64,000 bases of DNA from Profundicola chukchiensis (GTDB lineage: Bacteria; Bacteroidota; Bacteroidia; Flavobacteriales; Weeksellaceae). The stretch is taken from NCBI RefSeq assembly GCF_029664245.1, contig NZ_JANAIE010000007.1, forward strand, positions 62,001 through 126,000, written 5' to 3'. Shown here in pieces: positions 1-64,000 of the stretch (positions are counted from its first letter, which is position 1; every line of letters starts with the position of its first letter). A program made the position numbers and the translations under genes. The notes under the pieces were generated by a model, which saw only the letters and a list, made by a program, of their open reading frames with translations, did not search any database and was not told the DNA's origin.

Positions 1-1984
1 AAAATCTGTAATTCCTGTATTAAAAGAGCTTTTAGATTATGGTTTAATTGAGCTTGATGAAAGGCTGATAGAGAAATATACACCCAAAATTGAATATTAT
101 ATTCAAACAGAAATTTCTCTTCAAGATGATTCGTTGCAAGATGTTTTATCTGAATTAGAAAAAGCACCTAAACAAAGAGAATTATTCTTTCAATTGGTGA
201 TGCGTCAGCAGCAATCTTCTAAACCGGTTTTGGCTTCTAAGTTTATAAAAGAATTCGGAGGTTCATACGCCATTTTACGTTCTTTAGCTGACAAAGGAAT
301 AATTAAATTCTTCGAAGATACTTCAGATCGAATTCAAGAATTTGATGAAGATTTACATGATATTCATGCTTTATCTGAACATCAACAAAAAGCAATTTAC
401 GAAATTAGAACGAACCTAAAAGAGCACGATACAGTTCTTTTGCATGGCGTTACTTCCTCTGGGAAAACCGAGATTTATATTAAGTTAATTGAAAGGGTAT
501 TGGCTAAGGGCAAAAAAGTTCTATATCTCTTACCAGAAATTTCGCTTACTACTCAATTAACTCAAAGACTTCAGAAGCATTTTGGAAATCAAATTGGAAT
601 TTATCATTCTAAATTTAACCAAAATGAACGAGTTGAATTGTGGCAAAAGACCATCAACAATGACTATCAGATTTTGATAGGAGCGAGGTCGAGTATGTTT
701 TTGCCGATACAAGATTTAGGTTTAATCATTGTGGATGAAGAACACGAAACTTCCTTAAAACAAAATGATTCAAAACCTAATTTTCATGCTCGTGACACAG
801 CCTTGGTTTTAGCTAAATTGGAAGGCGCAAAAACTATTTTGGGTTCAGCTACACCTTCGTTGGAAATGTATTTTGCAGCCAAACAAGGAAAAATTGGCTA
901 TGTAGAGTTATCACACCGATTTGGTGGAGTTCAGCCTCCTGTAATGGAAATTATTGATTTAAGACGCGCTCAGAAAAAGAAAGAATTGAATGGTGATATT
1001 TCTATGCGTTTAGAAAATCAGATTCGCGATACTTTCAAGAATGATAAACAGGTTATTATATTTCAAAACCGACGCGGTTATGCACCCGTTATGGAATGCA
1101 AAAGTTGTGGACATACGCCATATTGCCCCAACTGCGATGTTGCTTTGACTTATCATAGATTGTCTCATCAGCTTAAATGTCATTATTGCGGACATTCCCA
1201 GGCGAAACCGAATAAATGTTATCAGTGTAAAAGCGTTGAGTTAGAAACAAAAGGGATTGGAACTGAGCAAATTGAAGAAGATTTATTGCGAATTTTCCCA
1301 AATAATAGCATTGCACGGATGGATGTTGACAGTATGCGAAAGAAATTTGCTTTCGAAAAGCTAATTAAAGCTTTTGAAAATAGGGAAGTGGACATGCTGG
1401 TCGGAACACAAATGGTCACCAAAGGTTTAGACTTTGAGCATGTAAATTTGGTCGGTATTATACGTGCGGATAGTTTGCTGAATTTCCCTGATTTTAGAGC
1501 CCACGAAAGAGCTTTTCAACGTATTGTACAAGTGGCAGGTCGCGCTGGCAGACGAAAGGATAGAGGTTTGGTTTTAATTCAGGCTTTTTCTGCAGATCAT
1601 AAGATTTTACAATATGCTTCTCAGTTTAAATATCATGAGATGGCACAGGAAATCTTGTACGAAAGACGTGATTTTTTATATCCACCTTTTGTGAAAATGA
1701 TTGAAATTACTTTTCGTCATAAAAATAGAGATAGATGCTACAAAACAGCCAATTATTACGCTGAATCTCTTAGAAAATATTTTGATGAAAAAACTTTGTT
1801 AGGTCCAGAAGCGCCAAGTATCGCAAGAATGAATAACAATTATTACTTCAAAGTTTTGGTCAAAATTCTCCCAAATCAATCGGCGAAAAAAGTAAAGATT
1901 TTATTGAAAGATGCATTAGAAAATCTTCACCAAGTTAAAAGCTTTAGATCAGTAAGAATCGACTTTGATGTAGATCCTTATTAA
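1..1984 (+). CDS. priA: Primosomal protein N' (PriA helicase), 5'-truncated
   Basis: The reading frame is open from base 2, so the true start lies left of the window and only the C-terminal roughly 660 residues are present. PriA is the 3'-5' superfamily 2 helicase that reloads the replisome at stalled forks. Visible are the Walker A segment GVTSSGKTEIY, the DEEH box (VDEEHETSLKQ), a GSATPS motif III, the zinc-binding cysteine cluster (CKSCGH, CPNC, CHYCGH, CYQC) and the QVAGRAGR motif VI. The N-terminal 3'-end-binding domain is mostly missing because of the window edge, not because of a mutation. It stands alone; the next gene is 120 bases away. Assignment is very secure. Confidence 0.97.
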   Translation, partial: KSVIPVLKELLDYGLIELDERLIEKYTPKIEYYIQTEISLQDDSLQDVLSELEKAPKQRELFFQLVMRQQQSSKPVLASKFIKEFGGSYAILRSLADKGIIKFFEDTSDRIQEFDEDLHDIHALSEHQQKAIYEIRTNLKEHDTVLLHGVTSSGKTEIYIKLIERVLAKGKKVLYLLPEISLTTQLTQRLQKHFGNQIGIYHSKFNQNERVELWQKTINNDYQILIGARSSMFLPIQDLGLIIVDEEHETSLKQNDSKPNFHARDTALVLAKLEGAKTILGSATPSLEMYFAAKQGKIGYVELSHRFGGVQPPVMEIIDLRRAQKKKELNGDISMRLENQIRDTFKNDKQVIIFQNRRGYAPVMECKSCGHTPYCPNCDVALTYHRLSHQLKCHYCGHSQAKPNKCYQCKSVELETKGIGTEQIEEDLLRIFPNNSIARMDVDSMRKKFAFEKLIKAFENREVDMLVGTQMVTKGLDFEHVNLVGIIRADSLLNFPDFRAHERAFQRIVQVAGRAGRRKDRGLVLIQAFSADHKILQYASQFKYHEMAQEILYERRDFLYPPFVKMIEITFRHKNRDRCYKTANYYAESLRKYFDEKTLLGPEAPSIARMNNNYYFKVLVKILPNQSAKKVKILLKDALENLHQVKSFRSVRIDFDVDPY

Positions 1985-2104
1985 AAATTGGCTACTTACA
2001 TCATTTGAGAAATTTTCTATAAAAGACTTTTATCATGGTCTAAATATATGAATATCATAATTTTTCATGCTATATTCGGCTTTTATTTTTTAAAATCTTA
2101 ACAT

Positions 2105-2857
2105 ATGAAACTAAGTAGACTTTTTCTTTTGACATCTGTCGTTGGGGCAGGATTAGTTAATGCACAAGAATCGCAATGTAACAATCAAACCGTAATTCAA
2201 TTAAAAGAAGCAGGGTTAAGCGATGAGATTATTATGTCTAAAGTAGCATCAGAGGACTGTGAATTTGATACTTCTACAGATGCTTTATTACATCTAAAAG
2301 AAAATAATTTATCAGATGAAATAATCAGCATGATGATTCAAAATAACTCTAATAATTCTGATGATAATGAAGCTTTTGATTACCTTACTATGGCTAAGGT
2401 GGTAGAAAAAGATAAGAAATTATTGATTAATAATAAGGTTTGGTTAGCTAAAGGAGACTTTGTTCAAATCTATTTACCAGCTTATGGTAGAGATTATTAT
2501 TTTGTAAACAAGAAGCAATCAAAATTTGGAGCTAAATTAATTGGAGGCGTTGCAGATGTCGTGGGTACAGGAGCTGCAGCTGTTGGTTTTGGTACTAACA
2601 ATATCCAGGTGATGAGTGGCGCAATCAAAGTAATGAGAGGGGCGACTGCTGTTAGATATGGTGCAAATGCATTAGAGAAAATTAATGATTTAGACATTTC
2701 CAAAGATGCTAAGAGAATTGCGGGTAAAGACGCAGAAGTTTTAGGATGGGATTTAACTGAAGATGGTTATTTAGTTGAAGTTAAAATTGACAAGAAAAAA
2801 TACGAAATTAACCTAGAACAGGCTTTAACTGTAAAGGAAATTAATTTAATTAAATAA
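2105..2857 (+). CDS. Secreted protein with two GLSDEII-type repeats, function unknown
   Basis: A 250-residue protein with a clear signal peptide (MKLSRLFLLTSVVGAGLVNA, cleavage after Ala-20), so it is exported. Residues about 29-50 and 60-80 are two copies of a short helical unit: LKEAGLSDEIIMSKV and LKENNLSDEIISMMI. Similar units occur in Bacteroidota secreted proteins of unknown role. The middle carries a Gly/Ala-rich stretch (about 145-180) that may insert into or lie on a membrane, and the C-terminal third is charged. No catalytic motif is seen and there is no sorting domain, so it is probably periplasmic or outer-membrane linked. It is transcribed alone, ending at a strong hairpin. Confidence 0.75.
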   Translation: MKLSRLFLLTSVVGAGLVNAQESQCNNQTVIQLKEAGLSDEIIMSKVASEDCEFDTSTDALLHLKENNLSDEIISMMIQNNSNNSDDNEAFDYLTMAKVVEKDKKLLINNKVWLAKGDFVQIYLPAYGRDYYFVNKKQSKFGAKLIGGVADVVGTGAAAVGFGTNNIQVMSGAIKVMRGATAVRYGANALEKINDLDISKDAKRIAGKDAEVLGWDLTEDGYLVEVKIDKKKYEINLEQALTVKEINLIK

Positions 2858-2878
2858 TATATACAGTAATTTATAATA

Positions 2879-2908
2879 AAAAATCCCGCCTTATAAGCGG
2901 GATTTTTC
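2879..2908. terminator. Bidirectional rho-independent terminator
   Basis: A 9-bp stem AAATCCCGC / GCGGGATTT with a 7-base loop and T-runs on both sides. It lies between two convergent genes and can serve both. Confidence 0.9.
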
Positions 2909-2909
2909 T

Positions 2910-4265
2910 TTAAAGTCCTTTGATGTAGACCGTCTTTTTATTGACAAATGCTTTAATTCCTTCTTCGGATAATTCTCTTCCATAACCAGAAATCTTAGTG
3001 CCACCAAAAGGTAATCTTGGATCACTTTTTACTAAATCATTTACAAACACAGCTCCGTCTTCGAATAATGGAATTAAATTCTCAACTCGTTTTTTATTTG
3101 TAGTAAATAAACTCACACCCAATCCATAATCAGAAGAATTGACCATTTCAAGCATCTCATCTTCGCTCTCGAATGTAGAACAAGCTAGGAGAGGACCAAA
3201 GGTCTCTTCTTTATAAATTTTCATATCTGGTGTAACGTTTTTCACTAAAGTTGGCTCAAAATAAGCTTGATTATAATTTCCACCTATAACAACTTCAGCG
3301 CCTTTCTCGATTGCATCTTGTAACTGCTCATTCAGAGTCTCGGCAGCTTCTTTGTTTACCATGGTTCCAATGTAGGTCTCTTCGTCTAATGGATCACCAG
3401 ATTTAAGAGCAACAATTTTCTGCGTTATTTTTTCTATAAATTCGTCTGCGATATTTTTATGAACAAAAAGTCTTTTTCCTGCTATGCAACTCTGTCCCGT
3501 ATTTTGGAATCTCGCATGAACACAAGTATTCAACGTAGCTTCTAAATCACAATCTTCAAAAACTACCAATGCGTTATTTCCGCCTAATTCTAATAATGAA
3601 GGTTTGATTTCTTCGCTGGCAACTTTAGCCACAGCCGCACCTGCAGCATTGCTTCCTGTGAGGGAAACAGCTTTAACTATAGGGTTTCTAATGATTTTCT
3701 CTACTTTATCACTTTTGATAATTAAACTTTGAAAAACATCTTTTGGAAATCCAGCTTCAATAAAACTCTGTTCAATCATTTTTGCAGATTCCATCACGTT
3801 GCTAGCATGTTTTAATAAGCCCGTGTTTCCGGCAGATAGACTTGGGACAGCAAACCTAAACACTTGCCAAAATGGGAAATTCCAAGGCATTACAGCTAGT
3901 AGAACACCCAATGGATCAAATCGAACATAAGATTCTTGCGCATCCGTAGAAACCTTATTTGCAGATAATTGTTTTTCTGCGTTTTCAGCATAATATTTAC
4001 AAACCCATGCACATTTTTCAATTTCGGCAATTCCTTGAGAAATAGGCTTCCCGATTTCTAAAGTCATTACTTCAGCATATTTCGCTTTGTTTTTCTCTAG
4101 TACATCGGCTAAGGCAAAGAAAAGTTTTGCGCGTTCTTCAAAACTTGTTTTTCGCCATTCTTTAAAGGCATTTTGAGACTTATCAATCGCCTCTTCAACT
4201 TGTTTTACAGTGAATTCTTTGTGTTCAAAAACAACTTCTTGATTATATGGATTGATGGATTTCAT
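2910..4265 (-). CDS. NAD(P)-dependent aldehyde dehydrogenase, succinate-semialdehyde type
   Basis: 451 residues, the usual size for the short succinate-semialdehyde dehydrogenase branch (GabD/Sad-like), which oxidises an aldehyde to the acid. Visible are the Rossmann/tetrahedral motif PWNFPFWQ, the catalytic Glu in LELGGNNA, the catalytic Cys in NTGQSCIAGKR, and the EETFGPLL motif. A longer frame begins with TTG at 4271, but the ATG at 4265 (MKSINPYNQE) is the better start. It is a single gene, convergent with the secreted protein on its left and sharing that terminator. The true substrate (succinate semialdehyde or another aldehyde) cannot be decided from sequence alone. Confidence 0.88.
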   Translation of the reverse strand: MKSINPYNQEVVFEHKEFTVKQVEEAIDKSQNAFKEWRKTSFEERAKLFFALADVLEKNKAKYAEVMTLEIGKPISQGIAEIEKCAWVCKYYAENAEKQLSANKVSTDAQESYVRFDPLGVLLAVMPWNFPFWQVFRFAVPSLSAGNTGLLKHASNVMESAKMIEQSFIEAGFPKDVFQSLIIKSDKVEKIIRNPIVKAVSLTGSNAAGAAVAKVASEEIKPSLLELGGNNALVVFEDCDLEATLNTCVHARFQNTGQSCIAGKRLFVHKNIADEFIEKITQKIVALKSGDPLDEETYIGTMVNKEAAETLNEQLQDAIEKGAEVVIGGNYNQAYFEPTLVKNVTPDMKIYKEETFGPLLACSTFESEDEMLEMVNSSDYGLGVSLFTTNKKRVENLIPLFEDGAVFVNDLVKSDPRLPFGGTKISGYGRELSEEGIKAFVNKKTVYIKGL

Positions 4266-4406
4266 GTTCAAAATATTTATTTAACAAGATACTAAAAACC
4301 TATAAAAACGAAGGAGAAGCCTATGTAAATCTTTAGTTAAAATCGCTTAACTTTAATTAAGACTTAATAGATTTAATTAATACTTAAAATAGGAGAGGAT
4401 TGAACT

Positions 4407-5768
4407 TTAGCTCATTCCAAAAGACTTCAGCTTAAGAATTGGATATTTAGCAAACATTTCGTCCACTAACTTTGGATTCAACTCTATAGCTTTGGTTAAA
4501 GTTTTTGCGGCTGTGGTATTATCATTTAATAAAAACTGACAACAGCTAACTTGATAGTACAATTCAGCACGCTCAAATTTCTTCAGACCACGGTTCGCTA
4601 TTTCAATCGCTTTTTGGTATTCACCTAAAACAATCAATAACTCCGTAAAACCTAACCAATTTAAAAAATGACTTGGTTCTAGCTTAATAATTTTCTCGTA
4701 ATTGATTTCAGCTTCCTCGTATTTACCCATTTGGATATTTAGATAAGCCAAACGTTTCCAATAATTAATCTGCATAGAATCAAGTTCTACAGCACGATTT
4801 AAATAATGAATTGACTCTTCAATATTTCCAATAGATTCATAAATGTCTGCCGTTGCCGACCAAGCTTTATCTAATTGCGGATCCTCGTGAATGGCTTTGT
4901 GATAATAAGCTAAAGCTTTAGAAACATCATCAGTTTCTAAATAACACTTACCAATTTTCATTAAAGTATAAGCAGGAGAATCATCTTCTTCCAAAGCTTC
5001 TAAATAAGTTTCAACAGCCTTAGGATAATCGTTTAATTCTTCATAACACAAGGCTAATTGCATTAAATTATTAATCCCACTTGGGTTGATACATACGGCA
5101 TAATCAAAAGCTTCTGCAGCGTTTTGATAGTCTTTTAATTGAATATATTTTGAACCTAATTGATACCAAGCAAAGTCGGCATAAGGTCTTAAATCAATAT
5201 ATTGTTTTAGAAAATCTATACAATCTTTAGGACGACGAATTTCATCAAAACATTGAACACAAGCATAGAATGCGATTTCATCATCTAAATCTAAATCCAA
5301 AGCGGCTTTATAATGAAACAAAGCTTGTCCAATTTCATTCAGGTTCATGTACTCAGCACCAAGACAATGGTTGATGTAATCTTCCTCCATACCAAAATCC
5401 AACGCTTTTCGGTAAAAACCAATAGCGCGTCTGTGCTGACCCTTAATCGACCAATATTTAGCTTGAGCAATAATGAAATCTATTTCATTTGACATTACTT
5501 CTTTTAGCTCTTCGATCAATTCACCAGCTTCTTTTAGCATATCCACCTCTAGCATATACTCCAAGACTTTTACACGCATTTCTACGCTGCCTGGATGCAA
5601 TTCTAGTGCATATTCTATCGCCTTATAAGCAAAGGGTAAATCGCCTACATCTAAGTAATAGCCAATGATTTCGTTTAATTCTTCGCCATCGAAATAATAA
5701 CGTTCATTCTCCTCCAGCATCTCTTCAAAGCGATCAATCAAATCGTTATTGAGCAAATCATCATTCAT
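4407..5768 (-). CDS. Tetratricopeptide repeat protein
   Basis: 453 residues made almost wholly of about ten to eleven TPR units. Examples are AWYQLGSKYIQLKDYQNAAEA and NYWKRLAYLNIQMGKYEEA, with the spaced W/L/G/Y/A pattern of TPR helices. There is no signal peptide or membrane segment, and the N-terminus is very acidic. TPR proteins are scaffolds for protein contacts; the partner is unknown. Similar stand-alone cytoplasmic TPR proteins are common in Flavobacteriia. It is transcribed from a consensus promoter at about 5810-5840, and its short leader contains a perfect palindrome 14 bases before the ATG, suggesting control at the leader. Confidence 0.85.
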   Translation of the reverse strand: MNDDLLNNDLIDRFEEMLEENERYYFDGEELNEIIGYYLDVGDLPFAYKAIEYALELHPGSVEMRVKVLEYMLEVDMLKEAGELIEELKEVMSNEIDFIIAQAKYWSIKGQHRRAIGFYRKALDFGMEEDYINHCLGAEYMNLNEIGQALFHYKAALDLDLDDEIAFYACVQCFDEIRRPKDCIDFLKQYIDLRPYADFAWYQLGSKYIQLKDYQNAAEAFDYAVCINPSGINNLMQLALCYEELNDYPKAVETYLEALEEDDSPAYTLMKIGKCYLETDDVSKALAYYHKAIHEDPQLDKAWSATADIYESIGNIEESIHYLNRAVELDSMQINYWKRLAYLNIQMGKYEEAEINYEKIIKLEPSHFLNWLGFTELLIVLGEYQKAIEIANRGLKKFERAELYYQVSCCQFLLNDNTTAAKTLTKAIELNPKLVDEMFAKYPILKLKSFGMS

Positions 5769-5781
5769 ATGTTAAAGATAG

Positions 5782-5798
5782 AGGTTATTTAATAACCT
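5782..5798 (-). promoter_or_regulatory. Palindrome in the leader of the TPR gene
   Basis: AGGTTATT-T-AATAACCT is a perfect inverted repeat with 8-base arms. It lies between the predicted transcription start (about 5803) and the ATG (5768). It could be an operator or a 5' RNA hairpin (6-bp stem, 5-base loop) that limits ribosome access. Confidence 0.5.
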
Positions 5799-5809
5799 TT
5801 AATGACTTG

Positions 5810-5840
5810 CAAAATTAGGTTATAAACAAATCTTAAACAA
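5810..5840 (-). promoter_or_regulatory. Bacteroidota-type promoter of the TPR gene
   Basis: On the minus strand, TTG, 20-base spacer, TAATTTTG (TAnnTTTG consensus at 5810-5817). The predicted start is about 35 bases upstream of the ATG. Confidence 0.65.
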
Positions 5841-5896
5841 TAATTTGGCTCATTTTGGGAGTTTGTTTAACTTTTGATGCTCATCGTATTATAAAG

Positions 5897-5946
5897 AAAA
5901 ATTCGACTTTAAATCCAACTATTGTAGATTCAAAATCGAATTTTAT
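5897..5946 (-). terminator. Terminator of the oligopeptidase gene
   Basis: Long near-perfect inverted repeat (arms 5897-5914 and 5927-5944, two mismatches), followed on the minus strand by a T-rich tract, just past the stop of the peptidase gene. Confidence 0.8.
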
Positions 5947-5966
5947 TTATTAAGTGAAAGAAAATT

Positions 5967-8093
5967 CTATTTCGTAATGCCTTCTAACTTAAATAAAAAT
6001 GCATGCTCTAGAGCGATTTCTTTTAAATAATCAAATCTACCTGAAGCTCCTCCGTGTCCGTATTCCATATCGGTTTTGAAAAGAATTACATTTTTACTTG
6101 TGTTAAAATCCCTTAACCTCGCTACCCATTTGGCTGGTTCAAAATATTGAACTTGAGAGTCGTGTAATCCTGTTGTAACCAACATGTTTGGATAATCCAT
6201 GGCCTTTACATTCTCATAAGGCGAGTAAGATTTCATATATTGATAAGCCTCCTCAAAATTTGGATTTCCCCATTCATCATATTCATTGGTTGTTAATGGA
6301 ATCGTGGTATCTAACATTGTATTAACCACGTCTACAAAAGGAACTTGAGCAATGATTCCATTCCATAAATCTGGACGCATGTTAGCAATTGCTCCAACTA
6401 ATAATCCTCCAGCTGATCCACCTTGTGCGTAAAGATGTTCTTTAGAAGTAAAGTTTTCTTTAATTAAAAATTCCCCACAGTCGATGAAATCAGTGAAAGT
6501 ATTGATCTTTTTCATTAATTTTCCATCTTCATACCATTTTCTTCCCATTTCCTCACCTCCACGAATGTGTGCAATGGCAAATACAAAACCTCTGTCTAAT
6601 AAAGAAAGTCGTGTCGTAGAAAATGTCGCATCCATCGAGCTTCCGTAAGAGCCATATCCATATAATACCAATGGATTTTTACCATCTTTTTTCAGCCCTT
6701 TTTTGTAAACCAAAGAAATTGGAATTTGTGTTCCGTCATTGGCAGTCGCAAATAATCTTTCAGAAACATAATTCGTCTTATCAAAGTCACCTAAAACAAT
6801 TTGTTGTTTCATTAAAGTTCTGACACCTGTTTGCATATTTTCTTCGTAGATAGAAGCAGGCGTAACCATTGAAATGTAGGCAAACCTTAAGTTGTCCGTA
6901 AAATATTCAGCATTTCCAGTAGGATAAACCACATAGGTTGGCTCGTCGAATTGTAATTTCTTTTCTTGGCCAGTTTCTCGGTTTTTAATAATCAATCTCG
7001 TCAGGCCATTAAACCTTTCTGTAATTACTAAATAGCGATTAAACTCATCAACTCCTTCAATTAAAACATCTTCTCTATGTGGAATAACTTCTGTCCAGTT
7101 TTCTATTTCAGTAGCATGTAATGGACATTCCATGAGTTTGAAATTAAGAGCGTCCTTATTGGTTAGAATTAAAAATCTATCCTCTAAAGGTACAATGCTG
7201 TAAAGAACATCTTTCATTCTTGGTTGAAAGACTTTAAATTCTCCTAACGGCTGATTTGCATCTAAAATTCTCTCTTCTGAACTTGTCGTAGAAGAGGAGT
7301 AAATCATTAAATATTGCTGATTTTTGGATTTATAAACCCCGATATAGTTCGTATTATCTTCTTCTTGATAAACAACTACATCATTTTTTACGTCTGTATT
7401 AATCTCATGACGCATAATTTTCTCACTCAAAAGCGTTTCTGGATTATTGGCCGTATAAAAGAAAGTTTTATTGTCATTCGCCCATGCAGTTCCACCTGAG
7501 GTGTTTTCAATTCCTTGATAAGTAACTTCACCCGTGGTTAAGTCTTTCAAATATAATTTATACTGTCTCCTTGAAACATTATCTACCGCAAACAAAAGCA
7601 GATTATTGTTAGGACTAATATTAAATCCTCTCGCCGAATAATAAGAATGACCTTCTGCCATTTCATCTATATCCAACAACACTTCCTCTGGTGCATCTAG
7701 TGAACCTTTTTTGCGACAATATTTAAAATACTGCTTTCCGTCATCGGTACGAGTATAGTAATAGTAACCATCGACAAACATAGGAACGCTTTCGTCTTTT
7801 TCTTTGATTCTCGACTTCATTTCATTGAATAATTCCTCTTGGAACTTGTCTGTGTCGGCCATCATTTGGTCCACATAAGAGTTTTCTTGATTTAAATAAT
7901 CAATGATTTGGGTGCTATCTTTTGTCTTCTTGAAAAACGCATTCATCCAATAATAAGGATCGTTAACTTTTTCGCCGTGAATATCTCTAATGTGTTCTTT
8001 TTGTTGAGCATCTGGTGCTACTATATCTGGCCACTTTTGTGCGTTCATAAATATAAAATTGAATGAAAATAATATTAAAATTGAGTATTTCAT
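5967..8093 (-). CDS. Prolyl oligopeptidase family serine peptidase (oligopeptidase B-like), exported
   Basis: 708 residues, family S9A. It has an N-terminal signal peptide ending near Ala-18 (FNFIFMNAQ), a seven-bladed propeller region (about 30-430) and a C-terminal alpha/beta hydrolase. The catalytic serine is in GGSAGG, the Asp in TGLHDSQVQ and the His in MEYGHGGASGR. Oligopeptidase B cleaves short peptides after basic residues; prolyl oligopeptidase cleaves after proline. The segment YGYGSYGSSMD and the overall length favour the PtrB branch. The signal peptide suggests a periplasmic role in peptide degradation. Single gene, divergent from the SpoU methylase gene. Confidence 0.9.
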   Translation of the reverse strand: MKYSILILFSFNFIFMNAQKWPDIVAPDAQQKEHIRDIHGEKVNDPYYWMNAFFKKTKDSTQIIDYLNQENSYVDQMMADTDKFQEELFNEMKSRIKEKDESVPMFVDGYYYYTRTDDGKQYFKYCRKKGSLDAPEEVLLDIDEMAEGHSYYSARGFNISPNNNLLLFAVDNVSRRQYKLYLKDLTTGEVTYQGIENTSGGTAWANDNKTFFYTANNPETLLSEKIMRHEINTDVKNDVVVYQEEDNTNYIGVYKSKNQQYLMIYSSSTTSSEERILDANQPLGEFKVFQPRMKDVLYSIVPLEDRFLILTNKDALNFKLMECPLHATEIENWTEVIPHREDVLIEGVDEFNRYLVITERFNGLTRLIIKNRETGQEKKLQFDEPTYVVYPTGNAEYFTDNLRFAYISMVTPASIYEENMQTGVRTLMKQQIVLGDFDKTNYVSERLFATANDGTQIPISLVYKKGLKKDGKNPLVLYGYGSYGSSMDATFSTTRLSLLDRGFVFAIAHIRGGEEMGRKWYEDGKLMKKINTFTDFIDCGEFLIKENFTSKEHLYAQGGSAGGLLVGAIANMRPDLWNGIIAQVPFVDVVNTMLDTTIPLTTNEYDEWGNPNFEEAYQYMKSYSPYENVKAMDYPNMLVTTGLHDSQVQYFEPAKWVARLRDFNTSKNVILFKTDMEYGHGGASGRFDYLKEIALEHAFLFKLEGITK

Positions 8094-8110
8094 AAGAGTA
8101 GAATTTTTCT

Positions 8111-8118
8111 CAAAATTA
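8111..8118 (-). promoter_or_regulatory. Possible -7 element of the oligopeptidase gene
   Basis: TAATTTTG on the minus strand, 17 bases upstream of the ATG, matches TAnnTTTG. A TTG lies 23 bases further up, longer than the usual spacing, so this is tentative. Confidence 0.4.
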
Positions 8119-8158
8119 AATTAAATAACTAAGTTAGCGCACAACAAAAGAAAACATT

Positions 8159-8656
8159 TTGGAATATCAATTAGAGCATCAAGAAATCACCACCCAAAAG
8201 CATCCTTTAAGGTTAAAATTATTGGTAGATAATTTACAAAGCCCAGCCAATTACGGAATGATGATTCGGATGGCAGAAGCTATGGGCGTAGAGGAGATTA
8301 TCTTTTTAAGTGATCAATTTAGCGAGCTTACTTCCAAAATGAAAAGAAGCAGTCGTGCAGCTGAAAAGAATTTAAATGTTCGCTTTGTTCAGGATTTAAT
8401 TTCTGAAATTGAGGTATTAAAAAAGGAAGATTTCGAGATTATTGGTTTAGAATATACTTCTGAAAGTAAGGATATTACAAAACTAGAATTTAATCAAAAA
8501 GCCAAAGCACTCATCTGTGGAAATGAAGCTTTTGGTATTTCTCCAGAATTAATAAAAGAAAGTGATTATTGTGTTCATTTACCTATGTATGGCAAAAACA
8601 CAAGTATGAATGTTGTGATGGCGACTTCAATTGCACTTTGGGAAATGATTCATTAA
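8159..8656 (+). CDS. SpoU/TrmH-family RNA 2'-O-methyltransferase
   Basis: 165 residues with the SPOUT knot motifs: motif 1 LLVDNLQSPANYGMMIRMAEAMGV, split here by a Met-Met in place of the usual Arg-Asn-Ile; motif 2 ALICGNEAFGISPEL; motif 3 LPMYGKNTSMNVVMATSIALWE. These bind S-adenosylmethionine and methylate ribose 2'-OH of tRNA or rRNA. The start must be the TTG at 8159 (or ATT just before): an in-frame stop lies at 8135 and the first ATG falls inside motif 1. The exact RNA target is unknown; the size resembles TrmL/TrmH. Confidence 0.88.
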   Translation: MEYQLEHQEITTQKHPLRLKLLVDNLQSPANYGMMIRMAEAMGVEEIIFLSDQFSELTSKMKRSSRAAEKNLNVRFVQDLISEIEVLKKEDFEIIGLEYTSESKDITKLEFNQKAKALICGNEAFGISPELIKESDYCVHLPMYGKNTSMNVVMATSIALWEMIH

Positions 8657-8683
8657 AATTAAAAACCATTATATTTACTAGGT

Positions 8684-9598
8684 ATGAAAAATGAACAAAA
8701 TTCTGCTATGAAGAAAATGGTTTTATCAGGAGGAACGGGATATTTAGGTGGTCTAATCCAAGATTATTTTAAAAATGAATATGAGATTTATATTCTAACA
8801 CGTTCTGAAAGAGAAAGTAAAGGAAACATTCATTATGTACAATGGGATAGTAAGAATTTAGGTGATTGGACCACAGTATTGGAAAATGCAGATGTTCTAA
8901 TCAATCTTGCCGGTATGAACATCAATACTCGTTTTACGGAAGAAAATAAAAAGAAACTTCTTTCTTCTCGTATTAATAGTACCGAAGCTTTGGGTAAAGC
9001 AATCGAACAATGTGAAGTGCCTCCAAAAATGTGGTTGAATGCGTCTTCTGCAGCTATTTATGAGGAAAGTGTAGAAGTAGCAAGAACGGAAGATGATACA
9101 ACAAGAGATGACGATTTTCTGTCTTTTTTAAGTCAGAAATGGGAAGAAGCTTTCTATAAATATGCTAATGATAAAACTAAAAAAACTGTCTTTAGGATTT
9201 CATTGATTTTAGGTGAAAGCGAAGAAAGTGCATTACACATGCTTAAGAAGTTAGTGAAACTAGGTGGAGGCGGAGCAGCAGGTTCTGGCGATCAAATGGT
9301 TAGCTGGATGGGTGAAAAAGATTTGCCAAGAGCTTTAGATTTTATCATTAAAAACGAATTGACGGGAGCTTTTAATTTTAGTAATGGTAATGTCTTAAGC
9401 AATGCGGATTTCATGAAAGAATTGAGAAAGAAATATAAGATGCCAATTGGTTTACCTGCTCCTGAATTTTTAATCAATATTGGAACTAAAATAATTGGAA
9501 CTTCACCAGATTTGGTTTTAAGAAGTCAGAATATTGCTCCAAAGAATTTAAAAGAGGCTGGCTTTAAATTTGAACAACTTCAATTATCAGATATATAA
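8684..9598 (+). CDS. TIGR01777 family NAD-dependent epimerase/dehydratase
   Basis: 304 residues, an extended short-chain dehydrogenase of the YfcH/SDR39U1 type. The N-terminal nucleotide-binding motif is LSGGTGYLGG, followed by a typical TIGR01777 segment (WDSKNLGDW, INLAGMNIN) and the C-terminal DUF1731-like region (PAPEFLINIGTKIIG). The substrate of this family is not established. Two in-frame ATGs, at 8684 and 8708, are possible; the second (MKKMVLSGGTGYLG) places the fold closer to the N-terminus. It follows the SpoU gene by 27 bases, so the two may be cotranscribed, and ends at a terminator. Confidence 0.88.
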   Translation: MKNEQNSAMKKMVLSGGTGYLGGLIQDYFKNEYEIYILTRSERESKGNIHYVQWDSKNLGDWTTVLENADVLINLAGMNINTRFTEENKKKLLSSRINSTEALGKAIEQCEVPPKMWLNASSAAIYEESVEVARTEDDTTRDDDFLSFLSQKWEEAFYKYANDKTKKTVFRISLILGESEESALHMLKKLVKLGGGGAAGSGDQMVSWMGEKDLPRALDFIIKNELTGAFNFSNGNVLSNADFMKELRKKYKMPIGLPAPEFLINIGTKIIGTSPDLVLRSQNIAPKNLKEAGFKFEQLQLSDI

Positions 9599-9621
9599 AA
9601 TACTACTTTGTAAATTATAAA

Positions 9622-9658
9622 TAAACGCTCTTGAGAATCTTCTTAAGGGCGTTTTTCT
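9622..9658 (+). terminator. Rho-independent terminator
   Basis: Stem AAACGCTCTTGAG paired with CTTAAGGGCGTTT (imperfect), then a T-run. It ends the SpoU-epimerase unit. Confidence 0.8.
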
Positions 9659-9753
9659 TTTTAAATTAATGTTATTATTCAATAAAGTTTAGTTAAAGCC
9701 TTGGTTTAACAAATCACGGAATAACAATTGATGCATACTATAGAAAATATACT

Positions 9754-10263
9754 ATGTCTGAGAAAAATTATTTCAATAAAGAAGCTATTGATAAATTAAA
9801 GGAATTAGCCGAGAGTGCAAGGATATGCATGATGACAACCAAATTAGATGAGCGTCCGAGCCCATCGCGACCTATGACTTTGCAGGAGGTGGATGAAAAT
9901 GGAATTCTATGGTTTTTGAGTGGTAGAGATAGCGACAAAAACTATGAACTGAAAAAGGATACCAAAACGCAATTATATTTTATGAATAATTCCAAGTCTG
10001 AATACCTTTCAGTGTATGGAACGGCTGAAATTTATTTAGATCAAAATACCATTGACGAACATTGGTCGGTTGCGGCAAATGCTTGGTTTAAGGAAGGAAA
10101 AGAAGATCCAAATGTTTCTGTTATTGGTATTAAACCCTTAGATATGAAATATTGGGGAACCAAACACGGAAAATTTGTAGATATAGCTTTAATGGCTTAT
10201 TCAGCCTTAACGGGCGCCGATAAAGGAAGCGATGGCGGAGAGGAAGGAAAATTAGAAGTTTAG
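9754..10263 (+). CDS. Pyridoxamine 5'-phosphate oxidase-like general stress protein
   Basis: 169 residues with the split-barrel flavin-binding fold of the general stress protein 26 family: ARICMMTTKLDERPSPSRPM (first strands, flavin-contacting Ser/Arg), LWFLSGRDSDKNYEL, and YLSVYGTAEI. Family members bind FMN or FAD and are linked to oxidative or general stress; the reaction is unknown. It is not a true PdxH, lacking the PLP-site arginines and the C-terminal domain. It lies just before the large catalase, separated by a terminator, which supports a stress role. Single gene. Confidence 0.85.
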   Translation: MSEKNYFNKEAIDKLKELAESARICMMTTKLDERPSPSRPMTLQEVDENGILWFLSGRDSDKNYELKKDTKTQLYFMNNSKSEYLSVYGTAEIYLDQNTIDEHWSVAANAWFKEGKEDPNVSVIGIKPLDMKYWGTKHGKFVDIALMAYSALTGADKGSDGGEEGKLEV

Positions 10264-10277
10264 GGAAATATCTTATT

Positions 10278-10312
10278 AAAAGCGTTTAGTCTTGTGACTA
10301 GGCGCTTTTATT
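10278..10312 (+). terminator. Rho-independent terminator
   Basis: AAAAGCGTTTAGTC / GACTAGGCGCTTTT stem with a TTGT loop, then TATTATTTT. Confidence 0.85.
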
Positions 10313-10364
10313 ATTTTAAAATATTTAAACCATAAAAATATATTAATTATCAATCTTAATCAAT

Positions 10365-12491
10365 ATGAAAAAAGACAACAAACCAACTTCAAAAAAAATT
10401 CAGGATTTAGAAAAGGACATGAAATGTCCGATTGATCACACAATGACGACCAACGACGGCGTTAAAATTAATGACGACAATAATTCGTTAAAAGCGGGAG
10501 AAAGAGGTCCTTCTTTGTTAGAAGATTTTATTCATCGTGAGAAAATGTCTCATTTTGATCGTGAGAGAATTCCAGAAAGAGTTGTTCACGCTAGAGGTAG
10601 CGCGGCGCATGGAATTTTTGAACTTTATGAAAGTTTAGAAGAATATACCAAAGCTGGATTCTTGACTGATACAAGTCGTAAAACGCCAGTTTTTGTTAGA
10701 TTCTCCACCGTGGCTGGATTTAGAGGTTCACCCGATTTAGCGAGAGATATTAGAGGTTTTTCAGTAAAGTTTTACACTGAGGAAGGTAATTATGATTTGA
10801 TTGGAAATAATACACCGGTTTTCTTCATTCAAGATGGAATGAAATTCCCTGATTTAGTTCATTCGGTGAAGCCTGAGCCAGATAATCAAATTCCACAGGC
10901 GGCATCTGCGCATGACACTTTCTATGATTTTGTATCGCATGCAACCGAAACATTACACAATCATATGTGGGCGATGAGCGATAGAGCCATTCCTAGAAGT
11001 TTGCGAATGATGGAAGGTTTTGGTATCCATACTTTTAGATTGGTTAATGCCGAAGGGAAATCTTGTTTCGTTAGGTTTCACTGGAAACCATTGTTAGGAA
11101 TTCACGGAGTAACCTGGGAAGAAGCAGTTAAAATCAATGGAGCTGATTCAGATTATCACCGAAGAGATTTATGGGATGCGATCGAAGCAGGACACTATCC
11201 AGAGTGGGAATTAGGTTTGCAAATCATTCCAGAAGAAGATGAAATGAAATTCGATTTTGATATTTTGGATGCGACTAAATTAATTCCAGAGGAAATAGTT
11301 CCGGTTAAGATTGTAGGTAAAATGACCTTAAATCGAAATCCTGAAAATTTCTTTGCAGAAACGGAACAAGCGGCTTTTCATCCAGGTAGAGTAGTGCCAG
11401 GAATTGATTTTTCTGATGATCCATTGTTACAAAGTAGATTATTCTCTTATCATGACACCCAAATTTACCGATTAGGTGGTGCGAATTTTAATCAAATTCC
11501 GATTAATCGACCAATTAATGAAGTTCATAATAATCAACGAGATGGGCAGTTTCAAACACAGATTCACAAAGGAAAATCATCTTATTTCCCAAATAGTTTA
11601 GCAGATGGATGTCCGCACTTGGCTAAAATGGCGGAAGGAGGATTTACTTCTGTTCCAGCTCCGGTAGCGGCGCACAAAGTACGAGCGAGAAGTGAAAGTT
11701 TTTCTGATCATTATTCTCAGCCTGCATTACTATTCAGAAGTTTGCAGCCTTGGGAGCAAAATCACATGGTAAATGCTTATTCATTTGAATTAGGAAAATG
11801 TACGCAGCAACATATTCAAGAGAGAATGTTGTTTCAGATAAATAAGATTAATCAAGATTTAGCGAGTAAAGTAGCTAAGAATTTAGGTTTAAAAGTTCCT
11901 AACTCTATCGATATGCCAATCAATCAAGCGATTGGTGCAGATGCCGATGGTTCTGATCAACCTGGAGATGTTAAGGTGTATTTAGAAAAATCGCCAGCCT
12001 TGAGCATGACGCATATTAAGTCGGATAGAATTGATGCTCGAATGATTGCTGTTTTGGCTGCTGATGGATTTAACATGAAAGATTATCAGTCTATGAAAGA
12101 TCACTTGGAGTCTAAAAATGCGATGGTGAAATTAATTGCTCCACATGGAGGAACGATTAAGTGCGATGAGGGTATGGAACATAAGGTAGATGCAGCTTTA
12201 ATGACGACGGAATCGGTGTTGTATGATGCTTTGTTTATTCCAGGTGGTAAGAGTGTAGATGCTTTAATGAAAGAGGCGAAAGTCTTTAAATTCATCGATG
12301 AATCATACAAATATTGTAAAGCCATTGCAGTTACAGAAAATGCAGAAGACTTATTAAAGAATAGTCAAGCAAAGGATTACAAAGAAGATAAATTTATTTT
12401 TATTGATGGAGAACCTAGCGATTTTTCGGCTGCGATTGCAAAACATAGGAATTGGGATCGAGAAGAAAAAGCTAAAATGATTTCTGTTTAA
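10365..12491 (+). CDS. katE: Large-subunit monofunctional catalase HPII
   Basis: 708 residues, clade 2 heme catalase that turns hydrogen peroxide into water and oxygen in the cytoplasm. Visible are the catalytic His region (ERVVHARGSAAHG, residues about 70-82), the Asn region (LIGNNTPVFFIQDGMKFPDL), the heme-ligand Tyr (RLFSYHDTQIYRLG) and FHPGRVVPGID. The C-terminus (about 560-690) is the extra flavodoxin/DJ-1-like domain typical of HPII (AVLAADGFNM, LFIPGGKSVDAL). The length matches the roughly 700-750 residue large catalases. Flanked by terminators on both sides, so monocistronic. Confidence 0.97.
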   Translation: MKKDNKPTSKKIQDLEKDMKCPIDHTMTTNDGVKINDDNNSLKAGERGPSLLEDFIHREKMSHFDRERIPERVVHARGSAAHGIFELYESLEEYTKAGFLTDTSRKTPVFVRFSTVAGFRGSPDLARDIRGFSVKFYTEEGNYDLIGNNTPVFFIQDGMKFPDLVHSVKPEPDNQIPQAASAHDTFYDFVSHATETLHNHMWAMSDRAIPRSLRMMEGFGIHTFRLVNAEGKSCFVRFHWKPLLGIHGVTWEEAVKINGADSDYHRRDLWDAIEAGHYPEWELGLQIIPEEDEMKFDFDILDATKLIPEEIVPVKIVGKMTLNRNPENFFAETEQAAFHPGRVVPGIDFSDDPLLQSRLFSYHDTQIYRLGGANFNQIPINRPINEVHNNQRDGQFQTQIHKGKSSYFPNSLADGCPHLAKMAEGGFTSVPAPVAAHKVRARSESFSDHYSQPALLFRSLQPWEQNHMVNAYSFELGKCTQQHIQERMLFQINKINQDLASKVAKNLGLKVPNSIDMPINQAIGADADGSDQPGDVKVYLEKSPALSMTHIKSDRIDARMIAVLAADGFNMKDYQSMKDHLESKNAMVKLIAPHGGTIKCDEGMEHKVDAALMTTESVLYDALFIPGGKSVDALMKEAKVFKFIDESYKYCKAIAVTENAEDLLKNSQAKDYKEDKFIFIDGEPSDFSAAIAKHRNWDREEKAKMISV

Positions 12492-12512
12492 TTTATTTCA
12501 ACATTAAAAATT

Positions 12513-12545
12513 CAAACTCCTTTTCATTAGAAAGGGAGTTTTTTA
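12513..12545 (+). terminator. Rho-independent terminator of katE
   Basis: AAACTCCTTTTC / GAAAGGGAGTTT stem (one wobble) with a 4-base loop and a following T-run. It touches the stop codon of the convergent pdeM gene. Confidence 0.85.
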
Positions 12546-13172
12546 TATCTCTAAAATGCTGTTATCTGCAATTACAAAATTCCTTCCAGTGGATTGTAAA
12601 GAAGTGTCTAATCCTGTAAACTCACTAAACGCAGGTAAAATGATTTGATTTTTTTGAAGAAGAAAACTTGCTAATCTAATTTTTTGTCGAGCGTTTAATT
12701 TTAAATACACACCAGGATGTATATGTCCACAAATACTTGGTTTATTCGGCTTTTCTTGTGGATGATGTGTTATGATAAAATTTTCAAATTCTAAGTTTTG
12801 ATGAACTAATTCGATGCCTAGTTCTTCATAAACTGAAGCTTTTAATCGGTCATGATTACCTTTAACCAATATGAATTTTAAGTCTAAATAATTCGCTTTC
12901 CAGGTTTTGAAAATTTCAATTTCTGAATTGGCAGACGCATGAAAGAAATCACCTGCGATAATAACTTGATTAGGAGCGTGTTTTTTAATTAAATCAGCCA
13001 AACGACTTAAGTCACTTTCGGCGATATTACTAGGAATGGCAATTCCGTTTTTTCTAAAATGAGTGGATTTCCCTAAATGAACATCGGCAATGATTAGACT
13101 TTTGGAATCAACATGAAACAAGGCTTTTCCCGCATCTAAAATAAATTTTTCTCCACTAAATTGAATCTCCAA
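12543..13172 (-). CDS. pdeM: Ligase-associated DNA damage response endonuclease PdeM
   Basis: 209 residues, calcineurin-like metallophosphoesterase with the full metal-binding set: IADVHLGK (Asp, His), IAGDFFH (Asp), VKGNHDRL (Asn, His), THHP, and GHIHPG. In known clusters this family travels with an ATP-dependent ligase, a DEXH helicase and an MBL exonuclease, as here, and is predicted to process DNA ends. The start is TTG at 13172: an in-frame TAG lies three codons upstream and there is no nearby ATG, while the family normally begins just before FILDAGKALF. It is the last gene of the four-gene leftward operon, 27 bases after the helicase. Confidence 0.92.
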   Translation of the reverse strand: MEIQFSGEKFILDAGKALFHVDSKSLIIADVHLGKSTHFRKNGIAIPSNIAESDLSRLADLIKKHAPNQVIIAGDFFHASANSEIEIFKTWKANYLDLKFILVKGNHDRLKASVYEELGIELVHQNLEFENFIITHHPQEKPNKPSICGHIHPGVYLKLNARQKIRLASFLLQKNQIILPAFSEFTGLDTSLQSTGRNFVIADNSILEI

Positions 13173-13199
13173 ACCTTTCTATCTTTTGAGTTTATAAAA

Positions 13200-15638
13200 C
13201 TACTTCAACTTTTGCATTTTTTCAATTCTTTTCACCAAATCTTCGTTACTCATACTCGCACGAAGGCTATCCACTTTTATTGGAAAACTAAGCGGTGTAA
13301 ATGCTGTAGCTCTTTTGAAAATTAATCTACTATGCGCAATTCTATTAAATGCTTTCTTCAAACGAACTTCTTCGAATTGTTGGTCGAAAACCTCGGTATA
13401 AGCTTGTTTTAATAATAAATTATTGGGTTCATAATCTTCTAAAACTCTAAAGATTAAACCTGAAGAACTTTGCAAACTCTTGTGATTCTTACTTTTACCA
13501 TAATAATTCTGCAAGACTAAGCCTGAAATCACTGCAATATCTCTGAATTTTCTAGAAGCCATTTCTGTTGCATTTACACTCCCCACAGCATCTTGCATTA
13601 GATTTTCTAAACTTAAAATTTTAAATAAACTCTCTTCATCTAATGGAATTTCTTGATCGCTTAAAAGTTCAAAACCATAATCATTCATAGCGATAGTGAA
13701 GCTAATGGGTTTAATCAAACTAATACGATAGGCGATTATCGATGCGAAAATTTCGTGAACTAATCTTCCCTCAAAAGGATACATAAAGAGATGATGCCCA
13801 TCGCGGGTTTTTATCATTTCAACCAAAAATTCATCCGATTTTGGAATATGAGAGCGTTCGTCTTGGCGGATCAGCAAAGGATTTAAAAACTTTAATTCTT
13901 TTTCTTTTGGTGCTGGTTGCAAGGCATCGGCCAACTTAGTTCTCATAAAATGACTTAAATCCGAAGATAGCGGCAAACGACCACCCAGCCAACTGGGCGT
14001 AATTGCTTTTCCGCTAGAAGATTTCACATAGGCGATGGTATCTTTTATGTTTAAAAGCTCTAAAGTTCGTCCAGCTAAAATAAATTTATCTCCAATTTTC
14101 ATTTTTGAGATGAAATATTCCTCGACCATTCCGATGTATCCTCCACTTCTGAATTTAACTTTCATCATGACATCACTCACAATCACGCCCATGTTCATGC
14201 GATGTAGCGACGCAATTCTCCTATTGGTAACTTTATAAAGTCCATCCTCTTGAATTTCAACTTTATGATACTCTTCATAACGTTTTAATGCAGTCCCACC
14301 TTGGGTAATAAAATTAAATGCCCAAGCCCAATCTTCTTTACTTAAATATTTAAAGGCATGTATTCTTTCTACAATTTCTTTGACTTCATCTTCTCTAAAA
14401 CCATCTCCAACAGCCAAAGTCACTAAAAATTGGATTAAGACATCATAGGTTAAAACCATGGGAGTTCTAACTTCAATCACCTTTTGTTTAACCGCTTCTT
14501 TTATCGCTGAAATTTCAATTAATTCTAACGAATGTGTCGGAACAAAATAGATTTTTGAGGTTTCAAAAGGAGAATGGCCACTTCTACCAGCCCTTTGTAA
14601 AAACCTTGCAACGCCTTTCACAGAACCAATTTGAATGACGGTGTCTACAGGTTTAAAATCAACTCCTAAATCCAATGAGGAAGTAGCAATAACAGCTTTT
14701 AATCTCCCTGAGGATAAATTATCTTCAATCCATTCTCTAAGGTTTTTGTCAATCGAGCCGTGATGAATGGCAATTAATCCCGCCAAAGATGGATCGCCAG
14801 CTAAAATCAGTTGATACCATATCTCAGATTGACTTCTTGTATTTGTGAAAATAAGAGCAGTTTCAGCTTGATTGATAATTGGAAGAATCTTATCCACCAT
14901 TTTAGAACCCAAATGTCCAGCCCAAGGTAAAACCTCAATTTCATCAGGAAATACAGTTTCAATTTCTGTCTTTTTCTTTAACTTGGTTTCAACAGAAGTT
15001 TTTTTGATGTCATATGGAATTAAAACTTCCATAGCTTCTTCTAGATTTCCAATGGTTGCTGTAATTCCCCAAATTTTAAGTTGAGCGTTAAATTTTTGAA
15101 GGTAAGAAATCGCTAATTCAGTAAGAACGCCACGTTTGCTGCCTAAGAGTTCGTGCCATTCATCGACTGCAATACATTGAATATTTTTGAAAAATCGTTG
15201 ATGATTTTTCATAGCGAACAACAAATGAAGTGTTTCTGGTGTTACGATTAATATCTCCGGCATCGATCGCGCTTGTCGTTGTTTGATTTTTGCAGGCGTA
15301 TCTCCGTTTCTAGTTTCAACCAACCAGTCGAGTCCGATTTCATTAATAACTTCTTGCATCGCACGCTGTAAATCCTTGGCCAAAGAGCGTAGAGGAGAAA
15401 CCCAAATGAGTTTAATTCCTTTACCAGCGTATTTTTTTGGGTGATTTAAATAGTCGGTTAGAACGGCCAAGAATACAGAAAAAGTCTTACCATAGCCCGT
15501 TGGTGCAACGACCATTCCGCTATGGCCTGTGCTGAATTTCGCCCAAGTTTTTTCTTGAAATGGAAAAGCCTCATTGCCTTTGGAATGCATCCAGTCAGAA
15601 AAGATCTGATATCCTTCACTATTTTTAAATTTAGACAC
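13200..15638 (-). CDS. Ligase-associated DNA damage response DEXH-box helicase (Lhr-like)
   Basis: 812 residues, superfamily 2 helicase close to Lhr. Motif I VVAPTGYGKTFS, motif II DEWHELLGSKRG (DEXH), motif III GITATIGN, motif VI FLQRAGRSGH. After the two RecA domains (about 1-400) come the winged-helix and Lhr-core regions. The partner genes identify it as the helicase of the ligase-associated damage response. The start is a GTG at 15638, preceded by AAAGG; the frame is closed four codons further up. It lies 17 bases downstream of the ligase in the operon. Confidence 0.94.
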   Translation of the reverse strand: MSKFKNSEGYQIFSDWMHSKGNEAFPFQEKTWAKFSTGHSGMVVAPTGYGKTFSVFLAVLTDYLNHPKKYAGKGIKLIWVSPLRSLAKDLQRAMQEVINEIGLDWLVETRNGDTPAKIKQRQARSMPEILIVTPETLHLLFAMKNHQRFFKNIQCIAVDEWHELLGSKRGVLTELAISYLQKFNAQLKIWGITATIGNLEEAMEVLIPYDIKKTSVETKLKKKTEIETVFPDEIEVLPWAGHLGSKMVDKILPIINQAETALIFTNTRSQSEIWYQLILAGDPSLAGLIAIHHGSIDKNLREWIEDNLSSGRLKAVIATSSLDLGVDFKPVDTVIQIGSVKGVARFLQRAGRSGHSPFETSKIYFVPTHSLELIEISAIKEAVKQKVIEVRTPMVLTYDVLIQFLVTLAVGDGFREDEVKEIVERIHAFKYLSKEDWAWAFNFITQGGTALKRYEEYHKVEIQEDGLYKVTNRRIASLHRMNMGVIVSDVMMKVKFRSGGYIGMVEEYFISKMKIGDKFILAGRTLELLNIKDTIAYVKSSSGKAITPSWLGGRLPLSSDLSHFMRTKLADALQPAPKEKELKFLNPLLIRQDERSHIPKSDEFLVEMIKTRDGHHLFMYPFEGRLVHEIFASIIAYRISLIKPISFTIAMNDYGFELLSDQEIPLDEESLFKILSLENLMQDAVGSVNATEMASRKFRDIAVISGLVLQNYYGKSKNHKSLQSSSGLIFRVLEDYEPNNLLLKQAYTEVFDQQFEEVRLKKAFNRIAHSRLIFKRATAFTPLSFPIKVDSLRASMSNEDLVKRIEKMQKLK

Positions 15639-15655
15639 TCGCTTAATCCTTTAAA

Positions 15656-17251
15656 TTATTCAATAGATAGTGAGTCAATTAAAGCTTTGACGCTTTCAAT
15701 CGTATCAATTTCATCGACTGTTTTATCTTTTCTCCATCTTTTAATTCTTGGAAATCTTAAAGCCACGCCAGATTTATGGCGATTACTTAATGCAATTCCT
15801 TCAAAAGCGATTTCAAACACAAGCTCAGGTTTAACAGTTCTAACAGGCCCGAATTTTTCAATCTCATTTTTACGAACAAATCGACTAACTTCTTGAATTT
15901 CTTTATCAGTTAATCCAGAATAGGCCTTGGCAATGGTAACCAATTTCTCACCATCTCTCACAGCAAAAGTATAATCACTATAGTGACCACTTCGTCTTCC
16001 AGAGCCACGTTGAGCATAAATCATAACAGCATCTATCGTTAGTGGATCGACCTTCCACTTCCACCAATCGCCTCTTTTCCTTCCGGTATGGTAGGGTGAA
16101 GCTTTTTGTTTCAGCATCAATCCTTCTGAATTGATAGATCTAGCATCTTCTCTAATTTTTCTTAGTTTCTCCCAATTTTCAAATGGTATAATTTCTGAAA
16201 GTTTGATGAGCTCACTTTGTATATCTGCAGTTAATTCTTCTAATTTTTCTCTTCTAAATTGCAAAGTTTTTTCACGAATGTCAGTTTCATTCCATTCCAT
16301 ACAATCGTACATATAAAAACCAATCGGAACCTCTTCTAAAAGCTTTTTGGTAACATTTTTACGATTTAATCTTTTTTGTAAATCATTAAAAAGTAAAACA
16401 TTTCCGTCTTTCAGTGGTAGAATCTCGCCATCGATAACGAAATCTTCTTTTATATTTTTAAAAACCTCGACTAATTCAGGAAATTGAGTGGTTACCAATT
16501 CCTCACCACGCGACCAAATGAAGATTTTGTCGTTTCGCTTTACAATTTGACCTCGAATTCCGTCCCATTTATATTCTACCTGCCATTCTTTAGGTGAGCC
16601 AAGCTCGTTTAAATCCTTTTCAAGTGCATAGGCCAAACAGAAAGGATACGGCTTGGAATCATCATAATTAATGTGTTCTCCAGAAATTAATTCATCAAAA
16701 CTAATGGAATTCATATCCCAGTTACCAATGATACTATGCATGAGTTGATTCGCATCTCGACCGGAAAATTTAGACAAACCATTCACCAATGTTTTCTTAG
16801 AAACGCCTATTCTAAAACTTCCACCAATTAATTTATTAAAAATCAATCTGTCCTGTTGAGATAATCCCTGCCAAGCTTTAGTTACATAATTTTTTTTGTC
16901 CTCATCTGATTTAGATTTAAGTTTTTTTAATTCATTCATCCAAACATGAAGCGGTTTGTTGATTTCATTTTGAGGCTCTGGTAAAATGAGGGAAATAGTT
17001 TCTGCTAAATCTCCCACAGCTGAATAACTTTCTAAAAATAACCATTCCGGAATGTTGGCGATTTCCATTGCCCATTCTTTCATGAGTGTGGTTTTGACAG
17101 GACGTTTTGGTCTTTTTCCAGTAAAAAGAGCAATTAACCATAATTTATCGCGGTCCTCGGCCGTCTCAAAATAGTTAGCCAATGCAGCAATCTTTGCATT
17201 GGTCTTATTAGTCATTTCGACGGTTGATATGAGTTCAGAGAAGTGTTTCAT
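15656..17251 (-). CDS. ATP-dependent DNA ligase (ligase-associated damage response type)
   Basis: 531 residues. The adenylation motif is EYKWDGIRGQ with the catalytic lysine, followed by motif III (EDFVIDGEIL), motif IV (INSEGLMLKQ) and motif V (WWKWKVDPL), so the nucleotidyl-transferase and OB domains are intact. An N-terminal DNA-binding domain occupies about residues 1-200. It seals nicks with ATP; bacteria also have NAD-dependent LigA, so this is an accessory repair ligase. The stop of the exonuclease gene lies 3 bases upstream, showing tight coupling. ATG start. Confidence 0.95.
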   Translation of the reverse strand: MKHFSELISTVEMTNKTNAKIAALANYFETAEDRDKLWLIALFTGKRPKRPVKTTLMKEWAMEIANIPEWLFLESYSAVGDLAETISLILPEPQNEINKPLHVWMNELKKLKSKSDEDKKNYVTKAWQGLSQQDRLIFNKLIGGSFRIGVSKKTLVNGLSKFSGRDANQLMHSIIGNWDMNSISFDELISGEHINYDDSKPYPFCLAYALEKDLNELGSPKEWQVEYKWDGIRGQIVKRNDKIFIWSRGEELVTTQFPELVEVFKNIKEDFVIDGEILPLKDGNVLLFNDLQKRLNRKNVTKKLLEEVPIGFYMYDCMEWNETDIREKTLQFRREKLEELTADIQSELIKLSEIIPFENWEKLRKIREDARSINSEGLMLKQKASPYHTGRKRGDWWKWKVDPLTIDAVMIYAQRGSGRRSGHYSDYTFAVRDGEKLVTIAKAYSGLTDKEIQEVSRFVRKNEIEKFGPVRTVKPELVFEIAFEGIALSNRHKSGVALRFPRIKRWRKDKTVDEIDTIESVKALIDSLSIE

Positions 17252-17254
17252 GGC

Positions 17255-18262
17255 CTAGGACTTTAACTCGGTTTCAGATTTTTCTTCTTCGCCATATTCA
17301 GTTTTTAGTTCATAAGCTTCGATGCCAATTTCATTTAAATATTTAGCAAAAGTGGCCTGAGAACCATGTGTAACATAAACTTTTTCGGCTTCAGTTGCTT
17401 TTACAACAGAAATTAATCCATCCCAATCCGCGTGATCGCTGATAGGAAAGCCAGCATCAACAGATTTCCATCTTCTATTTCCACGAATTTGCATCCAACC
17501 CGAACAAATTGCTGTAGCTGCATTGGGAACTTTTTTAATCATATTTGAGCCTAATAGAGCAGGAGGAACGATAACGATTTTGCCATCCATTTGCTTTCTG
17601 TTGTCCCAATCGATTCTATGATAATTTGGAATTTCATAACCCGTACTTTCTATAGCTTTGTTTAAATTATCAATCGCCGAATGAACATAAATTTCATCAA
17701 CACCTTCAATTAATTTCATAATGCGTTGTGCCTTTCCGAGCGAATACCCAAAAAAGACACTGGTTTTATTATTTTCTTGATTGCGACGAACCCAGTTCGT
17801 TAATTGCTCTTTGTAGACATCGTTTTTCTGCCATTTATAAATAGGTAAGCCAAAAGTTGATTCTGTAACGAAGGTGTGACACTTTACAGGCTCAAAGGGA
17901 GTGCTGATTTTATCTTCATCTACTTTATAATCTCCTGAGAACACAAAAACGTAACTTTTCCATTCAAGTCTAATTTGAGCAGAACCAATTAAATGTCCTG
18001 CCGGATGAAGAGATACTTTAACGCCATTGATGTGAATAGGATCATTATAGCCAATACTTTCAACGGATATGTCTTTACCAATTCTATGTTGAATAATAGG
18101 TTTGGTGTAGTGATGACATAAATAATGTTTCATTCCGGAACGTGCATGATCTGCGTGTCCGTGAGAAATTATAGCATAGTCTACCGGCTTCCATGGATCT
18201 AAATAGAATTTTCCTGGAATGCAATAAATGCCTTTAGGTGAAAATTGAATAAAATTCTTCAA
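17255..18262 (-). CDS. Ligase-associated DNA damage response exonuclease (MBL fold)
   Basis: 335 residues, metallo-beta-lactamase/beta-CASP nuclease related to SNM1/Pso2. The metal motif is ISHGHADHARSG (HxHxDH, about 35-41); other ligands lie in HPAGHLIGSAQI, FSGDYK, and SDHADWDG. It is the first gene of the operon. The start is the TTG at 18262: a TAA codon sits directly upstream in frame, and the next Met lies beyond the HxHxDH motif, so no ATG start is possible. It probably trims DNA ends for the ligase encoded next. Confidence 0.93.
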   Translation of the reverse strand: MKNFIQFSPKGIYCIPGKFYLDPWKPVDYAIISHGHADHARSGMKHYLCHHYTKPIIQHRIGKDISVESIGYNDPIHINGVKVSLHPAGHLIGSAQIRLEWKSYVFVFSGDYKVDEDKISTPFEPVKCHTFVTESTFGLPIYKWQKNDVYKEQLTNWVRRNQENNKTSVFFGYSLGKAQRIMKLIEGVDEIYVHSAIDNLNKAIESTGYEIPNYHRIDWDNRKQMDGKIVIVPPALLGSNMIKKVPNAATAICSGWMQIRGNRRWKSVDAGFPISDHADWDGLISVVKATEAEKVYVTHGSQATFAKYLNEIGIEAYELKTEYGEEEKSETELKS

Positions 18263-18392
18263 TTACAAGATTTGAATTATTGAAATTTAATGATTTATAT
18301 GTCAATGATTCTAATGCAAAAATGTTTCCATAAATAATTGTGGAGGATAGTGTTGCAATAAAGAAGAAAAGAGGAGAGGAATTTTGAGGCAT

Positions 18393-18424
18393 AAAAAAAG
18401 CCTCAAGAAAAATCTTAAGGCTTT
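18393..18424 (-). terminator. Terminator of the left tRNA-Asp
   Basis: AAAGCCTCAAGA / TCTTAAGGCTTT stem with an AAAA loop; on the minus strand it is followed by T residues, directly after the tRNA 3' end. Confidence 0.85.
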
Positions 18425-18430
18425 AAAATG

Positions 18431-18504
18431 CGATCCGGACGGGATTCGAACCCGCGACCACTTGCGTGACAGGCAAGTATTCTAACCAGCTGAACTACCG
18501 GATC
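18431..18504 (-). tRNA. tRNA-Asp (GTC)
   Basis: A 74-base cloverleaf on the minus strand: acceptor GATCCGG paired with CCGGATC, discriminator G, D-arm AGTTCAGCTGGTTAGA, anticodon loop CTGTCAC (GTC), T-arm GGGTTCGAATCCC. CCA is not encoded. Identical to the copy at 18835-18908. Confidence 0.97.
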
Positions 18505-18574
18505 AGTATTTTTAATTTTTAGCTTTTCAGTAGTAATTTCTTCTCTTAACTACCATTGTTCTGAAATGCGATTG

Positions 18575-18605
18575 CAAATATAGAATTAAAATTTAAACTA
18601 ACAAA
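18575..18605 (-). promoter_or_regulatory. Promoter of the left tRNA-Asp
   Basis: TTTG, exactly 19 bases, TATATTTG on the minus strand. The predicted start is about 65 bases before the tRNA. The same arrangement precedes the second copy. Confidence 0.75.
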
Positions 18606-18796
18606 CAATATTCCATAGAAAAATGCTCTTCTTTTCAGCTATAGCTTCGAACTCATTCGTTTTGTGAATGTTAAAACTTTAAAAATAATTTAATTTTAAT
18701 TGTAATTAAAGCTAAGTGATTGATAAATGGCTTTAAGGTAAGATTACTACCATTTTAAATGAACGGAATAGGGGAGTTAGCGTTAATTTTAAGACA

Positions 18797-18828
18797 TAAA
18801 AAAAGCCTCAAGAAAAATCTTAAGGCTT
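18797..18828 (-). terminator. Terminator of the right tRNA-Asp
   Basis: Same hairpin as at 18393-18424 (AAAGCCTCAAGA / TCTTAAGGCTT), placed the same few bases after the tRNA 3' end. Confidence 0.85.
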
Positions 18829-18834
18829 AAAAAG

Positions 18835-18908
18835 CGATCCGGACGGGATTCGAACCCGCGACCACTTGCGTGACAGGCAAGTATTCTAACCAGCTGAACT
18901 ACCGGATC
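18835..18908 (-). tRNA. tRNA-Asp (GTC), second copy
   Basis: Base-for-base identical to the 18431-18504 gene over 74 bases, anticodon GTC, no encoded CCA. It is a separate unit with its own promoter and terminator rather than part of one tRNA transcript. Confidence 0.97.
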
Positions 18909-18978
18909 AAAGTTTTTGTTTGTTTGCTAATCAGTAGTAGTTTCTTCTTGTAACCACCGTTCCTCTGAATTGCGATTG

Positions 18979-19009
18979 CAAAAATAGAATAAAATTTTTA
19001 ACAACCAAA
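18979..19009 (-). promoter_or_regulatory. Promoter of the right tRNA-Asp
   Basis: TTTG, 19 bases, TATTTTTG on the minus strand, followed by GCAATCGCA as in the other copy. Confidence 0.75.
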
Positions 19010-19094
19010 CAAAAACTACAAGAAAATTTAACTTTATAATGAGCTAGGATTCGCTATTAGATTTAATAAGTTGAATTTCAATCAATTTTAAGAC

Positions 19095-20012
19095 TTATTT
19101 TTTAATAAATTTTCTTTGATATTTTTTGCCATCTGCTGTTGTCACATGAATTACATAGTTTCCAGCTGCTAATTTCTCTAGGTTCATGCTTTTTTGACCA
19201 AAGTATTTAGCGACGATTTTTCCTGACATATCATAAACATAAACCGAATCGATCTGTCCACTGTCAATAGAAACATTTAATTCGTTCAACACAGGGTTAG
19301 GATAGATATTAAATTTAGAGTTTGTTACTACATCATTAGTGTTTAAAACCTCATGATTAATTTCAATGTTGTCATAATAAGCATCATGACCATAATTGTT
19401 GTGTAGGAAGTTAATTCCTAGCGCGTCGATTTCATTAAATCTTGGAACACTAGCTATTAATTCATCATTTAAATAATAGAGTAAGTCATTCATAGTTACC
19501 TCTACCATAACCGTATTCCATTCGTTGATTTCCCAGTTAGCTTCGGTATATTGTGAGGCATATTCACCAGAGTTGATTACATAAATTAAACCTCTGTTTT
19601 CGATTCCAACTCCGGCAATGGGTTCGTATTCTTCGTTATCATTGATTCCAAACACAGTGAATTCAAAGTCGGCTCCTTGTTGTCCAGTTACTAAAATGTC
19701 ATAACTAATGCTAAATACTAAATTGCTAGAAATAGCTTCACTAAAAGATAATGAACCACCAAAAATTGGAAACCATTGAAAGTCATAATCTGGTTCGTGC
19801 CCATTTTTAAATGAAAAAACACCTTCAGAGGCTTGTTCGTCTGAAATCGTTTGGTATTGTACAATTCCGTCGCTACTTTCTGTTACTTCCCAGCTGTTTT
19901 GTGCGTGTAAATTTCCTAAACTATATCCTTCTTCTGCTTCAAACGAAATATTAGTTTGAGCTGAAATAAAAGCAGTTAATAGTAGGAGAGGTAGTGAATA
20001 AATTTTTCTCAT
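19095..20012 (-). CDS. Secreted protein with type IX secretion sorting domain
   Basis: 305 residues. Signal peptide MRKIYSLPLLLLTAFISAQ, a central beta-rich region of about 200 residues that resembles a concanavalin/LamG-like jelly roll (YYDNIEIN, EWNTVMVEVTMNDLLYYL), and a C-terminal type A sorting domain of about 75 residues (FNIYPNPVLNELNVS to YQRKFIKK). Proteins with this tail cross the outer membrane by the type IX system and are often anchored on the surface. No catalytic residues are evident; carbohydrate binding is possible but unproven. Single gene on the minus strand, placed after thioredoxin and its terminator. Confidence 0.88.
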   Translation of the reverse strand: MRKIYSLPLLLLTAFISAQTNISFEAEEGYSLGNLHAQNSWEVTESSDGIVQYQTISDEQASEGVFSFKNGHEPDYDFQWFPIFGGSLSFSEAISSNLVFSISYDILVTGQQGADFEFTVFGINDNEEYEPIAGVGIENRGLIYVINSGEYASQYTEANWEINEWNTVMVEVTMNDLLYYLNDELIASVPRFNEIDALGINFLHNNYGHDAYYDNIEINHEVLNTNDVVTNSKFNIYPNPVLNELNVSIDSGQIDSVYVYDMSGKIVAKYFGQKSMNLEKLAAGNYVIHVTTADGKKYQRKFIKK

Positions 20013-20038
20013 AACTTTTATTTTAAGTATTAATATAA

Positions 20039-20067
20039 AAAAACCATTCTATTAAAAGAATGGTTTT
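20039..20067 (-). terminator. Terminator of trxA
   Basis: AAAACCATTCT / AGAATGGTTTT stem with T-run on the minus strand, 25 bases after the trxA stop. Confidence 0.85.
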
Positions 20068-20091
20068 GTTAAAATTCTATTTTAATAGAGC

Positions 20092-20406
20092 TTACATTAA
20101 AGCCTCTAATTTATTTGATAACTGATCTTTAGGAACAACTCCAACAACTTTGTCAGCAACTTCTCCGTTCTTAAAGTATAAAATTGTAGGGATATTTCTA
20201 ATTCCAAATTCAGCAGCCGTATCAGGGTTGTTGTCAACATCAACCTTACCAATAACAGCTTTTCCTTCGAATTCCTCAGCTAACGCTTCTACAGAAGGAC
20301 CTACCATTCTACATGGACCACACCAAGCTGCCCAAAAATCAATCATTACAGGTAAATCTGTGTCTAAAATTTCTTTGATGTTGCCATCTGTAATTTCTAA
20401 TGCCAT
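20092..20406 (-). CDS. trxA: Thioredoxin
   Basis: 104 residues, the standard size. The redox motif WAAWCGPCRM lies at about residues 27-36; the cis-proline region is RNIPTILYFKNG. No signal peptide, so cytoplasmic. It reduces protein disulfides, including those of ribonucleotide reductase, whose class II form is encoded at 56812. It lies 95 bases downstream of dnaE on the same strand. Confidence 0.97.
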   Translation of the reverse strand: MALEITDGNIKEILDTDLPVMIDFWAAWCGPCRMVGPSVEALAEEFEGKAVIGKVDVDNNPDTAAEFGIRNIPTILYFKNGEVADKVVGVVPKDQLSNKLEALM

Positions 20407-20501
20407 AATTTTTTATTTGTAAATGTAAATTTAGTTATTATTTCTAATGTTTCTAATTCTAGCTATAAAGATAATTAATAATCTTATATAAATTTTTAAA
20501 C

Positions 20502-23500
20502 CTAATTCAATGAGAAATTAATTAAATCAATATCACTCAGAGCATCTAGAAACTCTCTTTGAATGTCAACTTTTGTACCAAGTGCCTGTGCTTTAAAAGT
20601 TTTTCTCATTTCTTTGTCTCGTAAATTCACCGTTAATTTTTGATGTCCTTTATGCTCGGAAACAACTTTCATTAATTGTTGAAGTAAATCTTCATTTAAA
20701 TCATTGATATCTAGGTTCAAAATTACTTCTCTGGCGTTTTTCTCAATTACTTCAGAAAGTAATTCTACATCTTTAATATTGACAAATATTTTCTTGCTCC
20801 ATTTATTTTCGGATATCTCTAACCTGACAAGAACCATTTGATTGACATCTAAGAAAGGCCTTAACTTAAGATATTCTGCGCCAAACACTCTGAACTCATA
20901 ACTATCTGTGTAGTCATTTAAAGTGATGATACCGAACTTACTACCATCTTTGTTAGAGGTGAATTCTTTGGCATCTGTAATTATGGCACCTACTTTTACA
21001 CTTTTGTTAACCATTCTTTTTAGATCACCATTTAAACGGTTGAGTTCGAAATTGGTAAAAAACTTAATTTCATTTTTAAACTTATCTAAGGGATGTGCCG
21101 AAATATAAACTCCAACCACTTCCTTTTCTTTATTCAGGGCATAAACCTCTGGCCATTTTTGACAGAATGGCACTTCTGGAGATTGAATTGTGTCTTGCAT
21201 GGTTTCTTCCCCAAATAATGAAATTTGATTTTCATTTCCTCCTTTTTGTGTGGCTTGACCAAATTTTACGATTTTCTCTAAAACAGTCACACCATTTTCG
21301 TCTTCGAAGAAATATTGACCACGATGATATTTATCCACTTCGTCAAATGCTCCTGCAAGAATTAGATTCTCTAAGGTTCTCTTATTTACCTGGCTTAAAT
21401 CAACTCGTTTAACAAAATCAAAAATACTTTCGAATCTTCCGTTTTCTCTTCTTTCCTGAACAATAGATTCTACTGCACCAGCACCAACTCCTTTTACAGC
21501 AGCCAATCCGAAACGAATCGCTCCCTGTTTGTTAACATTAAAAAATAAATTACTCTCATTCACATCAGGACTTAATACAGGAATTTCCAAGCGGTTACAT
21601 TCCTCCATAAAGAAAGATATCTGCTTGATATTATTCATGTTATTACTCAATACAGCCGCCATAAACTCCGCTGGATAATGAGCTTTTAAATAAGCAGTTT
21701 GAAAGGCTACATAAGCATAACAAGTCGAGTGAGATTTATTGAAAGCATATTGCGTAAATGCAATCCAGTCCTTCCAAATTTTATCTAATACTTTCTCTGG
21801 ATGGCCGTTTTCTTTTGCTTGTTTCTTGAATTTAGGTTCAAGTTCAGCCAGTGGACCTAATAGCTTTTTACCCATCGCTTTACGCAATGAATCGGCTTCA
21901 CCTTTAGTAAAGTTGGCCAACTTCTGCGAAAGCAACATTACTTGCTCCTGATAAACGGTAATTCCATAAGTTTCAGATAGATATTCTTCCATTTCTGGTA
22001 AGTCATACTGAATCTCCTCACGACCATGTTTCCTGTCAATAAAGTTCGGGATATAGGCCATAGGACCTGGACGGTATAAAGCGTTCATCGCAATTAAGTC
22101 ATCAAACTTATCGGGTTTTAATAACTTAAGGTTACTCTGCATCCCAGGTGACTCATATTGGAACACTCCAGTAGTTTTTCCTTTTTGGAAAATCTCTTGA
22201 TAGGTTTTTGGGTCATCTAATGGGAAATCGTCTGGAATCAATTCAACACCTGAAGTTTCTTTAATTAGTTCCACCGCATCCATAATAATGGTTAGCGTTT
22301 TTAGACCTAAGAAATCCATTTTCAATAATCCTGCGTTTTCCACAACAGAGTTATCGAACTGAGTTACAATTTGATTTTCAGATTTTTCTTTAGAATCTCC
22401 ACTTTTCTCCTTAGCAACAGCCACCGGAATTAACTCTCTAATATCGGTAGGCGTAATAATTACACCACAAGCATGTACACCAGTATTTCTAATACTTCCT
22501 TCAATTACTTTGGCTTGCTGAATAATTCTAGATTCCTCGGTGTTGTCTTTGTAGATTTTAATTAAATCCATTACATCACCAATCTGATCGTTATTGAATT
22601 TTTTCTTTACTTCGTTTTCATCCAAATCTAACATCTTGTTTAATTTGGCGTGAACTTTCTTGGCGATTCTATCCGTGTCGGATAAAGGTAAATCCAACAC
22701 ACGACCGGTATCTCTAACAGCAGATTTTCCGGCCATCGTACCATATGTAATAATTTGAGCTACCTGAGAGCTTCCGTATTTATCCACTACCCATTGAATA
22801 ATAACATCACGACCACGGTCATCAAAGTCAATATCGATATCGGGAAGTGAAACCCTATCTGGATTTAAGAAACGCTCAAATAGTAAGTCATATTTAATAG
22901 GGTCAATATTGGTAATCCCAACACAATAAGCCACGGCAGAACCAGCAGCAGAACCACGACCCGGACCAACAGAAACGCCCATTTTTCTAGCTTGTGAGGT
23001 AAAGTCTTGTACAATTAAGAAATAACCAGGATATCCCGTTTTTTCAATGGTTTCAAGTTCGAAATCTAGTCTTTCAGAAATTTCTGGCGTAATTTCTCCA
23101 TAGCGTGCTTTGGCACCTTCATAAGTTAAATGGCGTAAATAATTATTTTCACCTCTTACACCGCCATCAACTTCATCTTGTGAATCTTTAAATTCATCTG
23201 GAATATCGAATTTAGGAAGTAATACTTCATGTTGAAGTGTATATGGTTCAAACTTTTTAATAAAGTCCTCAAAATTACTAATGGATTCTGGGATGTCTTC
23301 AAAAAGCTTCTCCATTTGAGCTTGAGACTTAAAGTAAAACTCATTATTAGGGAAACCAAACCTGAAATCTCTACCTCTTCCGATAGGTGTATATTGTTTT
23401 TCACCATCACGAACACATAATAAAATATCGTGTGCTTCTGATTCAGATTGATCTAGGTAAAATGTATTGTTCTGCGCTAATACTTTAACATCGTGCTTAC

Positions 23501-24854
23501 GCGCAAATTCTAATAGGACATTGTTTACGTGATTTTCTTCCTCTAGTCCATGACGAATGAGCTCAACATAAAAATCTTCTCCAAAATGTTCTTTCCACCA
23601 TAAAAATGCTTCTTCGGCTTGAGTTTCACCAACATTCAAGATTAAATTTGGAATTTCACTCGTTAATGCGCCAGTAGTGGCAATTAAATTTTCTTTAAAC
23701 TTTAAAATCACCTCTTTACCAACACGCGGAAAGCCCATATAGTAACCGTCCGTGTAACCTGTTGAAGAGATTTTAGCTAAATTATGATATCCAGCCTTGT
23801 TTTTGGCCAATAGAACTTGTGTAAATCTTCGATCTGGATTGTCTTTGGTAAACTTCGTTTGTTGATATCTTTCAGAAACATAAACCTCACATCCAACTAT
23901 AGGAATGATTGGGTTTTCTCTGTCTTTATTCAATTTTTCTGCTGCTGCAATAAAATGAAATGCACCCATCATATTCCCCATATCGGTCATTCCAACTGCA
24001 GGCATATTTTCTTTTATAGCACGTTCTACAAGTTCATCCACTTTAGTTGTAGCAGATAGAATAGAGAAGGAGCTATGGTTATGGAAATGGAAGAATGGTG
24101 AGTCAATATCAGACTTTAAATCTTCTTTTGATTCAAGATTTAAAGAAATATCAGTTTCTGCAAGACTATCAGCGATTTGAGTTCCTACCTCAATATCATA
24201 AGGTTGTATTACATCCGGAAAATGCTCTTTGAAAGCAGCATAATTTTCTGGTGTAAATTTAGTTAAGGAAAAAGGTATTACTTCTAATCTTACGAGTTCA
24301 AAGAAACAACGTGCGGTTGCATTAACATCGGCTGCTGCGTTGTGGGCTTCATCGAAAGGAGTTCCAAAAAGTTTGTTGTGTAATTCTGAAAGCGTTGGCC
24401 ATTTATATCCACCACCTCGTCCTCCAGGAATCTGACAGTAATTGGTACCTTCATCTTTGGTATCGATGATAGGAAGACTTGTTAGATTCTCGGTAGGTAA
24501 ATCTTTCCTAAACATTTCTGCACCCGCAATATTGATATCAAATTCAATATTGTGACCAATGATGATGGTATCTGGCGTAAGATGACTTTCGAATTTATTG
24601 ATGATTTCAACCAAATCTTCACCTTCTGCAATAGCTTTTTCGGTGGAAATACCATGAATCTTTGCCGCATTAAAAGGAATGGTGTATCCTTCGGGTTTAA
24701 TTATATGGTTGTGGTTTTCTATCAGCCTACCTTGTTCATCGTGAATTTGCCATGCCAATTGTACCATTCTTGGCCAGTTTTCACTGTCTGATAAAGGAGC
24801 ATTAAAATTCTTAGGTAATCCAGTTGTCTCAGTATCAAAAATTAGGTAACGCAT
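20502..24854 (-). CDS. dnaE: DNA polymerase III alpha subunit with N-terminal DnaQ-like exonuclease
   Basis: 1450 residues. Residues 1-190 form a DEDDh proofreading exonuclease: Exo I FDTETTGL (D7, E9), Exo II IIGHNIEFDINIAG, Exo III EAHNAAADVNAT. A PHP domain begins at about 255 (HFHNHSSFS, with intact HxH). The C-family polymerase follows, with catalytic PDIDIDFDDRGRD at 671-683 and GPGRGSAAGS nearby, then the finger and beta-clamp regions, and a C-terminal OB fold (about 1250-1340). The fusion makes it longer than the roughly 1160 residues of E. coli DnaE, where epsilon is a separate protein. It is the replicative polymerase. ATG start; no neighbour appears coupled. Confidence 0.96.
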   Translation of the reverse strand: MRYLIFDTETTGLPKNFNAPLSDSENWPRMVQLAWQIHDEQGRLIENHNHIIKPEGYTIPFNAAKIHGISTEKAIAEGEDLVEIINKFESHLTPDTIIIGHNIEFDINIAGAEMFRKDLPTENLTSLPIIDTKDEGTNYCQIPGGRGGGYKWPTLSELHNKLFGTPFDEAHNAAADVNATARCFFELVRLEVIPFSLTKFTPENYAAFKEHFPDVIQPYDIEVGTQIADSLAETDISLNLESKEDLKSDIDSPFFHFHNHSSFSILSATTKVDELVERAIKENMPAVGMTDMGNMMGAFHFIAAAEKLNKDRENPIIPIVGCEVYVSERYQQTKFTKDNPDRRFTQVLLAKNKAGYHNLAKISSTGYTDGYYMGFPRVGKEVILKFKENLIATTGALTSEIPNLILNVGETQAEEAFLWWKEHFGEDFYVELIRHGLEEENHVNNVLLEFARKHDVKVLAQNNTFYLDQSESEAHDILLCVRDGEKQYTPIGRGRDFRFGFPNNEFYFKSQAQMEKLFEDIPESISNFEDFIKKFEPYTLQHEVLLPKFDIPDEFKDSQDEVDGGVRGENNYLRHLTYEGAKARYGEITPEISERLDFELETIEKTGYPGYFLIVQDFTSQARKMGVSVGPGRGSAAGSAVAYCVGITNIDPIKYDLLFERFLNPDRVSLPDIDIDFDDRGRDVIIQWVVDKYGSSQVAQIITYGTMAGKSAVRDTGRVLDLPLSDTDRIAKKVHAKLNKMLDLDENEVKKKFNNDQIGDVMDLIKIYKDNTEESRIIQQAKVIEGSIRNTGVHACGVIITPTDIRELIPVAVAKEKSGDSKEKSENQIVTQFDNSVVENAGLLKMDFLGLKTLTIIMDAVELIKETSGVELIPDDFPLDDPKTYQEIFQKGKTTGVFQYESPGMQSNLKLLKPDKFDDLIAMNALYRPGPMAYIPNFIDRKHGREEIQYDLPEMEEYLSETYGITVYQEQVMLLSQKLANFTKGEADSLRKAMGKKLLGPLAELEPKFKKQAKENGHPEKVLDKIWKDWIAFTQYAFNKSHSTCYAYVAFQTAYLKAHYPAEFMAAVLSNNMNNIKQISFFMEECNRLEIPVLSPDVNESNLFFNVNKQGAIRFGLAAVKGVGAGAVESIVQERRENGRFESIFDFVKRVDLSQVNKRTLENLILAGAFDEVDKYHRGQYFFEDENGVTVLEKIVKFGQATQKGGNENQISLFGEETMQDTIQSPEVPFCQKWPEVYALNKEKEVVGVYISAHPLDKFKNEIKFFTNFELNRLNGDLKRMVNKSVKVGAIITDAKEFTSNKDGSKFGIITLNDYTDSYEFRVFGAEYLKLRPFLDVNQMVLVRLEISENKWSKKIFVNIKDVELLSEVIEKNAREVILNLDINDLNEDLLQQLMKVVSEHKGHQKLTVNLRDKEMRKTFKAQALGTKVDIQREFLDALSDIDLINFSLN

Positions 24855-25052
24855 AGTATTGTTAGTAGGTAAGGAGTGGTTATTAATGGGTGTGATTTTA
24901 ATTTAAAAATTGCAACTAAAGTTAATCAATTAAATTTAAAATTGGGGGCAACCAATTCTTCAATCTAATTAAGAAATAGTTGAATATTATTATGTGTAAT
25001 AAAAAAAGGAAAACTCTAAAAAGAGCGATTTATTTAATTATTAAAGCCTAAA

Positions 25053-25092
25053 AAATGCAAACCCATCCAAAAACTTGAATGGATTTGCATTG
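25053..25092 (-). terminator. Terminator of the amidohydrolase gene
   Basis: AATGCAAA-CCCATCC paired with TTGAATGG-ATTTGCATT (mismatch in the middle); T-run on the minus strand. Confidence 0.8.
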
Positions 25093-25104
25093 AAGTTTAA
25101 TGTT

Positions 25105-26085
25105 TTATTTTTGAATACCTAATACCTTCAAACCGTTTACGGTAGCGATATCAGATAATTTTTCTACATCGTAGTAGTGGCAAGATTCTAACATTACTCT
25201 TAACTCAGTCCATAAATCTCCATCAGAGAATGGCTTGTAAATATCGTTGATGTTGTCTGTACCAAACGCAACATTAATTCCATGAGGAATCATTTCGTCA
25301 ACTGGCGTTACAGAGTTATGACTTGGAGCTAATCTTTCTGTACGATTATGATCAATCCATGCAGTAGGACAAGAAATAACATGTAAATCTGCCTCTTTCA
25401 TTAGATCATATAACTCGTATCTATATTTTTTTGGATGAGCAGCAACTGAAATAGAGTGAACAGCTGTCACTTTTCCTTGCATTCCGTGCTCAATAGTTTT
25501 ACGTGCTAATAACTCAGTTTCTTTTTCTTCGTCTGTGTTAAACTGATCCACGTGAACGTGAACTAATTTACCTTTGTTTTTAGCTGTTTCCATCAAGATG
25601 TCTAAGTGCTCTTCTTCTTGACCAAAGTCTTTAGCTGGTAAACCACCAATAATGTCAACAAAGTCAGAAGATAAATCGAACCACTCTTTTGCTTTTGGAT
25701 CGATTACTCCTTTCAATACTTGGTTCGCAAAACGAATCTCGATGTCTGAACCAAAGTCTTCTTTAATTCTTCTTGCTGCAATCATACTTTTGTCTTCCAT
25801 TACGTCGTCAACGTCGATGAAAGTACCTACAGCTTGCGCGCCTTGACTTAGGAAAAGCTCAATTGCTCTCGCCATACGGTCATAAATAGTCTGAACTGAA
25901 GAGTTTTTCTTCATTTCATCAACTAAATGCCATTTTTCTTTTAAGTAAGAATTGGTGAAAGAGAAGGTGTCTTGCTGAAGTGAAAACGCTCTGTCTAAGT
26001 GTGCGTGACAATTCACCCAACCGCCTTTTTCTTTAATTCGTTGGATTACTGCTTCTTGTGGATTAAAATAATGTAAATCGCTCAT
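25105..26085 (-). CDS. Amidohydrolase family protein (cytosine deaminase-like)
   Basis: 326 residues from the ATG at 26085 (MSDLHYFNP); the longer frame would need a TTG at 26109 and overlaps nothing useful. It has a TIM-barrel metal-hydrolase pattern: NCHAHLDRAF (HxH near the N-terminus), HVHVDQFN, VTAVHSISV, and the late Asp in AFGTDNINDIY. The HxHLD start and FGTDN end are like CodA and related N-heterocycle deaminases. The substrate cannot be fixed from sequence. Lacking the usual N-terminal beta-sandwich, it begins directly with the barrel. Monocistronic. Confidence 0.82.
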   Translation of the reverse strand: MSDLHYFNPQEAVIQRIKEKGGWVNCHAHLDRAFSLQQDTFSFTNSYLKEKWHLVDEMKKNSSVQTIYDRMARAIELFLSQGAQAVGTFIDVDDVMEDKSMIAARRIKEDFGSDIEIRFANQVLKGVIDPKAKEWFDLSSDFVDIIGGLPAKDFGQEEEHLDILMETAKNKGKLVHVHVDQFNTDEEKETELLARKTIEHGMQGKVTAVHSISVAAHPKKYRYELYDLMKEADLHVISCPTAWIDHNRTERLAPSHNSVTPVDEMIPHGINVAFGTDNINDIYKPFSDGDLWTELRVMLESCHYYDVEKLSDIATVNGLKVLGIQK

Positions 26086-26403
26086 ATTATGCTTTGAAAT
26101 TAAAATCAACCAAATTTACGGCTTTGTATCTGTTTAGAAAAATTAGTTGGAACTATTATTTAACCCGTTTTCAACAAAGAATTAATAGTTTAATTCTCAA
26201 CGCTTTTCTGAAAAGTAGGCTTCTTAATTGTCAGAATGTACTTAAAAGCGATTTTACCAATTGATAAGTTTAGATTTAGCTGAAAATCACCTTAGCTCAA
26301 TTCTACGCTGAGAACTGGTCCATTTTTGAATAAAATTTTATATAAATCTGAAACAAAACAATGTTAAACTTAAGTTAAATTTGTTACTCATAAGGTACTT
26401 TGT
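26086..26403. other. Intergenic region between divergent genes
   Basis: No open reading frame or RNA gene is evident. On the minus strand TAAATTTG at 26111-26118, 26 bases before the amidohydrolase ATG, matches the -7 element. On the plus strand TAAATTTG near 26375 is a second possible -7 element ahead of padR. Confidence 0.5.
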
Positions 26404-26436
26404 TTTGCAAAGTACTGTCTATTGTTTGTATGTTTG
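26404..26436 (+). promoter_or_regulatory. Promoter of the padR-pspC operon
   Basis: TTTG, 21-base spacer, TATGTTTG; about 60 bases ahead of the padR ATG. The leader could hold an autoregulatory site. Confidence 0.55.
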
Positions 26437-26496
26437 CATTAGATAGTTCTATATAGCTATTGAAATAAGTTTAAATAACCATTAAAAATTCAATTC

Positions 26497-26829
26497 ATGA
26501 ATGCAGAAAAAGCTAAAATACAGATGAGAAAAGGCATCTTAGAGCTTTGCATTTTGAGTATCATCAAACGAGGAGATTTGTATGCATCTGATATAATAGA
26601 GGAGCTAAAATCTGCAGAGATGATTGTGGTAGAAGGGACATTGTACCCTTTGCTCACCCGACTTAAAAATGCCGATTTACTCAATTACAGATGGGAAGAA
26701 TCCACTTCTGGACCGCCTAGAAAGTACTATTCTCTGACCGAAAAAGGTCAAGATTTTTTAAATGATTTAAAACACACTTGGAATCAACTACAAAACACCG
26801 TTAACCAAATAACTCAAGAAAATGGATAA
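26497..26829 (+). CDS. PadR family transcriptional regulator
   Basis: 110 residues, single-domain PadR winged helix: KGILELCILSIIKRGDLYASDI, then VVEGTLYPLLTRLKNADLL (recognition helix), the wing with SGPPRKYYSLTEKG, and a C-terminal dimerisation helix. PadR proteins repress nearby genes and often sense membrane or small-molecule stress. Its last 8 bases overlap the start of the PspC-domain gene, a coupling that points to the PspC protein as its partner or target. Confidence 0.93.
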   Translation: MNAEKAKIQMRKGILELCILSIIKRGDLYASDIIEELKSAEMIVVEGTLYPLLTRLKNADLLNYRWEESTSGPPRKYYSLTEKGQDFLNDLKHTWNQLQNTVNQITQENG

Positions 26830-28513
26830 GACATATAACATAAGTTTAGGAGGCTTTGCTTTTATGATTGACGAAGTAGCCTACAACATTCTTAAAAAAT
26901 ATTTAAGTGACATTAAAGTCTCTTTGCGTAATTCGCCAGGGGTTGACGAAATCATTTATGATGTAGAATATAGAATGGCCGAATTATTAAGAGAAAAAAT
27001 GATGGGACGCGAGGTTGTGAATCCATCTGATGTATCTTATCTCGTAGAAACCATGGGGCAACCTGAGGATTTTTATAACGAAGAATTTTTAGATGATGAG
27101 CCAAGCGCAAGTTCTGGAGGGAGAACCTATACCAAACCCGGAATTGGTGTCAAAAAACTGTTTCGTGATCCGGATGATAAAATGTTGGGTGGAGTATGCT
27201 CTGGTATTGCACATTACATAGGCGTAGATGCTGTTTGGGTAAGGTTATTCTTGGTGTTAATGCCATTCTTAGATTTTATTTTTCTTGGAGTTTCAACTGG
27301 AATGTTAATTTTCACCTACATTATATTATGGTTGATTATTCCGTTGGCAAAAACTACCTCTGACAAATTACAGATGCGTGGAGAGCCTGTTAACGTAGAT
27401 TCGATTAAGGATTTTTTTGGCAACAGCCCGGAAAGCATTCGTGAGAATGTAAAAGAATTTGGAAATGATGCTCGCCGGGTGGCACAAAACTCTGGAAGTG
27501 TAATTGGTGATGTTCTAAAGCTTCTTGTAAAGATTATGGCTGCTATATTTATATTCTTCTTGTTTATGATAGCGCTTACTTTGTTAATAGCTTTTATGGT
27601 TGCCATATTTGGAATTGGGATTGCTGGTTTTAGTTTAAATTCGTATTTACCTTATCTGTTTGAAGGAAGTTGGGAGCAAATTGTTGCCTATATAAGTTTT
27701 GCTTTGGTGATGATCATTCCAGCCGTAGTATTGGTTTTAATTGCCGTAAGATTAATTTCTTCGCGATATAAAGTGCCTAGATTCATTGCTTTCACGTTAC
27801 CTACTTTATGGATACTTGGTGTATTCGGTTTAATTGGGGTTAGTGTTTATACTTTGACAGAATTTCAACGTACAAGTTCTATCACAGAGACTGTAAATAT
27901 TCCAACCAATGCTAATACGATTATCGTTCAGCGTGATGATGATTATGGTGACTTCGATTTTGATGATACTTTTCAAATAAAAGATGGACATTTTGCGGTG
28001 CCAGTGGATGATGATTTAACTTTGAAAAAGTCTACTACAGGTCATGCTTATGTTGAATTAAAGATTTCGGGTAAAGGAAGAACTGAAGCTAGGGCTGCTA
28101 ATAATTTAAAAGGAGCTAATTACAATTATACAGTTGAAGATAGTTTAATTAGATTGGATAATTTCTTATTCTTAAAAGAAGGGCAACGTTGGAGAAAGCA
28201 AGATGTAAAAACTACTTTATTCTTACCAGAAGGAAAGAACGTTATCTTTAGAAATGTCGATGATGTAGAGAGTTACGAAAATGGAAGTTATACATGGCAT
28301 GATGTAGATTCGGAAAATATTTATACCTTTGAGAATAACTTATTGAAGTGTATAAATTGTCCGGGTAAAACCAATTTAGACAAGTCCAACAATTTGAATT
28401 CCGAAAGGGAGTTAAAAATTAAAAGTGGTGAAGACTCAATAATTATAAAAACCAATAAAAATGATACAAGTAATCTTATTATTTCTAGCGAAGCTGATTC
28501 AATTGTTGATTGA
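26822..28513 (+). CDS. PspC-domain membrane protein
   Basis: 563 residues. Residues 1-85 are a soluble HAAS-like helical domain (LKKYLSDIKVSL, ETMGQPEDF). A PspC domain follows at about 115-190 (KKLFRDPDDKMLGGVCSGIAHYIG plus two hydrophobic helices), then two to three more membrane helices (about 245-350) and an extracytoplasmic C-terminal domain rich in Asp. The family resembles the envelope-stress protein PspC, but this long form with a PadR partner is a Bacteroidota arrangement of unknown role. Translation is coupled to padR by the ATGGATAA overlap. Confidence 0.88.
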   Translation: MDKTYNISLGGFAFMIDEVAYNILKKYLSDIKVSLRNSPGVDEIIYDVEYRMAELLREKMMGREVVNPSDVSYLVETMGQPEDFYNEEFLDDEPSASSGGRTYTKPGIGVKKLFRDPDDKMLGGVCSGIAHYIGVDAVWVRLFLVLMPFLDFIFLGVSTGMLIFTYIILWLIIPLAKTTSDKLQMRGEPVNVDSIKDFFGNSPESIRENVKEFGNDARRVAQNSGSVIGDVLKLLVKIMAAIFIFFLFMIALTLLIAFMVAIFGIGIAGFSLNSYLPYLFEGSWEQIVAYISFALVMIIPAVVLVLIAVRLISSRYKVPRFIAFTLPTLWILGVFGLIGVSVYTLTEFQRTSSITETVNIPTNANTIIVQRDDDYGDFDFDDTFQIKDGHFAVPVDDDLTLKKSTTGHAYVELKISGKGRTEARAANNLKGANYNYTVEDSLIRLDNFLFLKEGQRWRKQDVKTTLFLPEGKNVIFRNVDDVESYENGSYTWHDVDSENIYTFENNLLKCINCPGKTNLDKSNNLNSERELKIKSGEDSIIIKTNKNDTSNLIISSEADSIVD

Positions 28514-28548
28514 TATCATCGTTTAAATAAGGACTAACATATAAAAAT

Positions 28549-28588
28549 AACTGCTTATTCTCTTAGAGGATAGGCAGTTTTGTTTTTT
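28549..28588 (+). terminator. Terminator of the padR-pspC operon
   Basis: AACTGC.TATC type stem (AACTGCTTATTCTC / GAGGATAGGCAGTT with a short loop) followed by TTGTTTTTTT. Confidence 0.75.
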
Positions 28589-28657
28589 TAATGTTAGCAA
28601 TTAAATTGCTTAGGTATTCATATCAAATCTCAGTAAGCAAAAGAATCTTAAATCGAT

Positions 28658-28665
28658 TATATTTG
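28658..28665 (+). promoter_or_regulatory. -7 element of menB
   Basis: TATATTTG matches the consensus 35 bases ahead of the menB ATG. No good TTG lies at the expected -33 distance. Confidence 0.5.
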
Positions 28666-28700
28666 CTTAATTGTCAAATTGAATAATAAAAATAAACATA

Positions 28701-29546
28701 ATGGGAAAAATAAACTGGAAGGAGGTCGAAGGTTTCGACTTTACAGATATTACGTATAAAAAATGTGATGGAGTAGCACGTATTGCCTTTAATCGTCCGG
28801 AAGTAAGAAACGCTTTCCGTCCTAAAACTACCTCTGAATTATTGAGAGCATTTCATGATGCCCAAGAAGATACATCTGTAGGAGTGGTTTTATTAAGTTC
28901 AGAAGGACCATCGCCAAAAGATGGAGGTTGGGCTTTTTGTAGTGGAGGAGATCAAGCCGCTCGAGGTAAAGAAGGATATGTTGGTGAAGATGGTTATCAT
29001 AGACTGAATATCCTAGAGGTTCAGCGTTTGATTAGATTTATGCCGAAGGCAGTTATTTGTGTTGTCAATGGATGGGCAGTAGGAGGAGGACATAGTTTAC
29101 ACGTAGTTTGTGATATGACTTTAGCTAGTAAAGAACATGCTATTTTTAAGCAAACGGATGCTGATGTAACGAGCTTTGATGGAGGTTATGGATCTGCTTA
29201 TTTAGCAAAAATGGTTGGTCAGAAAAAAGCGAGAGAAATATTCTTTTTAGGTAGAAATTATTCTGCTCAAGAAGCTTATGAAATGGGAATGGTAAATGCT
29301 GTAGTTCCTCATGATGAATTAGAAGAAACTGCTTTTGAATGGGCTCAAGAAGTCTTAGCTAAATCACCAATTTCAATTAAAATGTTGAAGTTTGCTATGA
29401 ACCTAACAGATGATGGTATGGTAGGACAACAAGTTTTTGCTGGAGAAGCTACAAGATTAGCTTACATGACAGATGAAGCAGTGGAAGGAAGAAACGCATT
29501 TTTAGAAAAACGTAAGCCTAATTTTGAGAAAAAATGGATTCCATAG
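28701..29546 (+). CDS. menB: 1,4-dihydroxy-2-naphthoyl-CoA synthase
   Basis: 281 residues, crotonase fold. It cyclises o-succinylbenzoyl-CoA in menaquinone synthesis. The oxyanion-hole segment is WAFCSGGDQAARG, the second is VNGWAVGGGHSLH, and the catalytic segment is QTDADVTSFDGGYGS. The Asp in QTDAD marks the type II enzyme that carries its own carboxylate, unlike the bicarbonate-dependent type I enzyme with Gly there. Full length with the C-terminal KKWIP tail. No other men genes are in the window. Confidence 0.97.
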   Translation: MGKINWKEVEGFDFTDITYKKCDGVARIAFNRPEVRNAFRPKTTSELLRAFHDAQEDTSVGVVLLSSEGPSPKDGGWAFCSGGDQAARGKEGYVGEDGYHRLNILEVQRLIRFMPKAVICVVNGWAVGGGHSLHVVCDMTLASKEHAIFKQTDADVTSFDGGYGSAYLAKMVGQKKAREIFFLGRNYSAQEAYEMGMVNAVVPHDELEETAFEWAQEVLAKSPISIKMLKFAMNLTDDGMVGQQVFAGEATRLAYMTDEAVEGRNAFLEKRKPNFEKKWIP

Positions 29547-29716
29547 ACCTTAAAAATTGAATCTTATAATTAAATAACTGTTTTGCTAACTGTTAATAAG
29601 TTGTGTTGAGTAAAAGAATTTTTATTTTAATCAACTGTATATCATTTAATTAATATTTATTAACAATTGTTTATAAATGATGTTGATAAGTGGTTTAAAT
29701 CTTTGAGCAACAATTA

Positions 29717-29748
29717 TTTGTAGGAATCAAATTCTTGATCTATATTTG
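29717..29748 (+). promoter_or_regulatory. Strong consensus promoter with no gene behind it
   Basis: TTTG, 20-base spacer, TATATTTG. This is one of the best matches in the window, yet no reading frame follows for more than 500 bases; a strong terminator lies 380 bases downstream. Confidence 0.7.
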
Positions 29749-29753
29749 TTATA

Positions 29754-30177
29754 CAATCAATTCAAGATATGACTTGATTGCAGAGGAGTTCTTAGACATA
29801 CATTTTGTTAAAACAAAATACCAAATAATTTTCGAGCATATGATTTTTTTAAATCTTGCGCTCAGTAATTCAAATGAGTGGAGTTAGAAAACTAACAAGT
29901 TTTAATTTCGAGTTGAATTTAATTATCGTCATCAATTAGTTTTGATAGAAATAATACAAAACGAATTCAGCAATCTCACACTAGGTTTGTAGTATAAAAG
30001 GAAAATTGAATTTTATTTAAACATCTTTTTTATAGCATTTAATCAAGTTTGTAATTAATGTAAGAAGCGATATACTCAGAAGAAAATTATTTATTCTATG
30101 ACTAAGTAACAATTCTATAATGAAAGCCTCATAACTGCGTACGATGTACAACGTTAGGAGGCTTTCTCATTTTATTT
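29754..30177 (+). ncRNA. Candidate non-coding RNA of about 400 nt, family not recognised
   Basis: The segment runs from the predicted start of the 29717-29748 promoter to the terminator at 30122-30177. No frame of useful length exists; every ATG is soon followed by a stop. Several local hairpins can be drawn: ATTTTGTT-AA-AACAAAAT, GAGC...GATTT-TTTT-AAATC...GCTC, TTAG-AAAA-CTAA, and GTTTTG...CAAAAC. It lacks the marks of tmRNA (no TPsiC arm) and RNase P RNA. The alternative is a long 3' untranslated region of menB, which has no terminator of its own. Direct sequence evidence is for promoter, terminator and lack of coding; RNA function is inference. Confidence 0.5.
30122..30177 (+). terminator. 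Strong terminator of the candidate RNA
   Basis: GAAAGCCTC / GAGGCTTTC outer stem (9 bp) with further pairing inside (TAAC/GTTA, GTAC/GTAC), then TCATTTTATTT. The tail is T-rich only on the plus strand. Confidence 0.85.
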
Positions 30178-30266
30178 AAAATCTATATAAATCTTTCATT
30201 TTATAGGTGTTAATAAGTGAAATGTTACACAGAATTTTGTTAATTTGCATTCTTAAATTTTAATTC

Positions 30267-31406
30267 ATGGATTTTAAATTAACAGAAGAGCAGCAAATGA
30301 TTAAGCAAGCAGCTCGTGATTTTGCACAAACTGACTGCTTACCAGGCGTTATAGAAAGAGATGATCAACAGAAATTCCCTCAGGACCAAATCAAGAAAAT
30401 GGGTGAGTTAGGATTCATGGGGATGATGGTGAGCCCAGAATACGGTGGAAGTGGTATGGATACCTTGTCTTACGTATTGGCAATGGAGGAAATCTCTAAA
30501 ATTGACGCATCATGTTCAGTTGCTATGTCAGTAAATAACTCACTTGTTTGTTGGGGATTGGAGAAATTCGGTACCGAAGAACAAAAGCAGAAATATTTAA
30601 AACCATTAGCTTCAGGTGAGAAAATTGGAGCATTCTGTTTATCTGAGCCAGAAGCTGGTTCTGATGCTACTTCTCAAAGAACTACAGCAGAGGATAAGGG
30701 TGATTACTATTTATTAAACGGTACTAAAAACTGGATTACTAATGGTAACTCAGCTTCTATTTATTTAGTAATTGCACAAACAGATCCAGAAAAAGGACAC
30801 AGAGGAATCAATGCTTTAATCGTTGAGAAAGGTATGGATGGTTTCGTTGTGGGTAAAAAAGAGGATAAATTAGGAATTAGAGGTTCAGATACACATTCAT
30901 TAATGTTTACGGACGTTAAAGTTCCAAAAGAAAACAGAATTGGTGAGGATGGATTTGGATTCAAATTCGCAATGAAAACTTTATCTGGTGGACGAATTGG
31001 TATCGCTGCCCAAGCTTTAGGTATTGCTGCAGGAGCTTATGAATTAGCTTTAAAATATGCACAAGAAAGAAAAGCATTTGGTAAAGAAATCATGCGTCAC
31101 CAAGCTATCGCATTTAAATTAGCAGATATGCACACCGAAATTGAAGCAGCTAGAATGTTGGTTTACCGTGCCGCTTTAGATAAAGACAATGGAGAAAGTT
31201 TTGACTTGTCTAGTGCTATGGCTAAATTAAAAGCATCTCAAGTAGCTATGGACGTTACTGTTGAAGCTGTTCAAATTCACGGTGGTTATGGATACGTAAA
31301 AGAATACCACGTAGAAAGATTGATGCGTGATGCTAAAATTACACAGATCTACGAAGGAACTTCTGAAATTCAGAAAATTGTAATTTCTAGAGCTATCGCT
31401 GATTAA
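30267..31406 (+). CDS. Acyl-CoA dehydrogenase (short-chain/butyryl type)
   Basis: 379 residues, the standard length. FAD-dependent oxidation of acyl-CoA to enoyl-CoA. Visible are the N-terminal helical domain (LTEEQQMIKQAARDFAQ), FCLSEPEAGSDA and NGTKNWITNG in the beta domain, and RMLVYRAALDKD plus the catalytic-base region QIYEGTSEIQKIVISRA at the C-terminus. The Glu in YEGT is the usual base of short- and medium-chain enzymes. Chain length is not provable from sequence. The electron acceptor ETF is not encoded nearby. Monocistronic with a terminator. Confidence 0.94.
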   Translation: MDFKLTEEQQMIKQAARDFAQTDCLPGVIERDDQQKFPQDQIKKMGELGFMGMMVSPEYGGSGMDTLSYVLAMEEISKIDASCSVAMSVNNSLVCWGLEKFGTEEQKQKYLKPLASGEKIGAFCLSEPEAGSDATSQRTTAEDKGDYYLLNGTKNWITNGNSASIYLVIAQTDPEKGHRGINALIVEKGMDGFVVGKKEDKLGIRGSDTHSLMFTDVKVPKENRIGEDGFGFKFAMKTLSGGRIGIAAQALGIAAGAYELALKYAQERKAFGKEIMRHQAIAFKLADMHTEIEAARMLVYRAALDKDNGESFDLSSAMAKLKASQVAMDVTVEAVQIHGGYGYVKEYHVERLMRDAKITQIYEGTSEIQKIVISRAIAD

Positions 31407-31430
31407 TTAAATTACATTCCAATATAAATT

Positions 31431-31462
31431 AAAAAGACACCTAATTCAGGTGTCTTTTTTTA
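31431..31462. terminator. Bidirectional terminator
   Basis: AAAAAGACACCT / AGGTGTCTTTTT with a 5-base loop, between the acyl-CoA dehydrogenase gene and the convergent FAH-family gene. Confidence 0.9.
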
Positions 31463-31526
31463 TTTAATCTTTTTGAATTGTCTTTAAGCAAAGAATAATA
31501 AGTAGTATTATCCTCAAATAAAGATA

Positions 31527-32135
31527 TTACTTAACATTAACCTCTAGTAATTTTTTTCCTTCTAAACTTCCTATCAATACATCACCTGAGTTAACTTTCC
31601 CTACACCTTTAGGCGTTCCTGTGAAAATTAAATCTCCTTTTTCTAAAGTAAAGTATTGTGATGCATGAGCTATAATTTGATGGAAATTAAAAAGCATATT
31701 TTTTGAGTTTCCAGCTTGTTTTAATTCTTCATTCTGATGGAGTTCAAATTGAATTTCCTGCTTGTTTTTAAGCTCATTCAACGAAACAAAATCGGATACC
31801 GCGGCAGATGCATCAAATGCTTTAGCTTTTTCCCAGGGAAGTCCTTTTTCCTTTAGTTTAGATTGAACATCTCTAGCTGTAAAGTCAATGCCTAAACCAA
31901 TTTCATTAAAATAATACTGTGCATCTTCTTCAGATATTTTCTTACCTGTTTTAGAGATTTTAAGCACTAATTCCAATTCAAAATGAATATCCTCGCTAAA
32001 AGATGGAAGTTCAATTGAAGAGCTTGTATTAAGCGACGTTGATGGCTTTATAAATAGAACAGGTTCTTCAGGAATTGCATTTCCTAATTCCTTGGCATGT
32101 TCTGTATAATTTCTTCCGATGCAAATAATTTTCAT
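31527..32135 (-). CDS. Fumarylacetoacetate hydrolase family protein
   Basis: 202 residues, the short single-domain form. Metal and active-site segments: CIGRNYTEHAKELGN near the N-terminus, FELELVLKISKTGK (metal-binding Glu pair), IGLGIDFTARDVQ, and LIFTGTPKGVGKV. Members hydrolyse or decarboxylate beta-diketo acids (acylpyruvate, oxaloacetate, fumarylpyruvate); the substrate here is unknown. It is not the full-length tyrosine-pathway FAH, which is about twice as long. Separated from mazG by a terminator. Confidence 0.88.
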   Translation of the reverse strand: MKIICIGRNYTEHAKELGNAIPEEPVLFIKPSTSLNTSSSIELPSFSEDIHFELELVLKISKTGKKISEEDAQYYFNEIGLGIDFTARDVQSKLKEKGLPWEKAKAFDASAAVSDFVSLNELKNKQEIQFELHQNEELKQAGNSKNMLFNFHQIIAHASQYFTLEKGDLIFTGTPKGVGKVNSGDVLIGSLEGKKLLEVNVK

Positions 32136-32181
32136 AGGATAAAGATAGGTTTTAAGCTTGATTTATTCATTAGGCTAAATT

Positions 32182-32215
32182 AAAAATTCCACTTTCTCTG
32201 ATGAAAAAGTGGAAT
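32182..32215 (-). terminator. Terminator of the def-DUF5606-mazG unit
   Basis: AAATTCCACTTT / AAAGTGGAAT stem; T-run on the minus strand. Confidence 0.8.
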
Positions 32216-32243
32216 CTATATTTTTAAAATTCAATCTAGAAGT

Positions 32244-33014
32244 TTAGTTAATGTCTTTCTTGGTTTCGTTCCAAAGAGCATCTTGTTCAGCTAAGCTTAG
32301 CTCATTAAAAACAAGATTTCTTTCTTTCGAAAGTTCTTCCATTTTCTGAAAGCGCTTAATGAATTTTTGATTTGTTCTTTCTAATGCATTTTCAGGATTG
32401 ATACCGATATATCTGGCGTAATTAATCAATGAGAAAAATACATCTCCCATTTCTTTTTCCATTAAATCGGAGTCCTTTTCAGCTTCAAATTCAGAAATTT
32501 CTTCTTTTACTTTAGCTAAAACATCCTCTACATTATCAAATTCAAATCCAACGCCTTTGGCTTTCTCTTGCATTCTAAACGCTTTAACCATAGCTGGTAA
32601 ACCTTTGGGAACACCTTCTAGAACAGATTTCTTTCCTTCTTTCAGTTTTAGTTTTTCCCAATTACGTTTTACTTCATCTTCATCGGCCACTTCCACATCT
32701 GAATAGATATGAGGATGACGATGAATCAATTTTTCGCAAACGGAATTTAAAACGTCAGCAATATCAAAAGCTTTCTTCTCAGAACCGATTTTACTATAGA
32801 AGACAAGATGTAAGAAAACGTCGCCTAATTCCTTTTTAACCTCTTCTAAATCTTCATCAAGAATAGCATCGCCCAATTCATAGACTTCTTCTATGGTAAG
32901 ATGACGAAGACTTTCCATGGTTTGTTTTCTATCCCACGGACATTGCTCACGCAATTCGTCCATAATCGTCAACAATCTATCAAATGCCTGTAATTGGGCT
33001 TCGCGTGAATTCAT
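32244..33014 (-). CDS. mazG: Nucleoside triphosphate pyrophosphohydrolase MazG
   Basis: 256 residues, the two-domain form. The first MazG domain has CPWDRKQTMESLRHLTIEE with EEVKKELGD; the second has EISEFEAEKDSD with EKEMGDVFFSL, each giving the ExxE...ExxD metal-binding set. It hydrolyses non-canonical or excess NTPs and dNTPs to monophosphates, a house-cleaning role. The DUF5606 stop codon directly abuts its ATG, so the two are translationally coupled. Last gene of the unit. Confidence 0.95.
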   Translation of the reverse strand: MNSREAQLQAFDRLLTIMDELREQCPWDRKQTMESLRHLTIEEVYELGDAILDEDLEEVKKELGDVFLHLVFYSKIGSEKKAFDIADVLNSVCEKLIHRHPHIYSDVEVADEDEVKRNWEKLKLKEGKKSVLEGVPKGLPAMVKAFRMQEKAKGVGFEFDNVEDVLAKVKEEISEFEAEKDSDLMEKEMGDVFFSLINYARYIGINPENALERTNQKFIKRFQKMEELSKERNLVFNELSLAEQDALWNETKKDIN

Positions 33015-33434
33015 TTATTCCTCTTCTTCAGATGCAACTGTTTCTTCCTCAGTACTTTCTAACATATTATTTCTATGTAAGATGTTGTACCATTGGAAAA
33101 GTTTTTTCAAATCTGATTTGTAAACTCTATCCTCGTCATAATCTGGAAGAACTTCAGACATATAAGCTCTCAACTCAGCTTCAGAAGACTTGTGATTAAT
33201 TGCTTGACCACCGTTTTCTTTATCATAGATTTTTTGGAAAACTTCTACTAAAGGAACTTCCTCGTTTAAAGTATAAATAGCAATGTTATTCAATAAACTC
33301 ACGTTCGCAGAAGCTGGAACCGCAGTTTTCTTATTGTTATCTAGGTTTTCTGCAATAAAACCATTAGCTGCTTGGGTAACTAGGGTAAATAAGCCCGGTT
33401 TACCGGAAATCGAAATTACTTTATCTATATTCAT
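33015..33434 (-). CDS. DUF5606 domain protein
   Basis: 139 residues. The N-terminal 45 residues (NIDKVISISGKPGLFTLVTQ) match the DUF5606 pattern, which in Bacteroidota often sits between def and mazG as here. The middle (AELRAYMSEVLPDYDEDRVYKSDLKKLFQWYNIL) is a predicted helical module, and the tail is a run of Glu. The first segment looks like a small beta-barrel that might bind RNA or ribosomes, but that is a guess. Spaced 15 bases after def and 0 before mazG. No function is known to me. Confidence 0.82.
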   Translation of the reverse strand: MNIDKVISISGKPGLFTLVTQAANGFIAENLDNNKKTAVPASANVSLLNNIAIYTLNEEVPLVEVFQKIYDKENGGQAINHKSSEAELRAYMSEVLPDYDEDRVYKSDLKKLFQWYNILHRNNMLESTEEETVASEEEE

Positions 33435-33449
33435 ATTATTCTTTAATTC

Positions 33450-34022
33450 TTATTTTGGAAATCTCATTTTATAATCAACACTTACATCGCCGGTTGAAAT
33501 ATTTTTAAGTTTCTTTTTAATTAATCTCTTTTTAAAAACGCTTAAATAATCGGTAAATAGTATACCATCTATATGATCGTATTCATGCTGAATAACACGA
33601 GCTGGCAATCCTGTAAAAGTAGTGGTATGCTTTTCAAAGTTTTCATCATAGTACTCCAAAGTCACGTTTTCTAATCTAGAAACATCTTCTCTAACACCAG
33701 GAATACTCAGGCATCCTTCGTTGAATTTCCAAGACTCACCTGTTTCTTCAACAACTTTGGCATTAATAAATACTTTTTTGAAATCTTTAAGCTCAGCAAT
33801 TAATTCCTCGTCTTCTTCATCTTCCGCAAAAGGTGAAACATCAACAATAAAAAGTCGGATAGGTAAACCAATTTGAGGAGCTGCCAAACCAACACCGTGA
33901 GATGCATACATGGTTTCGAACATATTTTCTAATAGAGTATCCAATTCAGGATAATCCTTATCTATGTCCTTGCACATGGCTCGTAAAACCGGGTCGCCAT
34001 AAGCGCGAACTGGTAATATCAT
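33450..34022 (-). CDS. def: Peptide deformylase
   Basis: 190 residues. The three motifs are complete: GVGLAAPQIG (motif 1), EGCLSIPG (motif 2, metal Cys), and QHEYDHIDG (motif 3, HExxH). It removes the N-formyl group from new proteins. A possible -7 element TAACTTTG (34043-34050, minus strand) lies 20 bases before the ATG, so it may start a transcript with DUF5606 and mazG. An acidic insert (AEDEEDEELIAELKD) lies between motifs 1 and 2. Confidence 0.97.
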   Translation of the reverse strand: MILPVRAYGDPVLRAMCKDIDKDYPELDTLLENMFETMYASHGVGLAAPQIGLPIRLFIVDVSPFAEDEEDEELIAELKDFKKVFINAKVVEETGESWKFNEGCLSIPGVREDVSRLENVTLEYYDENFEKHTTTFTGLPARVIQHEYDHIDGILFTDYLSVFKKRLIKKKLKNISTGDVSVDYKMRFPK

Positions 34023-34156
34023 AGGCTAAAAAATTTAGGGCTCAAAGTTAAACAATTTTTGATGAATAGAAATATTCTAACGGAATTAGAAGCAAATTGT
34101 TTTATGATAGACTAGATTCTTAATTTAAAGCTCAAAATAAAATAATTAAAGCCAAT

Positions 34157-34570
34157 TTAGGAAGACCGATCCATGAATTGTTGAAGAATTAAGGTGGCAC
34201 TTACACGGTCAATTAAACCTTTTTCGCGACGTTTTTTCTTTTTTGTACCTGCTGCGAAAATAGCTTCAGATGCTCGAATAGAGGTGTAGCTTTCGTCTTC
34301 TCTATGAATCTCAATATTAGGATATTTCTTAGTGAATTTTTTAATAAACTTTTGAATATCTTCTTCAATTTCGCCAGGCACCCCATGGGCTCTCATAGGC
34401 AAACCAACCACCACATCCTTAACGTCATTTTCTGCTAAGTACTTCTCTAAATATTTGTTTAATTCCTTGGTTGCAACTGTTTCTAAAGCTGACGCAATTA
34501 TCTGCATAGGATCAGTTTCTGCTAATCCTGTTCGTACTTTACCGTAATCTATTGCAAGAATCTTTGACAT
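34157..34570 (-). CDS. ruvX: Holliday junction resolvase-like RNase H fold protein RuvX/YqgF
   Basis: 137 residues, the standard size. The RNase H-like core begins with LAIDYGKVRTGLAETD (catalytic Asp), continues with VVGLPMRAHG, and has the acidic EDESYTS segment and a final DRVSATLILQQF helix. YqgF is essential in many bacteria and is tied to 16S rRNA 5'-end processing as well as possible Holliday-junction cleavage. It lies between clpS (upstream, with a hairpin between) and def. Confidence 0.95.
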   Translation of the reverse strand: MSKILAIDYGKVRTGLAETDPMQIIASALETVATKELNKYLEKYLAENDVKDVVVGLPMRAHGVPGEIEEDIQKFIKKFTKKYPNIEIHREDESYTSIRASEAIFAAGTKKKKRREKGLIDRVSATLILQQFMDRSS

Positions 34571-34587
34571 ATTATTTTAAGTAAATA

Positions 34588-34621
34588 AGGGTTATGATTT
34601 ACTTAAAAATACATAACCCTA
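34588..34621 (-). terminator. Terminator-like hairpin after clpS
   Basis: AGGGTTATG / CATAACCCT stem with a T-rich tail on the minus strand. A second hairpin (GGGAGAC / GTCTCTCC, 34629-34653) precedes it. Together they separate clpS from ruvX. Confidence 0.65.
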
Positions 34622-34663
34622 GGTTTATTCTGGGAGACTGAAAATGTCTCTCCTGATTTAATT

Positions 34664-34969
34664 TTATACAATCTCTGCGCTTAAGCCTCTATCCAATAAT
34701 GCTTCGCATTTTGGTTTTAAATCCTTAAGATCACCAGATTTAACATCGCATTTACCGTTATAGTGTACTATCATTGCACATTGTTCGGCTTGCATAGGGA
34801 CATGATCACAAATATCGATTAGGCATTTAATTACCCAATCAAATGTATTCACATCATCATTATGCAAAATAATCTGATGCTTAATTGTTTCTTCTTCTAA
34901 AACAAGTACCTCTTCTTTTTCCTTGATTTTAGTCTGAAAATGAATTGATTCTTCCTTTAAATATTTCAT
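34664..34969 (-). CDS. clpS: ATP-dependent Clp protease adaptor ClpS
   Basis: 101 residues. The core IILHNDDVNTFDWVIKCLIDIC matches the N-degron-binding pocket of ClpS (Asn-Asp-Asp and following helix). His is in the DHVPMQAEQCAMIVHYNGKC segment. It hands N-end-rule substrates to ClpA-type unfoldases. Located 33 bases after prmA. Confidence 0.95.
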   Translation of the reverse strand: MKYLKEESIHFQTKIKEKEEVLVLEEETIKHQIILHNDDVNTFDWVIKCLIDICDHVPMQAEQCAMIVHYNGKCDVKSGDLKDLKPKCEALLDRGLSAEIV

Positions 34970-35002
34970 AATTATAATCTTACTGACTACTTTAAAATCA
35001 AT

Positions 35003-35830
35003 TTAATAATTAAATTTTAAAGCTATCCACTCATTTCTTATTCTTTTAGCCTCAAAAGTTAAGCCATATTTCTCGGTTTCTTTTCTGATATCATCTTCAT
35101 CAAAATTATATAAACCACTCAAAAACAGCGTTCCACCTTTCTTTAATTGATTTACATAAAATGGCATATCCTCAATTAAAACATTCTTGTTGATATTGGC
35201 TAAAATAATATCATACTCTGTAGAAGATGGAATAGACTCAGCACCACCTTTCATCACTTGAATATCAACCTTATTACGCTCTGCATTTTCAATAGCGTTT
35301 TCGTACGACCATTCATCGATATCAATGGCATCAACGGATTTGGCTCCTCTCATTTTAGCTAAAATCCCCAAAATCCCAGTTCCAGTTCCCATATCGAGAA
35401 CCACTTTATCATCAAATTCTGTATCTAGAATAAATTCTATTAATAAATGAGTTGTTTCGTGATGCCCTGTACCAAAAGACATTTTGGGTTGAATCACAAT
35501 GTCATATTTAACGTTCGGTTTCTCTTCATGAAACTCGGCTCTAATATAGCATCGATCATCTACAGAAATCGGTTGAAAGTTTTTCTCCCATTCCTCATTC
35601 CAATTCACCTGCTGAATGTTTTGCTTCTCGTAGGTGATTTGTGCACCTTCCATTTCTCCAATTTGTTCTTGGACAAATTCCTCGTCGTCGAAATCTCTTT
35701 TTATGTAGCCTTTTAGACCTGTGTCATTTTCTTCAAATGAATCAAATTCAATCTGGGAAAGTTTGGCTAATAATATCTCCGACCATGGAGTAGGAGGTGA
35801 AATAGTAAAATTATATTCTATGAAATCCAT
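35003..35830 (-). CDS. prmA: Ribosomal protein L11 methyltransferase
   Basis: 275 residues. SAM-binding motif VLDMGTGTGILGILA, preceded by SFGTGHHETT and followed by DIILANINKNVL (NxxL-type catalytic region), the PrmA signature. It trimethylates ribosomal protein L11. The N-terminal domain (about 1-100) binds L11. Its ATG lies 3 bases after the tpiA stop codon, so the pair is cotranscribed. Confidence 0.95.
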   Translation of the reverse strand: MDFIEYNFTISPPTPWSEILLAKLSQIEFDSFEENDTGLKGYIKRDFDDEEFVQEQIGEMEGAQITYEKQNIQQVNWNEEWEKNFQPISVDDRCYIRAEFHEEKPNVKYDIVIQPKMSFGTGHHETTHLLIEFILDTEFDDKVVLDMGTGTGILGILAKMRGAKSVDAIDIDEWSYENAIENAERNKVDIQVMKGGAESIPSSTEYDIILANINKNVLIEDMPFYVNQLKKGGTLFLSGLYNFDEDDIRKETEKYGLTFEAKRIRNEWIALKFNY

Positions 35831-35833
35831 TGA

Positions 35834-36598
35834 TTAATTTCTTTCTGCTGCGTGTATAATTGAAGTAAAGTCATCTAATTTAAGAGAAGCTCCACCGATT
35901 AATCCACCATCAATATCAGGTTGTGAGAATAAATCATCTGCATTACCAGAGTTTACACTACCACCATATAAAATTCTAACCTCGTTGGCTACGTCGGCTC
36001 CAAATAATGGCTCTAAAACTTCGTTTCTAATAAAGGCGTGCATCTCTTGAGCTTGACTTGGAGAAGCAGTTTGACCAGTTCCAATGGCCCATACTGGTTC
36101 ATAAGCAATAATCTGGCGAACCATATCTTCAGGAGAAATATTTTTTAAAGCAACATCTAGTTGTTCTTTAACCACATTGTTTTGGTTTCCACTTTCTCTT
36201 TCTTCTCCGGTTTCTCCACAACAAACAATTGTTTTAATTCCTTTTTTGATAGCCATGGCAACTTTTTCACCAATTTGCTCATTAGTTTCGTGGAAATATT
36301 TACGTCTTTCTGAGTGACCAACAATGGTGTAGTGAACTCCAATGGAATTTAAAATACTTCCTGAGATTTCTCCGGTATATGCACCGTTTTCGAATTCAGA
36401 AATATTTTGAGCACCTACCGATGCATGTCCAATAAAAATATCATTAGCTCTATCTAAAAATGGGAAAGGAGGACAAACAATTACTTTAGACTCTGGTTTG
36501 TGTCTATTTACAAAGTTATTGATTCCAAGTAGAAGCGATTTAGCCTCATCCCAAGATAAGTTCATTTTCCAGTTACCTGCTACAATTTTTCTTCTCAT
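35834..36598 (-). CDS. tpiA: Triose-phosphate isomerase
   Basis: 254 residues. Signature segments: NWKMN near the N-terminus, VGHSERR (catalytic His), AYEPVWAIGTGQTA (catalytic Glu and flexible loop) and LYGGSVNSGN. Interconverts dihydroxyacetone phosphate and glyceraldehyde 3-phosphate in glycolysis. Complete. Confidence 0.98.
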   Translation of the reverse strand: MRRKIVAGNWKMNLSWDEAKSLLLGINNFVNRHKPESKVIVCPPFPFLDRANDIFIGHASVGAQNISEFENGAYTGEISGSILNSIGVHYTIVGHSERRKYFHETNEQIGEKVAMAIKKGIKTIVCCGETGEERESGNQNNVVKEQLDVALKNISPEDMVRQIIAYEPVWAIGTGQTASPSQAQEMHAFIRNEVLEPLFGADVANEVRILYGGSVNSGNADDLFSQPDIDGGLIGGASLKLDDFTSIIHAAERN

Positions 36599-36686
36599 AA
36601 TATTAGAATTTGAAATAAAGTTAAGAAAATAAAGCCAATATCAACCAATGTTATTTAAGCTAATAGGGCAGAATTTAATATTTTAA

Positions 36687-36953
36687 TTAGAGATTTAAAC
36701 CGCTCTCATCATCTATCTTATTGATAGGCTCATTTTTAAAACTAGCTTCTGTTTTAGACTCAAACTTTGGTTCAATGATTTTCTTACGTTTTTTCTGTGC
36801 ATAACCTAAGAAACCACCAATTAATAAACCTATTCCAGCGCCTAACATAGCTGCAATATAGAATTCTTTATAAGTATAATCCGGCTCTTGAATGATGTAT
36901 AAAAACAAACCAATCGCTGTAAGGAGTAAACCAATGATAGATGAATAAGTCAT
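36687..36953 (-). CDS. Small membrane protein, function unknown
   Basis: 88 residues with two membrane helices (about 4-22 and 31-50). The second is glycine-rich (GAGIGLLIGGFLG, a glycine-zipper look), followed by a basic segment (KKRKK) and a charged cytoplasmic tail. By the positive-inside rule the C-terminus is inside. It sits between rlmB and tpiA on the same strand (45 and 88 bases). Confidence 0.7.
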   Translation of the reverse strand: MTYSSIIGLLLTAIGLFLYIIQEPDYTYKEFYIAAMLGAGIGLLIGGFLGYAQKKRKKIIEPKFESKTEASFKNEPINKIDDESGLNL

Positions 36954-36998
36954 AATTTTTATGTTTTAATTAAAAGATGAATTTAAGTTTCATGCTAA

Positions 36999-37727
36999 TT
37001 AGAGTCTTTGTCTAATTACCTCATATAGAAATGCACCACAAGCCACAGATACGTTCAGCGATCCGATTTCACCATACATAGGTAACTTAGCTAAATTATC
37101 AGAAATCCTGATTAACTCATTTGAAACTCCGTCATCTTCACTACCCATTACAATGGCTGTCGGTAAACTAAAGTCCATGTCGTAAATGGTGTCGCTTGTT
37201 TTCTCAGATGCACAAGTGATAGAAATTCCCGAAAGTTGTAAAAATTTAATCGTTTCCTTCAATGATTTTACTTTACACACAGGAATTTGATAAAGTGCTC
37301 CCGCCGAAGTTTTTATAGCGTCTTCGTTAACAGAAGCAGAACCTTTCTCTGGAATAATGATAACATCTACACCCGTACACTCTGCGGTTCTAGCGATAGC
37401 TCCAAAATTACGAACATCGCTTACGCGGTCTAAAATTAAAATTAAAGGATTTTTACCTGCTTCGTAAATGCTTGGTAATACATTTTCAATTTTATAAAAA
37501 TCAATTGGCGAAATAAAAGCAAATACACCTTGGTGATTTTTACCTGTTAATCGATTAAGTTTTTGTATTGGAACCTGTTGCATCGGAATTCCGTATTCCG
37601 TGGCTTTATCTAATAATTCATGGTATAGGTCGCCTTGCAATCCTTTCTGAATCATTAATTTATCTATGGTTTTTCCAGCTTCTATAGCTTCTAAAACAGG
37701 TCTAAGACCGAAAATTCTATCCTTCAT
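36999..37727 (-). CDS. rlmB: 23S rRNA (guanosine-2'-O)-methyltransferase RlmB
   Basis: 242 residues with an N-terminal RNA-binding domain (FGLRPVLEAIEAGKTIDKLMIQ) and a SPOUT domain: DRVSDVRNFGAIARTAEC (motif 1), IVMGSEDDGVSNEL (motif 2), GEIGSLNVSVACGAFLYE (motif 3). RlmB modifies G2251 of the peptidyl-transferase loop. It starts 9 bases after folP. Confidence 0.93.
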   Translation of the reverse strand: MKDRIFGLRPVLEAIEAGKTIDKLMIQKGLQGDLYHELLDKATEYGIPMQQVPIQKLNRLTGKNHQGVFAFISPIDFYKIENVLPSIYEAGKNPLILILDRVSDVRNFGAIARTAECTGVDVIIIPEKGSASVNEDAIKTSAGALYQIPVCKVKSLKETIKFLQLSGISITCASEKTSDTIYDMDFSLPTAIVMGSEDDGVSNELIRISDNLAKLPMYGEIGSLNVSVACGAFLYEVIRQRL

Positions 37728-37736
37728 GCGGTAAAA

Positions 37737-38573
37737 TTACAATATTTGTACGGATTGATAGGAATCAAAAATTTTAATACACTCTTTAGCCTCCTTAACA
37801 TCGTGAACACGCAAAATTTTAGCGCCATGTTGCAAAGCCAACATATTGACAGCGGTAGTTCCATTGAGCGCATCTTTTGGGTTTACGCCTAAGGTCTTGC
37901 AAATCATTGATTTTCTAGAGACTCCTGCCAAGATAGGGTAGTCATTAAAGCCTAATAATTCTTGATTTCTTAGTAATTCAAAGTTATGTTCTAAAGATTT
38001 TCCAAATCCATATCCAGGATCTAAAATGATATCATTTATATGCAGCTCTTTTAATGTTTTAATTTTCTCAGCAAAAAATAAATTAATCTCTGTTATGATG
38101 TTATCATAGTGCGGCTCGGCTTGCATATCTTTTGGCATTCCTTGCATGTGCATCAGGATATAGGGAACCTTTAGTTCAGCGACTGTTTTAAACAACTCAT
38201 CATCAATTCTTCCAGCTGAAATATCATTGATGATAGCAGCTCCCATTTCCACACCATGTTGAGCAACTTTGCTGTAAAATGTATCCAATGAAACAATGAG
38301 CTCTGGAAAATTTTTAAGAATTAAATCTAAAAAAGGTTCAACCCTCTGTAATTCTTCGTCAGCGGAAATAACTTCTGATCCTGGTTTCGTGGTTTGTCCG
38401 CCAATATCCAAGATATCCAAACCATCCTCAAGCATTTGCTCAACCGTTTTCAGAATATTGTCTTGGTTTTGGTGTTTACCACCATCAAAGAAAGAGTCGG
38501 GGGTAAGATTAAGAATACCCATCACTTTTGGAGAGCTTAAATCGAGTAATTTACCTTTACAGTTGATAGTCAT
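37737..38573 (-). CDS. folP: Dihydropteroate synthase
   Basis: 278 residues. Signature 1 MGILNLTPDSFFDGG, signature 2 DILDIGGQTTKPGSE, INDISAG, DPGYGFGKS and RVHDVKE at the end. It joins p-aminobenzoate to the pterin in folate synthesis and is the sulfonamide target. First gene of the leftward folP-rlmB unit, divergent from the DUF1599 operon (79 bases between the ATGs). Confidence 0.96.
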   Translation of the reverse strand: MTINCKGKLLDLSSPKVMGILNLTPDSFFDGGKHQNQDNILKTVEQMLEDGLDILDIGGQTTKPGSEVISADEELQRVEPFLDLILKNFPELIVSLDTFYSKVAQHGVEMGAAIINDISAGRIDDELFKTVAELKVPYILMHMQGMPKDMQAEPHYDNIITEINLFFAEKIKTLKELHINDIILDPGYGFGKSLEHNFELLRNQELLGFNDYPILAGVSRKSMICKTLGVNPKDALNGTTAVNMLALQHGAKILRVHDVKEAKECIKIFDSYQSVQIL

Positions 38574-38652
38574 GCGTGGAATCTTGTTTGTTTTATTATT
38601 TTTGTAGATTAATCACTAAAATCGTTACCAAAAACGAGTGCATTGCGAAAAT

Positions 38653-39204
38653 ATGGAAAAAACATTACACCAATATGACGAAGTAATAAAAGAATGTCGA
38701 GAGTTGTTTGCAAATAAATTGCAAGATTATGGAACAGCTTGGAGGATTCTTAGATTATCGTCTGTAACGGATCAAATTTATATTAAGGCCAACCGAATTA
38801 GAAGTATTCAGGAGAATGAAGTTAAGAAAGTTGACGAAGGTGAAAAAAGTGAATTCATTGGTATTCTTAATTACTCTATTATTGCATTGATTCAATTAGA
38901 GTTAGGTGTTGTTGATTCTCCAGATTTAGAAAATGAGAAAGCCTTAGAATTATATGATGTTCAGGCTAAGGAGGCTAGGGATTTAATGGAAAGAAAGAAT
39001 CACGATTATGGTGAGGCTTGGCGTGATATGCGAGTTTCGTCTATTACAGATTTAATTTTACAAAAGATTTTAAGAATAAAGCAAATTGAGGACAACCAAG
39101 GAAAGACTTTGGTTTCAGAAGGTTTAAAGGCAAATTATTTAGATATGTTGAATTATGCTGTCTTTTCTTTAATTCATATTGCAGAACAAGATTCAAATCA
39201 ATAA
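38653..39204 (+). CDS. Tandem DUF1599 protein (nucleotide-modification-associated domain)
   Basis: 183 residues from the ATG at 38653 (MEKTLHQYDEV); a GTG 15 bases upstream is less likely. It has two copies of one domain. Copy 1 (about 8-88) has QDYGTAWRILRLSSVTDQI and LNYSIIALIQLE; copy 2 (about 100-180) has HDYGEAWRDMRVSSITDLI and LNYAVFSLIHIAE. The DYGxAWR...SSxTD block is the DUF1599 hallmark, a family I recall as associated with nucleotide modification, with no proven reaction. It lies 2 bases before the DoxX gene. No signal peptide. Confidence 0.83.
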   Translation: MEKTLHQYDEVIKECRELFANKLQDYGTAWRILRLSSVTDQIYIKANRIRSIQENEVKKVDEGEKSEFIGILNYSIIALIQLELGVVDSPDLENEKALELYDVQAKEARDLMERKNHDYGEAWRDMRVSSITDLILQKILRIKQIEDNQGKTLVSEGLKANYLDMLNYAVFSLIHIAEQDSNQ

Positions 39205-39206
39205 TT

Positions 39207-40328
39207 ATGAAGTATTTAATTTTACTTTTACGTTGGGTAGTAGGTGTGCTATTCATTTTTTCTGGCTTAGTTAAAACCATTGATCCTATTGGGTTCTCTA
39301 TTAAATTAGAAGAGTATTTTTCTGCTTCTGTTTTTAATATGCCTTTTTTAGAAGCATATGCTTTACCCATTGCAACATTCTTCGTGATATTTGAAATTGT
39401 TTTAGGAGTTCTTTTAATCTTGGGAATTTATAGAAAATTCACTTTATGGAGCTTACTAGGTTTGATCATATTCTTCACCTTTTTAACTTTCTATTCGGCG
39501 TACTTTAATAAAGTAACTGACTGTGGATGTTTTGGAGATGCAATTTCGTTAGAGCCTTGGGAATCATTTACTAAGGATGTGATACTTCTAGTTTTAATTT
39601 TAATACTTTGGGCAGGTAGAAAACACATAAAACCAATGTTGGCTAAGCCTCTTGGAAAATATGTTACGGCAGCTGCTTTGATTGCCTCTATATTTATTGC
39701 CTACCAAGGAATCTTCCATTTACCTATTAAAGATTTTAGAGCCTATGCGGTTGGAAATAATATTACCGAAGGAATGAAATCAGCGGAAGAATTAGGCTTA
39801 GAAACCACTCAAATTCAAATGATTTATCATCTTAGAAACAAATTGAATAAACAAAAGGTAAGATTAACCGAGGAGGAATATTTAGGAAATAAAAATTATT
39901 GGTCGGGTGGTACACCTTGGGAAATAGAAAAGACAGAAGATAGAATTGTAAAAAAAGGTTATGAACCACCTATCTCTGATTTTATGATTGATTGCGGTGA
40001 TGAGGGAGATAAAACCGAACATTATCTTGAAGTGGATAAATTAATGTTTGTAGTAACTTCAATTCCGGCAAAAGCATCTGAAAAAGGAACAGATAGAATC
40101 AATGCATTGGTTGATAATTTAAAAGGTAGCGATATAGATGTTTTAAGTTTATCACCTTATGCTATTGAAACTAATGGTGTTCCAAACTGTTTTATGGACC
40201 CAGTGACATTGAAAACCATGATTCGTGCAAATCCTGGAATTTTATTACTTAAAAAGGGAACTGTGGTTGGAAAATATAACTGGAATGATATTCCAAATGC
40301 TGCAGAAGTTCAAAAAATATTGAATTGA
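39207..40328 (+). CDS. DoxX-like membrane protein with C-terminal extracytoplasmic region
   Basis: 373 residues. An N-terminal four-helix DoxX/MauE-type membrane domain (about 1-150) has RWVVGVLFIFSGLVKTIDP and a conserved TDCGCFGD loop between helices, typical of redox-linked members. A further membrane helix lies at about 150-170, followed by a roughly 200-residue soluble part with few cysteines (DCGDE, PNCFMDP). It resembles the BT_3928-type family of Bacteroidota. Function unknown; the CGCFGD loop hints at thiol redox work. It is sandwiched in an operon, overlapping the permease gene by 4 bases. Confidence 0.82.
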   Translation: MKYLILLLRWVVGVLFIFSGLVKTIDPIGFSIKLEEYFSASVFNMPFLEAYALPIATFFVIFEIVLGVLLILGIYRKFTLWSLLGLIIFFTFLTFYSAYFNKVTDCGCFGDAISLEPWESFTKDVILLVLILILWAGRKHIKPMLAKPLGKYVTAAALIASIFIAYQGIFHLPIKDFRAYAVGNNITEGMKSAEELGLETTQIQMIYHLRNKLNKQKVRLTEEEYLGNKNYWSGGTPWEIEKTEDRIVKKGYEPPISDFMIDCGDEGDKTEHYLEVDKLMFVVTSIPAKASEKGTDRINALVDNLKGSDIDVLSLSPYAIETNGVPNCFMDPVTLKTMIRANPGILLLKKGTVVGKYNWNDIPNAAEVQKILN

Positions 40329-41401
40329 TAAATTATATTCTAGGTAGAATCGGTTATGGCTTTCTCACTCTTCTTGGGGTGATTACGGTAATTTTCATTT
40401 TGTTTAATGTCATGCAAGGAGATCCTGCAAGAATGATGTTAGACCAAAATGAAGATCCAGCACAACTAGCTGCTATTCGTAAGTATTTAGGTTTAGATCA
40501 ACCTATCATGACGCAGTATTTCTACTATTTAAATGATTTATCACCTATATCATTACATTCTCAGAATTCGGAGGATTACACTTATTTTAGTGAGAATAAG
40601 CACACCGGAAATAAGCTTTTTTCGGTAGGTGGATATGATTTAGCCTTAAAAGCACCTTATTTAAGAGAGTCATTTCAACAACAAGGGAAACCCGTATTAC
40701 AAATCATAAAAGAAACCTTGCCTAATACCATGTTATTAGCGTTTTTTGCTATTATCATAGCCTTTGTATTAGGGATTGTACTGGGAATTGTTTCAGCTTT
40801 AAATAAAGGAGGTTGGATTGATAAATTCCTATTGGTGATAACTTCTATTGGAATGAGTTTGCCATCATTTTTCTCTGCGATTTTAATGGCTTGGTTTTTT
40901 GCCTATGTCTTAGCAGATTGGACGCATCTGAATATGACCGGAAGTTTATACGAAGTAGATGACTATGGAATCGGAAAGCATTTAACGCTTAAAAATTTAA
41001 TTTTACCTTCATTAACTCTAGGTATTCGTCCATTGGCTGTTATCACACAATTGACAAGAAATTCCTTGTTAGAGATAATGAGCAAAGATTACATTAGAAC
41101 TGCTTTTGCTAAAGGATTGAGTAAACGCCAGGTGATTCAGAGACATGCTCTTAAAAACGCTTTAAACCCAGTAATTACAGCAGCATCAGGTTGGTTTGCT
41201 GGTATGTTAGCAGGAGCTGTATTTGTAGAGTTCATATTCGGCTGGAATGGTTTAGGGAAAGAAATCGTAAATGCTTTAAACACCTTAGATCAGCCGGTAA
41301 TTATGGGCGCTGTATTGGTGATTGCCATTTCATTTATTATTATCAATATTTTGGTGGATATAATATATGGCTTTTTAGACCCGAGAGTAAGAAAATATTA
41401 G
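40325..41401 (+). CDS. OppB/DppB-type ABC transporter permease, orphan
   Basis: 358 residues with six predicted membrane helices. The N-terminal segment GRIGYGFLTLLGVITVIFILF and the cytoplasmic EAA loop (DYIRTAFAKGLSKRQVIQRHALKNAL) are typical of peptide/nickel permeases. A roughly 90-residue extracytoplasmic insert lies between helices 1 and 2. The start is a TTG at 40325 within TTGA, overlapping the DoxX stop by 4 bases. The partner permease (OppC), ATPases and binding protein are not in the window, so they must lie elsewhere. The substrate is unknown. Confidence 0.88.
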   Translation: MINYILGRIGYGFLTLLGVITVIFILFNVMQGDPARMMLDQNEDPAQLAAIRKYLGLDQPIMTQYFYYLNDLSPISLHSQNSEDYTYFSENKHTGNKLFSVGGYDLALKAPYLRESFQQQGKPVLQIIKETLPNTMLLAFFAIIIAFVLGIVLGIVSALNKGGWIDKFLLVITSIGMSLPSFFSAILMAWFFAYVLADWTHLNMTGSLYEVDDYGIGKHLTLKNLILPSLTLGIRPLAVITQLTRNSLLEIMSKDYIRTAFAKGLSKRQVIQRHALKNALNPVITAASGWFAGMLAGAVFVEFIFGWNGLGKEIVNALNTLDQPVIMGAVLVIAISFIIINILVDIIYGFLDPRVRKY

Positions 41402-41417
41402 AGAATATTAGAAATAG

Positions 41418-41448
41418 AAAAAGCCGCAAAATTTGCGGCTTTTTTTAT
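41418..41448. terminator. Bidirectional terminator
   Basis: AAAAGCCGCAAA / TTTGCGGCTTTT stem with T-runs on both strands, between convergent permease and ppa genes. Confidence 0.9.
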
Positions 41449-41474
41449 ATCGGTTGATATTCTAAAATATCATT

Positions 41475-41954
41475 TTATCCTTTGTAACGAGCAAAACAAT
41501 CTTTTACAATTTTGATTGCTTCTTCTTTAGTTCCCCAACCTTGTGTATCAACTTTCTTATCTTCTAAGTCTTTGTACACTCTAAAGAAGTGTTCGATTTC
41601 ACTTAAAAGGTGTGGGTTAAGGTCTTCTAAAGAATTCATTTTATTCCAAACTGGATCACCTAAAGGTACACAAATTACTTTTTCGTCTGGACCTTTTTCA
41701 TCCTCCATGTGGAACACTCCAATTGGTTTAACCTCGATAATACAACCTGGGAAAGTTGGTTCAGTTACTAAAACTAAAACGTCTAACGGGTCATCATCTA
41801 GGGCTAAGGTGTCTGGAATAAATCCATAATCCGCTGGATAGTGCATAGACGAGAAGATGGTTCTATCCAAACGGATTTTACCAGTTTCTTTGTCCATTTC
41901 GTATTTATTTCTACTACCCTTAGGGATTTCTACAATTACATCAAATTTCTCCAT
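41475..41954 (-). CDS. ppa: Inorganic pyrophosphatase (family I)
   Basis: 159 residues. Metal and phosphate-binding residues are in EIPKGSRNKYE, MHYPADYGFIPDT and DDDPLDVLVL (the DxDPxD signature). It hydrolyses pyrophosphate in the cytosol. Lies 11 bases downstream of pdhB; the two are likely cotranscribed. The C-terminal half has EIEHFFRVYKDLEDK as usual. Confidence 0.96.
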   Translation of the reverse strand: MEKFDVIVEIPKGSRNKYEMDKETGKIRLDRTIFSSMHYPADYGFIPDTLALDDDPLDVLVLVTEPTFPGCIIEVKPIGVFHMEDEKGPDEKVICVPLGDPVWNKMNSLEDLNPHLLSEIEHFFRVYKDLEDKKVDTQGWGTKEEAIKIVKDCFARYKG

Positions 41955-41965
41955 GTGAGATTTTA

Positions 41966-42943
41966 TTATTTATACATTACTTTTTTTACTGCTTCTACTA
42001 CTTGGTTAGGAGTAGGGTACCAATTTTTTAATAAAGCTGGTGAATATGGCGCTGGTACATCTGGTGTAGAAATACGCTCAATTGGCGCATCTAAATAATC
42101 AAATGCTTTTTGCTGAACCATATAAGTGATTTCAGATGAAACTGAACCAAATGGCCAAGCTTCTTCTAAAATTACCAAACGATTTGTTTTTCTTACAGAC
42201 TTCAAGATTGTCTCATAATCTAATGGACGAACTGTTCTAATGTCGATAATTTCAACATTAACTCCGTCTTTAGCTAACTCATCAGCTGCTTTATAAGCCT
42301 CTTTTATTACTTTTCCAAAAGAAACGATGGTACAATCTGTTCCTTCTCTCTTAACATCTGCAACTCCAATAGGAATCAAGTATTCGCTATCTGGAATCTC
42401 CATTTTGTCACCATACATTTGCTCAGATTCCATAAAGATGACAGGATCGTTGTCACGAATCGCTGACTTCAATAAACCTTTTGCATCATATGGGTTAGAA
42501 GGTACAACTACTTTTAGTCCCGGACAGTTGGCATACCAGCTCTCAAATGCTTGTGAGTGAGTAGCACCTAATTGTCCAGCAGAAGCTGTTGGTCCTCTAA
42601 ATACGATTGGAATATTCCATTGACCACCCGACATCTGTCTCATTTTTGCCGCGTTGTTGATTACTTGGTCAATTGCAACTAATGAAAAGTTGAAAGTCAT
42701 ATATTCAACAATCGGACGGTTTCCGTTCATGGCAGAACCAATAGCAATTCCAGAAAAACCTAATTCCGAAATAGGCGTGTCAATGACACGCTTAGGTCCA
42801 AATTCATCTAACATTCCTTTAGACGCTTTATAGGCACCATTATATTCAGCAACTTCTTCTCCCATTAAATATATAGATTCATCGCGTCGCATCTCTTCGC
42901 TCATAGCTTCTGCGATCACTTCTCTAAATGTCTTTTCGGTCAT
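41966..42943 (-). CDS. pdhB: Pyruvate dehydrogenase E1 component, beta subunit
   Basis: 325 residues, complete. Transketolase-like pyrimidine domain: EAMSEEMRRDESIYLMGEEV, VIDTPISELGFSGIAIGSA, EYMTFNF; and C-terminal domain with VEIIDIRTVRPLDYET. It forms the alpha2beta2 E1 of the pyruvate dehydrogenase complex with thiamine diphosphate. The alpha subunit and E2/E3 genes are not in the window. A 2-oxoisovalerate E1 beta is a weaker alternative, given the close families. Confidence 0.92.
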   Translation of the reverse strand: MTEKTFREVIAEAMSEEMRRDESIYLMGEEVAEYNGAYKASKGMLDEFGPKRVIDTPISELGFSGIAIGSAMNGNRPIVEYMTFNFSLVAIDQVINNAAKMRQMSGGQWNIPIVFRGPTASAGQLGATHSQAFESWYANCPGLKVVVPSNPYDAKGLLKSAIRDNDPVIFMESEQMYGDKMEIPDSEYLIPIGVADVKREGTDCTIVSFGKVIKEAYKAADELAKDGVNVEIIDIRTVRPLDYETILKSVRKTNRLVILEEAWPFGSVSSEITYMVQQKAFDYLDAPIERISTPDVPAPYSPALLKNWYPTPNQVVEAVKKVMYK

Positions 42944-42962
42944 ATTAAATTTTTAAGATGTA

Positions 42963-42970
42963 CAAAATTA
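42963..42970 (-). promoter_or_regulatory. Possible -7 element of pdhB-ppa
   Basis: TAATTTTG on the minus strand 19 bases before the ATG; a TTTG lies 23 bases further upstream, slightly long. Confidence 0.4.
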
Positions 42971-43042
42971 TTAAAATTTAATGTAAGTAAAGGCAAACTG
43001 AATGAAATTCACACCTTATACATTAATTTTGTGTGTTGGGAA

Positions 43043-44071
43043 TTAGATTTTTAAATCCTTAAATAATTCAATTAAAGCGGGATCACTCGGTCTTGGAGCA
43101 TCTGGATCAATTACCAATCCGTCTGGGCCGATTAAGATAAATCTTGGAATAGATCTAATCTCAAATTCTGTTACAAAGCTAGACTTCCAAGCATTTTCAG
43201 CAAAAATCTGAACACCTTGTAAGTTTTCTTCTTTTACGAATTTTTGCCATTTTTCCTTGTCTTTTGCTTCATCAATCGACATACTTACTACGACAAGATT
43301 TTTGTCCTTATACTGCTCTTCGATTTTCTTTAAAGAAGGAATTTCTCTTTTACAAGGTCCACACCAAGTAGCCCAAACATCAACATAAACATATTTTCCT
43401 GCAAAGTCTTCTAACTTAATAGTTTCTCCGTCTATGCTTTCCATCGCAAAGCTAGGTGACTTAATACCAGTGAACTTTTCTGCAATAGCGATTTTATTAG
43501 CTCTATATTCTCTAAACCCTTCAATGCCCTTTTCAACACCTTCGTCTGACTCTTTCCAAAATGATGGATCTAAATCTTTATATTCAGATTTTAATTTATC
43601 ATAATTGGTTTTAAAATCAGCCATTTTTTGCTCAAAAGCTTCTTCTTCCAAAGCAGCAACCTCTGCACTGAATGTATTTAAATTCAAGTGTAATAACTTA
43701 GTTTCGGCTTGAGTTTTCTTAAGAATTCCTCCCTGACCTGTGAATTTTAAAGCTTTATCAAAATCCTTATAATCGGTAGTTAAATGCAATGATTCATTAT
43801 TCTTTAAGTACATAGCACCATACTCATCACCAATCTTAAAACGATATTTACCTTCTTCTACTTTTAATGTATCACTAAAAGTTCCGTCATCTTTTAATAC
43901 GATAGCTTTTCTATATCCATTAGGAATGAATACAATTACACTATCCATATCTGCAGTAATGTTAGCCACTTCACCTGAGAAAGTCGCATAATTTTTTGGT
44001 TCTTTTTCACATGACGTTAAAATAAACATCGTCGCTAATAAAGCACCTAATGAATTCTTTAAAATTTTCAT
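43043..44071 (-). CDS. TlpA-like thioredoxin-fold lipoprotein
   Basis: 342 residues. Signal with lipobox LTSC (Cys about 21), so probably anchored in a membrane facing the periplasm. An N-terminal beta-rich domain (about 30-120) resembles the DUF4369 region found with such proteins, then a helical linker, then a thioredoxin domain with WATWCGPCKREIPSL (CGPC active site) and RSIPRFILIGPDG (cis-proline). It probably reduces or isomerises periplasmic disulfides, as TlpA/ResA do. It lies 22 bases after tesB; no link to acyl-CoA chemistry is evident. Confidence 0.9.
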   Translation of the reverse strand: MKILKNSLGALLATMFILTSCEKEPKNYATFSGEVANITADMDSVIVFIPNGYRKAIVLKDDGTFSDTLKVEEGKYRFKIGDEYGAMYLKNNESLHLTTDYKDFDKALKFTGQGGILKKTQAETKLLHLNLNTFSAEVAALEEEAFEQKMADFKTNYDKLKSEYKDLDPSFWKESDEGVEKGIEGFREYRANKIAIAEKFTGIKSPSFAMESIDGETIKLEDFAGKYVYVDVWATWCGPCKREIPSLKKIEEQYKDKNLVVVSMSIDEAKDKEKWQKFVKEENLQGVQIFAENAWKSSFVTEFEIRSIPRFILIGPDGLVIDPDAPRPSDPALIELFKDLKI

Positions 44072-44093
44072 TTATTTATATAATTTGAATTAA

Positions 44094-44951
44094 TTAATTT
44101 TTTGGACGCATTAAACCTTCCTGCGACACACTTGCAATTAGTTGACCAGACTCCGAGAAAATATTTCCTCGTGCAAAACCTCTTGCACCCGAAGCGCTTG
44201 GTGATTCAATACTAAACAACATCCACTCGTTGATATCACATTCTCTGAAAAACCACATAGAGTGGTCTAAAGTCGCCATTTGGGTATTACCAAAATGAGC
44301 AATATCAGCATGTGGATGCAACGCAGTGGTCAATATATTATAATCAGAAATATAGGAAAGAATACTTCTGTTAAAAATAGGATCATTTTCCATTTCTCCT
44401 TTTATCTTAAACCAAATACTTTGAAATGGATCTAATTTCTTTCTCTCAACCGGATTAGTAACAACCGTTGGTTTAAATGTAATCGGACGTTCGATGGAAA
44501 AGAATTTCTCAATAGATTTTGGTAAAAAGCCTTTTAACTGTTCATACATCTGATCCCAACTATACAAACCTTCATGATGCGGAACTTTTGGCATTTCTAA
44601 TTGATGATCATAACCATCTTCCATACCTTGAAAGCTCGCTCCCATAAAGAAAATTACTTTATCTTTTTGTTTGGCCTTAACACGTCTAACAGAAAAACTA
44701 CCACCATCGCGAATTGTCTCAACCTCATAATAAACAGGTTCGTTTAAATCACCAGGTAAAATAAAATAACAATGATAAGAATTGCAATATCTTCCCTCTG
44801 GCACAGATTGACTCATTGCATAAATGGCTTGAGCAATAACTTGCCCACCAAAAATAGATGGACTGCCAATGGGTTCATTTCTACCCTTGAAAATATGATC
44901 TTCTAGTTGTTCTAGACGAATTAAATCTACTAATTGTGAAATGTGAGTCAT
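44094..44951 (-). CDS. tesB: Acyl-CoA thioesterase II
   Basis: 285 residues, double hot-dog fold, the usual length for TesB. Family segments include FGGQVIAQAIYAMSQSVPEG, RVKAKQKDKVIFFMGASFQ, LDHSMWFFRECD and the C-terminal ARGFARGNIFSESGQLIAS. It hydrolyses acyl-CoA. A longer frame would begin at a TTG (44978), but that codon overlaps a TATCTTTG promoter element, so the ATG at 44951 is preferred. Confidence 0.9.
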   Translation of the reverse strand: MTHISQLVDLIRLEQLEDHIFKGRNEPIGSPSIFGGQVIAQAIYAMSQSVPEGRYCNSYHCYFILPGDLNEPVYYEVETIRDGGSFSVRRVKAKQKDKVIFFMGASFQGMEDGYDHQLEMPKVPHHEGLYSWDQMYEQLKGFLPKSIEKFFSIERPITFKPTVVTNPVERKKLDPFQSIWFKIKGEMENDPIFNRSILSYISDYNILTTALHPHADIAHFGNTQMATLDHSMWFFRECDINEWMLFSIESPSASGARGFARGNIFSESGQLIASVSQEGLMRPKN

Positions 44952-44975
44952 TGAAATTTTTAAGCAATATTGGTT

Positions 44976-44983
44976 CAAAGATA
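44976..44983 (-). promoter_or_regulatory. -7 element of tesB-tlpA
   Basis: TATCTTTG on the minus strand; 24 bases before the chosen ATG. No good TTG at -33. Confidence 0.45.
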
Positions 44984-45153
44984 ATTCAAACCGATTATTA
45001 TGTCAGTATATAAAAGATTTATTTATTAACCTTATAATTTATAGAAAATTGTAATTGATTTTTAAATTCAAAAAGCTATGCTGTTAAATTTTAATTAAAC
45101 GAACTACTTTGGATTGCTTATTGACTATATACTTAATACAAAATTAAATTATT

Positions 45154-45636
45154 ATGAAAAATCTATTTTTAACAGCAGTGATTTCATTTTCTTTTTTGAA
45201 TGTTGCTTGTGAAAGAAAAGCAGAAAATATTCAAGAGAATGACACTACTTCAGAGCAAGTGCTAGAGGGTGAACAAACTCCAGAGCAATACCAAGGTAGC
45301 ACAGGGGTTGACGACGAAAATAACAACATGGTAGCGAATGAAAATATTGAACTTAAAAAACAAGAATTTAGAGGTTCATTTTCTTCACCAAAAACACAGA
45401 GTTTTACTTTTAATGTTTTAAACGAAGCCAAAGAATATAGTTTTAGACTAGAGTCTTCTAATTCAGGGGTAAAATATTTAGTTAAACAAAAAGACGGAAA
45501 AGTTGTGCAAGAAGCCACTTCAGATACAACCAGAATGTCTTTAAATCCAGGTGAATATGAAGTTGTTGGTTTATTAGACACAGAAGGATCTAACCAAGAA
45601 GCTTCCAAAACAGACTTCGTTATTTATATTGAATGA
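45154..45636 (+). CDS. Small lipoprotein, function unknown
   Basis: 160 residues. Signal with lipobox VAC (Cys about 19), an acidic Gln/Glu/Asn-rich linker (about 20-70), and a beta-rich C-terminal part (about 72-160: RGSFSSPKTQSFTFNVLN, GVKYLVKQKDGK). The last part looks like a small jelly-roll or immunoglobulin-like domain. No enzymatic motif. Single gene between divergent tesB and convergent ung. Confidence 0.75.
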   Translation: MKNLFLTAVISFSFLNVACERKAENIQENDTTSEQVLEGEQTPEQYQGSTGVDDENNNMVANENIELKKQEFRGSFSSPKTQSFTFNVLNEAKEYSFRLESSNSGVKYLVKQKDGKVVQEATSDTTRMSLNPGEYEVVGLLDTEGSNQEASKTDFVIYIE

Positions 45637-45661
45637 TTAAGAAAACCATAAAAACTCATGA

Positions 45662-45694
45662 GAGCCAATTCTTACCAAAGGATTGGCTTTTTTT
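45662..45694 (+). terminator. Terminator of the small lipoprotein gene
   Basis: AGCCAAT / ATTGGCT stem then a run of seven T; it overlaps the 3' end of the convergent ung gene. Confidence 0.8.
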
Positions 45695-46331
45695 GATTTT
45701 GCTCTAAATACGCATTCGCTTTAGAAAAATGTCCACAACCGAAAAATCCTCTATAAGCCGAAAGTGGTGATGGGTGTGGAGCTGTTAAGATTAAATGTTT
45801 ATTCTCATCAATCAAAGCACTTTTACTTTGTGCAAACTTTCCCCAAAGCATAAAAACCACATTTTCACAATTTTCAGATACAATAGAAATCACTTTATCT
45901 GTAAATTCCAGCCAACCTTTATTTTGATGGGAGAGTGGTTTTGCCTCTTCAACACTCAGCGCTGCATTTAATAAAAAGACTCCTTGTTCCACCCAATGCT
46001 CTAAATTTCCATGGTTGGGTTGGTTTATATTTAAGTCAGAATTCAATTCTTTATAGATATTTTGTAAACTCTTTGGGATTTTAATTCCTTCGGGTACCGA
46101 AAAGCTATAGCCATGTGCTTGACCTTCTCCATGATATGGATCTTGCCCTAAAATGACAACACGAATATCTTGAGGTTCTAAATTGAATGCATTAAACAAT
46201 TGATGATGAGGAGGATAGATTGTTTTAGTTTGATATTCCTCCCCCAAAAAGCCTTTTAATTGTTTGAAATAATCAGATTCTATTTCTGATTTAAGAAGGT
46301 TTAACCAATTTTCTGAAAGTTGTTTTTCCAA
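45672..46331 (-). CDS. ung: Uracil-DNA glycosylase
   Basis: 219 residues, family 1. Water-activating loop GQDPYHGEGQAHG (catalytic Asp), VFMLWGKFAQ, and HPSPLSAYRGFFGCGHF (catalytic His, minor-groove loop). It removes uracil from DNA in base-excision repair. The start is a TTG at 46331: a TAG lies two codons upstream in frame, and the family begins about here (ENWLNLLKSE). Confidence 0.97.
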   Translation of the reverse strand: MEKQLSENWLNLLKSEIESDYFKQLKGFLGEEYQTKTIYPPHHQLFNAFNLEPQDIRVVILGQDPYHGEGQAHGYSFSVPEGIKIPKSLQNIYKELNSDLNINQPNHGNLEHWVEQGVFLLNAALSVEEAKPLSHQNKGWLEFTDKVISIVSENCENVVFMLWGKFAQSKSALIDENKHLILTAPHPSPLSAYRGFFGCGHFSKANAYLEQNQKKPILW

Positions 46332-46403
46332 GTTCTAAGTTCTATGAATTCAAAACTATAAAAATATATTCCATAATAAATAATTAAAGCTCGATTTTCA
46401 TTG

Positions 46404-46411
46404 TATTTTTG
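46404..46411 (+). promoter_or_regulatory. -7 element of mutS2, very near the ATG
   Basis: TATTTTTG ends 5 bases before the ATG at 46417. With the usual start 5-7 bases downstream, the mRNA would be leaderless or nearly so. There is no clear TTG at -33. Confidence 0.45.
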
Positions 46412-46416
46412 TCACA

Positions 46417-48567
46417 ATGAACATTCCTGATAAAACATTAGAAGATTTAGAATTTCATAAGGTTTTAGCCGAAATAGAGAAGTACGCAAAGACCCAACGA
46501 GTTAAACGTGTGATTCAACAAATTCGTCCGCTTGAATCTAAAAAAGCTATTGAATTTAGATTAAATGCAACCAATGAATTCCTTTCTGGATTACAAGGAA
46601 ACAATAGATTTCCATTTGGTGACTACGAAGATATTCGCGAGGATTTAGAAAAATTAGAGGTTGAAAATTATCGAATGCCATCTTCATCATTTTTGGCTAT
46701 TAGAACTCATATGCTTCAAATTATGGAGCTTAAAAAGTTCTTGTCAAATTTTGAAGAGTATTTTCCTGTCTTTCATAATAGAATTCAAAGAATTGACCTT
46801 CAAAAAGAAATCTTAAAACAGATTGAGAAGGTTTTTGATAAACACGGTGAAATAAAAGATGATGCGAGTTCTGAGTTAAAAGAAGTTAGAAAAAACATTA
46901 AGGCTACCTCTAGTAAACTAAGTGCCACTTTTAATGGTGCTATGCGAGCGCATCGCGAGTTTTTAGATGATATTGGAGAGTCTGTAGTAGACGGAAGACG
47001 TGTGTTGGCGGTGTCTGCTATGTATCGCAAAAAAGTAGCGGGTAGATTTGTAGGGTCAAGTAAGACGGGATCTATTTCCTACATTGAGCCAGAATCTGTT
47101 CTAAAAATTCAAAGAGAGCTAGATGAGCTTAAAGAAGATGAGAAGAAAATTATAGATGTTATTTTATTGGATTTAACCAATTTGATGAAGGAATTTCAAC
47201 CTGAATTAATTTCTTATCAGAATTTTCTTTTTCAATTAGACTTAATTGCTTCTCAAGCCAAATATGCCTACGAAATTAATGCTGTTTTGCCGACTATTAA
47301 TTATGAGAAATCTACTCACTTAATAGATGCTTATCATCCAATTTTATGGTTAAAACATAATAAAGAAGGTAAAAAGATTATTCCACAGACGATTAGCTTA
47401 AATGATGAGCAAAGAATATTGGTGATCTCTGGACCTAATGCGGGTGGTAAAAGTATCACCTTGAAAACTATTGGTTTATTGCAAGTTATGATTCAAAGTG
47501 GAATCCTGGTGAGTGTACATCCTAAAAGTAAAATGGGATTCTATGATGCTATTTTTACAGATATTGGTGACCATCAATCCATAGAGAATCAATTAAGTAC
47601 CTATTCTTATCGGTTAAAGCAGATGCGTTATTTCTTGCGAAAATCCAATGAGAATACCTTGCTTTTAATTGATGAATTCGGAACTGGATCAGATCCAGAA
47701 TTGGGAGGAGCTTTGGCAGAAGTTTTCTTAGAAGAATTCTATGATATGGAAGCCTTTGGGATTTTCACTACGCATTACACCAATATTAAAATTCTTGTTG
47801 AGCAAATGGAAGCAGCTAAAAACGCTTCTATGTTATTCGATGAGAGGTCATTAGAGCCACTATATTTATTAGAGATTGGGCAGGCGGGTAGTTCATTCAC
47901 CTTTGAAGTAGCTCAGAAAAACAAAATACCTTTTAGGTTAATCAACCGTGCTAAAAAGAAAATTGAACGCAATAAAATCCGCTTAGATAAAACCATTTTA
48001 AAACTTCAGCAAGAGAAGTTTGATGTTCAAAAGACGAAGCAGCAATTAAAGGAACTTCAATCCAAATCTGAAGAGAAAAATGAAGCTTTAGATCAAACGC
48101 AAGATAAAATACAGTCAAAACTTGTTGATTTTCAACGTTTATATGAAAATGAGCAAAAGATGATGCAGCTGGGGAAAAAGGTAGATGAAATGGCCGATGA
48201 ATATCTCAAAAAGCGCAGTCGTAAAAAGCTGATTGGAGAGTTCTTGAAATTAATTGAGATGGAAAATGCTTCAAAAAAGCCAAAAGAGCATTTTAAAATT
48301 AAAAAGAAGCAAGAAGCCATTAAGAAGAAACTGAAAAATGACTTAAATAAAAATAAAGGCAAGCTTCAAGAGGTTAAACAAAAGATTGAGAAAAAACAAA
48401 AAGAGGAGACGGCAACCAAAATTGCATCACTGAAAATAGGAGATAGGGTAAGGATTAAAGATAGTACCAGTGTGGGCACTATCGACAAGATAGAGAATGA
48501 GACCATTACCATCAACTATGGAAGTTTTAGGACAAAAATAAGTATCTTTGAAATTCAAAAAATATAA
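46417..48567 (+). CDS. mutS2: MutS2-family protein without an Smr domain
   Basis: 716 residues. N-terminal lever/clamp helices, then the ATPase: Walker A ISGPNAGGKSITLKT (about 330-345), Walker B LLIDEFGTGSDP, and the GSSFTFEVAQ signature, followed by a long charged coiled coil (about 520-665) and a small C-terminal barrel (KIGDRVRIKDSTSVGTIDKI). MutS2 typically ends with an Smr nuclease domain of about 80 residues; that is absent here. The family acts in recombination control or ribosome rescue rather than mismatch repair. The subtilase gene starts 6 bases downstream. Confidence 0.92.
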   Translation: MNIPDKTLEDLEFHKVLAEIEKYAKTQRVKRVIQQIRPLESKKAIEFRLNATNEFLSGLQGNNRFPFGDYEDIREDLEKLEVENYRMPSSSFLAIRTHMLQIMELKKFLSNFEEYFPVFHNRIQRIDLQKEILKQIEKVFDKHGEIKDDASSELKEVRKNIKATSSKLSATFNGAMRAHREFLDDIGESVVDGRRVLAVSAMYRKKVAGRFVGSSKTGSISYIEPESVLKIQRELDELKEDEKKIIDVILLDLTNLMKEFQPELISYQNFLFQLDLIASQAKYAYEINAVLPTINYEKSTHLIDAYHPILWLKHNKEGKKIIPQTISLNDEQRILVISGPNAGGKSITLKTIGLLQVMIQSGILVSVHPKSKMGFYDAIFTDIGDHQSIENQLSTYSYRLKQMRYFLRKSNENTLLLIDEFGTGSDPELGGALAEVFLEEFYDMEAFGIFTTHYTNIKILVEQMEAAKNASMLFDERSLEPLYLLEIGQAGSSFTFEVAQKNKIPFRLINRAKKKIERNKIRLDKTILKLQQEKFDVQKTKQQLKELQSKSEEKNEALDQTQDKIQSKLVDFQRLYENEQKMMQLGKKVDEMADEYLKKRSRKKLIGEFLKLIEMENASKKPKEHFKIKKKQEAIKKKLKNDLNKNKGKLQEVKQKIEKKQKEETATKIASLKIGDRVRIKDSTSVGTIDKIENETITINYGSFRTKISIFEIQKI

Positions 48568-48573
48568 TAAAGG

Positions 48574-50550
48574 ATGAAGAAATATGTATTTCTTTTAGGC
48601 GTGGGCTTGATGAGCTTGACGTATGGACAAGAAACTAATGTGGAAGAACTAAAAAAGCTGGGAGATCAATTTCAAATTGAGCATGAAGCGAATTTAAAGT
48701 TCATTTCAGAATTAGCTGCTAAAAAAGGTTGGGACGAGGCACAACTTAAAAAACATTTCTTAGGAAAATACGGTGATTATTTAGTGTATATTGATAACAC
48801 AGATATTGATCAGATTAAAGTAGCAGATGTTGATAAACTATATGATAATACTATTTCTGGAGTTGCAGTTACAGGTGAAGGAATGACGGTTTATCAATGG
48901 GATGGTGGACGTATTGATACAGCACATACCGAGTTTACGGATGATAGAGCAAGCAATATGGAATCTGCTGATTCGCCAATTTCTGATCACGCAACAGGTG
49001 TAGCCGGAATTATGGTCGCAGCTGGAGTTTCTCCTGCAGCAAAAGGAATGGCGCCTAGTGCTAATGTTGTTGGTTACGATTTTTATAACAACTTAAACGA
49101 GATTGTTACAGAGTCTGCAAATAATTTAGAATACATGATTTCTAACCACTCTTATGGTTACCAAGCAGGGTGGAAATATGGTGAATATGACCAGAGTTTA
49201 GGAGAAGGTTGGTATTGGTTTGGATATCCTTCAATGGATGAAAACGAATCAGCTTACCACGGAATCTATTCCACTTTAGATAGTTACATCGATAATATTG
49301 CTAGAAATGCTCCACAGCATTTAATGATTAAATCGGCTGGAAATGATAGAAATACAGGTCCAGGTACAGCTGTTGAACATGCGGTTTTAGGCGATAATGA
49401 TGAGTGGGAAATTTCCTCAACCTTTCGACCAGTAAACTGTGGTACTACAGGATACGACTGTTTGCCATATGGTGCAATCGCTAAGAATATTTTATTAGTT
49501 GGTTCTACCAATCAAGTGGCTGGAAACGGAAGATACAACGGACCTTCAAGCGTTTCTCCTTCTGTATTTACAAGCTTTGGACCAACAGATGATGGTCGAA
49601 TCAAGCCAGACGTAGTTACTCAAGGTTCATCTGTGGTTGTTCCAACTGCGAACAATGGATATTGGAGTCAAGGTAATGGAACTTCTTTCTCTTCACCAAG
49701 TGTGACAGGAATTGCTGTTTTATTACAACAACTTTATCATGAGTTAAATACAGAATATTTAAATGCAGCTGAGTTAAAAGCATTAATTATTAATACAACC
49801 AACGAAACTGGTGATTACCCTGGACCAGATTATAAATATGGATTTGGTTTAGTGAATGCATTCAATGCAGCAAACTTAATCGTTGATGAAACTAACAATG
49901 ATGCTATTATCATTAATGATGTTAAAGCTATCGCTGAAAAATCTTATGCTTTAACAGCTATAGGAGATGAGCCAATCAGAGCAACTTTAGTGTGGATCGA
50001 TCCAGCGAAGAATCCAGGTTCTTTATCATTTGAGTTAAACGGTAGAACGCCGATGTTGATAAATGATTTAGATATGAGAATCATTGAAGATAGTTCTTTA
50101 ACTGAATATATGCCGTGGACTCTAGATGTTGAAAATCCTTCAGCAGCAGCCGTTCCTGGTGATAATGTGTTAGACAATGTTGAGCAAATTTTAGTTCCAA
50201 GTCCATCTGCTGGTTCTTATACTTTAACAGTAAACCATAAAAATGGAATTTCAGGAATTACACAAGCTTATGCACTTGTAGTTTCTGGAGCAAAACTTTC
50301 TACTCAGTCTACAAATGATTTACAAGCTAAGAAAGTTGGAATTTACCCGAACCCAGTTCGTGATATCTTGAACCTTTCTGGTTTAGAAGGCGACGCTCAA
50401 GTTCAAATCATTAGCGCTAATGGTCAAATCGTTAAGAGCGAGAAAGTAAGCAACAAGCAAGTTAACGTGAATTCTTTACCTGCAGGAGCTTATATAATTA
50501 CTATTAAAGATGAAACGGGTGCAACTGCCCATAAATTTATCAAGAAGTAA
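48574..50550 (+). CDS. Subtilisin-like S8 serine peptidase with T9SS sorting domain
   Basis: 658 residues. Signal peptide MKKYVFLLGVGLMSLTYG; catalytic triad with Asp in VYQWDGGRID, His in SDHATGVAGIM, and Ser in GNGTSFSSPSVTG; the oxyanion Asn is in SAGNDRNTG. After the peptidase domain comes a beta domain (about 440-570), then the type A sorting domain (VGIYPNPVRDILNLSGL, ending TAHKFIKK). It is therefore a secreted or surface protease, of the Kp43-like branch by its DGG Asp motif. Its gene follows mutS2 by 6 bases, an unexpected partner that may only share a transcript. Confidence 0.93.
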   Translation: MKKYVFLLGVGLMSLTYGQETNVEELKKLGDQFQIEHEANLKFISELAAKKGWDEAQLKKHFLGKYGDYLVYIDNTDIDQIKVADVDKLYDNTISGVAVTGEGMTVYQWDGGRIDTAHTEFTDDRASNMESADSPISDHATGVAGIMVAAGVSPAAKGMAPSANVVGYDFYNNLNEIVTESANNLEYMISNHSYGYQAGWKYGEYDQSLGEGWYWFGYPSMDENESAYHGIYSTLDSYIDNIARNAPQHLMIKSAGNDRNTGPGTAVEHAVLGDNDEWEISSTFRPVNCGTTGYDCLPYGAIAKNILLVGSTNQVAGNGRYNGPSSVSPSVFTSFGPTDDGRIKPDVVTQGSSVVVPTANNGYWSQGNGTSFSSPSVTGIAVLLQQLYHELNTEYLNAAELKALIINTTNETGDYPGPDYKYGFGLVNAFNAANLIVDETNNDAIIINDVKAIAEKSYALTAIGDEPIRATLVWIDPAKNPGSLSFELNGRTPMLINDLDMRIIEDSSLTEYMPWTLDVENPSAAAVPGDNVLDNVEQILVPSPSAGSYTLTVNHKNGISGITQAYALVVSGAKLSTQSTNDLQAKKVGIYPNPVRDILNLSGLEGDAQVQIISANGQIVKSEKVSNKQVNVNSLPAGAYIITIKDETGATAHKFIKK

Positions 50551-50575
50551 TTCAGGATAAATCTTTAATAAAAAC

Positions 50576-50617
50576 TAAAAGCTAGTTGTCTCCTTGGAAA
50601 CAGCTAGCTTTTTTTAT
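50576..50617. terminator. Bidirectional terminator
   Basis: AAAAGCTAG / CTAGCTTTT stem with further pairing (TTGTCTCC with GGAAACAG), T-runs on both strands. Confidence 0.88.
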
Positions 50618-50638
50618 ACTACCTACTCAGTTTTTAGC

Positions 50639-51808
50639 CTATTTAAAGCGCCGTTTTAAAAGACGTTTTAATTGAGCTTTAATTTCTTCTCCACTATCAA
50701 AAACCATTTGTTCATGAGAAGGGAAGGGGATGAATTGATTGTAGGTTAGTTTTTGCATATGATCATCTAAAGCTCTTCGATCTCCAAAAAACTTAGCGAA
50801 ATGATTCTTAAATCCAAATTCACTATTTAGTTTTTGAGTATCAATAATTTGATTGTTTGCAAGATTAATTAAATCTACCTTACCTTGTACCAAAGCATCC
50901 TTTTCTTGAATAACTTCTTCTACACGTGCGCTAACCAGAATGACTTTATCCACTTTTATGGGTTTGCCTAAACTGTCTAACACCTTTCTACCATTTTCAT
51001 AAAGATATTCCCAGCCATCGACAATCTCTCTCTCAAACTCATGTTGTCTAGAGTTCATTCTTTCAGGAGAAACCATGATGTGTTCAATATCCATTCTAAT
51101 CAAATAATCATATTGATAATCATTTTGCTTTTTTTGGTGGTATTCAGTCCAAAAGTTATTTAAACCATAGGTGCTAATTTGAGTTAAATCATCTTCCAAA
51201 CGTTGTGGTAAGAGTTGATTCGATCTATTCTCAATTTGAATTAAAACGAAATCTGTTCCTAGATAATGAGCTTCATCCAATAGATTTTCGACATCTCTAA
51301 ATCCTGGAGATAAAGACTGTATCTTTCTCAAATCGCCATGAGCACTACGAATCTCTTGCTTATTATTAGAATCTAACTTTTTAAGACTAGCTTGATATAA
51401 ATATTCTACATAATCATTTTTAGCTTGATTAATAGCAGGTAAATAATTTTTAGTTTTAAAAAGCATTTCCTTTCCTTTATGATAAACAGGTAAGAATGGT
51501 CTTAACTGCTCTTGTCGATGATGTAAGCCTACCAAAGTATTATAAATATCACCTGTATAAGCAGGATTTTTAGCAGATTTCAAATGTTCAATCTTAGCTT
51601 CTTGAGAAGCCACCATTTTCATATAGGCATTCTGAAAAATAGGTAGAAATTTTTCTTTTTTCTTAGCCGATAATCCTTTTTGATATTCATCAATCAATAA
51701 GTCATAGGCTTTTACATAGTCTCCGGAATTCATTGATTTCTCTGCTTGTTTAAGAGAACTACAAGATGCGAGAATCAGAAATGAAAGTAAGTAGTAAAAC
51801 TGTTTCAT
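50639..51808 (-). CDS. TPR-like lipoprotein, function unknown
   Basis: 389 residues. Lipoprotein signal with lipobox ASC (Cys about 16). The N-terminal segment (SLKQAEKSMNSGDYVKAYDLLIDEYQKG) is a TPR-like helical hairpin, and helical repeats continue to about 190. The C-terminal part (about 200-389) is mixed and basic at the end (LKRLLKRRFK). No enzymatic motif. Single gene on the minus strand. Confidence 0.72.
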   Translation of the reverse strand: MKQFYYLLSFLILASCSSLKQAEKSMNSGDYVKAYDLLIDEYQKGLSAKKKEKFLPIFQNAYMKMVASQEAKIEHLKSAKNPAYTGDIYNTLVGLHHRQEQLRPFLPVYHKGKEMLFKTKNYLPAINQAKNDYVEYLYQASLKKLDSNNKQEIRSAHGDLRKIQSLSPGFRDVENLLDEAHYLGTDFVLIQIENRSNQLLPQRLEDDLTQISTYGLNNFWTEYHQKKQNDYQYDYLIRMDIEHIMVSPERMNSRQHEFEREIVDGWEYLYENGRKVLDSLGKPIKVDKVILVSARVEEVIQEKDALVQGKVDLINLANNQIIDTQKLNSEFGFKNHFAKFFGDRRALDDHMQKLTYNQFIPFPSHEQMVFDSGEEIKAQLKRLLKRRFK

Positions 51809-51967
51809 GAGTAAGGTTTTTAGAGTTATATAGCATAAAAGCCAAAGTATGTGCCAAATGTTAATGAAAAGCTAATATAATTAAAGAATATTTATTTTAA
51901 GGAACAGATCAGTTAATTATTAAGAACTATTTACTTATCAATAAATAGCTGAGAAACAATTAGAAAT

Positions 51968-51994
51968 AAAAAAACCATCTATTTCAGATGGTTA
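51968..51994 (-). terminator. Terminator of the GreA-like gene
   Basis: AACCATCT / AGATGGTT stem, then a T-run on the minus strand. Confidence 0.8.
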
Positions 51995-52015
51995 AGCTAA
52001 TTAGTATTTAAAATT

Positions 52016-52456
52016 TTAATAAATATTTAAAATCTTTTGTTCTTTATCGCCTAAAACAAGTTTATCACCTTTCTTTTTGCCTTCGTTGTTCATAAAAACT
52101 GGAGCTTCTAGTGATACACCAAAGATTGTTTTATTATCAGTTTTAATAGGAGCGAAGGTAAACCCAATAAAATACACGGCTTCTTCAGTTTCTATCACCG
52201 CACCATTTTGTACCTCCGATGATTCTCTTAGTCTTAATGATTTGATATGTTTCAAATCATTTTGCTCCATTTGTAACTTCTGATTCATCTCCAATTTTAG
52301 CTCCTGTGCATTGGCCTGATGAGATTGATCGTCCAAATCTATCGTAGATTCTTCATCTAAATCAGTAGTAGTTTCATAGGTTTCTAAAGCCTTATGTAAA
52401 TTATCTACTAATTGTTGTTGATGCTGAACGATGGTGTTCAAAATTTCCTCTCGCAT
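52016..52456 (-). CDS. GreA/GreB-like small protein, function uncertain
   Basis: 146 residues. The N-terminal half is predicted helical and charged (HQQQLVDNLHKALETYETTTD, DLKHIKSLRLR), as in the coiled coil of transcript-cleavage factors. The C-terminal 55 residues (GAVIETEEAVYFIGFTF, SLEAPVFMNNEGKKKGDKLVLG) have the strand order and KKKGD turn of the GreA/Rnk FKBP-like domain. The match is weak, so it may be an RNA polymerase-binding protein or unrelated. Monocistronic. Confidence 0.6.
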   Translation of the reverse strand: MREEILNTIVQHQQQLVDNLHKALETYETTTDLDEESTIDLDDQSHQANAQELKLEMNQKLQMEQNDLKHIKSLRLRESSEVQNGAVIETEEAVYFIGFTFAPIKTDNKTIFGVSLEAPVFMNNEGKKKGDKLVLGDKEQKILNIY

Positions 52457-52522
52457 AATATTTCTTATTTAAAATAAAGATATTAAATATTATCAAAAGC
52501 ACAACCCGAAAGTAGGGATATA

Positions 52523-52550
52523 AAAAAAGTCTCGCTATTGCGAGACTTTC
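52523..52550 (-). terminator. Terminator of the repeat lipoprotein gene
   Basis: AAAGTCTCGC / GCGAGACTTT stem with TATT loop, T-run on the minus strand. Confidence 0.88.
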
Positions 52551-52573
52551 ATATTAAAAATTTATTGATCTAA

Positions 52574-53074
52574 TTACTTAGTAATAGCGTCTTCTAATTT
52601 CTTAGCACCGTCTTTTACAGCGTTAGCTGTGTTTTCAGCACCTTCTTTAACTGCATTAGCTGCATCTTCAGCACCTTCTTTTGCGTCATTAGCAGCATTT
52701 TCAGCTCCGTCTTTTACAGACTCGATAGTGTTAGCAGCTCCATCAACAGTGTTGTCAATAGTTGCTTCGATATCTTCACCTAATTTTTCAATAGAAGATT
52801 TTGCATTTTCGTAAGAAGCGTTTGCAGCGTCTAATTCAGCTTGTGCAGCATCGATAGCATCTTGCTCTCCTGCTTCAATAGCAGCATCTAATTTAGCTTG
52901 TGCAGCTTCAACTTCAGCTTGTGCATCAACTAATGCAGCCTCAGCAGCTTCTGCTACTTCGTTAGACTCTTCAACAACTGTAGTTTCTTCAACAGTTATG
53001 TCTTTGTTTTCTTCTTTACAAGATGTTGTGAATAATAAACCTACAACTCCTAATGTTAAAAATACCTTTTTCAT
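52574..53074 (-). CDS. Lipoprotein with amphipathic 11-residue repeats
   Basis: 166 residues. Signal with lipobox TSC (Cys about 19). Residues about 40-105 are Ala/Glu-rich and alpha-helical, resembling a coiled coil. Residues about 109-163 are five tandem 11-mers such as AKEGAEDAANA, VKEGAENTANA and VKDGAENAAND. The pattern (hydrophobic 1st residue, Lys-Glu/Asp-Gly, Ala-rich) is like LEA and apolipoprotein-type repeats. It may coat a surface or protect against stress. Preceded by a good promoter and ended by a strong terminator, so probably well expressed. No homolog function known to me. Confidence 0.8.
   Translation of the reverse strand: MKKVFLTLGVVGLLFTTSCKEENKDITVEETTVVEESNEVAEAAEAALVDAQAEVEAAQAKLDAAIEAGEQDAIDAAQAELDAANASYENAKSSIEKLGEDIEATIDNTVDGAANTIESVKDGAENAANDAKEGAEDAANAVKEGAENTANAVKDGAKKLEDAITK
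52586..52750 (-). repeat. Five 33-base coding repeats
   Basis: About five 33-base units encoding the 11-residue repeats of the lipoprotein. Units share tracts such as GAAGGTGCTGAA and are diverged at third positions, pointing to older duplications rather than a fresh expansion. Confidence 0.7.
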
Positions 53075-53098
53075 AGTTTAATTAATTTTAATTTCGTG

Positions 53099-53129
53099 CA
53101 AATGTACATATAATTTGCATTTGATACAA
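53099..53129 (-). promoter_or_regulatory. Promoter of the repeat lipoprotein gene
   Basis: TTG, 20-base spacer, TACATTTG on the minus strand, about 25 bases ahead of the ATG. Confidence 0.65.
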
Positions 53130-53191
53130 TATTTATTTTTATCTCAAGTATTCATTTATTAATTTCACGCGTCAATGTTTTGCAATAAGCT

Positions 53192-53199
53192 TATCTTTG
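53192..53199 (+). promoter_or_regulatory. -7 element of the response regulator gene
   Basis: TATCTTTG, 20 bases before the ATG at 53220. No TTG at the usual distance. Confidence 0.45.
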
Positions 53200-53219
53200 C
53201 AACTTAATATTAGAATACT

Positions 53220-54404
53220 ATGCCAAATATATTAATCATCGAAGATGAACCAGCTATCCGTAATGTGTTGAGAGACATACTAACAGATGAGGATAAAACC
53301 TTTAAAGTAGAAGAGGCGGGTGATGGTGAAGAAGGGTTAGAATTAATTAAAAAGAAAGATTACGATTTAGTTATTTGTGATATTAAAATGCCTAAAAAAG
53401 ATGGTTTAGAAGTATTACAATTAGCATTAAATATAAATCCAGATTTACCTTTTTTAATGATTTCTGGTCATGGTGATATAGAAACAGCAGTGGATTGTAT
53501 TAAAAAAGGTGCCTACGACTACATTTCTAAGCCACCAGATTTAAATAGACTACTGAATAGTGTAAGAATTGCTTTAGATAGAAAATCTTTAATCAAACAA
53601 AATCGCACGCTTAAAGACGAAAACAAAGCCCTTAAGCGAAAAGTAAGCGAGAAATATGAAATGATTGGTAATTCTGATGCGCTTAATGAGATCAGAGAAA
53701 TGATCAATAAAGTAGCTTCAACAGAAGCACGTGTTTTGATTACAGGACCTAACGGTACTGGTAAAGAGCTAGTGGCACATCATATTCACGAGAAAAGTGA
53801 TCGCAACAAGATGCCGATGATTGAGGTGAACTGTGCAGCGATTCCATCTGAATTAATTGAAAGTGAGCTGTTTGGACACATGAAAGGTTCATTTACCGGA
53901 GCTCACAAAGACAAAGCTGGTAAATTTGAATTAGCTAATAAGGGAACTATTTTCTTAGATGAGATTGGTGATATGAGTCTATCTGCGCAAGCTAAAGTTT
54001 TAAGAGCTTTACAAGAGGGTAAAATTACTCGCGTGGGTGGAGATAAAGAAATCAATGTAGATGTTAGGGTATTAGCCGCTACCAATAAAGATTTAGCCAA
54101 AGAAATTGAAGAAGGTAACTTTAGAGAAGACCTTTACCACAGATTGGCTGTTATCTTAATCAAGGTTCCGGGATTGGATGAAAGAAAAGAAGACATCGAA
54201 AGTCTAGTAGAATATTTTGCTGAAAAGATTGCCATAGGTCATGGTGAGGCGAAGAAAGAATTCAGTAAAGATGCTATCGAAGCGCTTAAGGCTCAGTCTT
54301 GGACTGGTAACATTAGAGAACTACGTAACGTGGTAGAGAGGTTAATCATCTTAGGAGAAAATCCTGTTACAAAGAAAGATGTAGCCTCATTCGTTATAAA
54401 ATAA
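53220..54404 (+). CDS. Sigma-54-dependent response regulator (NtrC type) without HTH domain
   Basis: 394 residues. A receiver domain (1-125) with phospho-acceptor D54 in VICDIKMPKKDG and the Lys in YDYISKPPD; then the AAA+ domain with Walker A GPNGTGKE, the sigma-54-contacting loop GSFTGAH (GAFTGA variant) and Walker B GTIFLDEIGD; then NIRELRNVVERLI. The protein stops at VTKKDVASFVIK, where NtrC-type proteins usually continue for about 60 residues into a Fis-like DNA-binding domain. It must therefore bind DNA through a partner or act from solution. No histidine kinase is adjacent. Confidence 0.93.
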   Translation: MPNILIIEDEPAIRNVLRDILTDEDKTFKVEEAGDGEEGLELIKKKDYDLVICDIKMPKKDGLEVLQLALNINPDLPFLMISGHGDIETAVDCIKKGAYDYISKPPDLNRLLNSVRIALDRKSLIKQNRTLKDENKALKRKVSEKYEMIGNSDALNEIREMINKVASTEARVLITGPNGTGKELVAHHIHEKSDRNKMPMIEVNCAAIPSELIESELFGHMKGSFTGAHKDKAGKFELANKGTIFLDEIGDMSLSAQAKVLRALQEGKITRVGGDKEINVDVRVLAATNKDLAKEIEEGNFREDLYHRLAVILIKVPGLDERKEDIESLVEYFAEKIAIGHGEAKKEFSKDAIEALKAQSWTGNIRELRNVVERLIILGENPVTKKDVASFVIK

Positions 54405-54417
54405 TTTCACATTATGA

Positions 54418-54457
54418 AATTGCATTCAATGATTTATTGAATGCAATTTTATTTTTT
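54418..54457 (+). terminator. Terminator of the response regulator gene
   Basis: AAATTGCATTCAAT / ATTGAATGCAATTT stem followed by TATTTTTT. Confidence 0.88.
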
Positions 54458-54590
54458 CATTAAATTTATTTCTTATTAAGATTTGATATTCAATGATATA
54501 AGCTACGACTCATGATTTAGTCGTAGGAGATATTAAGTTTATCTATTATTGAAATCATCTTAAATTTTTAAAACTAATTAATTTCGCGCC

Positions 54591-55988
54591 ATGACGATAA
54601 AGGAACACTTGCGTAAAAATTTCATACTTGCATGGCCCGTAATGCTAACGCAAGCTGGGCAAATTCTTGTGAATGTTGCAGATAATGTGATGGTTGGAGC
54701 TTTAGGTGGAAAGCATGATCATATACAAAATCCAGAAATTGGTAAGGTTGCCTTGGGAGCGGTTTCTTTAGGAAACGCTTTGTTTTTTATGATTATGGTT
54801 GCGGCCATGGGATTTTCTTTCGCGATGTCTCCTTTGATTGCGCAAGCAGATGCTAAAAATAATTTAAAAAGAGGTTCAGCTATTTTGTCGCATGGATTGG
54901 TTTTAAACATGATTATTACCGTTCTTCTTATAACGGTTTTACTGCTGGTTTCGCCTTTAATGTATCAAATGGGGCAACCCACAGATGTTGTAGACGCTGC
55001 ATTGCCGTATTTAGAAATTGTTGGCTATTCCATGATTCCGTTAATGATATTTCAGTCGTTTAGACAGTTATCCGAAGGTTTATCTTTAACTTTAGTAGTA
55101 GCTGTAGCAACGATTATAGCCAATTTATTGAACATTTTCTTTAACTATGGGTTGATTTTCGGAAACTTCGGGATGCCAAGGTTAGAAGTAGAAGGTGCTG
55201 CTTATGGAACTTTAATTTCACGAATTTTGATGGTGTTTACCTTGTTATCAGCAATGTGGTTCCACCCGAAATCAAGAACTTACTTAAGCATGATAAAGTT
55301 TAAGAATTTCCAAAAGGTGATTTTCAGAAAACTAATTCAATTGGGGATTCCAACCTCGTTACAAATGTTTTTTGAAGTGGGAGCCTTTGCAGGAGCAGCT
55401 TTTATAGTAGGAATGGCAGGTAAAGACGATTTGGCAGCTCACCAAATTGCTTTAAACTTGGCTTCTATATCCTTTATGTTATGTACTGGTATTGCGATTG
55501 CTGCCACCGTAAGAGTAGGGAATCAGCTAGGTTTAAGAGATTTTCATACGATGAAAAGAGCGGGATGGTCTGCCTTTATGATGGTAGCCGCCTTTATGAC
55601 TCTTGCTGGTATTATTTTAATCTTATTCCGTCATCAGCTTCCTACCTTATATATAGATAACGCGGATGTGATTGTGATTGCAGCTCAATTATTGATTGTG
55701 GCGGCATTATTTCAATTATCTGATGGAATTCAAGTTGTTTTATTAGGGGCGCTAAGAGGTATGCAAGACGTGAATATTCCAACCGTGATTACCATGTTTG
55801 CGTATTTTTTGATCGCTATGCCATTAGGTTATTATTTAACCATTGAAAGAGATATGGGCGCTATGGGAATGTGGATTGCTTTAGGGATTGGGCTGACCAT
55901 TTCGGCAGTCTTGTTAGTCCTGAGATATATTTATAAAACTAACTTCCTGATTAGAGCAAAAGAAGAGAAACTTAAGCTAGATTTATAA
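54591..55988 (+). CDS. MATE family efflux transporter
   Basis: 465 residues, twelve predicted membrane helices in two similar halves. N-terminal half: LAWPVMLTQAGQILVNVADNVMVG; second half: LGIPTSLQMFFEVGAFAGAAF. These are the MATE repeat signatures of the NorM-like branch, which exports drugs or metabolites using a sodium or proton gradient. Substrate unknown. Single gene; no regulator lies directly beside it. Confidence 0.93.
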   Translation: MTIKEHLRKNFILAWPVMLTQAGQILVNVADNVMVGALGGKHDHIQNPEIGKVALGAVSLGNALFFMIMVAAMGFSFAMSPLIAQADAKNNLKRGSAILSHGLVLNMIITVLLITVLLLVSPLMYQMGQPTDVVDAALPYLEIVGYSMIPLMIFQSFRQLSEGLSLTLVVAVATIIANLLNIFFNYGLIFGNFGMPRLEVEGAAYGTLISRILMVFTLLSAMWFHPKSRTYLSMIKFKNFQKVIFRKLIQLGIPTSLQMFFEVGAFAGAAFIVGMAGKDDLAAHQIALNLASISFMLCTGIAIAATVRVGNQLGLRDFHTMKRAGWSAFMMVAAFMTLAGIILILFRHQLPTLYIDNADVIVIAAQLLIVAALFQLSDGIQVVLLGALRGMQDVNIPTVITMFAYFLIAMPLGYYLTIERDMGAMGMWIALGIGLTISAVLLVLRYIYKTNFLIRAKEEKLKLDL

Positions 55989-56102
55989 ATCTGTTTTTAA
56001 ATTAATCTATGTGTTTAATTATTTGAAATACAATTAATTAATAGGTTTCTTATTTCTTAGTTACTCATTATTAGGCTTAAGTATATTTTAACTAATATTA
56101 AG

Positions 56103-56133
56103 TTGTTAATTTGAACCTAAGGTCTTAAATTTG
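56103..56133 (+). promoter_or_regulatory. Promoter of the small acidic protein gene
   Basis: TTG, 20-base spacer, TAAATTTG; 25 bases ahead of the ATG. Confidence 0.65.
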
Positions 56134-56158
56134 ATTTAAATCACATAAAATATTAAAC

Positions 56159-56395
56159 ATGGAATTACCAAGATTCTTATTAGCCGATAATTCTGACGTA
56201 GATGATGCATTTGTATTGCACACAGAATTTCCACGCTTCTTGTTAAACGTAAACACCGACGAAGTTGAATGGTTTGACGACGTTGAGGATGAGGAAGATT
56301 TAGAAAACACAGTTAAAAACTTAATGGAAGAAGCTTTTGATTTCTTTGAAAAAGAAATTGAAGCTTATGAAGGAGATGATGAATATGGTGTTTAA
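56159..56395 (+). CDS. Small acidic protein with a duplicated PRFLL motif
   Basis: 78 residues, strongly acidic, no signal or membrane segment. PRFLL occurs at residues 4-8 and again at 25-29 (ELPRFLLADN and EFPRFLLNVN), joined by FVLHTE; the rest is a Glu/Asp-rich helix (EDEEDLENTVKNLMEEAFDFFEKEIEAYEGDDEYG). The frame is flanked by a consensus promoter and a hairpin terminator, so it is a real gene. I recall similar small proteins only as conserved hypotheticals. The acidity could mean binding to a basic protein such as a ribosomal or nucleoid protein, but that is a guess. Confidence 0.75.
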   Translation: MELPRFLLADNSDVDDAFVLHTEFPRFLLNVNTDEVEWFDDVEDEEDLENTVKNLMEEAFDFFEKEIEAYEGDDEYGV

Positions 56396-56465
56396 TATTG
56401 ATTGATTTCATATTAAAAATTAAATAAGTTCGTTCGATTTAAATCAAACGACATCGAATAAAAAG

Positions 56466-56498
56466 AAAAATATTTTCAGTAATGGAAATATTTTTTCT
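56466..56498 (+). terminator. Terminator of the small acidic protein gene
   Basis: AAATATTTTC / GGAAATATTT stem followed by TTTCTTTTTT. An imperfect palindrome (GATTTAAATC core, about 56434-56452) lies just before it. Confidence 0.7.
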
Positions 56499-56727
56499 TT
56501 TTTAAAACAAAAATAAAAATGGACTTCTGATTTTTTTATTTTTAAAGAAGGCCGCTCTTGCTTTTTCAATTTGTTAAATATCCAAATCGGATTTCTTAAA
56601 TACACTTAAAGTAAACATAGCTTTGGCATAATTTAAATCACTGTTAATCAATTAAAAACCTATTGGTAAAAATTGACTTAAATTTTGTTTCTAACAAGTC
56701 TATGTTTATAAGTATAAGTCGTTTCTC
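56499..56727. other. Gene-free stretch before nrdJ
   Basis: AT-rich with no reading frame, no RNA gene and no recognisable regulatory motif. I looked for a cobalamin riboswitch and for paired NrdR boxes and found neither. Confidence 0.5.
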
Positions 56728-56758
56728 TTGAATATCATTTTCTATTTAGGTAGTTTTG
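56728..56758 (+). promoter_or_regulatory. Promoter of nrdJ
   Basis: TTG, 20-base spacer, TAGTTTTG; the predicted leader is only about 47 bases. Confidence 0.65.
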
Positions 56759-56811
56759 GAGACGATTAAAAAAAAATAAAAATTTAATTAACTCAAAAAA
56801 AATATTTTTCA

Positions 56812-59412
56812 ATGACACCGTCCCTGACCCTCGAAAAAAACAAGACCTATAAGTACGAACAAGTACTTAGAAAAGCATTAAAGTATTTTAATGGTGATGA
56901 AATGGCTGCTACAACTTGGATGAAAAAGTATGCCGTTAAAAACGAGGATGGTTTATACGAAGAAACTACACCCGAAGACATGCACCATAGAATGGCGCGT
57001 GAATTTGCTGAAATAGAAGATAAGTTTGGTAATGATACTTCACATGAAAACTTATCTGAATATGGTAAAACCAGAAGCAAATTAACAGAGGAGGATATTT
57101 TCGGTTTATTTAAAGATTTCAAATATGTAATCCCACAAGGTAGTGTAATGTCTGCTTTGGGACATCCACATATGATTGCATCTTTATCTAACTGTGTTGT
57201 GGTACCATCTACATATGATTCATATGGTGGAATTATGCACACAGATCAACAATTGGTACAGTTGTTCAAAAGAAGATGTGGCGTTGGGGTAGATATTTCA
57301 GGATTAAGACCAGCAAACGCAAAGGTTTCTAATGCGGCGGGTAGTACTACAGGTGCAGTTTCTTTTATGCACCGTTTCTCTGATACTACAAGAGAAGTTG
57401 CACAGAACGGTAGAAGAGGAGCTTTAATGTTAACTATTGACATTGCTCACCCAGATGTAGAAGATTTTGTAACTATTAAACAAGATTTATCTAAAGTTAC
57501 GGGAGCTAACATATCTGTACGTCTTTCAGATGAGTTTATGAAGGCGGTAGTAGAAGATAAAGAATATACACACCGTTGGCCAATCGATGCTCCAATTGAC
57601 GAGGCTAAGTACGTTAAAACGATTAAAGCAAAAGATCTTTGGGAAACCATTATTTCTTGTGCACACAAAACTGCCGAGCCAGGTTTAATTTTCTGGGATA
57701 GACAACATTGGTATTCAACCTCATCAGTTTATCCAGGATTCGAGAATGCTTCTACCAATCCATGTTCGGAGATTGCAATGCAAGGTGGAGACAGCTGTCG
57801 ATTAATTGCACTTAACTTATATAGTTTTGTTGACAATCCATTCACGGATAAAGCTACATTCAATAAAAAGAAATTTTACGAGGTTGCTTATGAATCTCAA
57901 AGATTGATGGATGACTTGGTTGAGCTAGAATTAGGTCATATCGAGCGCATCATGGATAAAATTAAAAGCGATCCAGAGCCAGACCATATTAAAGCAAGCG
58001 AATTAGCTACTTGGGAATTATTATATAATACAGGAAAAATTGGTCGTAGAACTGGATTAGGATTTACTGCATTGGCAGACTGTGTTGCAGCTCTTGGTCA
58101 TGCAATTGATTCTACAGAAGCATTAAATGCAGTAGATGAGATTATGCGCACGAAATTCGAGGCAGAATTTGATTCTTCTATCGATATGGCGATTCAAAGA
58201 GGAGCTTTCGGAAACTTCGATCCTGAAGTAGAAAAAACTTCTGAGTTCGTACAAATGATGGAGAAAGAATTCCCAGCTATCTACAAGAGAATGATGGAAA
58301 ACGGAAGAAGAAATATCTCTATTTCTACGGTTGCTCCAACAGGAACTTTGAGTATGTTAGCACAAACTTCTTCTGGAATTGAGCCTGTATTTATGCTAGG
58401 ATACAAGCGTCGTAGAAAGATTAATAGTGCAGCAGATGATGCAAAAGTTACTTTCGTTGATGATATGGGAGATTCTTGGGAAGAATTCGACGTATTCCAT
58501 CCAAAATTAAACGAATGGATGAAAGTAACAGGTGAAACTGATATTAATTTAAGTCCATACGCAGGTTCAACAGCTCCAGAAATCGATTGGATTAAGAGAG
58601 TTGAATTACAAGCTTTGGTTCAAAAATATGTAACTCATAGTATTAGTTCAACTATCAACTTGCCAGAAGATATTGAGGTTGACAAAGTAGCTCAAATCTA
58701 TATTGAATCTTGGAAGAAAGGATTAAAAGGAATCACTGTTTACCGCGACGGAAGTAGAAGTGGAGTTTTAGTTTCTTCTGATGATAAGAAAGAAAAGACA
58801 GAAGCAGAAATGCAAGAAGCTGACGAAAAAGCATTATCTAACTTCTCTAAGAGCTTTGGTGTAACTAGCGCTCCTAAGCGTCCTAAGAAATTACAAGCAG
58901 ACGTGATTCGTTTCCAAAATGATTACGAGAAATGGATGGCAGTTGTTGGTAAGATAGACGGAAGACCTTATGAAATCTTTACCGGTAGATTAGAGGATTC
59001 ATTCAATTTACCGCCATTCGTAGAGGAAGGTTGGGTAATTAAGAATAAAATCGAAAACGGAGAGAATAGATATGATTTCCAGTTTATTGACAAAGAAGGA
59101 TATCGCACTACGATTGAAGGTTTAAGTCGTTCATTTAACAAAGAATTCTGGAACTATGCTAAATTGATTTCAGGAGTATTAAGACACGGAATGCCTATCA
59201 ACTATATTGTTGACCTTGTATCAGATTTAAGTCTATACGATGATAATATCAATACTTGGAAGAACGGTGTAGCAAGAGCCTTAAAGAGATATATCCCAGA
59301 CGGAACTGTTGCGGCAGACAAAAAATGTCCAAGCTGTGGTGATCCAAACGGATTGATCTACGAAGAAGGTTGCTTAAATTGCAAAAGCTGTGGACACAGC
59401 AAGTGTGGATAA
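56812..59412 (+). CDS. nrdJ: Adenosylcobalamin-dependent ribonucleotide reductase (class II)
   Basis: 866 residues. It makes deoxyribonucleotides from ribonucleotides using a B12-generated thiyl radical. Catalytic and redox cysteines: SNCVVVPS, NPCSEIAMQGGDSC (radical Cys in NPCSE), and the phosphate-binding VAPTGTLSML. The C-terminus has a zinc-ribbon-like CPSCGDP...CLNCKSCGHSKCG that may shuttle electrons from thioredoxin. No radical-storing small subunit gene is adjacent, as expected for class II. Single gene with its own promoter and strong terminator. Confidence 0.94.
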   Translation: MTPSLTLEKNKTYKYEQVLRKALKYFNGDEMAATTWMKKYAVKNEDGLYEETTPEDMHHRMAREFAEIEDKFGNDTSHENLSEYGKTRSKLTEEDIFGLFKDFKYVIPQGSVMSALGHPHMIASLSNCVVVPSTYDSYGGIMHTDQQLVQLFKRRCGVGVDISGLRPANAKVSNAAGSTTGAVSFMHRFSDTTREVAQNGRRGALMLTIDIAHPDVEDFVTIKQDLSKVTGANISVRLSDEFMKAVVEDKEYTHRWPIDAPIDEAKYVKTIKAKDLWETIISCAHKTAEPGLIFWDRQHWYSTSSVYPGFENASTNPCSEIAMQGGDSCRLIALNLYSFVDNPFTDKATFNKKKFYEVAYESQRLMDDLVELELGHIERIMDKIKSDPEPDHIKASELATWELLYNTGKIGRRTGLGFTALADCVAALGHAIDSTEALNAVDEIMRTKFEAEFDSSIDMAIQRGAFGNFDPEVEKTSEFVQMMEKEFPAIYKRMMENGRRNISISTVAPTGTLSMLAQTSSGIEPVFMLGYKRRRKINSAADDAKVTFVDDMGDSWEEFDVFHPKLNEWMKVTGETDINLSPYAGSTAPEIDWIKRVELQALVQKYVTHSISSTINLPEDIEVDKVAQIYIESWKKGLKGITVYRDGSRSGVLVSSDDKKEKTEAEMQEADEKALSNFSKSFGVTSAPKRPKKLQADVIRFQNDYEKWMAVVGKIDGRPYEIFTGRLEDSFNLPPFVEEGWVIKNKIENGENRYDFQFIDKEGYRTTIEGLSRSFNKEFWNYAKLISGVLRHGMPINYIVDLVSDLSLYDDNINTWKNGVARALKRYIPDGTVAADKKCPSCGDPNGLIYEEGCLNCKSCGHSKCG

Positions 59413-59444
59413 TTTAGAACACATTAGGATTTAACTATAAATAA

Positions 59445-59479
59445 GAAGTCGCATTCATGGATCATGAATGCGACTTTCT
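59445..59479. terminator. Terminator of nrdJ
   Basis: Perfect 14-bp stem AAGTCGCATTCATG / CATGAATGCGACTT with a 3-base loop, T-rich tail. Confidence 0.92.
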
Positions 59480-59487
59480 ATATAAAC

Positions 59488-59521
59488 AAAAAAAAATAAT
59501 TATTATGACCAATAATAATGT
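59488..59521 (-). terminator. Possible terminator of the sigma factor operon
   Basis: Seven-bp A/T-only stem ATTATTA / TAATAAT, followed on the minus strand by a long T-run. Weak stem, so uncertain. Confidence 0.35.
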
Positions 59522-59524
59522 TTA

Positions 59525-59863
59525 TTAGGGATTGCTGAGTCCAACGAACTCAACTAATACGGGTTCTTCTTCTAATATATATGTTTCGTCTAAATCATCT
59601 TCAAAGTAAACCTCATAAACCGTTTCTTGTGCATAAATTTGATCTTCTGCACTAACATTAGGAGATTGACTCATAAACCAAAATCCAACAATCAACAACA
59701 CCGCTGCGGCTGTAGAAACAGCAACTTTAAACCAATTCTTCTGATAGATCGGAATAACTTTAGTAGAATTAGCCTCAATGGTTTCAGCTAAAATCTTATT
59801 CTCTAAATCCTCAAAATAATTTTCAGGAGTTTTAAATTTATTATGTGGTAAACTTGGTCTCAT
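59525..59863 (-). CDS. Membrane protein downstream of sigma factor, possible anti-sigma factor
   Basis: 112 residues. A basic N-terminal cytoplasmic part (FKTPENYFEDLENKIL, a motif common in Bacteroidota proteins of this position), one membrane helix (about 48-66) and an acidic outer tail (YFEDDLDETYILEEE). The position 30 bases after an ECF sigma gene and the one-helix layout suggest an anti-sigma factor. No zinc-binding motif is present, so the assignment rests on context. Confidence 0.65.
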   Translation of the reverse strand: MRPSLPHNKFKTPENYFEDLENKILAETIEANSTKVIPIYQKNWFKVAVSTAAAVLLIVGFWFMSQSPNVSAEDQIYAQETVYEVYFEDDLDETYILEEEPVLVEFVGLSNP

Positions 59864-59893
59864 ACTAATTAGATGCTTTAAATACTAAAAGGT

Positions 59894-60433
59894 TTAATCG
59901 GGTAACAGAAATTCTTCTACTTTTTTAACTGCATGATGATAAGAAGCCTTCAATGATCCTACTGAAGTATTTGTGATTTCTGCAATATCTTGATACTTCA
60001 TTTCCTCAAAATACTTCATTTGGAAAACCAATCTTTGCTTCTCTGGCAACTGCGCTACTGCTTTTTCTAATTTAAGCATAATTTCATCGCCATCATAATG
60101 TACATCAGCTTCTAGGTTTTGGCTCATTTCATAAGCCACATCCTCATATGGAATATTATTCTTTCTAGCTTTTTGTTGTAGGAAATTCAACGCCTCGTTC
60201 GTGGCAATTCTATAAATCCAGGTAAATAACTTAGACTCACCTTTGAAGTTAGCGATGTTCTTATAGACTTTAATAAAAACATTTTGAGTTACATCATCGG
60301 CGTCGTCGTGGTTATAAAGCATTTGACGGATATGGAAATAAACAGGTTGCTGATATTGTTTCAGTAACAACTTAAAACCCGCGTTTGCATCAGTCTTGAT
60401 TAATTCTAATATTTCTTGATCCGAAATTTCCAT
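59894..60433 (-). CDS. ECF RNA polymerase sigma factor
   Basis: 179 residues. Region 2 (DADDVTQNVFIKVYKNIANFKG, with -10 recognition and core-binding residues) and region 4 (LPEKQRLVFQMKYFEEMKYQDIAEITNTSVGSLKASYHHAVKKV; the helix-turn-helix). It lacks regions 1 and 3, so it is an ECF type. The start is preceded by AAAGGAG about 11 bases up, an unusually clear Shine-Dalgarno for this phylum. Regulon unknown; the downstream membrane protein may control it. Confidence 0.93.
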   Translation of the reverse strand: MEISDQEILELIKTDANAGFKLLLKQYQQPVYFHIRQMLYNHDDADDVTQNVFIKVYKNIANFKGESKLFTWIYRIATNEALNFLQQKARKNNIPYEDVAYEMSQNLEADVHYDGDEIMLKLEKAVAQLPEKQRLVFQMKYFEEMKYQDIAEITNTSVGSLKASYHHAVKKVEEFLLPD

Positions 60434-60510
60434 GCAACTTATATCTCCTTTGACATTATAATTCTTATAAGGTTTAACCCAAAATTTAATTAAAAAGTAT
60501 TTTTAGGCAT

Positions 60511-60546
60511 AAAAAAGGGCAGCTTTAGTTTAAGACTACCCTTATA
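60511..60546 (-). terminator. Terminator of the efflux operon
   Basis: AAGGGTAGTCTTAAAC with CTTTAGCTGCCCTT (imperfect) and a T-run on the minus strand. Confidence 0.75.
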
Positions 60547-60580
60547 AATTCTAATTATGTAAACTTGATATTCATCAAAA

Positions 60581-61714
60581 TTATCTTCTTCGTGGTCTAG
60601 AACCTTTATCTTCTGATTCCTTTAAATCTGTATTGAATACCTTAATTTCATCAGATTCTGAAACCCCACCTAAAACAGCTATGTTAATTCCGTCACCAGT
60701 TCCTAATCTAATATTTTTACGTTCCCATTCTTCACCCTTCTTAACCTCAACATAAGGAGTTCCGTCATCATCGTATTGAATATCACCTTCTTTTAAGGCT
60801 AATACGTTTTTCTGATTTTCGGTAACGATTTCTGCGTTTGCGCTATATCCAGCTCTTACAAAAGATTCAGATTCTAAGTTAACGCTAGCTTTAATTTCAA
60901 ATTGAACGACACCGTTTTCCTCAACACCTGCAGGTGAAATAAAGTCTAGAACCCCTGTGAAAGTTTCATTGGGAAGAGCACCAATCATAATTTCGATTTC
61001 CATGCCTTCTTTTAATTTCCCCACATCAGCCTCATCCACTTTTCCTTCAAAAATCATATCATCGATATTCGCTACGGTAGCAATAGTAGTTCCCACACTA
61101 AAGTTGTTAATCTCCTGAACGTTATCTCCAATCTCCACCGGAATACTCAAAACCATACCTTTAATGGTAGATCTAATCTGTGTGGTAGCATATTTCTCTA
61201 AACCTGGTGCAATTCCAGATTGCGCAACCTTGTAGTCGTTTTGTGCATTTCTCAAGTTTTGTTTCGCAATATTGAAAGTAGCCAAAGCCGACTCATATTC
61301 TGCTTTAGATATTACACCTTGATCATACAAGGATTTCTGGCGGTTAAAATTCCTAGTTTCATTTTGAACGGTAATTTGAGCCGAATTAATCATTTGTTTT
61401 GCATTGTTCAAGCTCCCTACATTAGGAATCACCTTAATTTGTGCAATCAATTCTCCATTCTCTACGTTAGAACCTTCCTCAACAGCAAGTCTGCTAATTA
61501 CTCCAGAGATATTAGGTTTGATTTCGATGGTCTCACGTGGTTTAACTTCACCTGTAGCCACGACCGTCTTCTTAATATCAGCTCTAAATAACTTGGTCGT
61601 TTCGAAAGTAACATTCTCCTGCGCGCTTTTCTTGTTATTATAGAAAAAAGCCCAAGCACCTAGCAATGCTAAAGCTAGGAGGACAACAATCAGTATTATT
61701 TTTTTTGCGTTCAT
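60581..61714 (-). CDS. Periplasmic adaptor of a MacA/HlyD-type efflux system
   Basis: 377 residues from the ATG at 61714; the frame could begin two codons earlier at a TTG. One N-terminal membrane helix (about 4-24), then a split biotinyl-lipoyl domain (VVATGEVKPRETIEIKPNISGVI), a helical hairpin (about 95-160, coiled coil), and beta-barrel and membrane-proximal domains. Such adaptors link an inner-membrane ABC transporter to an outer-membrane channel. It lies 21 bases after a MacB-like permease gene, so it belongs to that transporter. Ends in a basic SRPRRR tail. Confidence 0.9.
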   Translation of the reverse strand: MNAKKIILIVVLLALALLGAWAFFYNNKKSAQENVTFETTKLFRADIKKTVVATGEVKPRETIEIKPNISGVISRLAVEEGSNVENGELIAQIKVIPNVGSLNNAKQMINSAQITVQNETRNFNRQKSLYDQGVISKAEYESALATFNIAKQNLRNAQNDYKVAQSGIAPGLEKYATTQIRSTIKGMVLSIPVEIGDNVQEINNFSVGTTIATVANIDDMIFEGKVDEADVGKLKEGMEIEIMIGALPNETFTGVLDFISPAGVEENGVVQFEIKASVNLESESFVRAGYSANAEIVTENQKNVLALKEGDIQYDDDGTPYVEVKKGEEWERKNIRLGTGDGINIAVLGGVSESDEIKVFNTDLKESEDKGSRPRRR

Positions 61715-61735
61715 ATGCAATGTTTTTCTTTTAAT

Positions 61736-62980
61736 TTATTCTTCTCTAAGGGCATCAATGGGTTTAATAGCAATCGCTCTCATCGCTGGAATGAATCCGG
61801 CTAGCAGCGCCATAATCAACACCAATAAAAATGCACCTGATAATATATATATGTCGATTGAACTGTTGACAAGTGGAATATTATTGTCTTCGCTGTTTTC
61901 CACAAAATTGTTAACGCTCATTAAAACCAGCGTTCCTAAAATAATTCCTATTAAACCTGAAAAGAAAGTAATCACAGAACTCTCAAGCAAAATCTGACCA
62001 ATAATTTGATTGGGTTTTGCTCCTAAAGCTCTTCTAATTCCAAACTCTTTAGTACGCTCTTTAACGGTAATTAATAAAATTGAACTTACCGCAATTACAC
62101 CCGCTAAAAGGGTAAGAAAACCAACCACAACGGTTAGGAATTCTAGGCCTTTCATAAAGTTGAATATTTTCCCAAACATTTCTCCTAGGTTAAAAGAACC
62201 AAAGGCTTGGGTATCATCTGGAGATACGTTGTGACGAGTCTTTAGAAAGTTTTTAATGTTTTCTTCAGCCTTTTTAATATCACTTTCGTCATCTATATTA
62301 ATAGCTACAAAGCCAACATTTTCACCTTCATTAAACAATTTCTGAAAAGTCGTGAAAGGGGAGAAGATCGACCTACTTCCTTCAAAACTTCTTTCTTGAC
62401 CTTCATAGATTCCAACCACCGTAAAGGCTACGTTGTTCATCTTAACTTGACTGCCAATAACCTGTTCGCCTTTAGTGTATAAATCTTCTACAACGCCATC
62501 TCCAATCACCACTACTTTAGACTCATTTCTCATGTCATCTGGAGTAATAAATCGTCCATGAATAATCTTCTTCACAAACATTTTATTCTGCTCCGGGAAA
62601 TCACCATAAACGCTATAACTCTTGTATTGAGTTCCGTGAACCACGGTTGTATTTCGTCTATTTCTAGGTACAATAATCTTAACTTCAGGAAATTCCTTTT
62701 TGATGGCGTCTACATCGCTAACCTTCATATTAAAAGTTCTTCCTCGTCCAAATCCTGCATAGGGAATACTGGTTTGCTGTGTCCAAACAAATAAACTATT
62801 GGTAGAAGTCCCTTTTAAATCACGATCAAATCCATTGCGCATTCCGTTTACTAAACCTAACAGAAATACAAACAACAACATTCCCCACGCCACACCGATC
62901 ATAGTGATAAGTGTACGTGCCTTATTTTTATCTAAAGCATGGTAAATCTCTGACCAAGTATCTCTTTTAAAAATCAGCAT
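61736..62980 (-). CDS. MacB-like ABC transporter permease
   Basis: 414 residues. One N-terminal membrane helix (MIGVAWGMLLFVFLLGL), a large periplasmic MacB core (about 45-285), then three C-terminal helices with the FtsX signature (VKERTKEFGIRRALGAKPNQIIGQI). No ATPase domain, unlike full-length MacB; the ATPase must be a separate protein. It is similar to the next gene, which it follows by 39 bases. Exports lipids, peptides or drugs; substrate unknown. Confidence 0.9.
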   Translation of the reverse strand: MLIFKRDTWSEIYHALDKNKARTLITMIGVAWGMLLFVFLLGLVNGMRNGFDRDLKGTSTNSLFVWTQQTSIPYAGFGRGRTFNMKVSDVDAIKKEFPEVKIIVPRNRRNTTVVHGTQYKSYSVYGDFPEQNKMFVKKIIHGRFITPDDMRNESKVVVIGDGVVEDLYTKGEQVIGSQVKMNNVAFTVVGIYEGQERSFEGSRSIFSPFTTFQKLFNEGENVGFVAINIDDESDIKKAEENIKNFLKTRHNVSPDDTQAFGSFNLGEMFGKIFNFMKGLEFLTVVVGFLTLLAGVIAVSSILLITVKERTKEFGIRRALGAKPNQIIGQILLESSVITFFSGLIGIILGTLVLMSVNNFVENSEDNNIPLVNSSIDIYILSGAFLLVLIMALLAGFIPAMRAIAIKPIDALREE

Positions 62981-63019
62981 AAGGGAAAAGTATCGTTATC
63001 GTTAAACATGTAATTCATA

Positions 63020-64000
63020 TTAATTTTCACCTTCGTTTAATGCTTCAATAGGCTTAATTCTCGAGGCTCTACGGGCAGGAATAAAACCAGCTAACATACC
63101 CGAGAAAAATAAGACTAAAGTGGCCAAAACAATCCTGCTTGGCTCAACACTTGGTTCATATATTAGATAGTCTACCAAACTATCCTGAATAGATTCTGTT
63201 AATAAAACAGCTAAAAGAATTCCAATAAACCCGAATAAGAAAGTCACCATAATGGATTCTTGTAGAATTAAGCCTACAATATTAGATGGTTTTGCTCCTA
63301 AAGCCTTTCGAATACCAATTTCCTTAGTTCTCTCCTTTACGCTGAATACCATCATATTACCAATACTAACAATACCGGCAATTAAACTTCCCACACCAAT
63401 TATGAAAACTAGAATCGTGAATATGAAAAAGAACATATTCGTAGTTTCTAAACTTTCTTTAGGGTCAAAAACATTAATTCCACTGGTATCATCCGGATGC
63501 ACATCATGCTTAACCTTTAATTGAGCTCTGATTTCATCCGCCATTTTACTTACCTCATCTAGACTCAAATCATTCTTAGGAACCACCGTAATACGACTGA
63601 TTTCATCGGTTCCATAGATTACGTTCATGGTTTCTAAAGGAATGTAAATAATTCTCTCTTCATCATCTCCATCTTCATCTGAGAATACGCCAATCACCCT
63701 AAACATAGTTTCGCCTAATTGAATATGCTGACCAACAGCAGTTCCAGATTTAAATAAATCTTTTTCTACCAAGCGACCAATCACTACATTTTTCTCTAAT
63801 CGTTCACCATCAACATCGTCTAAATAACGGCCTTTCATCACAACATTCTCACTAAATTGCTTCTGTTGAGAGGTAGTTCCAACCAGGGAATAACTTCCAT
63901 ATTCAGAGAAATTCCTTGCGGTGACTGCTTTGTTTAAATTTGGTAAAATAATATCAGCACGGTCTGAGTAATCTTTTTTCAACAACTCATAATCTTCCAT
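63020..64000 (-). CDS. Second MacB-like ABC transporter permease, truncated by window edge
   Basis: 326 residues are visible; the frame is open to base 64000, so the N-terminus and first membrane helix lie outside. It shows the periplasmic core and the C-terminal FtsX helices with VKERTKEIGIRKALGAKPSNIVGLI, nearly the same as in the downstream permease. The two form a tandem pair, perhaps a heterodimer. The ATPase is probably further to the right. Confidence 0.88.
   Translation of the reverse strand: MEDYELLKKDYSDRADIILPNLNKAVTARNFSEYGSYSLVGTTSQQKQFSENVVMKGRYLDDVDGERLEKNVVIGRLVEKDLFKSGTAVGQHIQLGETMFRVIGVFSDEDGDDEERIIYIPLETMNVIYGTDEISRITVVPKNDLSLDEVSKMADEIRAQLKVKHDVHPDDTSGINVFDPKESLETTNMFFFIFTILVFIIGVGSLIAGIVSIGNMMVFSVKERTKEIGIRKALGAKPSNIVGLILQESIMVTFLFGFIGILLAVLLTESIQDSLVDYLIYEPSVEPSRIVLATLVLFFSGMLAGFIPARRASRIKPIEALNEGEN

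Follow-up and report, generated by a model that had tools for sequence, protein, structure and literature searches.

A candidate structured noncoding RNA gene downstream of menB in Profundicola chukchiensis and a second species of its genus

Structured RNAs that stand alone as genes are an already known kind of bacterial RNA. tmRNA and RNase P RNA, the latter marked by its P2/P4 pseudoknot order, are similar in length to the RNA proposed below, and the OLE, ROOL and GOLLD RNAs are generally longer. In the passages of PMC9723704 considered here, the RNAs Rfp1-89 of Flavobacterium psychrophilum are presented as independent small RNAs of intergenic regions with a median length of 176 bp, and one of them, Rfp18, is reported to be retained across the genus and to be required for protease expression. 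The same passages place the sigma-A -7 box, TAnnTTTG, at -12 to -5 (PMC9723704). We analysed a 64-kb stretch of P. chukchiensis DNA (hereafter the window) in which the interval separating menB from an acyl-CoA dehydrogenase gene very probably holds a real, conserved and structured RNA gene, as judged at the DNA level. On balance, and with less assurance, we lean towards the fuller interpretation that this is an independently transcribed structured ncRNA gene of ~420 nt, which two or more species of the genus would have inherited from a shared ancestor and which would act in trans as a regulator. No RNA at this place is described among the literature matches listed.

The gap measures 720 bp, as the initial annotation had stated, with the menB stop at 29546 and the dehydrogenase gene starting at 30267; the identities of both genes were checked and the names agree. 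The same annotation saw no reading frame between the promoter and the terminator. Taken literally this does not hold, given that a 50-aa frame with a TTG start (29735-29887) and a 44-aa antisense frame (30017-30151) lie in or over the gap, but neither is conserved outside the terminator: a tblastx comparison with the homologous gap of a related genome (G042, see below) gave E < 0.1 over the terminator alone and revealed no conserved frame. Elsewhere in the window, two pairs of frames with equal lengths (453 aa twice and 708 aa twice) attracted attention and were rejected as unrelated proteins. Along the window's contig (C87, 100-158 kb), the strand-corrected third-position G-C skew shifts gradually from positive values to negative ones, as near a replication terminus, and the last 18 kb have a lower G+C content.

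A candidate promoter of the sigma-A type of Bacteroidetes, composed of TTTG, a 20-bp spacer and TATATTTG, was located by pattern scan at 29717-29748 on the plus strand. The pattern TTTG-N20-TATATTTG occurs once in 64 kb (both strands) versus 0.03 on average across 30 Markov sequences, although it was fitted to this very site. The general form TTG-N18-21-TAnnTTTG has 15 matches in the window versus 7.3 (sd 3.3) expected, and the promoter match taken alone is therefore weak evidence. What had been called a near-perfect promoter is present, and a counterpart in G042 (TTG-N19-TATCTTTG) occupies the same place relative to the RNA. From the box position given in the cited part of PMC9723704, transcription is predicted to start near 29753. 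At the other end, a hairpin scan and the comparison with G042 identify a putative intrinsic terminator on the plus strand (30122-30177), formed by a hairpin (30122-30166) and a T-rich tail. This hairpin ranks second among 150 hairpin-plus-T sites in our own scan of both strands, in keeping with the earlier description of it as one of the strongest terminators in the window, and it is not among the sites listed by a simple terminator scanner. Between the two species, 37 of its 45 bases are identical and one of its 13 pairs has changed on both sides.

Three of the 148 family genomes in our collection belong to this genus: the window's own genome (G000), G018 and G042. We inspected the region that follows menB in nine related genomes. 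In G042, menB is followed by an element that includes the promoter, a 13-mer (GTTCTTAGACATA) identical at 13 of 13 bases and the terminator, and the blocks shared with G000 start ~110 bp after menB. The expected conservation in related genomes was thus found, in this one further species only. In G018 and seven other genomes, inspection by eye of the 900 bases that follow menB revealed none of the three features, and the 13-mer was not found at these menB loci when up to two mismatches were allowed. Fourfold-degenerate sites provide a measure of how far the two species have drifted apart. Such sites are identical between G000 and G042 in 19 of 107 cases for menB (0.18; chance 0.27) and in 45 of 132 cases for the dehydrogenase gene (0.34; chance 0.32). 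On this measure, unconstrained DNA is randomised between the two genomes, and therefore the shared blocks (promoter, 13-mer, terminator and the palindrome described below) are under selection. As far as this comparison extends, the promoter, the terminator and the internal fold are conserved as one unit.

The palindrome, TTATTAACA-NN-TGTTTATAA, lies outside the interval marked by the initial annotation, at 29657-29676, and is a candidate operator or activator site that we presumptively liken to Crp/Fnr-type sites. Its sequence, TTATNAACANNTGTTNATAA, occurs without mismatch at one place in G000 and one place in G042, both upstream of the RNA. Allowing one mismatch adds two further places in G042, and none was found in G018 with up to one mismatch. 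The distance between the palindrome centre and the -7 box is closely matched in the two species (74.5 bp for G000, 73.5 bp for G042), and the centre would lie ~86 bp upstream of the start if the start follows the rule for TAnnTTTG in the cited part of PMC9723704. This spacing suits a class-I-type activator, as far as position can suggest. Further box-like copies accompany the palindrome at 29591-29599 and 29681-29689 (minus strand). In both species, several TTATNNACA-like boxes besides the palindrome occur between menB and the promoter (29547-29700 in the window; 2338-2640 in locus L135 of G042).

The strongest competing explanation is that the interval represents a long menB 3' untranslated region, as had been offered from the start, or an RNA processed from the menB transcript. 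This possibility draws support from the position of menB, which precedes the element in the same orientation in both species and is the sole gene neighbour of the element common to G000 and G042, and from the simple scan, which lists no terminator between menB and the element. However, the element has its own promoter and a palindrome that are conserved where unconstrained DNA has been randomised, the shared blocks begin ~110 bp past menB, and menB occurs without the element in G018 and seven other genomes. We therefore view the menB 3'-region reading as weaker than that of a new RNA and as improbable overall, although read-through from menB could still add to the RNA.

If transcribed as predicted, the RNA would extend from 29756 to 30173 on the plus strand (418 nt as folded, with both ends predicted), and its homolog in G042 would occupy 2636-3093 of L135 (458 nt). 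The two RNAs were each folded on their own, and the resulting folds share an architecture. Both present, in order, P1, P2, P3, P4, P5, a variable part, P7/P8 and the terminator, and all coordinates given here are on the plus strand. P1 is a 5' hairpin (29758-29780) recovered in the independent folds with a mean pair probability of 0.57 in G000 and 0.95 in G042. P2 is a closing helix formed between 29782-29800, which holds the invariant 13-mer (29788-29800), and 30097-30116, a strand assigned from the folds and the pair comparison; among 13 positions followed, eight pairs are identical, one has a one-sided change and four are unpaired in one species. The P3 hairpin (29802-29819), located between the two closing helices, has two-sided changes in four of its seven pairs. 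Nested within P2 is a second long-range helix, P4, in which 29823-29833 pairs with 30082-30092 through exactly 11 pairs in both RNAs, five of them changed on both sides, one changed on one side and none lost. The P5 hairpin (29834-29863) has changed on both sides in four of the eight pairs formed in both species, and two more positions are paired in one species only. Finally, the P7/P8 hairpin domain (GTTGAATTT ... GAATTC, 29912-29971) has the same hairpin at the corresponding place in G042, and the P7 sequence is largely conserved.

A counterpart in G042 exists for 30 of 32 long-range pairs and 24 of 26 local pairs in G000, and either number was reached by none of 300 shuffled pairs. Because P2 is partly conserved in sequence, a second shuffle test was run in which P2 was fixed and the interior alone was shuffled (n=500). 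Under this scheme the long-range count (16) was reached in four of 500 cases, the local count (18) in none, and both together in none. Two-sided pair changes total 14 (P3, P4, P5 and the terminator), but these were counted, in two sequences, on pairs picked from each sequence's own fold and hence are not an independent test, whereas the position (shuffle) test is. Folding energy gives a more uneven picture. Without the terminator, the body of the G000 RNA is unremarkable (z -1.3, with 26 of 300 shuffles as good) and that of the G042 RNA is strong (z -6.0, with 0 of 300 as good). The whole G000 RNA reaches z -3.1, a value that probably owes much to the terminator given the modest score of the body without it.

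A further proposal is that the RNA works in trans as an antisense RNA against one specific target, and the one candidate is a NuoF-like gene in G042. In the G042 RNA, the 13-mer together with the 3' portion of P3 shows complementarity, in two collinear blocks of 14 and 11 bases, to this gene at its start codon and 5' region. The only other copy of GTTCTTAGACAT in G042 lies antisense across that start codon, with the second 11-base block nearby, and the predicted duplex has an energy of -33.4 kcal/mol, whereas 123 gene starts on the window's contig average -13.4 and reach -26.9 at the strongest. However, at least 25 bases in two such blocks arise once per 20 Mb of Markov sequence, such that ~0.25 occurrences are expected in G042, and one of 6,334 segments of real DNA pairs as strongly. 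Moreover, the gene was not found in G000 or G018 at E 1e-10, and the five other matches in G000, which allow up to one mismatch, all fail to mark a gene start. We consider this target quite unlikely and keep the NuoF-like gene as a lead only. The gene itself (around 1501 in locus L147 of G042) carries an N-terminal extension, and it is preceded by what we take to be a LuxR-type response regulator.

Two other explanations fare worse. The window terminator lies 100 bp before the dehydrogenase gene on the same strand, as it might if the element were a cis-acting leader (riboswitch or attenuator) whose terminator served as the expression platform, but this is very improbable because the gene 3' of the element in G042 is a convergent trpS, and the dehydrogenase gene lies elsewhere in G018 and G042 with only ~130-150 bp before it; the terminator sequence is also highly conserved, which speaks against the same reading. 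A cis leader would be expected to keep its place and orientation ahead of one particular gene, and this element does not. A promoter and terminator of its own, as expected of an independent trans-acting RNA, are present at the sequence level. (The model scores for the trpS call fall below the cut-off because the end of the locus cuts the protein.) A shared gene order around the dehydrogenase gene in G018 and G042 was considered and rejected, as its upstream neighbours differ. Equally hard to credit is a replication origin or plasmid-like control region with TTATNNACA as DnaA boxes and the RNA as a replication-linked transcript: the boxes resemble DnaA boxes and form the densest such cluster on the 158-kb contig (four in 300 bp versus at most two per 300 bp elsewhere), but they are not TTATCCACA, the strand-corrected third-position G-C skew on this one contig, read left to right across the locus, declines from a positive value to roughly zero where an origin would give the reverse trend, the palindrome is not found in G018 even when one mismatch is allowed, and nothing similar is present in the plasmid and phage collections apart from one 38-base plasmid match (E 0.005).

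The RNA does not correspond to a family for which models are available. At the gathering threshold, Rfam 15 (4,227 models) matched two tRNAs alone in the whole window, and a permissive covariance search of 29000-31000, of the type the initial annotation had proposed, reached 21.8 bits at best where the gathering score is 141; for the G042 homolog the best was 22.1 against 50. ARAGORN reported no tmRNA in the window, only two tRNA-Asp genes. For RNase P RNA, there is no Rfam match in the gap, and the long-range helices are nested rather than arranged in the P2/P4 pseudoknot order. The earlier statement that tmRNA and RNase P marks are lacking thus agrees with these searches. The two tRNA-Asp genes (18431-18504 and 18835-18908, minus strand) are 404 bases apart and identical in sequence.

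Searches for further representatives returned a very narrow distribution. With blastn, the whole RNA matched its own copy among the 148 family genomes at E 6.4e-253, the next matches (from 3.8e-4) were short and AT-rich, and the G042 homolog was not revealed; the 13-mer was not found with up to one mismatch in the 29 loci (L003-L031) that this search supplied. The terminator pattern with up to three mismatches occurs in two of 148 family genomes, G000 and G042, and in no viral contigs. A sequence-only model of the 5' part (R1) matched 80 of 148 genomes at E <= 0.5 under stricter filters, strongly in G000 (1.6e-21) and G042 (2.1e-18) and weakly in the other 78 (0.0047 to 0.5). A terminator model (R2) matched 13 of 395 genomes of the order at E <= 0.01, with its own copy at 1.5e-19 and the next, in G477, at 1.0e-5; this match proved to be an unrelated hairpin that follows a reading frame and was rejected. 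The R2 matches do not include G042, which was probably not drawn into the 395-genome set. Within 15 loci from the R2 search, the 13-mer (up to one mismatch) is present only in two, both the own copy. In a fixed-motif check of 35 loci (R1 matches, menB and trpS neighbourhoods, and others), the exact 13-mer is confined to copies of the two known RNAs, and three loci carry it with two mismatches. Among 80 dehydrogenase loci from named genomes it is exact in none and has one mismatch in one (L101). Inspection by eye of 1.5 kb behind trpS in G018 revealed no such element, and the plasmid and phage collections yielded nothing relevant, the phage comparison having been run with the window's copy and not that of G042.

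In summary, G018 gives no sign of the RNA in the menB region or in the terminator-pattern, R1, 13-mer and palindrome searches, and the RNA was not seen in the 145 other family genomes at the sensitivity used. These searches rest on two sequences and strict filters and may have missed relatives that have diverged further. To the extent of the genomes covered, the RNA is apparently restricted to two species of one genus. Therefore, the proposal of a new flavobacterial RNA is supported by comparison in its first part, but 'flavobacterial' is too broad. Given that no trace was found in G018, the RNA may be dispensable, replaced or diverged there.

Regulation in trans is, in our view, the likeliest mechanism, which we infer by exclusion; its transcription, regulator and targets we likewise infer from sequence. 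The dedicated promoter and intrinsic terminator would define the unit, as the comparison suggests. A helix with the invariant GUUCUUAGACAUA would close the molecule, a hairpin would branch off, and the second long-range helix would close a multi-branched core, all in keeping with the shared folds. A transcription factor that binds the palindrome ~86 bp upstream of the start might then switch the gene as a class-I-type activator or as a repressor. The RNA would subsequently act in trans by base-pairing with mRNAs, as a protein scaffold, or both. The invariant P2 strand is likeliest to be the working surface, because it has not drifted while the neighbouring helices have exchanged both strands. 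The 13-mer in it is nevertheless paired with the partly conserved 3' strand of P2, and so need not be a seed. More tentatively, we can envisage a new class of large structured bacterial RNA confined to one genus, in which nested long-range helices hold out an invariant strand to a partner, either protein or RNA, and whose expression is governed by a single dedicated operator that occurs once per genome.

If our preferred reading is right, this is a structured RNA gene that escapes both whole-length blastn and Rfam, because the fold and the control signals persist as the sequence itself is replaced. Such RNAs could be recovered in AT-rich Bacteroidota by reading along gene neighbours, in this case after menB, and the unique upstream palindrome offers a direct handle on the regulator of the RNA.

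How, then, does this RNA compare with described systems? Like 6S RNA, tmRNA and RNase P RNA, it is predicted to be structured and to stand alone, but no ARAGORN or Rfam match links it to them, and its apparent absence from G018 is unlike a housekeeping RNA. It resembles OLE, ROOL and GOLLD, as portrayed in the cited part of PMC12286853, as a stand-alone, large and multi-branched RNA, although it is smaller, has a very narrow distribution and has no Rfam match near threshold. With the Rfp RNAs of F. psychrophilum such as Rfp18, as described in the passages of PMC9723704 considered here, it shares the organization of an independent unit, a TAnnTTTG-type promoter, strong structure and a lack of coding potential; it is set apart from that description by its length of ~420 nt, compared with a median of 176 bp, and by its two long-range closing helices. 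We therefore regard it as a new RNA without an Rfam match that belongs to a familiar kind, the stand-alone structured RNAs of bacteria.
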